The notes under the pieces were generated by a model. It was not told the origin of the DNA and did no database searches. It saw only the letters and a list, made by a program, of their open reading frames with translations. Both the position numbers and the translations under genes were made by a program. From Firmicutes bacterium ADurb.Bin300 (GTDB taxonomy: Bacteria > Bacillota > Clostridia > Oscillospirales > Acutalibacteraceae): 33,909 bases of DNA. This document shows, piece after piece, positions 1 through 33,909 of this stretch (the stretch's first letter is position 1; the number at the start of each line of letters is the position of its first letter). The stretch spans positions 1 through 33,909 of the forward strand of contig MWBL01000019.1 in the NCBI GenBank assembly GCA_002069015.1. Direction: 5' to 3'.

Positions 1-1074
1 AAATTCACCGTGTCAAACTCTTTGAAGCTGGGCAGAGTTGTTATACGAATTATCCTGCTTTATACAGTACTTGCGATATATCCGAGCGCCAAGCTCCTCG
101 TAGGCGTTGACGTTTTTATGACCATAATATTGCTGTTGTGCGAGCTTTTATATATTAAAAAAGCGTTAGGGCTGAAAATACGCCTTAGAAAATGGGACAA
201 CAGCGTATTTAGGGAGTCACTTAAATACTCTGTTTTAATGTTTATCCAAGCCATTGTTGACCAGATAAACACTAATGTTTCCAATGTAATAATCGGCGCT
301 TTTGTAAGTACGGTAGCTGTTACAATTTATTCATACGGCTTACAGCTCTTTTCAATGTTTGGGCAGCTTGCTATGGCGGTTTCATCGGTTATTCTTCCTA
401 CTATTATGAAGCAAATACATAACGAGGCCTCTAACTCGGAGCTTGAGAATACCGTTATCAAGGTCGGCAGGATTCAGTTTATGCTTTTAGGAGCAGCAAT
501 CGCAGGATTTGTAGCTGTAGGCAGAGAGTTTATTCTTCTTTGGCTGGGTCCGAATTATTCAAATGTATGGATTATTTCTTTGATTCTTATGGCTCCTTCA
601 ATGATAGCTCTTGTTCAAAATGTATGCCTTGCAATCCTTCGCGCTCAAAACAAAATGGCGTTTAAGACTGTCGCTGGATCCTTTATGGCCGTAATTAACC
701 TTATACTTACGGTAATTTTCGTTAAAAATTACGGATATGTTGCCGCTTCCTACGGAACCGCCATAAGCTTTGCTTTAGTGAACGTAATAGCGATGAATAT
801 ATATTATCACAGAGCTATCAAGCTGAATGTTTTCAGAATATTTAAGGGAATATTTAAGCGAACGGCACTGTGTATTATTTTACCGTTTGCGGCAGCATTT
901 TTCTTATCAAGGGTAATAAGCGGAAGCTGGCTGTATTTATGTATTAAGATAATCGTATTTTTGGGTATTTACGGGATGTGTATGCTTTTTTACGGATTCA
1001 ACGATTTTGAAAAAGAGCTGTTGTTTGGTAAGCTGCTGAGCAGGTTTAACAAAAGAAAAACTTTGGAGGAGTAA
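1..1074 (+). CDS. Polysaccharide flippase (Wzx/MATE-like), 5' end outside window
   Basis: This is the C-terminal part of a membrane transporter of the polysaccharide-export MOP superfamily, which flips lipid-linked oligosaccharide units across the membrane. The frame is open from base 1, with no stop before the GTG at 10, so the true start lies to the left and about 357 residues are visible. The visible part has many hydrophobic segments, and a typical Wzx stretch is seen around SVILPTIMKQ, where the family repeats its alternating helices and loops. The end is basic and soluble. The stop at 1072-1074 lies two bases before the next gene, so they are co-transcribed. Assignment to the superfamily is firm. 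The exact substrate is unknown, but the downstream pyruvyl transferase suggests a pyruvylated repeat unit. Confidence 0.85.
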   Translation, partial: KFTVSNSLKLGRVVIRIILLYTVLAIYPSAKLLVGVDVFMTIILLLCELLYIKKALGLKIRLRKWDNSVFRESLKYSVLMFIQAIVDQINTNVSNVIIGAFVSTVAVTIYSYGLQLFSMFGQLAMAVSSVILPTIMKQIHNEASNSELENTVIKVGRIQFMLLGAAIAGFVAVGREFILLWLGPNYSNVWIISLILMAPSMIALVQNVCLAILRAQNKMAFKTVAGSFMAVINLILTVIFVKNYGYVAASYGTAISFALVNVIAMNIYYHRAIKLNVFRIFKGIFKRTALCIILPFAAAFFLSRVISGSWLYLCIKIIVFLGIYGMCMLFYGFNDFEKELLFGKLLSRFNKRKTLEE

Positions 1075-1076
1075 TC

Positions 1077-2159
1077 TTGAAAAAGACAGCAATTATGACT
1101 TTCCATACGGCAAAGAATTACGGTGCGCTTCTTCAGGCTTATGCATTGCAGGAGAACCTCAAAAAGCTCGGTGCAGACGCGCGCATTATTGATTATTGTC
1201 CTGATGACATACAGTATAGTCTGATACCGTATGAAAAAACCTTTAGGGGGAAGCTTCGTAATCTGTTAGTGTTGCTGCATATTTTAGAAAAGCGCAGGAA
1301 ATTCAAGAAGTTTGACGATTTCAGCAAAGAAAACTTAATTATAACCGATAAATATTTATCAACTCAGGCTTTATATAATAATCCGCCTAAGGCAGAGCTT
1401 TATATTACGGGAAGCGATCAGGTTTTTAATCCTAACAGGCAGACACACAAAAAGCAGGCGTACTTTCTGGATTTTACACCGATTCAGACACCAAAAATAT
1501 CGTACGCCGCTTCATTCGGGACGGACCATATAGAGGAGAAATATAAGGCAGAGATAGCCGGATATTTAAGGAAGTTCGACAGTCTGTCTGTCCGCGAAAA
1601 TATTGGTATTAAGCTGATTTCAAAGCTTACCGGTCAGGAAGCCTCAGAAACATTGGACCCGACGCTTCTTTTAGATGCGGACAGCTGGGCACAGGTTGAG
1701 CGACCGTACAAAGGGCTTCCTCAAGGATATGTCCTTTATTACAGACTGCTCGGAGTCGGTGACGATGTTGCCGCTATTGTTGCAGAAAAGCTTAAGCTTC
1801 CGCTTGTTATGATAACAGACAGTCCTCAAAATAAAGTCGGTGCGGATTTTGTCATCAGAGATGCAGGACCCGGGGAGTTCCTGTGGCTTTATGATAATGC
1901 CGAGTTTATTATAACCAACTCTTTTCACGGTGTAGCTTTTTCCCTTATTTTTAATAAACAGTTTTTGTCATGCGATAAGCAGAAATCCACACAAATCAGG
2001 GCATTAAATCTTTTAGAGCAACTTGATTTGAGGTCGAAAATTATTTTTTCGGACACATTGCTTGAAATGGAAAACACAATTAATTATGATTCGGTTAATA
2101 TAAGTCTCAAAAAAATCAGGGAAAAATCAAATGAATTTCTTTTAAAGTGGATTAATTGA
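1077..2159 (+). CDS. Polysaccharide pyruvyl transferase family protein
   Basis: A 360-residue protein of the polysaccharide pyruvyl transferase (CsaB/WcaK-like) family, which moves a ketal pyruvate from phosphoenolpyruvate onto a sugar of a surface polymer. The N-terminus has the family pattern TFHTAKNYGALLQAYALQ (about residues 8-25). The middle has TGSDQVFNP, and the C-terminal half has ITNSFHGVAFSL (about 281-292), the family's nucleotide-sugar-fold signature. It starts at TTG 1077 with GGAGG at 1063-1068 in front, directly after the flippase stop. The neighbouring Fe-S protein is its usual partner in gut Firmicutes and Bacteroidetes capsule operons. The family call is secure; the acceptor sugar cannot be told. 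Confidence 0.88.
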   Translation: MKKTAIMTFHTAKNYGALLQAYALQENLKKLGADARIIDYCPDDIQYSLIPYEKTFRGKLRNLLVLLHILEKRRKFKKFDDFSKENLIITDKYLSTQALYNNPPKAELYITGSDQVFNPNRQTHKKQAYFLDFTPIQTPKISYAASFGTDHIEEKYKAEIAGYLRKFDSLSVRENIGIKLISKLTGQEASETLDPTLLLDADSWAQVERPYKGLPQGYVLYYRLLGVGDDVAAIVAEKLKLPLVMITDSPQNKVGADFVIRDAGPGEFLWLYDNAEFIITNSFHGVAFSLIFNKQFLSCDKQKSTQIRALNLLEQLDLRSKIIFSDTLLEMENTINYDSVNISLKKIREKSNEFLLKWIN

Positions 2160-2183
2160 ATTCGGTTAAAGGGGGTGCTTACA

Positions 2184-3329
2184 TTGCTTTCTGAGGTAGG
2201 GGACAGATGCTGCGGTTGTGCCGCATGTAAAACAGTTTGCCCTGAGAATTGTATATCAATGGTAAAAGACGACGAAGGCTTTTCATACCCGCACATTGAC
2301 AGCGAAAGGTGCACAAAATGCGGTTTGTGTGAGCGTGTATGTCCTGTTTTATCCGAGCCGGCAATGCCTGAATTTAAAACAAAAGCTTTTTACGGTTGGC
2401 ATAATGACGAAAATGTAAGATTCACAAGCTCTTCGGGAGGACTATTTTCTGCGCTTGCGGATACTACGCTTGAGCAGGGCGGAGTAGTGTTCGGAGCCGT
2501 TTTTGATGCGGAAAAAAAGAAGGTAATTTACGGCAACACCGAAAATTATACACTTGACGACTTAAAGCGAAGCAAATACACGGAGTGTTACTGTGAAGAT
2601 TCTTATGAAGAAATAAAGAAAGCTCTTAAAAGTAAAAGGCCGGTGCTTTGCTGTGCAACTCCCTGCCAGATAGCCGGTTTTAAGAATTATTTTAAAGATA
2701 AATACGACAACCTAATACTTTGTGATTTCATTTGCAGCGGAGTTCCGTCATCTGACTGTTTTGGGGCGCATATTAAATCTCTTGAAGAAAAGTATGGCTC
2801 AAAGGCAATAAGGGTCAATTTCAGAGCAAAGAACAGGGGCTGGCTGATGATGACGTTTACTGTCGATTTTGAAAACGGTAAGCAGTATGAATCTATAGCA
2901 TCCTATGATATGTACTTTGCCTCATTCGCAAACTTTAAGCTATTAAACAGAAAATCCTGTTATTCCTGCAAATTCAGCGAAAAACATTTCTCTGATTTAA
3001 CAATAGCAGATTTTTGGGGATACGCGAAGGTTCCCGAAATTAAAAACGATGACAAGGGCATTTCGCTTATAATAATTAATTCCCCAAAGGGTGAAAAAAT
3101 GTTTAATCAGGCTAAAGAAGCTCTCCTTGTTAATCCTCTTGATTCAAGTTACATAAAATATGCCGTTAAGGAAAGAAAATTAAACAGGGAAAGGCTTGAA
3201 AACAGAAATAAGTTTTTTGCCGAAGCTAAAAAAAGAGGATATGAAAAGGCTTTAAGGGGAGTGTCATTTAAGTATAAAAGAGTGCCGTACTTCCTTAATA
3301 GAATCAAGGCGAAACGAAGTGTAAAATGA
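2184..3329 (+). CDS. Fe-S protein of the coenzyme F420 hydrogenase beta-subunit (FrhB) family, polysaccharide-cluster type
   Basis: An iron-sulfur oxidoreductase-like protein of about 381 residues. The N-terminus holds two 4Fe-4S cysteine groups: CCGCAACKTVCP, then CTKCGLCERVCP about 30 residues later. The FrhB-type domains follow, with TSSSGGLFSAL, CCATPCQIAGF and a further cysteine cluster SCYSCKFSE. I place the start at TTG 2184, because AAAGGGGG (2168-2175) then sits 8 bases upstream; the GTG at 2175 lies inside that ribosome binding site. Proteins of this kind usually sit beside pyruvyl transferases in capsule clusters, and their chemistry there is not established. A true F420 or methanogenic role is not implied. 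The next gene starts 12 bases after the stop. Confidence 0.82.
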   Translation: MLSEVGDRCCGCAACKTVCPENCISMVKDDEGFSYPHIDSERCTKCGLCERVCPVLSEPAMPEFKTKAFYGWHNDENVRFTSSSGGLFSALADTTLEQGGVVFGAVFDAEKKKVIYGNTENYTLDDLKRSKYTECYCEDSYEEIKKALKSKRPVLCCATPCQIAGFKNYFKDKYDNLILCDFICSGVPSSDCFGAHIKSLEEKYGSKAIRVNFRAKNRGWLMMTFTVDFENGKQYESIASYDMYFASFANFKLLNRKSCYSCKFSEKHFSDLTIADFWGYAKVPEIKNDDKGISLIIINSPKGEKMFNQAKEALLVNPLDSSYIKYAVKERKLNRERLENRNKFFAEAKKRGYEKALRGVSFKYKRVPYFLNRIKAKRSVK

Positions 3330-3341
3330 AAGAGTGATTTT

Positions 3342-4391
3342 ATGCTGCAAAGCAAGAAGAAACCGTATAAAGCCATAGATGTTGCCAAGCTTTTGGCGGC
3401 AACACTTATAATTATGCTTCATACAGAGCCTTTCGCGGACATAAGCCCACAGCTGCAATGGTATTTGCGAAGCGTCGTCGCAATTGTTGCGGTCCCGTTT
3501 TTCTTTATTGCAAGCGGATTTCTCCTGTTTGCTTCCTCTCCGGACATGCCTTATGGCGAGCTTATCAAAAAATACAAGACGAGAGCGCTCAGAATAATAA
3601 AAATGTATCTGCTTTGGAGTCTTATATATTTTGTGTTTGTGGCAATCGATTGGGCGCAAAACGGCGTAACTGTATTAGATATACTGCAGTATATAAAACG
3701 CTTCTTTTTTGAGGGAAGTTATCATACAATTTGGTTTCTGCCTGCTCTTGCGGTGGGTCTTGGTATAGTGGTATTGCTTAAGAGATTTCTCTCTGTAAAA
3801 GCGATTTTTGCTGTTGGTATGTTTGTTTATATATTCACCATATGCGGAACTGCGCTTTACGGCTTTTTCGGTAAGCTGCCGATTATCGGCGACGCTTATT
3901 CTGCCTATTACAGCTTTTTTGACAGTATGAAAAACGGATTTTTTGTAGGCTTTCCGTATATCTCGATGGGTGCAATAATAGCAACAAAAAAAGAAGCAAA
4001 ACAAAATTCAGTCGGTATGTGGACTATTCTTTCAGCGGTGTTTTTTACAGCAATGTCCGCCGAAGCGTTCTTGGAAGCCAAGCTCTCGCTTTCTACGGGA
4101 GGAGTAGACAACTGCATAATGCTTGCACCGATGAGCTACTGTTTGTTCAATTTTGTTTTGAGTATTAAGGCAGAGCGTTTTTCGGATAAGCTTTGCAAGA
4201 AATTAAGAACGCTCAGTATTCTTATGTTTTTAAGCCAGCGTATATTTATTACGATAGGCAGGTATCTATCGCTTGATACAAGGCTTAATTCTCTTGTGTG
4301 GATGATATTAATATTCAGCTTAACCGTGCTGTTTTCGGAAGCAATTATAAAGCTGTCCGAGAAGGTGTCTTTCTTAAAGATTTTATATTGA
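3342..4391 (+). CDS. Acyltransferase 3 family membrane protein (surface polymer O-acetylation)
   Basis: A 349-residue integral membrane protein with about ten hydrophobic helices. The first helix carries the acyltransferase-3 histidine in the context LIIMLHTEPF (about residues 23-32), and the next one ends in FFIASGFLLF, both typical of O-acyltransferases that modify polysaccharides using acetyl-CoA. It starts at ATG 3342 with GAAAGAG at 3328-3334 in front. It is transcribed with the preceding Fe-S and pyruvyl transferase genes, so a role in acetylating the same repeat unit is likely. Length and helix count match the family. The donor (acetyl or succinyl) and acceptor cannot be read from the sequence. 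Confidence 0.85.
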   Translation: MLQSKKKPYKAIDVAKLLAATLIIMLHTEPFADISPQLQWYLRSVVAIVAVPFFFIASGFLLFASSPDMPYGELIKKYKTRALRIIKMYLLWSLIYFVFVAIDWAQNGVTVLDILQYIKRFFFEGSYHTIWFLPALAVGLGIVVLLKRFLSVKAIFAVGMFVYIFTICGTALYGFFGKLPIIGDAYSAYYSFFDSMKNGFFVGFPYISMGAIIATKKEAKQNSVGMWTILSAVFFTAMSAEAFLEAKLSLSTGGVDNCIMLAPMSYCLFNFVLSIKAERFSDKLCKKLRTLSILMFLSQRIFITIGRYLSLDTRLNSLVWMILIFSLTVLFSEAIIKLSEKVSFLKILY

Positions 4392-4402
4392 CGGAGGATG
4401 AA

Positions 4403-5395
4403 ATGTTCGGAGCTTTAAGTAACAATGATCTGCCCATAGCGGTATTCGGTCTTATGAACGATAAATGCCGTGACGAGGTTTTTGAAATAATAAAAGACGC
4501 CCTGCCCGAATACAGGGTAACGGACGATTCAGACGCTTTAAGCGATGAAGAGCTGAAAAGAGTTGAAATTGTCTGCGGAAAAATCTCAAAAGAAAAGCTG
4601 AGAAAGATGCAGTCGCTAAAGTGGCTGCAGTTAACCTCGGCAGGGACTAACGGATATGAAAAAACAAGCTTGTATTTTGATACAAAAAGACTTCCTGTTT
4701 TGACGAATGCGCGGGGCGTTTACACAACACCCATTGCCGAGTATGTAGCGGCGTCGATGATAATGATGAGCAGGTCAGCTTTAAGCAATAACCTTTGCAC
4801 ACGATATTCTCATAGAAGTTTGAGGCTATCTCTTGAGCAGAATATTGAATTGCAAAAATCAACTGTCGTGATATTCGGTTGCGGAGCTATCGGCAGAAAG
4901 ATTGCCGAAATACTTAAAACGGGGTTTTTGGTTAATAAAATATATGGGGTAGACGCGGTTTTAGCACCGCTTGAAAACTTTGATTTGATTGTGCCCTTAA
5001 ATGAGAGCATTAAGACGGTAGGCGAAGCGGATTTTGTAATTAATGCTCTTCCTCACACAGACGAAACGAAAAACCTTTTTACGCTGCAATATTTCAGCGC
5101 TATGAAGAAAAACTGTATTTTTGTAAATATCGGGCGCGGAACGACTGTAGTTCAAAAGGATTTGATTACGGCGCTTCGAAAAAAGCTTATATCGGGCGCT
5201 GTTTTGGATGTCTCACAGCCCGACCCTATCCCGAAATACAGCACCTTGCGCTTTCAAAGGAGACTGCTGCTTACTAACCACTCAAGCAACTACTCGTTGT
5301 TTAATCCTGAAAGATTTAACAGCCTTGTATTAAACCAGGTCATGAAGTATACAAGGGGCGAGGGTCTTGATAATATTTGTCCATATGCTGATTAA
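4403..5395 (+). CDS. D-isomer-specific 2-hydroxyacid dehydrogenase-like NAD-binding protein
   Basis: A 330-residue member of the D-2-hydroxyacid dehydrogenase family. I start it at ATG 4403, five bases after ACGGAGG (4391-4397); a longer frame beginning at 4298 overlaps the acyltransferase and has no such site. Visible motifs are the dinucleotide fold VIFGCGAIGR, NALPHTDETKNLF, the Arg-containing NIGRGTTV and the histidine region LTNHSSNYS. Where the family normally has a catalytic Glu before Pro, this protein reads DVSQPDPIP, which puts Asp at that position by my alignment. It is the last gene of the first operon. Its substrate is unknown; reduction of a keto-acid or keto-sugar intermediate for the polysaccharide is possible. 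Confidence 0.8.
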   Translation: MFGALSNNDLPIAVFGLMNDKCRDEVFEIIKDALPEYRVTDDSDALSDEELKRVEIVCGKISKEKLRKMQSLKWLQLTSAGTNGYEKTSLYFDTKRLPVLTNARGVYTTPIAEYVAASMIMMSRSALSNNLCTRYSHRSLRLSLEQNIELQKSTVVIFGCGAIGRKIAEILKTGFLVNKIYGVDAVLAPLENFDLIVPLNESIKTVGEADFVINALPHTDETKNLFTLQYFSAMKKNCIFVNIGRGTTVVQKDLITALRKKLISGAVLDVSQPDPIPKYSTLRFQRRLLLTNHSSNYSLFNPERFNSLVLNQVMKYTRGEGLDNICPYAD

Positions 5396-5443
5396 AAACG
5401 AGTGCTCAGTATGAGGAGCACCGGTTATAGAATATTTTAATTT

Positions 5444-5481
5444 AAGACAACAGCCCGGTATCGGACGTCTGTTGTCTTTTA
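5444..5481 (+). terminator. Rho-independent terminator of the first polysaccharide operon
   Basis: AAGACAACAG (5444-5453) pairs perfectly with CTGTTGTCTT (5469-5478) across a 15-base loop, and a short run of T follows. A smaller hairpin, GTGCTC/GAGCAC, lies just before it at 5402-5421. Both sit in the 221-base gap after the dehydrogenase gene and separate the two polysaccharide operons. Confidence 0.65.
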
Positions 5482-5548
5482 TTAAGGGGCGCCCGATTGG
5501 CTCTGCTTCAGGAAATATATTTAAAGTGTAGTTTTTTATTGGAGTATA

Positions 5549-5557
5549 TGTTATAAT
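5549..5557 (+). promoter_or_regulatory. Extended -10 promoter for the CDP-dideoxysugar operon
   Basis: TGTTATAAT at 5549-5557 is an exact TGnTATAAT extended -10 element. No good -35 box is seen at normal spacing, which fits an extended -10 type promoter. Transcription would begin near 5564, about 50 bases ahead of the rfbF-like start at 5617. The leader contains no obvious riboswitch. TAGGATG in front of the ATG serves as ribosome binding site. Confidence 0.6.
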
Positions 5558-5616
5558 ATCCGTAAAGGCTCTCAGCTTGTAAGCAAAACGAGTAACTTTT
5601 AATAGGATGTGGATAT

Positions 5617-6387
5617 ATGAAGACTGTAATTCTTGCAGGAGGCTTCGGAACGCGAATTAGTGAGGAAAGTCACCTTAAACCAAAGCCCATGATTGAAATA
5701 GGCGAAAAACCGATACTCTGGCATATTATGAAAATTTACTCCTCATACGGACATAATGATTTTATTATATGTCTTGGTTACAAACAGTATATGATAAAAG
5801 AATTTTTCGCCCAATACTATTTACATACCTCAGATGTTACCTTTGATCTCAAGAACAATGAGTTAACGGTACACAACAATACATCCGAGCCTTGGAGGGT
5901 CACGCTTGTTGACACGGGTCTTAATACTATGACGGGCGGAAGAGTAAAAAGGATAAAGGACTTTATAGGAAACGAAACCTTTATGCTTACATACGGTGAC
6001 GGGGTTAGCGATGTCAATATTGATAAGCTTGTGTCATTTCACAAATCACACGGTAAAAAGGCGACGCTTACTGCGGTAAGTATTGACCAGCGCTTTGGAG
6101 TTCTTGGCATTGAAGGCAGCTGTATCAACGAATTCAGAGAGAAGTCCGAAGCCGATATCAGTCGTGTAAACGGTGGCTTTATGGTGCTTGAGCCTTCTGT
6201 GTTCGATTACATAAAGGGCGATGACACTGTTTTTGAAAAGGGCCCGCTTGAAGCTCTTGCGAAAGAGGGAGAGCTCAGGGCATACTTCCATAACGGCTTT
6301 TGGAAGCCGATGGACACTCAAAGAGAAAAGCAACAGCTTGAAGAGCTTTGGGCAAACTCAAAAGCACCTTGGAAAATATGGGAGTAA
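5617..6387 (+). CDS. rfbF: Glucose-1-phosphate cytidylyltransferase
   Basis: This enzyme joins CTP and glucose 1-phosphate to give CDP-glucose, the first step to CDP-3,6-dideoxyhexoses. The 256-residue length is normal for RfbF/DdhA. The N-terminus has the sugar nucleotidyltransferase loop LAGGFGTR followed by KPKPMIEIGEKPILWHIM (about residues 7-40). Further family stretches are GYKQYMIKEFF, LTYGDGVSDV with its metal-binding Asp, and NGGFMVLEPSVFDYI. It is the first gene of a ten-gene operon, and the next gene begins three bases after its stop. The three genes rfbF-rfbG-rfbH are in the classical order, which makes the assignment very firm. Confidence 0.95.
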   Translation: MKTVILAGGFGTRISEESHLKPKPMIEIGEKPILWHIMKIYSSYGHNDFIICLGYKQYMIKEFFAQYYLHTSDVTFDLKNNELTVHNNTSEPWRVTLVDTGLNTMTGGRVKRIKDFIGNETFMLTYGDGVSDVNIDKLVSFHKSHGKKATLTAVSIDQRFGVLGIEGSCINEFREKSEADISRVNGGFMVLEPSVFDYIKGDDTVFEKGPLEALAKEGELRAYFHNGFWKPMDTQREKQQLEELWANSKAPWKIWE

Positions 6388-6390
6388 AAT

Positions 6391-7449
6391 ATGCTGTATG
6401 ATTTTTATAAGGGCAAGAGGGTTTTTGTAACGGGGCACACGGGCTTTAAGGGTTCATGGCTTTGCAGGGCATTGTATCTTTCGGGAGCGAGGGTAACCGG
6501 GTACGCACTTGCACCTGATACCGAGCCTTGTTTATTTTCACCGAGCGGACTTGACAGTAAAATAGTATCAAATATCTGTGATATCAGAAATTTTGAAAAC
6601 CTGAGGGAATGCTTTGACCGTGCAAGGCCTGAGATTGTATTTCATCTTGCCGCCCAGCCTATTGTCAAAGAGTCTTACAAAAACCCCCGTTATACCTTTG
6701 AAACAAATGTAATGGGCACTGTTAATTTACTTGAGTGTGTTCGCCTTTCTCAGAGCGTCAGGTCATTTTTAAACATTACAACCGATAAGGTTTATGAAAA
6801 TCTTGACGAGGACAGGAGCTTTATCGAGAGCGATAAGCTTGACGGCTTTGACCCTTACTCGAACAGCAAATCCTGCAGTGAGCTTGTGACACACAGCTAC
6901 TTACGGTCATTTCTAAGTGATATGGGCGTGGCGGTATCAACGGCAAGAGCCGGAAATGTTATAGGCGGAGGGGATTTTGCACCTGACAGAATAATTCCCG
7001 ATTGTGTTCGCGCGGCAATGAAAAAAGAGAATATTATAATACGAAATCCGTATTCGGTCCGCCCTTTTCAGCATGTGTTAGAGACGGTCTTTGTCTATCT
7101 TATGATTGCAAAAAAGCAGTTTGAAAATTCATCCTTCGCCGGAGGCTATAACATAGGTCCCGATGTTGAGGATTGCATTACCACAGGCGAACTTGCGGAT
7201 ATGTTCTGCGAGGCGTGGGGTGAGGGTATAAAATGGGAGAATGTATGTACAAACGGCCCGCACGAGGCAAAGCTTTTAAGGCTTGACTGCACGAAAATAA
7301 AAAATACCTTCGATTGGAAACCGTTGTGGAATATAAAAAAAGCCGTTGAGAAAACGGTAGAATTCTCAAAGGCTTTTATGGAAGGAGAGCCCGTGTCCGA
7401 TTTGATGGATATACAGATAAAGGATTTTGCGGCAGGAAAGGGAAAATAA
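6391..7449 (+). CDS. rfbG: CDP-glucose 4,6-dehydratase
   Basis: A 352-residue extended short-chain dehydrogenase that turns CDP-glucose into CDP-4-keto-6-deoxyglucose using bound NAD. The Rossmann glycine motif is GHTGFKGSWL (about residues 15-24), which is the RfbG/DdhB version of GxxGxxG. FHLAAQPIV and FETNVMGTVNLLE are typical of the family. The catalytic Tyr and Lys lie in YSNSK, and the C-terminal half has GPDVEDCITTGELAD. It starts at ATG 6391, three bases after rfbF, and is followed one base after its stop by rfbH. Its product is the substrate of RfbH. The assignment is very firm. Confidence 0.95.
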   Translation: MLYDFYKGKRVFVTGHTGFKGSWLCRALYLSGARVTGYALAPDTEPCLFSPSGLDSKIVSNICDIRNFENLRECFDRARPEIVFHLAAQPIVKESYKNPRYTFETNVMGTVNLLECVRLSQSVRSFLNITTDKVYENLDEDRSFIESDKLDGFDPYSNSKSCSELVTHSYLRSFLSDMGVAVSTARAGNVIGGGDFAPDRIIPDCVRAAMKKENIIIRNPYSVRPFQHVLETVFVYLMIAKKQFENSSFAGGYNIGPDVEDCITTGELADMFCEAWGEGIKWENVCTNGPHEAKLLRLDCTKIKNTFDWKPLWNIKKAVEKTVEFSKAFMEGEPVSDLMDIQIKDFAAGKGK

Positions 7450-7450
7450 G

Positions 7451-8770
7451 ATGTCCGAAATAAGAGACAGAGAACAAATCCTTCGCCTTGTAAGGGAATA
7501 TTGCCATAAATATAAAAAACCCTCCGAATATAAGGAAGGAAACAGGATTGTGTATTCGTCACGCGTTTTTGACGGTGACGAAATGGCTAATCTTGTTGAT
7601 TCGTCTCTTGACTTCTGGCTTACGGCAGGCAGATACTGTGCCGAATTTGAAAACGGTCTTGCGCAATACCTGAATATAAAATACTCCTTAGCGGTTTCCT
7701 CCGGTTCAAGCGCAAACCTGCTTGCATTTTATGCTCTTACTTCTCCGCTTCTTGGGGACAGAGCAATAAAAAGAGGCGACGAGGTTATAACCGTCGCGGC
7801 AGGATTTCCAACGACTGTAGCGCCTATCGTACAGTATGGAGCAATACCTGTTTTTGTCGATGTGACAATACCTCAGTATAATATTGATGTAACGATGCTT
7901 GACAGAGCATTGAGCTATAAAACAAAAGCGGTTATGCTTGCGCACACTCTCGGCAATCCCTTTGATATTAAAGCGGTCAAGGGCTTTTGCGAGAAAAACG
8001 GATTGTGGCTTATTGAGGATAACTGTGACGCTTTGGGCTCATCTTATACACTAAACGGAGAAACAAGCTTTACCGGTACTTTCGGGGACATCGGTACTTC
8101 AAGCTTTTATCCGCCTCACCATATGACAATGGGAGAGGGCGGTGCGGTTTATACAAATAACCCGCTGCTTCATAAAATTCTTCGTTCAATGCGTGATTGG
8201 GGAAGGGACTGTGTTTGTCCGTCCGGGCAGGATAATCTGTGCGGTCATCGCTTTGACGGTCAGTACGGTACCTTACCAAAGGGCTATGACCATAAATATG
8301 TATATTCGCACTTCGGCTTTAACCTAAAGCCTACGGATATGCAGTGCGCCATAGGCTGCGCTCAGTTTAAAAAGCTGCCTTCCTTTACAAAGTCAAGAAA
8401 GCAGAACTTTGATTATCTTTACAATGCCTTAAAGCCTCTCGAGGACAAGCTTATTTTACCCGAGTTTTGCGAGAATTCAAGCCCATCATGGTTTGGATTT
8501 CTGATTACCTGCCGCAAGGAGGGTGACAGAGATAAAATTGTAAAACACCTTGAAACAAATAAAATCCAAACGAGAATGCTGTTTGCGGGCAATCTCACCC
8601 GCCACCCCTGCTTTAACACAATGATAGAGGGCGTTGATTACAGAGTAATCGGTGAGCTTAAAAATACCGACCGTATTATGAAGAATACCTTCTGGATAGG
8701 CGTGTACCCGGGAATGCAGGAAAAGATGCTTCTTAGAATGGCTGATACTATCAAGGAGGCCGTCGAATAG
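7451..8770 (+). CDS. rfbH: CDP-4-dehydro-6-deoxyglucose 3-dehydrase (E1)
   Basis: This PMP- and [2Fe-2S]-dependent enzyme removes the C-3 hydroxyl of CDP-4-keto-6-deoxyglucose, giving the 3,6-dideoxy skeleton. It has the DegT/StrS aminotransferase fold, but the cofactor Lys is replaced by His: PPHHMTMGEGG, with the His pair at residues 223-224. The cysteines CVCPSGQDNLCGH shortly after are the family's Fe-S ligands. I start it at ATG 7451, after AGGAAAGGG, giving 439 residues, the normal size; the longer frame from 7427 overlaps rfbG without a binding site. The reaction needs an electron-donating reductase (E3, DdhD/RfbI), and none is encoded in the window. Confidence 0.95.
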   Translation: MSEIRDREQILRLVREYCHKYKKPSEYKEGNRIVYSSRVFDGDEMANLVDSSLDFWLTAGRYCAEFENGLAQYLNIKYSLAVSSGSSANLLAFYALTSPLLGDRAIKRGDEVITVAAGFPTTVAPIVQYGAIPVFVDVTIPQYNIDVTMLDRALSYKTKAVMLAHTLGNPFDIKAVKGFCEKNGLWLIEDNCDALGSSYTLNGETSFTGTFGDIGTSSFYPPHHMTMGEGGAVYTNNPLLHKILRSMRDWGRDCVCPSGQDNLCGHRFDGQYGTLPKGYDHKYVYSHFGFNLKPTDMQCAIGCAQFKKLPSFTKSRKQNFDYLYNALKPLEDKLILPEFCENSSPSWFGFLITCRKEGDRDKIVKHLETNKIQTRMLFAGNLTRHPCFNTMIEGVDYRVIGELKNTDRIMKNTFWIGVYPGMQEKMLLRMADTIKEAVE

Positions 8771-8771
8771 G

Positions 8772-9704
8772 ATGAAAAAAGCTGTTGTTACGGGAGCAAA
8801 CGGTTTTCTCGGTAAGGCGGTTGCAGAGGGACTTGCTTCAATGGGTGTTACCGTATATGCTGTTTCAAGGTCTTTTGATTCTTGGGACGAAGAAGTATCG
8901 CATAATATAAGCTTAGTGCAATGTGATTTGGAACATATAGCTGATTTGCAGGAAATAATACCTCATAGTGATATAGACTGCTTTTATCACTTTGCGTGGT
9001 CAGGCTCGGCAGGCCCACTAAGGGCTGACTACTCAGTACAGCTTAATAATGCAAAGTATACATGCGATACTCTATTTGTTGCTTCAAAAATGGGGTGTAA
9101 GCGCTTTGTGCTTGCCTCAAGCATAATGGAGTATGAATGTCTTGAGCTTTTCGGGGACACAGAGGTTCCGTCAGTTTCAAACATATACAGCATTAGCAAG
9201 CTTACAGCGCATTATATGTGCACAATACTTGCCAAGAATATAGGAATTGAGTTTATACCAGTTATAATTTCAAATATTTTCGGCGAGGGTGAAAACTCAC
9301 CGAGATTAATCAATACAACAATAAAAAAGCTTCTAAATGGTATACAGACGGAATTCACCGAAGGAACACAGATGTATGATTTTATATACATAAGAGATGC
9401 CGTTAGGGCTTTTATTGCAGTAGGTGAGAGGGGTATCCCCTTTAAGGAGTATTATTTGGGGAGCGGAAAACCGCGTCCGCTTCGTGAGTTTCTTGAAGAG
9501 CTCGGCAGTTGCTTTAGCAGTAACATAGATATGGGATTCGGAAGAATTCCGTTTACGGGTAAATCATTTGACTATTGCAAGGTTTTTGATATTGATGCGC
9601 TGACACAAGACACAGGCTTCACCCCGGAATACTCTTTTTCTGAAGGAATTAATAATACTATCGAATGGATAAGAAAGCAGGCGGATAAAAATGCAAAGCT
9701 TTAA
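8772..9704 (+). CDS. NAD(P)-dependent sugar epimerase/reductase (extended SDR)
   Basis: A 310-residue extended short-chain dehydrogenase. GANGFLG at residues 8-14 binds the dinucleotide, and Y139 and K143 in YSISK are the catalytic pair. FYHFAWSGSAGP and GEGENSPRLI are common to 4-keto-sugar reductases of dideoxyhexose clusters such as abequose or paratose synthase. AAGGAGG (8754-8760) lies inside the end of rfbH, and the reading frame ends 14 bases into the next gene, so coupling is tight. It most likely reduces the C-4 or branch keto group of the CDP-dideoxysugar. It is a paralogue of the C-terminal part of the fusion protein at 12283-14421. Substrate and stereochemistry are inferred only. 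Confidence 0.82.
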   Translation: MKKAVVTGANGFLGKAVAEGLASMGVTVYAVSRSFDSWDEEVSHNISLVQCDLEHIADLQEIIPHSDIDCFYHFAWSGSAGPLRADYSVQLNNAKYTCDTLFVASKMGCKRFVLASSIMEYECLELFGDTEVPSVSNIYSISKLTAHYMCTILAKNIGIEFIPVIISNIFGEGENSPRLINTTIKKLLNGIQTEFTEGTQMYDFIYIRDAVRAFIAVGERGIPFKEYYLGSGKPRPLREFLEELGSCFSSNIDMGFGRIPFTGKSFDYCKVFDIDALTQDTGFTPEYSFSEGINNTIEWIRKQADKNAKL

Positions 9705-10245
9705 ATTTGAAAAGCTGCAGTTTGACGGGCTTTATCTTATATCTCCTTTCCTTGCCGAAGACAATCGTGGGTATTTTCTCAAAAACTATGAAAAAGAAGT
9801 CTTTGAAAAGGCAGGAATTGATACAGATGTTTTTGAGGCATTTGAATCCTTATCTGTCAAGGGAGTAGTCAGAGGACTTCACTTTCAGACTGATAATCCG
9901 CAGTCAAAAATAGTCAGATGTATAACAGGCAGAATATACGATGTGGTAGTTGATATTAGAAAGGATTCCCCTACGTTCGGCAAATGGGCGGGAGTGTATC
10001 TTGACGATGTTTCAAAGCAATCTGTGTTTATACCGAAGGGCTTTGCTCACGGTTTTATAACTTTGTCGGATAATGCAATATCTTCATATATCTGCTCGGG
10101 GAAATACTCCAAAGGGACAGATACCGGCGTTGTGTGGAATGACAGCGATATAGGTATTGACTGGCCTATGGAAGGAATTGATAATATAATTATTTCCGAA
10201 AGAGACAGTCAGCTTCAGTCATTTAAAGCATATTGCGGTGAGTAA
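9691..10245 (+). CDS. RmlC-like sugar nucleotide 3,5- or 5-epimerase (cupin)
   Basis: A 184-residue protein of the dTDP-4-dehydrorhamnose 3,5-epimerase family. The catalytic His is H64 in RGLHFQ, and FIPKGFAHGF and DSDIGIDWP are further family marks. In a CDP-dideoxyhexose operon the closest precedent is the ascarylose-pathway 5-epimerase, which inverts C-5 of the CDP-4-keto-3,6-dideoxy sugar and gives an L-configured product. In the region where rhamnose epimerases have two adjacent Tyr, this protein reads SGKYSK with one, which might mean a narrower epimerisation. The start overlaps the preceding gene by 14 bases, and the next begins two bases after its stop. Family firm, substrate inferred. 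Confidence 0.85.
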   Translation: MQSFKFEKLQFDGLYLISPFLAEDNRGYFLKNYEKEVFEKAGIDTDVFEAFESLSVKGVVRGLHFQTDNPQSKIVRCITGRIYDVVVDIRKDSPTFGKWAGVYLDDVSKQSVFIPKGFAHGFITLSDNAISSYICSGKYSKGTDTGVVWNDSDIGIDWPMEGIDNIIISERDSQLQSFKAYCGE

Positions 10246-10247
10246 TA

Positions 10248-11264
10248 ATGGAAAAGAAAATTGCAAATATTCTGATGCAGAGCAGTGATTATTATTCCAC
10301 TTTTGCGGGGGTAGCTTTAACTTCACTTTTTGAAAATAACAAGCACTTCGATGAAATAAATGTCTATTTTATTTCGGATAACATCGGCACAGAAAACAAG
10401 GCAAAATTAGAAAAGACGGCGGAAAACTACGGCAGAAAACTAATAATAATTGATGCAAAGCCGATAACAGAGATGCTTGAAAATGCAGGAGTTCCAAAGT
10501 ATCACGGATCCCATGCCACATTGCTAAAGCTTTTTGTTGTATCATATATAAAAGAAGACATAAAATCACTTCTATATATTGACTCTGATATGCTTGTCGT
10601 TTCAAAGATTGATGAACTGATTGATACTGACCTTGACGGATATGTATACGGAATGGTTGCTCATACAACCGCTTTTGCATATAAATCAATTATCGGTTTT
10701 AATGATTTTGAATTGTGGTTTAATGGCGGTCTGTTGCTTATCAATATAGATGAATGGAAAAATAAAAATTGTGAGCACGCTTTTATCATTAACATTACAA
10801 ACCCCAATACTCATTTGCCGTTTGTTGATGAAGATTTGACTAATCTTGTTTTCCACAATTACATAAAACCGCTTGACCTTAAATTCAACTATCCGAGTAC
10901 TTATGAAGTAATAGGCTTTGAAGCAACAAAGAGAATATATAAATTAACAGAATCTCAGTATAATGAATTTAAGGATACTTCCGACAAGGTCGTCATTTAT
11001 CACTCTTTGCCAATCTTCGGTTTGCGTCCGTGGGATAAAAAATCACAAGCTATAGAAAAAGACAAATGGGACTATTATAAGAAAATATCCGAATGGGCGA
11101 ATATTGAATACGAAGATAAGCCTCTTTCTCTTAAAAATAAAGTTGAAAAGGCTCTGTATGATTTCTTGCCAACATGGATTTATGCGAAAATGCACAGAAC
11201 AGCATATCTTTGGACGGTAAAACAAGCTGCTAAAGGATTCAAATATGAAAAAGGAGAGGATTAA
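10248..11264 (+). CDS. Glycosyltransferase family 8 protein (first of a tandem pair)
   Basis: A 338-residue GT8 (LgtC/GlgA-like galactosyl- or glucosyltransferase) enzyme. Family features are VALTSLFENN near the N-terminus, LYIDSDMLVV with the metal-binding DxD at residues 112-114, FNGGLLLINIDEWK, and the late LRPWDKK stretch, which corresponds to the family's K-P-W motif. It would add a hexose from a nucleotide sugar to the lipid-linked repeat unit. It directly abuts the next gene, a clear paralogue with the same layout, so the two arose by duplication. A soluble, membrane-associated protein is expected. Donor and acceptor are unknown. Confidence 0.87.
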   Translation: MEKKIANILMQSSDYYSTFAGVALTSLFENNKHFDEINVYFISDNIGTENKAKLEKTAENYGRKLIIIDAKPITEMLENAGVPKYHGSHATLLKLFVVSYIKEDIKSLLYIDSDMLVVSKIDELIDTDLDGYVYGMVAHTTAFAYKSIIGFNDFELWFNGGLLLINIDEWKNKNCEHAFIINITNPNTHLPFVDEDLTNLVFHNYIKPLDLKFNYPSTYEVIGFEATKRIYKLTESQYNEFKDTSDKVVIYHSLPIFGLRPWDKKSQAIEKDKWDYYKKISEWANIEYEDKPLSLKNKVEKALYDFLPTWIYAKMHRTAYLWTVKQAAKGFKYEKGED

Positions 11265-12275
11265 ATGAACATTCTGTACCAGTGTAACGATAAATATGCG
11301 CCATACTGCGGGATTTCAGTAACCTCCCTTTTTGAAAATAACAAAGATGCTGATTCTATATGTGTATATATTTTAGACGACAATATTTCAGACATTAACA
11401 AAAATAAGTTTAGTATATTAGCCGAAAAGTACGATAGGGAAATTAAATATATTGAGACTCAGCCTCTTATCAGCAAAATGAAAGAGCTTGGTATTCCTAC
11501 ATACAGAGGCTCTTATACTACAAACATGAAAATGTTTGTCAATGAATTTATCGCAGATGATGTTGATAGACTAATTTATATTGACAGTGACACAATAGTC
11601 AGCGGAAGCCTATCAGATTTACTTGCTGTTGATTTTAACGGCAAGCCGATTGCAATGGTTTTGGACTCGCTTGTTGAAAAATACAAGTGTCTTGTCGGGC
11701 TTAAAGAGGAAGACAGGTATTTTAATGCCGGTGTCTTGCTTTTTAATGTGAAGCAATGGAAAGAGCAAAAATGCACTGAAAAAATCATTGAGCATACAAA
11801 AAAAGTTCGGGCGCAATACTCTGCACCCGATCAGGATTTAATTAATCTGAATATAAGAGATGACATTTTGTTGTTATCTCCAAAGTTCAATATGCAGCCG
11901 GCTCTTTATATGTTTGATTTGAAAACTTATTTTAAGGTGTTCAATAATCCGTCTTACTATTCAATGAGTGAGATTGAAGAAACTAAAAAAGATGTCCGTA
12001 TATATCATTTCTTTCGTGTTATGGGAGAGTTTCCGTGGCATAAGGACAACCTTCATCCGTTTAACGATTTGTTTGACAAGTATATGAAAATATCTCCGTG
12101 GGCGGATTATATAAAGCAGCCGTCACAAGCTTCGGCTGTATTTTCGGTGGAAAAGCTGATGTACAAGTGTCTTCCTAAGCCTGTTTTTGCGCAGCTGTTT
12201 AAGATGTCTCATGAGTTTTTTATGGCAAAATCAAACAAAATGAGCTTAAAGCAGGAAAACAACAAGCTGATGTAG
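11265..12275 (+). CDS. Glycosyltransferase family 8 protein (second of a tandem pair)
   Basis: A 336-residue GT8 enzyme starting at the base after the previous stop (TAAATG). It shares ISVTSLFENNK, LIYIDSDTIV with DxD at residues 107-109, FNAGVLLFNVKQWK and the FPWHKDNLHP stretch with its neighbour, but the two differ enough to suggest different acceptors or donors. AAAAGGAGAGG at the end of the preceding gene serves as ribosome binding site. It acts on the cytoplasmic face to build the same oligosaccharide. The pair gives the operon two soluble glycosyltransferases in addition to the membrane GT2 further on. Confidence 0.87.
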   Translation: MNILYQCNDKYAPYCGISVTSLFENNKDADSICVYILDDNISDINKNKFSILAEKYDREIKYIETQPLISKMKELGIPTYRGSYTTNMKMFVNEFIADDVDRLIYIDSDTIVSGSLSDLLAVDFNGKPIAMVLDSLVEKYKCLVGLKEEDRYFNAGVLLFNVKQWKEQKCTEKIIEHTKKVRAQYSAPDQDLINLNIRDDILLLSPKFNMQPALYMFDLKTYFKVFNNPSYYSMSEIEETKKDVRIYHFFRVMGEFPWHKDNLHPFNDLFDKYMKISPWADYIKQPSQASAVFSVEKLMYKCLPKPVFAQLFKMSHEFFMAKSNKMSLKQENNKLM

Positions 12276-12282
12276 GTGAACT

Positions 12283-14421
12283 ATGAAAACTGTTCGCGAT
12301 ACGGTTTATTACAGTACGGGTAATATTATTTATCTCGGAGCTCAGTGGATTATTTCCGTAATTCTTGTCCGCATCGGCGGACTTGAGGATGCCGGCTATT
12401 TTTCGCTTGCTATGACTGTTGCAAATATCTTTGGCATGCTTGCGAATTACGGTCTGCGTACATATCAGGTATCGGATATCAGCGGCAGATTTTCAGATGC
12501 TGTATATATTGTTTCACGCCTTATAACAGTTGCGTTGTCAGTTGTTTTCTGTCTTGTGTATTCGCTGATTTACGGGTATGATAAGCAGATATTACTTGTC
12601 ATTATGCTGTTTATGCTTCATAAAGCTGTTGAAACCTTCAGCGATGTTCTTAACGGAATATGGCAGAAAAACGGTGATATGCTAAGCATAGGCTTTTCAA
12701 TGGGCATAAAAGGAATTCTGAATTTTATAGGTTTTATCGCTGTATATATCTATTCCCATAGTCTTGTTGTGTCAATGGCTGTAATGGCTGTTTTCTCTCT
12801 TCTTGTTCTTGCAGTATATGATTTGCCTAAATCGAAAAACTGGGTTTCTTTTATCGGACTTTTCAGAAAGTCTGATTTTGAACAAATTAAAGCACTTTTG
12901 AAAACAGGCTTTTTGACAATGCTGTTTGTCGTTCTGCTGAGTGCTTTTAGCGGTATACCGAAGCTTGTTATAGAGCGTGAGCTTGACGCCTCCTTACTCG
13001 GAGTGTTTTCTTCAATATCAGCCCCCACGGTTCTAATATCCACCTTTGCCATAGGAGTTCTGCTTCCTGTGGCACCGAAAATGGCTGATTATTTCGGCAG
13101 GCAGAAATCAAAGGAGCTTTTCAGAATACTTTTGTTAAGTTGCGGTGTTTTTGCGGCAGTCGGAATATTAGCCTACATTGCCGCAGTATTTGTCGGCAGA
13201 GAGCTGTTCGATTTGGTTTTCGGGTCAGAGGTTGCATCATATTTTAATCTTTTCTACTATATGATTGCCATCAGCGTGTTTTCTGCCATTATAAGCTGCT
13301 TCTCAACTTATTTTATATCGGCAAGAAAGCTTAAAGCACTTCTTGCGTTTTCTGCATTAACATGCATGCTTGTGCTTTTGCTTAGCGTAACGCTTGTGCA
13401 TTACCGCGGTATGTTTGGTGCGGCTTATGCAATGCTGACAGCTCTGATAGTGCAGATAATTGCTGAAGGAACATATATATTACGGGATTTACTGAAAATG
13501 AAGAAAAACAGATTAAATTCAGCCGTCATCACCGGCGCTACGGGTGCTGTCGGGGTTGCTCTGATAAATAAGCTAATCGAGGAAAAAATAAGCGTAACGG
13601 TTGTTTTGAACCCCGATTCAAAAAGAAATTCGAATATTCCCGATAATCCGCTTGTTACAAAAATCGAGTGCGATATTTCGGATTATTCATCACTTCCCGA
13701 AAAGATTGGTCACCCTGCGGAGGTCTTTTTCCACCTTGCTTGGAGAGGGACAACAGGGAAGGATAGAAACAATATCAGTCTTCAGTCTGAAAATGTACAA
13801 TATGCACTTGATGCCGTCCGTGCCGCAAAGAAGCTTTCCTGTAAGGTGTTTGTCGGAGTGGGGAGCCAAGCGGAATACGGCAGGGCAGAGTGCAAGCTTT
13901 CTGCACAAACGCCTACGAATCCCGAAAATGAATACGGCAAGGCAAAGCTGCTTGCAGGCATTAATACCCGTAAGCTTTGCAAGGATTTTGGAATTCGACA
14001 TGAGTGGATAAGGCTATTAAGCGTTTACGGTCCGTATGACAGTGACTATTCGCCAATTATTTCTGCTATAAAAAAGCTTTCAAACGGTGAGCGTCCGAAA
14101 TATACAAAGGGAGAGCAAATATGGGATTATCTGTACAGCGGCGATGCCGCAAATGCTCTTTTTCTTGTTGCTCGCAGAGGAATTGACGGGAAAATCTATG
14201 TATTAGGCAGCGGTACGGGTAGGCGGTTAAGGGAGTATTTTACGGAGATTCATAAGGTTGTAAATCCCGATATTGCGCCTTTCTTCGGCGAGGTGCCCTA
14301 TTCGGATAAACAGATTATGTACCTTGTTGCTGATATTGAAGAACTAAAAAAAGATACGGGCTTTGAGCCTGAAGTTCCCTTTGAGGAAGGTATAAGAAGG
14401 ACAGTGGAGATGACGGTATGA
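12283..14421 (+). CDS. Wzx/MATE-like flippase fused to an NAD-dependent epimerase/reductase (SDR)
   Basis: A 712-residue fusion of two normally separate proteins. Residues 1 to about 400 are a polysaccharide flippase with about twelve hydrophobic helices (start STGNIIYLGAQWIISVILV). From about 412 an extended SDR begins: GATGAVG at 418-424, FFHLAWRGTTG, and the catalytic pair Y551 and K555 in YGKAK. The reading frame is continuous. M406 opens the SDR part and could be an internal start, but no good ribosome binding site precedes it. The SDR part is a paralogue of the protein at 8772-9704. It would place a cytoplasmic sugar reductase on the transporter that exports its product. The gene has a weak AGGTGA site, and its stop overlaps the next gene by ATGA. 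Confidence 0.85.
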   Translation: MKTVRDTVYYSTGNIIYLGAQWIISVILVRIGGLEDAGYFSLAMTVANIFGMLANYGLRTYQVSDISGRFSDAVYIVSRLITVALSVVFCLVYSLIYGYDKQILLVIMLFMLHKAVETFSDVLNGIWQKNGDMLSIGFSMGIKGILNFIGFIAVYIYSHSLVVSMAVMAVFSLLVLAVYDLPKSKNWVSFIGLFRKSDFEQIKALLKTGFLTMLFVVLLSAFSGIPKLVIERELDASLLGVFSSISAPTVLISTFAIGVLLPVAPKMADYFGRQKSKELFRILLLSCGVFAAVGILAYIAAVFVGRELFDLVFGSEVASYFNLFYYMIAISVFSAIISCFSTYFISARKLKALLAFSALTCMLVLLLSVTLVHYRGMFGAAYAMLTALIVQIIAEGTYILRDLLKMKKNRLNSAVITGATGAVGVALINKLIEEKISVTVVLNPDSKRNSNIPDNPLVTKIECDISDYSSLPEKIGHPAEVFFHLAWRGTTGKDRNNISLQSENVQYALDAVRAAKKLSCKVFVGVGSQAEYGRAECKLSAQTPTNPENEYGKAKLLAGINTRKLCKDFGIRHEWIRLLSVYGPYDSDYSPIISAIKKLSNGERPKYTKGEQIWDYLYSGDAANALFLVARRGIDGKIYVLGSGTGRRLREYFTEIHKVVNPDIAPFFGEVPYSDKQIMYLVADIEELKKDTGFEPEVPFEEGIRRTVEMTV

Positions 14422-15356
14422 AAAAAATCAGCGTGTTGATTCCGTGTTATAATGAAGAGGAGAATGTCGTTCCTATTTCAAAGGCAGTTATAGAAATGCT
14501 CGGCAGAGATTTGCCGAATTATGACTATGAAATTCTTTTTATAGATAACTGCTCTCTTGACGGAACGCAAGAGCTTATTCTTGGATTATGCGAACAAAAC
14601 AAGAAAATAAAGGCAATATTCAATATCAAGAATTTCGGTCAATTTAATTCACCCTTTTACGGTCTGCTGCAGACCACGGGCGACTGTACCGTTAGTCTTT
14701 GCTGTGATTTTCAAGACCCCGTTGAGCTTATTCCGCAATTTGTACACGAGTGGGAAAAGGGGTATAAGATAGTATGCGCAGTCAAGACAACAAGCCTTGA
14801 AAATCCTGTTATACGTGCAATGCGCACAGTTTATTACAAGCTTATCAAGAAAATTTCCGATGTTGATATTATAGAGCATTTTACCGGCTTCGGTCTTTAT
14901 GACAAGTCATTTATTGAGGTTTTAAGAGGACTTGACGATACCCGTCCCTTTATTAGGGGTATAGTTGCTGAGCTTGGCGGCAAGCGCAAGGAGATTGAAT
15001 ATCAGCAACCAAAACGCCGTGCCGGCAAGACTCATAACAATTTCTTTACTCTTTATGACGCTGCGATGCTCAGCTTTACCTCATATACAAAAATCGGCTT
15101 ACGCTTAGCTACATTTGTAGGCTTCGGAATAGGAGTATTAAGCGGAGTAATCGGACTGATTTACCTTATCTTAAAGCTTATTATGTGGCAGCAGTTTTCC
15201 GCCGGTATGGCTCCCGTGCTTATCGGCATGTTCTTCTTGGGAGCTGTACAGCTCGTTTTTATCGGAATTCTCGGGGAATATATACTTAACATAAACAGCC
15301 GTGTGATTAAAAGACCGCTTGTGGTTGAAGAAAAGAGGATTAATTTTGAGGATTAA
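14418..15356 (+). CDS. Membrane glycosyltransferase family 2, polyprenyl-phosphate sugar synthase type (GtrB/CsbB-like)
   Basis: A 312-residue GT2 enzyme of the GtrB/CsbB/DPM1 type, which transfers a sugar from a nucleotide to undecaprenyl phosphate on the inner face of the membrane. SVLIPCYNEEENV opens the GT-A domain, LFIDNCSLDGT and CCDFQDPVELI carry the acidic metal- and donor-binding residues, and two transmembrane helices close the protein (about residues 232-290, GFGIGVLSGVIGLIYLI and GMFFLGAVQLVFIGILG). It overlaps the fusion gene by ATGA and overlaps the next gene. With a flippase upstream and a YfhO-type protein downstream, it fits a three-component glycosylation route. The sugar it carries is inferred to be the CDP-derived dideoxyhexose. 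Confidence 0.88.
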   Translation: MKKISVLIPCYNEEENVVPISKAVIEMLGRDLPNYDYEILFIDNCSLDGTQELILGLCEQNKKIKAIFNIKNFGQFNSPFYGLLQTTGDCTVSLCCDFQDPVELIPQFVHEWEKGYKIVCAVKTTSLENPVIRAMRTVYYKLIKKISDVDIIEHFTGFGLYDKSFIEVLRGLDDTRPFIRGIVAELGGKRKEIEYQQPKRRAGKTHNNFFTLYDAAMLSFTSYTKIGLRLATFVGFGIGVLSGVIGLIYLILKLIMWQQFSAGMAPVLIGMFFLGAVQLVFIGILGEYILNINSRVIKRPLVVEEKRINFED

Positions 15357-17145
15357 GGTTTCAGATTATATCGCACGCTTTCTGGCAAAAAATAAAATAG
15401 AGCATGTATTTACGGTTGTCGGCGGCGGCGCTATGCATCTTAATGACAGCCTCGGTCACTGCGACTGTTTACGCTGTATATATGTCCATCACGAGCAGGC
15501 GGCATCAATCGCAGCTGAAAGCTTCGCCAGAATAAACGGGGAAATAGCGGCGGTATGTGTAACTACCGGTCCGGGCGGAATCAACGCCCTTACCGGAGTG
15601 TGCGGTGCGTATCTCGATTCCGTCCCGATGCTTGTAATTTCAGGTCAGGTTCGTTATGAAACGACCGCAAGAAGTACGGGGTTGGATCTGCGTGCTATGG
15701 GCGATCAAGAGTTTGATATAGTTAAGTCAGCCGAAGCTATGACAAAGCTTGCGGTTATGGTACAAAATCCGGCGGATATTAGATATTGGCTTGAAAAGGC
15801 ACTTTACACTGCTCTTTCGGGCAGACAGGGTCCCGCTTGGCTTGATATTCCGCTCGATGTTCAGGGTGCATATGTAAATGACGATGAGCTTATTGGCTAT
15901 GTGCGGGAGGATATAGATGCACCGATTGACGCTTCTGTTTATAATACTATTATAGAAAAAATTAAAAATGCCAAAAGGCCCGTCCTAAATGCAGGAAACG
16001 CAATAAGGCTTTCCCTCGGCTTTGAGAGCTTTCGAAGAGTAGCCGACTTGCTTAATATTCCTGTTGTTACCGGCTGGAACAGTATTGACCTTATCGAGGA
16101 CGACAACCCCCTTTATGCCGGCAGAGCGGGTATAATGGGCGACAGAGCGGGAAACTTTGCTGTTCAAAACAGTGACCTTGTTTTGTCAATCGGCAGCAGA
16201 CTGAGTATAAGGCAGGTTGGCTACAACTACAAAAGCTGGGCAAGGGATGCCTATGTTATAATGGTTGATATTGATTCACGGGAGCTGAAAAAACCGAGCC
16301 TTCATGTGGATTTGCCGATTTGTGCCGATTGTAAGGATTTTCTTGACGGGCTTTATGAGGTGCTCGGCGGTAAGGCGCTGCCTAAAAAGGAGCAGTGGCT
16401 GTCCCGGTGCGCTCTTTGGAGAGAGAAATATCCTGTTGTAACGCCAAAACATCTTGAAAACGGTGATGCCAATGTGTATGCTTTCATAAAAAAAATCAGT
16501 CAGGCGATTGAAGAGAATACAATTACTGTTGTCGGCAACGGCTCCGCAAGCGTTGTAGGCAGTCATGCCTTTGTTATTAAAAAAGGCAGCAGATTTATAA
16601 TAAATTCAGCGATAGCGTCAATGGGTTATGACCTGCCTGCGGCAACCGGCGCGTGCTTTGCAAGTGGGGGGGAGGACGTCATATGTATTACCGGCGACGG
16701 CAGTATTCAAATGAATATTCAGGAGCTGCAGACTATAGTTCACCATAAGCTGCCCGTTAAGCTGTTTGTAATCAACAACGGCGGCTATCATTCAATAAGA
16801 CAGACTCAAAGCAAGTTCTTCGGCGGTCCGCTTATAGGAATAGGAATTGATAGCGGTGATCTGAGTTTTCCGAGCTTAAAGCGTATAGCCTATGCATATG
16901 ATATACCTTATTTTTATGCAGATAAAACGCAGAAGCTTGAAGATACTGTCCGTAAAGCGCTTGCTCTGCCCGGGTATGTGCTTGCCGAGATAGTAGTGAC
17001 AACCGATCAGGCATTTGAGCCAAAGGCGGCAAGTAAAATTGACAGCAACGGGCAGATGCGCTCTGCGCCTCTTGAGGATTTATATCCGTTTCTTCCGGAG
17101 GAGGAGCTTAAAGAAAATATGATTATTCCGCTGTGGAAGGAATAA
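15346..17145 (+). CDS. Acetolactate-synthase-like ThDP enzyme, probable sugar carboligase (YerE-like)
   Basis: A 599-residue thiamine-diphosphate enzyme of the acetolactate synthase family. E50 in VHHEQAASIAAE is the activating Glu, TTGPGGIN (73-80) follows, and the ThDP/metal motif runs from GDGSIQMNIQEL (about 450) to VINN (about 477). Such enzymes split pyruvate and add a two-carbon unit to an acceptor. In an operon making CDP-4-keto-3,6-dideoxyhexose the known precedent is YerE, which attaches the unit to C-4 in yersiniose A synthesis. I start it at TTG 15346, six bases after AGAGGA, inside the end of the GT2 gene. A role in valine synthesis is unlikely, as ilv genes and a small subunit are absent. 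Confidence 0.8.
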   Translation: MRIKVSDYIARFLAKNKIEHVFTVVGGGAMHLNDSLGHCDCLRCIYVHHEQAASIAAESFARINGEIAAVCVTTGPGGINALTGVCGAYLDSVPMLVISGQVRYETTARSTGLDLRAMGDQEFDIVKSAEAMTKLAVMVQNPADIRYWLEKALYTALSGRQGPAWLDIPLDVQGAYVNDDELIGYVREDIDAPIDASVYNTIIEKIKNAKRPVLNAGNAIRLSLGFESFRRVADLLNIPVVTGWNSIDLIEDDNPLYAGRAGIMGDRAGNFAVQNSDLVLSIGSRLSIRQVGYNYKSWARDAYVIMVDIDSRELKKPSLHVDLPICADCKDFLDGLYEVLGGKALPKKEQWLSRCALWREKYPVVTPKHLENGDANVYAFIKKISQAIEENTITVVGNGSASVVGSHAFVIKKGSRFIINSAIASMGYDLPAATGACFASGGEDVICITGDGSIQMNIQELQTIVHHKLPVKLFVINNGGYHSIRQTQSKFFGGPLIGIGIDSGDLSFPSLKRIAYAYDIPYFYADKTQKLEDTVRKALALPGYVLAEIVVTTDQAFEPKAASKIDSNGQMRSAPLEDLYPFLPEEELKENMIIPLWKE

Positions 17146-17150
17146 AACAA

Positions 17151-17186
17151 AACGCCTGTATTAATTATCAATACAGGTGTTATATT
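17151..17186. terminator. Bidirectional terminator between the sugar operon and the YfhO-family gene
   Basis: AACGCCTGTATT (17151-17162) pairs with AATACAGGTGTT (17170-17181), twelve base pairs with one G-T, around a seven-base loop. Runs of A before and T after make it usable from both sides. It lies between the convergent ThDP and YfhO-family genes, 5 bases after one stop and 7 before the other. Confidence 0.8.
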
Positions 17187-17192
17187 TTTGGA

Positions 17193-19955
17193 TCAGTAAG
17201 CCCCATAACCTAAGGCAAACGCAAAGTAAAGCACCGGCACTAAATAAAGAACAACTGCCGTGACTATAAAAATTGATACAAAAGCAATACTCATGAGGGA
17301 TGTCACAAATTTCGGCACTCTCTTTAATTTGTTTTCAGCGCTCAGCAGTGCCGCTGCCAGAAAAAAGCATAAAGCGGTAAGCACTGCGTTTAGATATACC
17401 GAACGGTGAGAATAAGTAAGCTGTATATTGTTTTCGCCTTTATCTGCTTTAATCCCGATAAAATTATTAAGAATACATACAGGCTTTGTCGGTTCACCGT
17501 TTACCGTGCATTCCCATTCGTCTTCATACGTAAGAGGTATAAATAAAATTTTATTATCGGAAACACTTGAAACACTTAGTGAAATACTGTCCGATGACAC
17601 CTTATAATCATTCTTTACCGAATTTTCACACAGCGTCTGCATTTTCTGAAGATCCATTGAATAAAGAACCGGATTTTTGGCATTGCCGTTAACGATATTA
17701 AATACAAGCTCAACCACTTCATTTCCGAAACATCCGATTTCCAAAATGTTATTGTTGAAGCCTACCGGGAAACGTGTATTTTTACCGTAATTCTTGCTGG
17801 CATTGGGGACAATCAGCTTTTTTCCGTTTACCGTAATGTCTCTTATGAAACATTTATTTTCTTCGCCACGGTAAAGCTGAAGATAAACAACTGAATCGTT
17901 ACTTATTCTAATGCTTGTTGTCAGCTTACAGATATTCTCTTCATCGGATTTATTGCCAAAGTAGTCTTTGCCATTAACAGAGTATTTCTCGTCCTTTATT
18001 TCGGGGGTAGTTTTGATAAACAGGTCGCTGTCACCCGTAAGTGAATTATAAACAGCATTCTGATATTCAAAACAATTGCTGAAATCTTCAAATGAGAGTT
18101 TCGTGATATTCTCATTAAAAAGAAGCCCCACAGGTAATATGTATTTGGCACTGTAATAATGATATCCCCCCTGTGAAAGGCGGGTTTCATAATAAAGCTT
18201 ATTATTTAGCTTAGATTTTGACACCGTATCGGTAATTCGAAGCAAAGCCTTTGAGAATACAGTACCCCCACTGTCAAGAATTCTTGTATATACGGACGAA
18301 AAGCCCATTCTGACAAATGCGTGTATATGATTTGAGCTTAACGAATGTGTCCAGTTTGAAAGTGAAGGTACTCCTGATATATACGGGTAATTCGTAATCA
18401 GAGCCAAATCGGGGTTACAGACTCTTTCGAATTCATTATTGCCAGTGACGTTTTCTCTTACATCAAAGCAGTCCTCATAATATTGATTATACGTTTCTGT
18501 TCTTTCAGAGCCTTCGGCATTTCCGACAAGACGAAAGGACAAAACTCCCAAGGGCAAAATAAGCAGGGCACAGGTTAGAACGGTTCTGAAATTTCTGTTT
18601 GTGATTACCCTGAAAAGGAGAAAGCCTGCGGTTAAGGCTAACAGCATCATACCATACGGAAACATCAAAATCCCGGTCTTTAGCGTGCCGTTATCGGAAA
18701 GGACATTAAAATTTTCTAAAGTCTGGTAAAGAGTTAATATGTACGGAACAATGAAAACAAAAGAGAATGTGCATAAAATCGGTATAATCAAATTTAGTAT
18801 TTTGACTTTATATTTACTGTTATAAGACAAATCAAACCCAATAATAAAATAGCCGATAATACAGCAACCGAAGAATGTGAGCATATAACCGTTTCTGAAA
18901 GGGAAGCAGACATATGACCCGCCGTGCCACAACAGATTAACACCCTTGACGAATATCTGAAGCAATAAAGCCGCAAACACTAAGGTGAAATATACCGTAT
19001 ATTTGCGAGAATTTTTGTTTTTTCTGAAATTAAACCACATAAGAATTAAGCAAGCGATTGCAAATTCAACACCCAGCAGCATAAAAAGTGATGAAATTTC
19101 AAGATTATTTGATGAGCCGAGCAAATCCCATATTACGCTGTAAGACGAAGACTCGGCAGCCTCACCTTCAGCGCCGAGCCCTATCATATCAAATCGTGCT
19201 GTACCGAAAATACTGCTGAAATTTCGGTATAGCGAGCAACCGCTTGCAAGCAACGATGCTATGGTTGCAACGCCCAGAGCATAGGTGTTTTTCCCGAGCT
19301 TACTCTTTCCCGCAACAATAAAAACATATAAACCACCAAAAACAATAAGTGAAAGCACGACAAAAAACGCCATATAAGTATTAAATATTAGAAGATATGA
19401 CAGCACAACGAGATACGGAATCTTACTTTTCCCCTTGAACAGATTAAGCGTAAACAGAATAATCAACGGATAAAGGGCAACAGCATCAAGCCATCCCGTG
19501 TTTGTGAAATATTGCATATTGTAACCGCTGAAGGTGAAAATCAGTGATAATAAAATCACCCACGGAATAGGAAGCTTTTCAAATATTTTTGAAAAAGAAT
19601 ACGAGGCTGTAAATGATATAAAAGCAAGCTTTATAATCAACAATAGCGATATTGCATTTATTAACATATCACGACTGAAAAAAAACAGGAACAGATTGTC
19701 GAGCGAGAAAAGTGAAAGCAAGGAATCCCTTCCAAAGCCTCCCGCGGTAGTAAAATCATAAAAAAAGGAGCCTGAGTGCAGTGCGTCATAAACATAATAC
19801 ATAGCCGGCACACCGCCCTGATATAAATCATAGTCAATGATAGTACCCGAGCCAAACGGATAAATGTCCTTGATAAAATAGATTACCAAGAGCCAAATTA
19901 TGGTAATTAACGGTGCAACAAGGAATAACCGCTTATGATTAATTTTCAGTTTCAT
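17193..19955 (-). CDS. YfhO family membrane protein (GT-C-type wall polymer glycosyltransferase)
   Basis: A 920-residue multi-helix protein of the YfhO family. In Bacillus, Listeria and Staphylococcus relatives, YfhO moves a sugar from undecaprenyl phosphate onto teichoic acid outside the membrane. The N-terminus has one helix, then the family loop DYDLYQGGVPAMYY (about 41-54) with SGSFFYDF and GGFGRDSL. At least ten further helices follow in the first half. An extracellular region (about 480-860) precedes two C-terminal helices. The start ATG at 19953-19955 has CGGAG in front. It converges on the sugar operon, whose GT2 and flippase are the two other parts of the known three-component scheme. 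The acceptor is not known. Confidence 0.82.
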   Translation of the reverse strand: MKLKINHKRLFLVAPLITIIWLLVIYFIKDIYPFGSGTIIDYDLYQGGVPAMYYVYDALHSGSFFYDFTTAGGFGRDSLLSLFSLDNLFLFFFSRDMLINAISLLLIIKLAFISFTASYSFSKIFEKLPIPWVILLSLIFTFSGYNMQYFTNTGWLDAVALYPLIILFTLNLFKGKSKIPYLVVLSYLLIFNTYMAFFVVLSLIVFGGLYVFIVAGKSKLGKNTYALGVATIASLLASGCSLYRNFSSIFGTARFDMIGLGAEGEAAESSSYSVIWDLLGSSNNLEISSLFMLLGVEFAIACLILMWFNFRKNKNSRKYTVYFTLVFAALLLQIFVKGVNLLWHGGSYVCFPFRNGYMLTFFGCCIIGYFIIGFDLSYNSKYKVKILNLIIPILCTFSFVFIVPYILTLYQTLENFNVLSDNGTLKTGILMFPYGMMLLALTAGFLLFRVITNRNFRTVLTCALLILPLGVLSFRLVGNAEGSERTETYNQYYEDCFDVRENVTGNNEFERVCNPDLALITNYPYISGVPSLSNWTHSLSSNHIHAFVRMGFSSVYTRILDSGGTVFSKALLRITDTVSKSKLNNKLYYETRLSQGGYHYYSAKYILPVGLLFNENITKLSFEDFSNCFEYQNAVYNSLTGDSDLFIKTTPEIKDEKYSVNGKDYFGNKSDEENICKLTTSIRISNDSVVYLQLYRGEENKCFIRDITVNGKKLIVPNASKNYGKNTRFPVGFNNNILEIGCFGNEVVELVFNIVNGNAKNPVLYSMDLQKMQTLCENSVKNDYKVSSDSISLSVSSVSDNKILFIPLTYEDEWECTVNGEPTKPVCILNNFIGIKADKGENNIQLTYSHRSVYLNAVLTALCFFLAAALLSAENKLKRVPKFVTSLMSIAFVSIFIVTAVVLYLVPVLYFAFALGYGAY

Positions 19956-20144
19956 TATGTCTCCGATTTCAACAATTAGATAAATTCGTATGTTTAATGA
20001 GTTATACCGCTAATTGACCTTAGGAGGATTTTTAGGATTATTATGAAGATATATTATCATAACGAGCACAATTATGCAATAAATTTAACTTAGCAGCTTT
20101 CATTTTAGTTTACAATGCGAGGCATGTAATGTGGAGGGTAAATT

Positions 20145-20500
20145 ATGAACTGGAATGAATATTCAATATAGACCAAATTCCTTCTAATGAAGATATAAGA
20201 GTTTATATAGGCGATGCAAAGACGAATCGGGATGAATTGGTTTTATATATTGAGGAGACCTAAAGCTATACGACAATTAGAATACAGCAAATGCTCTTTA
20301 AAACCGGGATGGAATGTGAAATACAAAAAAAGCGGAAAAGCTCTTTGCGCCCTTTATCCCATGGAAGACTATTTTATCGACGCAGGGGAGATAGGCAAAA
20401 ACTACGGTGCGATGAAGTCGAGGCTGCTCTAAATTGCGCAATAACGGGAATAGCACAGGCAGTCGGTGAACTCCGGCAGCCGAGAAAAGGTGATTAGCTT
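20145..20500 (+). pseudogene. DUF3788 family protein remnant with stop and frameshifts
   Basis: ATG 20145 follows GGAGG (20132-20136) and opens a frame that stops after eight codons (MNWNEYSI). The sense continues in another frame as DQIPSNEDIRVYIGDAK and then DELVLYIEET up to TAA 20261. It then returns to the first frame with QLEYSKCSLKPGWNVKYKKS and GKALCALYP, which matches the conserved core of DUF3788 proteins. After PMEDYFI the sequence departs from the family and stops at 20432. One base missing near 20260 and one shift near 20170 explain most of it. The family's function is unknown. The gene is dead unless the sequence has errors. The rest of the gap from 19956 to 20144 shows no gene. 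Confidence 0.65.
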
Positions 20501-20508
20501 GGGATAGC

Positions 20509-20536
20509 GCAAGTATATTGACTTGCCGGTTTTTTG
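20509..20536 (+). terminator. Rho-independent terminator after the DUF3788 remnant
   Basis: GCAAGT (20509-20514) and ACTTGC (20521-20526) form a six-base-pair stem with a six-base loop, followed by CGGTTTTTTG. It lies a few bases after the last recognisable pseudogene sequence, which supports a once-complete gene with its own terminator. Confidence 0.6.
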
Positions 20537-20584
20537 CCTGACTTATTGAAGGATATGGGTGTTAAAGTAATTATTTCAGGCGGC

Positions 20585-20617
20585 AAAAATGCAGGCATAT
20601 ACGATGCTTGCGTTTTT
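20585..20617. terminator. Hairpin with A/T arms, likely bidirectional terminator
   Basis: AAAAATGCAGGCA (20585-20597) pairs along its whole length with TGCTTGCGTTTTT (20605-20617) if two G-T pairs are allowed; the loop is seven bases. The arm ends supply T runs for both strands. It lies 35 bases beyond the end of the WYL gene and could end transcription from that side. Confidence 0.5.
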
Positions 20618-20641
20618 GTGTGTTACCGTTTTATATGATAT

Positions 20642-20674
20642 AGACTCCTGTTTATTTTGGAGTCTTATATTTTT
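20642..20674 (+). terminator. Hairpin overlapping the 3' end of the WYL gene
   Basis: AGACTCC (20642-20648) pairs with GGAGTCT (20659-20665) around a ten-base loop, followed on the + strand by TATATTTTT. The arm lies inside the last codons of the - strand WYL gene. It would stop + strand read-through from the pseudogene side. Confidence 0.45.
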
Positions 20675-21746
20675 CTGCCATGCTCCCGGTTACTTCTGCT
20701 ATCTTTTCTCTGAAATCGGGCGGATTTATAACCTCTATGTATCTTCCGTACTGAAGTGACCAAAAGAGCATTGAGTCCTGGTTCGCCTTGACTGTTACAT
20801 CTACGGTTTTATCGGTTTCGTTTGAGAAAATCATATCATCGGAGAACCAGTCAAACAGGTCGTTCAGAATAGTCTTATCTGCATGGAAGGTTACTGTTAT
20901 GCTGCTGCCCGTGTACATATAAAAATGCTCTGCCATATGTCGGGGCAAGTTAAACCCGTTTTTATAATCGACAAGCAGGCTTTTATCCTTTGCCGGAGTG
21001 TCAAGAAGCTTTATGTCGGTTATATAATCGAGCCTGTAATGAGCAATATTGTCATATTTATCGTAATTGGCAATTAAATAATACCTCCCGTTTGCAGCGA
21101 CCATTTGATAGGGGTTGATTATATAGCTTCTTATGCTGCCGTCGCTTGCAAGACGCGGGCAGAGCTTTTTGTCCGTATTAAAAGAGCAATACGAAAAGGA
21201 AACCTGACGCTCCTTGTCGATAGCCTCATCAAGAATTTCAACCGTATAAAAAAGCTGCTTATTCTTACAGGACCTTTCGATCATAGTATCAATATGCTTT
21301 ATGCGAGCTTTGAAATACTTGCTTGAGAGCTTTTCAAGCTTTTTGGAAAGAGCGCGGCAGTGAGAGTTCGGCAAATGCTTGGAAAAGAGCAGACCGTCAA
21401 TCAAAAGACGAAGCTCCGCGTCACTGAAATCCCGTGAGATATACCATCCGTCGCTTTTACTCACAACATATTCTTCACCGTCTTTATAGCGGGTTGCAAC
21501 ATTTTTTTCCGTACAGCAAACGCAATACTCATGGTCCTCGTATTCCGAAAAGAAATATTTCAGCTCCGAAAGTGTATTGCTGACGGTTTTTCTGTTCAAA
21601 TCCAAACCGTAATCCGTCTGAAGCTTACTGCAAATTTCAGATATTGTGAGTGAATGTCCGTAAAATGAATCCGTATGCTCCTTAAGTATTTCAAGAATGC
21701 ACAGCGGCGCCGTTTTTTTTGAAAGGTCAATCTTAAATTCTGCCAT
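20652..21746 (-). CDS. WYL-domain transcriptional regulator next to the cas operon
   Basis: A 364-residue regulator. A winged-helix region comes first, with LTISEICSKL and LNRKTVSNTLSELKYF (about residues 31-66). A WYL domain follows with YYLIANYDKYDNIAHYRLDYI, and a C-terminal WCX part ends with QYGRYIEVINPPDFREKIAE. Such proteins sense a nucleic acid or nucleotide ligand and often control CRISPR-Cas operons. I start it at ATG 21746, after GGAGGCGG (21751-21758); the longer frame to 21797 lacks a binding site. It is divergent from cas7, with 118 bases between the starts, and probably controls both promoters. The link to this particular operon is from position only. Confidence 0.85.
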   Translation of the reverse strand: MAEFKIDLSKKTAPLCILEILKEHTDSFYGHSLTISEICSKLQTDYGLDLNRKTVSNTLSELKYFFSEYEDHEYCVCCTEKNVATRYKDGEEYVVSKSDGWYISRDFSDAELRLLIDGLLFSKHLPNSHCRALSKKLEKLSSKYFKARIKHIDTMIERSCKNKQLFYTVEILDEAIDKERQVSFSYCSFNTDKKLCPRLASDGSIRSYIINPYQMVAANGRYYLIANYDKYDNIAHYRLDYITDIKLLDTPAKDKSLLVDYKNGFNLPRHMAEHFYMYTGSSITVTFHADKTILNDLFDWFSDDMIFSNETDKTVDVTVKANQDSMLFWSLQYGRYIEVINPPDFREKIAEVTGSMAEKYKTPK

Positions 21747-21777
21747 TTTACCGCCTCCAATATAGAAAATACCATTT

Positions 21778-21807
21778 ATTACAAAAAATTTCAACATATT
21801 ATGGCAA
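21778..21807 (-). promoter_or_regulatory. Candidate promoter of the WYL regulator
   Basis: Read on the - strand, TTGCCA (21807-21802) and TGTAAT (21783-21778) are 18 bases apart, a reasonable sigma-70-type pair. Transcription would start about 25 bases before the WYL start codon. It overlaps the direct repeats described separately, which fits autoregulation. Confidence 0.4.
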
Positions 21808-21824
21808 AATTTGTTCCCATATGG
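21782..21824 (+). repeat. Tandem imperfect direct repeats between WYL and cas7, candidate operator
   Basis: Two adjoining units, 21782-21804 and 21805-21824, share the layout CAAAA..TTT, then a run ending in ..CATAT(TA)TGG. The second unit ends in the palindrome CCATATGG (21817-21824), and another TATGG follows. They fill the divergent promoter region where a WYL regulator would be expected to bind. TAGAAT at 21830-21835 could be a -10 for the cas side, but its -35 is poor. Confidence 0.4.
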
Positions 21825-21864
21825 TATGGTAGAATGTAGAAAATAATTTCAGCAGGTGACAAAA

Positions 21865-22707
21865 GTGGATTATAAGGGAATCGCAAGAAAAGATTCCACA
21901 GGGAAAACACAGACTATATGCGAACATGCAAACCCTAACGGCGACCCGCTTGGCGGTAACCGTCCGCGCACGACAAGTGATAACTTTGGAGAAGTTACAG
22001 ATGTTTGCTTAAAACGAAAAATTCGTAACCGTTTGCAGGAAATGGGTAACGACATTTTCGTGCAAATGGATGAAAGCAATATTGACGGAGAGAAATCCCT
22101 GTCAGATCGTTTTAATCATTTCCTTGCGGCACTCAGCAAAGACGAACAAAAAAACAAAGACATCATTTCAAAAAAAGTATGTGAAAGATGGTTTGATGTG
22201 CGTTCTTTCGGTCAAGTTTTTGCCTTTAAAAAGGTCAATGACACAGCGGAGGTTTCGATTGGAGTAAGGGGTCCTGTCACAATACAGTCTGCTTTTAGCG
22301 TTGAACCGATTATAATTGAATCTATTCAGATTACAAAATCAGTAAACAGCGAAACAACCCTTGACGGCAAGAAATCATCAGATACTATGGGTATGAAGCA
22401 CCGGGTAAATAAAGCCGTGTATGTTACATATGGAAGTATCAGCCCGCAGCTTGCTGAAAAAACAGGTTTTTCCGACGCTGACGCAAAATTTATTAAAAAA
22501 GCTCTAGTTTCTCTTTTTGAAGGAGATGAGTCTTCAGCCCGTCCGAGTGGTTCTATGCAAGTTTCAAGGGTAGTTTGGTTTGAACATAGCAGCAAATCAG
22601 GTCAATACTCCTCATCAAAAGTTCATAATAGTGTTAAGGTTGATGTCAATGGAAATGTGACAATTGAATCACTTACCGGATTGAACCCTGAAGTTTTGGA
22701 AGGATGA
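21865..22707 (+). CDS. cas7: Type I-C Cas7 (Csd2) with a Cas3-like N-terminus, deletion fusion
   Basis: From EHANPNGDPLGGNRPRT onward this is a type I-C Cas7, the backbone subunit that coats crRNA in Cascade. DVCLKRKIRNRLQ and SFGQVFAF are further Cas7c marks. The first 21 or so residues, MDYKGIARKDSTGKTQTICE, do not look like Cas7, which starts with a beta strand of the type IDFAVIxSVEHANPNG. They resemble the start of type I-C Cas3 (YIA..KDGKxQTxxEH). I start it at GTG 21865, six bases after AGCAGGTG. The protein has 280 residues. cas3, cas5 and cas8c should stand between the promoter and cas7 and are absent. Loss of the first strand of the RRM fold probably harms the protein. Confidence 0.82.
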   Translation: MDYKGIARKDSTGKTQTICEHANPNGDPLGGNRPRTTSDNFGEVTDVCLKRKIRNRLQEMGNDIFVQMDESNIDGEKSLSDRFNHFLAALSKDEQKNKDIISKKVCERWFDVRSFGQVFAFKKVNDTAEVSIGVRGPVTIQSAFSVEPIIIESIQITKSVNSETTLDGKKSSDTMGMKHRVNKAVYVTYGSISPQLAEKTGFSDADAKFIKKALVSLFEGDESSARPSGSMQVSRVVWFEHSSKSGQYSSSKVHNSVKVDVNGNVTIESLTGLNPEVLEG

Positions 22708-23363
22708 GTTACGAGGAAGACGATTATTTATTTATCTCCGGGATACAGCATTATGCTTTTTGCCCGCGACAATGGGCGCTAATCCATATTGAAGCTCAAT
22801 GGAACGAGAATTATCTTACCACGAGTGGCAAGATTCTACACGTAAAAGCACACGATGGTGATTCCGTCGAAAAACGCGGTGATATAATTATATTTCGCGC
22901 TTTGAAGGTGTGTTCTGTTGAGCTTGGTATTTCCGGAGAGTGTGATATTGTTGAATTCCGCAAAGCTGATAACGGTATTTCAATTAACGGCTGCGACGGA
23001 CTATGGGTACCGTACCCTGTGGAGTATAAGCGTGGAAAAACAAAGGTTGACGACTGCGATAGGTTACAACTATGCGCACAAGCGGTATGTCTCGAAGAAA
23101 TGCTTTGCACAGAAATTGGCAGCGGGGCACTTTTTTACGGCGAACCTCGCAGAAGAGAGCTTGTTGATTTTACGCCTAAACTTAAGACGAAGCTAACCGA
23201 TACAGTAAAATCAATGCATGAGATGTTCTCTCGCAAGCACACGCCAAATGCTGAAAAGGGAAAACGTTGCCAAAGTTGCAGTATCAAAGAGTTATGTTTG
23301 CCGAGACTTGGAGAAAAAGGTAAAGCCTCTGTGAGAAGGTATATGGAGGCGCATTTAGAATGA
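22704..23363 (+). CDS. cas4: CRISPR-associated Cas4 nuclease
   Basis: A 219-residue RecB-type nuclease that trims prespacers and sets PAM and orientation during spacer uptake together with Cas1-Cas2. The nuclease residues lie in GECDIVEF and PVEYKRGK. Four cysteines for the Fe-S cluster are visible, one in AFCPRQW near residue 20 and three in CQSCSIKELC near the C-terminus. The start overlaps the cas7 stop by ATGA, and its own stop overlaps cas1 in the same way. Length and motifs are complete, so the protein should be active. Confidence 0.92.
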   Translation: MSYEEDDYLFISGIQHYAFCPRQWALIHIEAQWNENYLTTSGKILHVKAHDGDSVEKRGDIIIFRALKVCSVELGISGECDIVEFRKADNGISINGCDGLWVPYPVEYKRGKTKVDDCDRLQLCAQAVCLEEMLCTEIGSGALFYGEPRRRELVDFTPKLKTKLTDTVKSMHEMFSRKHTPNAEKGKRCQSCSIKELCLPRLGEKGKASVRRYMEAHLE

Positions 23364-24388
23364 GAAAGTTATTAAATGTGTTATTTGTTACACAGCCGGA
23401 TGTAAAAGTAAATCTTGAAACAGATAATGTCTATGTCAAAAAAGATGATAAAGTATTATTAAGTGTGCCGCTGTTGAATCTGGAACAAATAATTCTTTTT
23501 AATTATTTCGGCGCGACACCGCAGCTTTTGGGAGAATGCGTAAAGCGAAAGATTTCTGTTAGCTTTCTCAGTGAATATGGGAAATATTATGGCACTTTTT
23601 ACGGCGAGTCAAGCGGTAATGTGCTTCTCAGGCGAGAACAATACCGAATTGCTGACGATAGCCGTGCTTTGGATTTTGCAAAAAACTTCATTTTCGGTAA
23701 ATTACATAATCAAAAATGCGTAATAGAGCGTGGAATTAGAGATTATTCTTTAAGAATAGATACCGAGTTACTAAAAAAGCAAAGTCAATTTATTAAAGAA
23801 CAATTAAAACAAGTTTTTAGCATAGAAAACAAGGAAAACTCCCGAGCAGTAGAGGGAAATGCGGCGCATTACTACTTTTCTGCATTTGATGAGCTGATTT
23901 TGCAAAACAAAGACTTTTTTACATTTAAAACTCGGAATCGTCGCCCTCCGACTGATGCGGTCAACGCAATGTTGTCTTTTGCCTATACATTGCTTGCAAT
24001 CGATTGCCGTCATGCGCTTGAGGTTGTCGGATTAGATAGTTATGTAGGATTTTTACACGCAGACAGACCCGGCAGAGCGTCCCTTGCGCTTGATTTAATG
24101 GAAGAGTTACGCCCGCATTTTGCAGACAGATTTGTTCTGTCCTTAATAAATCGTAATGAAGTAACAAAATCAGACTTTGAGACTCAAAGCTCCGGCGCAG
24201 TGTATTTATCATCTGCCTCGCGTAAAAAGTTTCTGTCATCGTGGCAAAACCGAAAGAAAGAAGAAATTATTCATCCATTCTTAAAAGAAAAGGTTGAATG
24301 GGGGTTGGTACCATATTGTCAAGCGTTATTATTGGCAAGAACAATACGTGGAGACTTGGACGGTTACCCGCCTTTCTTGTGGAAGTGA
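23360..24388 (+). CDS. cas1: CRISPR-associated integrase Cas1 (type I-C)
   Basis: A 342-residue Cas1, the integrase that joins new spacers to the leader end of the array. The catalytic residues are all visible: E165 in VEGNAAHYYF, H233 in FLHADRPGR, and the acidic pair D245/E248 in LDLMEELRP. The N-terminal beta domain (LFVTQPDVKVNLETDNVYV) is intact and the length is normal for type I-C. The start overlaps cas4 by ATGA. Nothing points to decay here, in contrast to cas7. Confidence 0.95.
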   Translation: MRKLLNVLFVTQPDVKVNLETDNVYVKKDDKVLLSVPLLNLEQIILFNYFGATPQLLGECVKRKISVSFLSEYGKYYGTFYGESSGNVLLRREQYRIADDSRALDFAKNFIFGKLHNQKCVIERGIRDYSLRIDTELLKKQSQFIKEQLKQVFSIENKENSRAVEGNAAHYYFSAFDELILQNKDFFTFKTRNRRPPTDAVNAMLSFAYTLLAIDCRHALEVVGLDSYVGFLHADRPGRASLALDLMEELRPHFADRFVLSLINRNEVTKSDFETQSSGAVYLSSASRKKFLSSWQNRKKEEIIHPFLKEKVEWGLVPYCQALLLARTIRGDLDGYPPFLWK

Positions 24389-24400
24389 GGGGAAAAGAGT

Positions 24401-24691
24401 ATGCTGGTATTGTTAACATATGATGTTTCGACTGAAACGGCAGACGGGAAGAAACGCTTAAACCGTGTTGCAAAAAAATGTTTATCCTATGGACAACGAG
24501 TTCAAAACTCAGTTTTTGAATGCAATATTGACTGGAGTAAATATCTTGAATTACAAAATGAATTAAAAGCTATTATAAATACAGAAAAAGATAGCTTACG
24601 TTTTTATAATCTCGGTAATAACTATTCACAAAAGGTTATTCATATAGGAATTAAGCCGAGCGTTGATTTTGAAGGAGATTTAATAGTATAG
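24401..24691 (+). CDS. cas2: CRISPR-associated Cas2
   Basis: A 96-residue Cas2, the dimer that holds two Cas1 dimers together during spacer integration. MLVLLTYDVSTETADGKKRL with the conserved Asp at residue 8 and SYGQRVQNSVFEC are characteristic of type I-C Cas2. GAGGGGAAAAG in front of ATG 24401 is the ribosome binding site. The gap to cas1 is 12 bases. It is the last gene of the operon, and the array leader follows at once. Confidence 0.94.
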   Translation: MLVLLTYDVSTETADGKKRLNRVAKKCLSYGQRVQNSVFECNIDWSKYLELQNELKAIINTEKDSLRFYNLGNNYSQKVIHIGIKPSVDFEGDLIV

Positions 24692-24848
24692 TATAGTAGA
24701 GTGCGAACCATAAGCAAACATTAATTATCTAAGGGGTTCGCACCGAAACATCTGCACTTTAGAACAAAAAACTGACATTATCAATGAAATGATAATTTGG
24801 CAGGCACAAAATATGCTGTGATAATTATTTTTTGCAATATATTTTGCG
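24692..24848 (+). promoter_or_regulatory. CRISPR leader with inverted repeat and array promoter
   Basis: The 157 bases between cas2 and the first repeat hold a perfect nine-base inverted repeat, GTGCGAACC (24701-24709) and GGTTCGCAC (24735-24743); a similar element is, to my memory, common upstream of type I-C arrays. Further on, TTGGCA (24797-24802) and GATAAT (24820-24825) are exactly 17 bases apart, and TG one base before the -10 extends it. Transcription would start near 24832, about 17 bases before repeat 1. The side of the array is as expected for type I-C. Confidence 0.7.
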
Positions 24849-25078
24849 GTCGCCCTCTGCGTGGGGGCGTGGATTGAAATAATCAAAGCATTGTCTGATG
24901 CATTGGTCATAACGTCGCCCTCTGCGTGGGGGCGTGGATTGAAATCTTGAGTGCCTTGAGTTGGTCGTCTATGCCGATGTCGCCCTCTGCGTGGGGGCGT
25001 GGATTGAAATTTGCAAAAGCAGACGAATACAAAGTACAGATTGAAAGTCGCCCTCTGTGTGGGGGCGTGGATTGAAAT
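24849..25078 (+). CRISPR. Type I-C CRISPR array, four repeats and three spacers
   Basis: Four 32-base repeats begin GTCGCCCTCTG and end GGGGCGTGGATTGAAAT, the classical type I-C repeat. They lie at 24849-24880, 24914-24945, 24979-25010 and 25047-25078. The first three are identical. The fourth has C to T in its centre, as expected for the leader-distal end. Spacers are 33, 33 and 36 bases (24881-24913, 24946-24978, 25011-25046). The array is very short, which fits a locus that has lost interference and gains or keeps few spacers. Confidence 0.97.
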
Positions 25079-25192
25079 GTAAACAGTGTCCACATACCCC
25101 TAGAATAATAATCCCTTCTAATTCCCTGCTAATTCGCTTATTCGTTAATATTTGACTTGGTTTATGAAAGAATAAGTCAGGGAGGTTTTTTT

Positions 25193-26194
25193 GTGAATAT
25201 TAGTTTTGATGCCGTGTATTATGAGCCGGCGTCGCTCACATATGAACTCGGGAAAATGCTGCATAAAAAATACTCCGACCTTCCATGGAAACCAATCGAA
25301 TCGCACAACAGAATACCCGAGCTTAGCTCAAGCTCTAACAGCGAATTCACGAAACTCAAACAGCACCTGATAATAGGAGTTCGCAAAACACATAAATATG
25401 TCCCTAATCAAAAGATTTCCGACCGGCTTGTACCGTACACATCATCCGGCTGCCGTGCGATGTGTTTGTATTGTTATTTGGTGTGTAACTACAACAAATG
25501 CTCGTATCTGCGAGTGTTCGTAAATCGTGAAGAGATGATGGACAAGCTTTTGAAAGCTTCTGTCAGTGCCAAGGATTCGCAAACGTTTGAGATAGGAAGC
25601 AACAGCGATTTGATTCTTGAGAATGTAGTTACAAATAATCTGCCGTGGACTATTGAGAAATTTGCCGAAAATGGAAAGGGGCATATTACCTTTCCTACTA
25701 AATTTGACATGGTTCGGCCGCTTCTGGGACTTAATCACGGCGGTAAAACGATTTTCAGAATGAGTGTGAATCCCGCTGAAATAATCAGAAAGATTGAGCT
25801 TGGCACATCTCCTCTTGATGCCAGAATAAAAGCACTTAATGAAACCGCAAGGGACGGCTATCCGGTGGGGCTTCTTATTGCACCGGTAATTCTTCTTTCG
25901 GATTGGGAGAGAATGTACAAAGAGCTGATTGAAAAGCTTGCCGATGAGCTTACTGAAAAAGTAAAACAAACCGCTTTGATTGAAATAATACTAATGACAT
26001 ACAGCTATGTCCATAACGCTATTAATGCAGATGCGTTTCCCAACGCCGTGAAAATATACGATAACAAGCTTATGACGGGCAAAGGGCGGGGAAAATACAG
26101 TTACCGCTCAAGCGAGCGGCAAAAGGCGGAAGATTTTTTCAGAAAAGAGATCAGTCGAAAACTGCCTGAAATGAAGATTCTCTATATTTCATAA
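25193..26194 (+). CDS. splB: Spore photoproduct lyase (radical SAM)
   Basis: A radical SAM enzyme that repairs the spore photoproduct, a UV-induced thymine dimer, in germinating spores. The cluster-binding cysteines are C87, C91 and C94 in the CX3CX2C pattern (TSSGCRAMCLYCYL). YLRVFVN, TKFDMVRPLLGL and RMSVNP are SplB stretches. I start it at GTG 25193, seven bases after GGAGG (25181-25185), giving 333 residues, the normal size; the longer frame from 25157 has no binding site. It stands alone after the CRISPR array, with 114 bases between, and shows that the host forms spores. No clear sigma-G promoter was found in the gap. Confidence 0.88.
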   Translation: MNISFDAVYYEPASLTYELGKMLHKKYSDLPWKPIESHNRIPELSSSSNSEFTKLKQHLIIGVRKTHKYVPNQKISDRLVPYTSSGCRAMCLYCYLVCNYNKCSYLRVFVNREEMMDKLLKASVSAKDSQTFEIGSNSDLILENVVTNNLPWTIEKFAENGKGHITFPTKFDMVRPLLGLNHGGKTIFRMSVNPAEIIRKIELGTSPLDARIKALNETARDGYPVGLLIAPVILLSDWERMYKELIEKLADELTEKVKQTALIEIILMTYSYVHNAINADAFPNAVKIYDNKLMTGKGRGKYSYRSSERQKAEDFFRKEISRKLPEMKILYIS

Positions 26195-26316
26195 TGTTTA
26201 TAGAAACGGTGAACAACGAGCAAAGTAAGAAAGTATAATACTTTAACATTCAAATAAATTACAAAAAACACTGATAAACTCAAATAAACGCAAACGAAAA
26301 TTCTATGAAAAGCGTA

Positions 26317-26336
26317 TTAGTCACTTGTTAGTCACT
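26317..26336 (+). repeat. Short direct repeat TTAGTCACT, two copies
   Basis: TTAGTCACT occurs at 26317-26325 and 26328-26336, an 11-base period, in the gap after the spore photoproduct lyase gene. No gene is seen between 26195 and 26402. The repeat could be a protein-binding site or the trace of a mobile element end. Confidence 0.5.
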
Positions 26337-26353
26337 AAATCCAAAAAAGCAAC

Positions 26354-26400
26354 AAAAACCTCCTCAAAACGGTCGTAACCGTTGATATGAGGAGGTTTTT
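26354..26400. terminator. Strong two-part hairpin, terminator or RBS-sequestering structure
   Basis: AAAAACCTCCTCA (26354-26366) is perfectly complementary to TGAGGAGGTTTTT (26388-26400). Inside the loop AACGGT (26368-26373) pairs with ACCGTT (26378-26383). The T runs on both ends would let it terminate from either side. The right arm also contains GAGGAGG, a consensus ribosome binding site eight bases before ATG 26403, which the hairpin would hide. Confidence 0.75.
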
Positions 26401-26402
26401 GT

Positions 26403-26474
26403 ATGGAAAAGAAATCATATATTGATAGAATTTATGCCTATGGGTGCAAATTAAAGGTCGTGGGTGCAAATTGA
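26403..26474 (+). CDS. 23-residue open frame behind a strong ribosome binding site, remnant or leader peptide
   Basis: ATG 26403 follows GAGGAGG (26389-26395) at a good distance and opens a 23-codon frame (MEKKSYIDRIYAYGC, then KLKVVGAN) ending at TGA 26472. The last third runs into the 20-base tandem repeats. It could be a leader peptide, or the surviving start of a longer gene cut off when the repeats or the neighbouring element arrived. I do not recognise it, and expression is not shown. Confidence 0.3.
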   Translation: MEKKSYIDRIYAYGCKLKVVGAN

Positions 26475-26520
26475 TACCTATGGGTGCAATCTCAGGGGTA
26501 TGGGTGCAATCTGTTATTAC
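26441..26520 (+). repeat. Four tandem repeats at an exact 20-bp period (iteron-like)
   Basis: TGGGTGCAA recurs at 26441, 26461, 26481 and 26501, each time exactly 20 bases on. The next three bases are ATT in copies 1 and 2 and TCT in copies 3 and 4, and the bases before each copy are mostly CCTA or GGTA. The period is not a multiple of three, so it is not a coding repeat. Equal spacing near two helical turns suggests repeated protein binding on one face of the DNA, as in replication iterons or regulatory arrays. The last unit overlaps the stop of the - strand gene ending at 26517. Confidence 0.85.
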
Positions 26521-27437
26521 CCATTTGCATTCATGTATTTCTCAAATTCAGTGGGCCAGTTTGCGTTATGAATTAATCTCCCTTTCTGCAAATTGTGATT
26601 CAGTATTTCGGATTTTGTTAGTTTTGATAACTCTTCCCAATCGCTTTCAAAAATATAGGTTGCATTATTTGGGAAAATACTTTCTAAAAAGAAAAGATTC
26701 TTTTTGCAAAATCCAAATACAATATATCCACGAAATCCAGAACGACCATATGCGATAAAATCGGGATTATATTCATTTATCAAGTTACAATTACGTAGCA
26801 TCATTTGCTTTTGAGTTTGCTTGCTGTCCTTACAAATATCTTCAAGTTTTCCCTTGATTATTTCCCATGGATAATCTCCTGGAGGAAGTATATCCCAATC
26901 AAGTCGAATTGCTGATGCTTCCAGAGATGAACTTCCCACTTCTATTGAACACTCACCAAACAATCCAAGAACCATGTTTATGGTGTTCATGATCTTATCA
27001 TTATTATCCTGAGTCAAAACTAGTTCGTCCGATTCAATACTATTTTGCTGACCAACAGAAATAAGCGTAAAATAGACAGAGTATGGCATGTGGTAATCAC
27101 GATGAAATCGCTCTTTTACTATATCAGTGAAATCAGTTACTTCACGCGTTTCCCCTCTGCCTGCCCATTCGTGCCTAGTCCAGTAAACGGTTTGGGTGTA
27201 TTTCTCCCTTGGGGCAGATCTGTCAACGGTCACAAATTGCTCGGCATTTCTGCAAGCGTAACGATTGAACATAGCAGGCAATACGATTGATCCTGGAGCG
27301 TCCTCTTGGGCAAATCCAAACTTGCTTAGCTTATCTGGGAAACGGGAAACATCTTGTACGCAAACTCTGATTTTTGTCTCCGGCGGTAAGTTTGATAGAC
27401 AATTCAAACTGTTAATTCTTGTCTGCCTTAACAACAT
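26517..27437 (-). CDS. Unrecognised 306-residue protein, third gene of the DUF262 cassette
   Basis: I do not recognise this protein. It starts at ATG 27437 after AAGGAGTTGAT and has 306 residues; a longer frame to TTG 27506 lacks a binding site. No signal peptide or membrane helix is seen. The middle holds QQNSIESDELVLTQDNND and GLFGECSIEVGSS. The last 80 residues are the most family-like, with GYIVFGFCKKNLFFLES, ATYIFESDWEELSKLTKSEI and LIHNANWPTEFEKYM. It lies 61 bases after the DUF262 gene on the same strand, so it probably shares its transcript. A role as sensor, effector or partner of the nuclease is inference from position. Confidence 0.75.
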   Translation of the reverse strand: MLLRQTRINSLNCLSNLPPETKIRVCVQDVSRFPDKLSKFGFAQEDAPGSIVLPAMFNRYACRNAEQFVTVDRSAPREKYTQTVYWTRHEWAGRGETREVTDFTDIVKERFHRDYHMPYSVYFTLISVGQQNSIESDELVLTQDNNDKIMNTINMVLGLFGECSIEVGSSSLEASAIRLDWDILPPGDYPWEIIKGKLEDICKDSKQTQKQMMLRNCNLINEYNPDFIAYGRSGFRGYIVFGFCKKNLFFLESIFPNNATYIFESDWEELSKLTKSEILNHNLQKGRLIHNANWPTEFEKYMNANG

Positions 27438-27498
27438 AATATCAACTCCTTTTTTACTGTCCGCATTTATCCTCCAATCCTGCTTATAGAACCCAACC

Positions 27499-29190
27499 TC
27501 ATCCAAGTAGCTGTCGAATTTTACTTGTCAATAAAGCCTTTCGCTTTTCATAGAACTCTTCGAAATTCTCCAGTTCGAGGGAGACATCGTCTGGAATGAG
27601 AGCCTCTTTACGGAATTTAGCCTTCTGTTCATCATTCATATCATTGTAAAAATCAACGAGACGCATTGCGTTTTTACTTCCGTTACTTCTGCCTTCAAGC
27701 AGCTGCAGGTTAGGTAATCTATTTCTGTTACTTCTCCATTTACGCCAATCGTCCATAGATACGGTAATCGGTTTCGTACTATCGAACCTATCATATGGGT
27801 GCAAATGATCTTGCTCGTATTTAAAATTCCTATTTATCCAATCAACACCCAAGAAATACAGAGCTTCTCCGGCAACACGGCTGCCTTTTTCAGAGTTGAT
27901 AATATCATCAATTTTGCCATCAGTTACTCGCAGGTCAGTCATCTGCTCCAACATATCAACGGTAATTTCATAATCGTTGTCATTGATGCTGCTTTTCATC
28001 TGCTGTAGTTTGCTTGTAGTGCCTGATTGGAAGTAGGTGAATAACACAGCTCGAATAAGATATGCTCTGATGCCGTCCAAATTGTTTGCATAATCTGGGT
28101 TATAGTACATGAAATAAATAATCGGTAACAGCACGTTCCAACTGCTTGAAAAACGGCTTACTTCGATTTTCATGCTCTTTAATACATCTTCAAGATTTCT
28201 AAGCGTCTTCTTGAATTCCTGCCAGTTGTTTTTTAAATCTTCCGCAATCTGCTTGTTGATATTAGACTTTACAACATCTCCATAAAGCATAAGTGCAGAG
28301 CGTACAACAAAATCGGAACCGAAGCCGGCGTAAGAACCATCTAACAGCTTTCCAAATTCGGTCTTTGCATTAGGCCAATAAGCCTCAAGGATGGACATTG
28401 TGATTTCATGTTTCTTCAGTGCTTTACCACCACTGTTGAAACGGACAAACATCTCCAATGCATCATCCTGTTTCATATCCTTGATTTCGGTATAACGAAT
28501 CAGTTTCTCAACAAAAATCTTATTGTAGAGTTTATTGAGAATATTGCGGGCATACTCTTTGCTGTCAGCAGGCACATTAGCGATGGCAGCTTCAATAGCC
28601 TGATCTCTTGTATTTTCGTCTTGAAATTTTTCACTGAGAATTTCCTTGATTTCAAACTGTGTCGGACTAAGTTTTCCGACTTTCTCGGTAAACTTAATGT
28701 CAAATTTCTTGCTGTTGTATTCTTCTTCATCAACAGTCAGCTTGTTTTTGTTCAGCTCTATCAACAACTTGACTACCGTACCGCCAGGAACATTCTTTCT
28801 TGCGTGCTTTTGTCTGATGTACGCGCGTCCAAAAAGAGACAGGAACAAAGAGGTTAACCTCTGCTGCCCATCCAAAATTGCTGTATCAGTTATTTTAACA
28901 TTGATATTACTCAACTCATAATTAACACTGTCTGCCTGCTTTCTGCTGTCGAATGTAACTTCCGATAAGAAATTACAAAAATAGGTATCCCAACTAACGT
29001 TATCATCATCGACATGCCAAAACAGAAAGGTGGCTATAGGGTAATCTAAAAGAATGGAGTCCCACAGTTTTTCAATCTGCTCCATGCTCCACACATACTG
29101 CCTTTGAAATGCCGGCATAACATACTTCCCATTTTTTATATGTTCCAGCGCCTCATATATAGTGATGCTGCTATCTATTAAAACGCTCAT
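27499..29190 (-). CDS. DUF262-DUF1524 protein (GmrSD/SspE-like nuclease, probable phage defence)
   Basis: A 563-residue protein with an N-terminal DUF262 (ParB-like) domain and a C-terminal DUF1524 HNH-type nuclease part. MPAFQRQYVWSMEQIEKLWDSI (starting at residue 25) and ILDGQQRLTSL (DGQQR at 107-111) are the nucleotide-binding motifs of DUF262. D461, H462 and H464 in EQDHLHPYDRF, with the later Asn residues N488, N490, N494 and N507, fit the HNH metal centre. Relatives (GmrSD, BrxU, SspE) cut phage DNA with modified bases or act with DNA phosphorothioation. No ssp or dnd genes are near. It starts two bases after the RHH gene with GAGAGGAG in front. Confidence 0.88.
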   Translation of the reverse strand: MSVLIDSSITIYEALEHIKNGKYVMPAFQRQYVWSMEQIEKLWDSILLDYPIATFLFWHVDDDNVSWDTYFCNFLSEVTFDSRKQADSVNYELSNINVKITDTAILDGQQRLTSLFLSLFGRAYIRQKHARKNVPGGTVVKLLIELNKNKLTVDEEEYNSKKFDIKFTEKVGKLSPTQFEIKEILSEKFQDENTRDQAIEAAIANVPADSKEYARNILNKLYNKIFVEKLIRYTEIKDMKQDDALEMFVRFNSGGKALKKHEITMSILEAYWPNAKTEFGKLLDGSYAGFGSDFVVRSALMLYGDVVKSNINKQIAEDLKNNWQEFKKTLRNLEDVLKSMKIEVSRFSSSWNVLLPIIYFMYYNPDYANNLDGIRAYLIRAVLFTYFQSGTTSKLQQMKSSINDNDYEITVDMLEQMTDLRVTDGKIDDIINSEKGSRVAGEALYFLGVDWINRNFKYEQDHLHPYDRFDSTKPITVSMDDWRKWRSNRNRLPNLQLLEGRSNGSKNAMRLVDFYNDMNDEQKAKFRKEALIPDDVSLELENFEEFYEKRKALLTSKIRQLLG

Positions 29191-29192
29191 AA

Positions 29193-29714
29193 TTACTCCT
29201 CTCTGACATAGAAGCTATTTTTATACTTCATAAGTGTTTCTTCAACCTCGTCCCAAATCCAAACACGGTTTCCGTCATCTTCAAAAACCTTTCCGTGCGA
29301 TTTAGGCCCGTCCAACTTCATTTGAGAATAATTATTTCTGAAGGTAGGAACAAACAAATCCGGGCGTTCTTTATCACTACACAAACGTTCCATCATCGGG
29401 AGTGTGGCTTCTCCGGCAATGTCAATTGCCATAAAAAATGCTTTGATAATTTTATGGTTGTACTGACTTGGCTTCATTGCCCACATAGGAATGCGCTGCA
29501 ATGCTTTCCCATAGAAGTCTTTGGAACTACTGTCAGTTTGTTTCGCAACTCTTGGCGTATATTCCTTCGATGCATTGCCGAATGCTTGTGCAATATACCA
29601 ACGCAGACAGGCATCTGCAGCCTCATCGAGCGTATCTCCGGATAGATTAAGAGCCATATTAAATTTATCATATATATCTTTGTCAACAGTAAAGGCTATA
29701 TTTTTCCGCATCAT
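29193..29714 (-). CDS. RHH-type protein, first gene of the DUF262 cassette
   Basis: A 173-residue protein. The first 45 residues, MMRKNIAFTVDKDIYDKF and then LDEAADACLRWYIAQAF, have the strand-helix-helix layout of ribbon-helix-helix DNA-binding proteins. The remainder (SQYNHKIIKAFFMAIDIAGE, LFVPTFRNNYSQMKLDG, HGKVFEDDGNRVWIWDEVEE) is a second domain I cannot name. I start it at ATG 29714, five bases after CGGAGG. A promoter with palindromes lies just upstream, so it could repress its own operon. The two-base gap to the DUF262 gene shows co-translation. It may also give DNA or substrate specificity to the nuclease. Confidence 0.75.
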   Translation of the reverse strand: MMRKNIAFTVDKDIYDKFNMALNLSGDTLDEAADACLRWYIAQAFGNASKEYTPRVAKQTDSSSKDFYGKALQRIPMWAMKPSQYNHKIIKAFFMAIDIAGEATLPMMERLCSDKERPDLFVPTFRNNYSQMKLDGPKSHGKVFEDDGNRVWIWDEVEETLMKYKNSFYVREE

Positions 29715-29748
29715 TTTACCTCCGTTCATTTACAATACGTCACTATAA

Positions 29749-29780
29749 ATAATATACATGATTAGTGTATTTGTCAATAC
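29749..29780 (-). promoter_or_regulatory. Near-consensus promoter of the DUF262 cassette with palindromic sites
   Basis: On the - strand TTGACA (29777-29772) and TATTAT (29754-29749) are exactly 17 bases apart. The inverted repeat GTATT-N4-AATAC (29767-29780) covers the -35 box, and ATACA-N7-TGTAT (29754-29770) fills the spacer. Such overlap suits a repressor, most simply the RHH-type protein encoded by the first gene. Confidence 0.75.
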
Positions 29781-29804
29781 TCAGCGACTAATAAGTTGCA
29801 TAAG

Positions 29805-29832
29805 AAAAAACACCCTGCATTGCTGCAAGGTG
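29805..29832 (-). terminator. Rho-independent terminator of the serine recombinase operon
   Basis: On the - strand CACCTTGCA (29832-29824) pairs with TGCAGGGTG (29819-29811) around a four-base loop, with one G-T pair, and TTTTTT follows. It lies 17 bases beyond the stop of the recombinase gene and insulates the DUF262 promoter from it. Confidence 0.8.
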
Positions 29833-29848
29833 CATTCCATTAAGTCGA

Positions 29849-31444
29849 TTATCCTTCAACCTCCATCCCGTTTCTGAAGCGGAAGAGTAGCTTTCCGCTG
29901 TGCTTGACCACTGCGCTGTCAATAACCGAGATCCAAAGTTTACTGTCAAATTCTGTGACCGGCTCATCGGTTTCATGTAACTCAAACATGAATGCGCTGA
30001 TTGAATCCGCCTGTGCCTTCCGCTGTTCGCTCTCTTGCTGCAGTTTTTCTACCTTCTCCTTGAGGCCGTTGTAGCGGTCTTCATAGCCTTTGTATTTCCG
30101 GCTGAATCCCGCCTGATCCATTGATTTTGCGGCATTTTCCTCAATAAGCTTTCGTGTAAGACCTGTGACTACTTCAGCCTCTTGGAGGAGGTCGGCAATC
30201 TTTCTATCAATTTCAGTAGTGTCGGTCAGCACATCCATCATCCGCCTGCAGTCATCGAGAGTGTTCGCCTTGTCCGGTATTAGACTGTTATAAGCTACTA
30301 TGAACCTTGCCTTAATATCATCTTCGGTTAGATGCGGTGTTGTGCAGCGTGGTTTATTATCCTTGAACTTATCGTTGCATTGCCATATCGTCCGCTTGTA
30401 CTTACTGGTTGAGTTCCAGGTCTTAGCACCGAAGAACCCTCCGCAGTCTTCGCATATAAGTCTTGATCCGAACACGCTGTTCCCACTGTATCTTCTGCCA
30501 AGTCTTTTTCGCCGTGCCATCTCAAGCTGAACCAGATTCCAGTCCTCTGGGGAAATGATGGCATCGTGTGAATGCTCAATGTAGTACTGCGGAACTTCAC
30601 CGTTGTTTTCTTTCATTTTGTGCTGAAGGAAGTCCACCGTGAATTTCTTCTGAAGAAGCGCGGAGCCTTTGTACTTCTCGTTTGAAAGGATGCTCTCAAT
30701 AACGGCAGAGCCCCATTTGTCCTTGCCGCCCGGAGTAGGTATGCCTTCGTCGGTGAGGGTTTTGGCAATAGTAAACGGAGTCTTACCTTCAATGAACATA
30801 GTGTAGATTCTCCGAACGATAGCAGCCTGGTCTTCCACGATTACAAGCGGATGGTCTTTGTCTGGGCCTTTCTCATAACCGAGGAAAGAACTGTAGGCAA
30901 GGCTGAGCTTACCGTCCGAGAATCGCTTCCGGTGTCCCCACGTGACATTCTCTGAAATTGACCGACTTTCCTCCTGGGCAAGGGATGACATTATGGTGAT
31001 CAGCACTTCGCCTTTGGTGTCGAAGGTGTAGATGTTCTCCTTCTCGAAATATACTTCTACATTATGTTCCTTGAGTTTTCGGACATAGGTAAGGGTGTCG
31101 ACCGTATTCCTTGCGAACCTTGAAATGGACTTTGTAACGATCAGGTCAATCTTCCCGTCAAGGGCATCCCGAATCATTCTATTGAAACCTGCACGGTGTT
31201 TGGTGTTTGTACCGCTGATGCCTTCATCCGTGTAAACATCTACGAGAGTCCAGTCCGGATTGCTTTTTATGAACTGCGTGTAATAATCGACCTGTGCCTG
31301 GTAGCTTGTGTACTGCTCATCACTGTCTGTGGAAACACGGGCATATCCTGCAACCCTACGTTTTGCTATTGCCATATCCGGTATTCTTGTTGCCGGGTTT
31401 ATCTTCGGCGGTATGACTTTTACCGAACGAGCCGTAGCTGCCAT
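29849..31444 (-). CDS. Large serine recombinase, 531 residues (second of a pair)
   Basis: A large serine recombinase of the phage integrase/Ccr type. The catalytic Ser is S38 in YARVSTD. TKSISRFARNT and SSLAQEESRSISENV complete the resolvase domain. The recombinase domain (GIPTPGGKDKWGSAVIESIL) and a zinc ribbon with CEDCGGFF and a later WQC follow. The C-terminal coiled coil (about 430-490) ends before a short tail. The start ATG overlaps the stop of the upstream recombinase by one base (TAATG). It is full length. With its neighbour it would integrate and excise the element lying to the right. Which of the two is the main integrase is not clear. Confidence 0.92.
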   Translation of the reverse strand: MAATARSVKVIPPKINPATRIPDMAIAKRRVAGYARVSTDSDEQYTSYQAQVDYYTQFIKSNPDWTLVDVYTDEGISGTNTKHRAGFNRMIRDALDGKIDLIVTKSISRFARNTVDTLTYVRKLKEHNVEVYFEKENIYTFDTKGEVLITIMSSLAQEESRSISENVTWGHRKRFSDGKLSLAYSSFLGYEKGPDKDHPLVIVEDQAAIVRRIYTMFIEGKTPFTIAKTLTDEGIPTPGGKDKWGSAVIESILSNEKYKGSALLQKKFTVDFLQHKMKENNGEVPQYYIEHSHDAIISPEDWNLVQLEMARRKRLGRRYSGNSVFGSRLICEDCGGFFGAKTWNSTSKYKRTIWQCNDKFKDNKPRCTTPHLTEDDIKARFIVAYNSLIPDKANTLDDCRRMMDVLTDTTEIDRKIADLLQEAEVVTGLTRKLIEENAAKSMDQAGFSRKYKGYEDRYNGLKEKVEKLQQESEQRKAQADSISAFMFELHETDEPVTEFDSKLWISVIDSAVVKHSGKLLFRFRNGMEVEG

Positions 31445-32745
31445 TACTTATCCCTCCTTTGCCTAAGCGCTCTTTGCCTTGCCACTTCCCTCATTTCCGG
31501 AGTCCACGACTCCGAGCGGGATCGGTCTTTCCACTTCCTTTCCTCTGGGTGGCCGTCTTTAAATATAAAAGTCAGTCTATTTGCACCCGGCACCTCAATG
31601 GAGTCAATGCGGTTTTTGAACACTTCGCTATCAAAAAAATCGAGTTCAAGGACTTCGGCAGTCACGGATTCAAGTATTCCTTCCGGTATCTGCTTGGCGG
31701 TACAACCGGCTCTTCCTTTTTCCTGAAAGGCTTTGCAGTTCCAGTAGACTTTGCCGTTGCGGGTAACACGTTTGAAGTTTTCCCCGCAGAGTCCGCACTT
31801 AATGATGCTTGTGAACGGATAGCGTTTCGGCGGTCTTTTCCCACAGTGCTTTGCCTTTACGGCTCTTACGACTTCTTGTGCCTTTTCAAAAGTCTCCCTG
31901 TCTATGATTGCTTCGTGGGTGCCCTCCGCATAGTACTTCGGAAGTTCGCCTTTGTTCCTCACAAGCTTTTTCTCCATATGGTTATTCACATACCGCTTTT
32001 GAAGAACGGCATCACCAATATATTTCTCATTGCTGAGCATTTCGGTGATGCGGCTGGCTGTCCACTTTTTTCCGAAGACCGTGTAAATACCTCTTGCATT
32101 CAGATCTCTGCAGATGCTGCTGAAGGATTCACCGGCAATGGCTCGATTGAAGATGTCCTTAACCACTTCTGCCTGCGCCGGGTTGATTTCAACCTTGTCC
32201 TTCGTGATGTTGTAACCAAACTGGTAATGCCACTGTAGAACCTCACCTTTTTCGTAGGACTTGCGTATCCGCCACTTTTGATTTTCGCTTGCCGACCGGC
32301 TTTCTTCCTGGGCATAACTTGCGAGAATGGTCAGCATCAGTTCTCCTTCACCGCTCAAGGTGTGAATGTTCTGCTCTTCGAAGTAAACATCAATCCCAAG
32401 TTCCTTTAATTCACGGACGGTGTTAAGAAGGGTCAGCGTATTCCGGGCAAAACGCGATATGGACTTTGTAATGACCATATCAATTTTTCCGGCGCGGCAA
32501 TCCTTAAGAAGCCGCTGAAAGTTCTCTCTGTCATCCTTCGTTCCGGTCATGGCTTCATCGGCATACACGCCACAGTAATGCCAACCCGGATGATTTTGTA
32601 TCATCTCGGCATAGTAGCTTACCTGGGCGGATAAGGAATGCAGCATGGCGTCTTTACCGGACGATACTCTTCCATAGGCAGCCACGTTAAGAAGTTTTGG
32701 CTGCTTCGGAAAATTTGCATCAATTTTTTGTACCTTTCTATCCAT
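31444..32745 (-). CDS. Large serine recombinase, 433 residues (first of a pair)
   Basis: A second large serine recombinase, with catalytic S28 in YGRVSSGKD, the resolvase stretch TKSISRFARNTLTLLN, and TILASYAQEESRSASENQ. The recombinase domain (GIYTVFGKKWTASRITEML) and a zinc ribbon (KCGLCGENF, later WNCKAF) are present. It is about 100 residues shorter than its partner, lacking the long C-terminal coiled coil. It starts at ATG 32745 after AAAGGAG. A tandem pair of unequal serine recombinases recalls ccrA/ccrB of SCC elements and many clostridial phage-like elements, in which both are needed or one helps excision. Confidence 0.92.
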   Translation of the reverse strand: MDRKVQKIDANFPKQPKLLNVAAYGRVSSGKDAMLHSLSAQVSYYAEMIQNHPGWHYCGVYADEAMTGTKDDRENFQRLLKDCRAGKIDMVITKSISRFARNTLTLLNTVRELKELGIDVYFEEQNIHTLSGEGELMLTILASYAQEESRSASENQKWRIRKSYEKGEVLQWHYQFGYNITKDKVEINPAQAEVVKDIFNRAIAGESFSSICRDLNARGIYTVFGKKWTASRITEMLSNEKYIGDAVLQKRYVNNHMEKKLVRNKGELPKYYAEGTHEAIIDRETFEKAQEVVRAVKAKHCGKRPPKRYPFTSIIKCGLCGENFKRVTRNGKVYWNCKAFQEKGRAGCTAKQIPEGILESVTAEVLELDFFDSEVFKNRIDSIEVPGANRLTFIFKDGHPEERKWKDRSRSESWTPEMREVARQRALRQRRDK

Positions 32746-32803
32746 ATATGATTTCTCCTTTCACCATGCTATACATCACTCTAAACCCCTGTAATAGCAA
32801 GGT

Positions 32804-32965
32804 TTATGTTAAGAAAATACTGGACAAAGATATACCGTATTTTTCAGCCATAACCTGCTGTATTTTCTTGTAGTCATAGTTTGAGATGATCCCTCTTTTC
32901 AGCATGGTATTGGCCATGCTCATGGCAAGCCTGAAGGCGATAATTCTCTCGCTATAGTTATCCAT
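32804..32965 (-). CDS. Small SHOCT-like protein upstream of the recombinases
   Basis: A 53-residue protein, too short for a domain call on its own, but with the SHOCT-type pattern of an aliphatic stretch, MLKRGIISNYDYKKIQQVMAEK. I start it at ATG 32965 with AGGAGG seven to eight bases upstream; a longer frame to 32989 exists. The start lies within the last codons of the zinc-finger gene upstream, so the two are translationally coupled. Small proteins of this kind often sit beside large serine recombinases of clostridial elements. Its function is not known; it might assist recombination. Confidence 0.65.
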   Translation of the reverse strand: MDNYSERIIAFRLAMSMANTMLKRGIISNYDYKKIQQVMAEKYGISLSSIFLT

Positions 32966-33329
32966 TGCTCTTCCTCCTGGCTTGTGCATAGCATCGCACA
33001 GAGCAGTAGATACGCTTTCCGTAGTCTTTAAACTCCGTGCCGCAAACCGGACAGATAAATTCGTTTAAGGTTTGCTTTGTCATCCTATGCGGATGAGCGT
33101 ACCACCACTTATTCTTGCAGACAGGAGAGCAGAAGGTCTTCCGTCTGCGGTGGTCGGTGTGCCTGAGAGGCTCTCCGCAGAAGATGCAGACATCTTCGAG
33201 TTCCACCGGATGACGGGCAACATAGGACTTAACGGCATTGACCGGCTTTCCGGTTATTGCCGCAATCTTTGTATATCCAATCCCTCGTTTCTGCAGTATC
33301 TCTATTTCCTTTATTTCATCGTTTGTCAT
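32958..33329 (-). CDS. HTH and zinc-finger protein of recombinase modules
   Basis: A 123-residue basic protein. The N-terminus looks like a helix-turn-helix (LQKRGIGYTKIAAITGKPVN, about residues 13-32). Two cysteine-rich zinc-binding parts follow: CIFCGEPL with later CSPVCKNKWW, and CPVCGTEF with CSVRCYAQARR. The ATG at 33329 has AAGGAGG nine bases upstream. It is the first gene of the module on the - strand. I take it to be a DNA-binding regulator or accessory factor of the recombinases, as such genes are common in the same place in clostridial phage-like elements, but no function is established. Confidence 0.72.
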   Translation of the reverse strand: MTNDEIKEIEILQKRGIGYTKIAAITGKPVNAVKSYVARHPVELEDVCIFCGEPLRHTDHRRRKTFCSPVCKNKWWYAHPHRMTKQTLNEFICPVCGTEFKDYGKRIYCSVRCYAQARRKSNG

Positions 33330-33430
33330 CGACTGATGCCTCCTTCACTGTATGCGGGATAATGTGCTGTTTGTAAGGGGAAACCCCTCAGATGTCAGTC
33401 AAAGAAAAACGATGATTTAACAACCACGCA

Positions 33431-33473
33431 AAAAAATAATGCCCTTCGGGAAGATTGATTCCTGAAGGGCATT
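33431..33473 (-). terminator. Rho-independent terminator of the endolysin gene
   Basis: On the - strand AATGCCCTTC (33473-33464) pairs perfectly with GAAGGGCATT (33447-33438), and ATTTTTTT follows. GGAA/TTCC inside the loop extends the fold. It lies 48 bases after the endolysin stop. The rest of the gap to 33330 contains only a small AGGGG-AAA-CCCCT hairpin at 33376-33388. Confidence 0.85.
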
Positions 33474-33520
33474 GCTATATGGATGTATGGTTATTGGCTG
33501 TTAGGTGATACAGTGTACCT

Positions 33521-33909
33521 TTACTCGTTGTACTTGATGAAAGCATCCGTAAAGCCAGCAGCCTTAAGTTTGGCAAGCATGGCATCTGCGTTTGCCTTAA
33601 CGGAGTACGCACCTACCTGCACACGGTAGTATTTTTTCGGAGCAGTCGGTGTGACAGGAGCGGGCGTTACTGCTGCTGCAAGCCCAGCCTTAACATCAGC
33701 ACGGAAAGTATCCATGCTCTTGCAGTACTTGAGGAACCAATTTTTAGGATCACCATGATTTGAAGCGATACCTTTCTGATACCCCTCGTAATGCCCGATT
33801 ATATCTTTCTCTGTCAGCCCATACTGTTTGCAGAGATAGACGCAAAGTTCCAAGGCTTCCTTGTATACGGCAGAAAAATACGAGGCATCGGTCAACCCGT
33901 CCTCGCAGA
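33521..33909 (-). CDS. Phage-type endolysin: N-acetylmuramoyl-L-alanine amidase end with SPOR domain, truncated by window
   Basis: The frame is open to the last base of the window (reading CEDG before a TTG at 33895), so the start lies to the right. About 128 residues are visible. DIIGHYEGYQKGIASNHGDP followed by NWFLKY is the end of an Ami_2-type amidase domain, which cuts peptide side chains from peptidoglycan. A Pro/Ala-rich linker (VTPAPVTPTAP) leads to a C-terminal SPOR domain (YYRVQVGAYSVKANADAMLA) that binds glycan. This is the typical build of a prophage lysin in Firmicutes. It sits just upstream of the recombinase module, as at the end of phage late operons. Confidence 0.85.
   Translation of the reverse strand, partial: CEDGLTDASYFSAVYKEALELCVYLCKQYGLTEKDIIGHYEGYQKGIASNHGDPKNWFLKYCKSMDTFRADVKAGLAAAVTPAPVTPTAPKKYYRVQVGAYSVKANADAMLAKLKAAGFTDAFIKYNE

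Follow-up and report, generated by a model that had tools for sequence, protein, structure and literature searches.

The window analysed here is the whole of contig C19 (33,909 nucleotides), from a genome bin (G000) of 2.2 Mb in 175 contigs, with 95% completeness and 2.63% contamination. Its CRISPR-Cas region reads, in order, as a WYL-domain gene on the minus strand, a frame that begins like cas3 and continues as cas7 (the fusion), cas4, cas1, cas2, a CRISPR array, and a spore photoproduct lyase-like gene, which matches Pfam SPL and stays under the NCBIfam cut-offs (Table 1). The fusion and cas4 overlap by four bases (ATGA), as do cas4 and cas1, and the two sigma-70-like sites reported between 21600 and 22000 both lie on the minus strand. 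The array repeat is similar to that of G076, a relative with a complete type I-C locus (25 of 32 bases), and does not recur elsewhere in the genome at three mismatches or fewer. The array is small, with 4 repeats, whereas the first 2500 bases of the corresponding locus of G076 contain 36 copies, and each of its three spacers has 0 exact matches in viral_contigs. At the end of the array (25011-25078), the last repeat carries one change and spacer 3, with 36 bases, is longer than the other two, which have 33 each. Further along, on the minus strand, we noted by eye a long DUF262-type-like frame near the CRISPR remnant (27499-29190) and two neighbouring serine-recombinase-like genes (29849-32745), which, together with the short frames that follow as far as the end of the contig, resemble the edge of an integrated mobile element.

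Table 1. Features of the type I-C remnant and its upstream neighbour in the window
Feature	Positions	Strand	Basis
WYL-domain regulator-like gene, divergent from the cas remnant	20652..21797	-	Pfam WYL, 6.6e-12
AGGTG, probable ribosome-binding site	21854..21858	+	Read directly; 6 bases before GTG 21865
cas3-derived start, codons to Glu-His	21865..21927	+	Alignment with Cas3 starts of G076 and G147; HMM score against shuffles
Zone holding the join (CATGCAAAC)	21925..21933	+	By-eye in-register comparison with cas3 and cas7 of G076 and G147
cas7/csd2 without its first 16-18 codons (stop included)	21928..22707	+	TIGR02589, 1.1e-91, 307 bits (cut-off 182)
cas4; ATG overlaps the fusion stop	22704..23363	+	TIGR00372, 108.7 bits
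cas1 (type I-C); ATG overlaps the cas4 stop	23360..24388	+	TIGR03640, 448.5 bits (cut-off 385)
cas2	24401..24691	+	TIGR01573, 73.8 bits
CRISPR array with 3 spacers between 4 repeats of 32 bases	24849..25078	+	Repeat search

The open frame of the fusion (21856-22707) translates as MTKVDYKGIARKDSTGKTQTICEHANPNGDP... and can begin at either of two GTG codons: that at 21856, used in an earlier note on this DNA, or that at 21865, which is the likelier start and the equivalent of the TTG starts of Cas3 in two relatives, G076 and G147. The Cas3 starts that match the N-terminus of the fusion are MYKDFIARKRADGATQSLYEHSNN in G076 and MFQNAVARKRNDGAIQSLQEHSKN in G147 (TTG start codons written M), and the two N-termini, (M)FQNAVARKRNDGAIQSLQEHSKN in G147 and (M)YKDFIARKRADGATQSLYEHSNN in G076, align with the window through Glu-His. 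Three lines of evidence bear on this likeness. First, 11 of 20 window residues are identical when residues 5-24 of the fusion are set against Cas3 of G076 with one gap (manual count), and a DNA alignment of the fusion start with cas3 of both relatives agrees with a cas3 origin. Second, residues 1-24 score 11.9 bits against an HMM of 71 Cas3 N-termini (68 chosen by an HD-motif pattern and 3 typed by hand), a value reached by 0 of 20,000 shuffles, 18,708 of which had scores reported by the HMM program; the best shuffle gave 11.2 bits, so the margin is small. Third, when the 26,140 24-mers without a stop from the six frames of the window are ranked against the same HMM, overlapping cuts of the fusion start take the first ten places, and the best unrelated 24-mer reaches 9.1 bits. 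Judged by these scores, the Cas3 likeness of the N-terminus exceeds chance. The earlier note had seen about 21 codons resembling the start of type I-C Cas3; the resemblance stands, and the Cas3-derived part becomes about 20 residues counted from the corrected start at GTG 21865.

At codon 25 the fusion turns into Cas7/Csd2, in agreement with the earlier reading of a Cas7 body behind a Cas3-like start: the NCBIfam profile (TIGR02589) covers residues 23-264, and since the match begins at position 11 of its 284 positions, the first Cas7 strand is missing. An Asp/Glu-Phe pair stands at most 16 residues before the Ala/Gly-Asn-Pro-Asn-Gly-Asp motif in all 108 readable Cas7 proteins of the fetched loci (7 of 115 distinct proteins were left out, one truncated at the end of its contig and six lacking the exact motif used). 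The usual strand before the motif is mostly of the K-I-D-F-A type; the window has YKGIARKDSTGKTQTICEH there instead. An AF2 model of the fusion keeps the Cas7 fold, matching the type I-C Cas7 7kha_B with a TMq of 0.76, and lays the Cas3-derived residues D9-A21 (counted from 21868) as the first Cas7 strand, a placement towards which the input alignment itself pushes the model; the first two blocks of the fusion have pLDDT values of 64 and 66, against 92 and 96 in an ordinary Cas7. G000 gives a single Cas7 match and a single Cas1 match, so no second system of that kind is seen, and phage records hold distant Cas7 relatives only (4 records, below 36% identity).

The ancestral form of the locus can be read from two complete type I-C loci of the same family, L121 (G147) and L122 (G076), the nearest complete ones found among 398 genomes sampled from that family, with a Cas1 82% identical to that of the window. 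Both have the order cas3-cas5-cas8c-cas7-cas4-cas1-cas2, as had been proposed for the type. Set beside them, and beside what makes a type I-C system complete, the window keeps the surviving genes in ancestral order, with a Cas1c of I-C type, cas4, cas2, an adjoining array and a Cas7/Csd2, though from residue 23 only, and it lacks cas8c, cas5c, the beginning of cas7 and cas3 beyond about 20 codons. The gap is recognisable at both edges, as in a deletion remnant of type I-C. The missing genes did not turn up elsewhere: cas3, sought with Cas3 of G076, was found in 0 of 22 genomes of the genus, G000 included; cas5 (the cas5c crRNA endonuclease) and cas8c (the signature large subunit) were found in 0 of 2, G000 and the same-genus bin G010; the two controls, G147 and G076, were detected throughout; and earlier searches with Cas3 and Cas8 of L012 were likewise empty. 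In principle, with the bin 95% complete, all three might sit in unbinned DNA. Among the fetched loci, counted without deduplication, cas3, cas5 and cas8 are all present in 69 of the 69 with at least 5.5 kb upstream of cas7, and cas8 in 121 of the 124 with at least 700 bases there; the three others (L008-L010) have a more distant Cas7 (39% identity) and are probably type I-B.

The same chimeric N-terminus, which beside an intact cas3 would speak against a fusion, occurs in no other Cas7 of the sampled lists (the best 80 of 577 matches, plus the 398 family genomes). L047 was listed with a match from query residue 2, and its Cas7 has an ordinary K-V-D-F-A start. A comparison of flanks through the WYL gene was discarded, the homologues within the genus being only 24-39% identical and thus giving no orthologous flank; neither L121, which covers only about 0.2 kb upstream of cas3, nor L122 has a WYL match at 1e-5.

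The Glu-His codons of the fusion match Cas3 and those from GCA onward match Cas7, so the join lies within the zone given in Table 1. In register, G076 cas3 reads GAG CAT TCA AAC AAT, G076 cas7 reads AAA AAC GCA AAT CCA, and the window reads GAA CAT GCA AAC CCT; across the nearest relatives the site is GA(A/G) CAT TCA AA in cas3 and AAA AAC GCA AAT in cas7. Both parents share CAAA(C), a stretch of 4-5 bases directly after Glu-His, the longer form applying if the lost cas7 had AAC. These bases are deduced from relatives with a Cas7 of about 75% identity, because no intact locus was found within the same genus. The earlier note had suggested that homology at the Glu-His codons could have driven the deletion, with 5-10 shared bases to be looked for at the join. 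The first proposal is not borne out, as the nearest relatives share CAAA(C) a codon or two later; of the second, the relatives give 4-5 bases, and up to 9, with one mismatch, would be possible if the lost ancestor had the His that precedes Ala-Asn in 25 of the 108 Cas7 proteins. By a rough random-sequence estimate, one or two chance joins per hundred share at least 4 bases. The length of CAAA(C) fits, without proving, the end joining at 1-9 bases of microhomology described in PMC6990116.

By far the best explanation, to which we give a probability of about 0.9, is that a single deletion of about 5.0 kb removed the stretch from cas3 to cas7 in an ordinary type I-C operon. The gene order of the relatives and the absent genes support the original suggestion that one in-frame deletion accounts for both the odd N-terminus and the missing genes. 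From the Cas3-like start, the Cas7 body, the gaps in the gene set and the relatives' order, we infer a single event that 1) would run from around codon 20 of cas3 across the whole of cas5 and cas8c to around codon 17 of cas7, the sites matching the join being 5022 bases apart in G076 and 5037 in G147; 2) was probably mediated by the very short repeat (CAAA or CAAAC) via slippage or end joining; 3) would leave the fusion in frame to the normal stop overlapping the cas4 ATG, so that translation can run into cas4-cas1-cas2; and 4) could allow spacer uptake to continue. The earlier note's proposal that these genes are expressed from the old promoter finds no support in the two sigma-70-like sites, which lie on the opposite strand. 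In the type I-C pathway, Cas5c processes the crRNA, Cas8c and Cas7 form Cascade, and Cas3 cuts. With Cas5c, Cas8c and Cas3 gone and Cas7 without its first strand, this pathway predicts neither crRNA processing nor interference, and the locus would be interference-dead, with uptake genes that are possibly live.

The deletion could be real and the fusion then kept by selection, as a working chimeric Cas7 or as a translated leader through which an uptake-only locus keeps cas4-cas1-cas2 expressed. This would be an addition to the single-deletion explanation and not an alternative to it, and we regard it as rather unlikely. The Cas7 body is little decayed, having no stops and a pN against the relatives far below pS, and this and the four-base overlaps along cas7, cas4 and cas1 are in its favour, but a neutral deletion of recent date would look no different, one deletion in three stays in frame by chance, and pS is near saturation, so that the time after the deletion is not separable in the fusion Cas7. 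Other observations go against selection: the Cas7 body deviates at 2 near-invariant positions, where the median relative deviates at none; measured by dN to G147, it is no slower than the Cas7 of G010 (0.162 in the window vs 0.160), although the Cas1 of the window is (0.122 vs 0.154); and the array has only 4 repeats. The two deviating positions and the pace against Cas1, relative to G010, are a faint hint of a possible mild relaxation of the fusion Cas7.

A parallel lies on a contig of the same genus, G010:C239 (L123/L011, JAAZGX010000168.1), from a bin that is 89% complete. It carries cas7 from the same codon, followed by cas4, cas1 and cas2, and no cas3, cas5 or cas8c was found in the bin; it differs from the window in that the contig itself breaks off at the join codon, a single base short of the Ala codon (L123 position 5085), and its visible Cas7 begins only there. 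At 2116-2147, on the minus strand, it has one repeat-like copy (26 of 32 bases) after a similar leader, and no array was found. The end of the contig at the join codon could be a coincidence or an assembler fork between intact and deleted forms, and the decay of the type I-C locus may be shared or segregating within the genus. Taken furthest, these elements would make an uptake-only CRISPR kept by selection, its chimera serving cas4-cas1-cas2 as a leader that is translated, or else being a refolded Cas7 whose first strand is a Cas3 peptide, and the same junction arisen or segregating in a sister species; we find this combination improbable.

A contig stopping exactly at the Cas7 codon of the join, as at an assembler fork between two forms, would also suit an assembly or binning artefact, with an intact operon in the cell and cas3 wrongly joined to cas7, and the genome is a bin of 175 contigs. 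This we consider very improbable: searches of the bin yielded no cas3, cas5 or cas8c, the shared stretch of at most 9 bases is far under the k-mer overlaps that assemblers usually use, and the reading frame, start codon and ribosome site of the fusion are all sound. That the N-terminus instead belongs by origin to a divergent Cas7 lineage, its resemblance to Cas3 being a matter of chance, is scarcely credible, since the AF2 placement of D9-A21 as first strand speaks for it but the shuffles, the Asp/Glu-Phe of every readable Cas7, the low pLDDT of the first two blocks and the missing genes, which are exactly those between the cas3 and cas7 parts, all speak against it.

With a single deletion as the preferred reading, the locus is a neat deletion remnant and an ordinary instance of gene loss. 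PMC6990116 describes cas genes lost by deletion and the removal of cas operons as an escape after self-targeting; the window is like such partly deleted loci in its loss of cas genes by deletion, and differs from self-targeting escape in that its three spacers have no self-target in the window outside the array, where the best matches cover 22 of 33-36 bases. The available part of PMC12669027 has nothing on such remnants, and no title or abstract opening among the literature matches listed names a cas3-cas7 fusion, which is weak evidence. The window offers a clean molecular record of the way in which a type I-C locus can lose interference and keep its spacer-uptake genes open, with both edges of the loss still readable. 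It also carries a warning for annotation: the N-terminus of this Cas7 is chimeric, and the locus does not belong in a count of functional type I-C systems. If the fusion was kept by selection, it would bear on the usefulness of uptake-only CRISPR loci.
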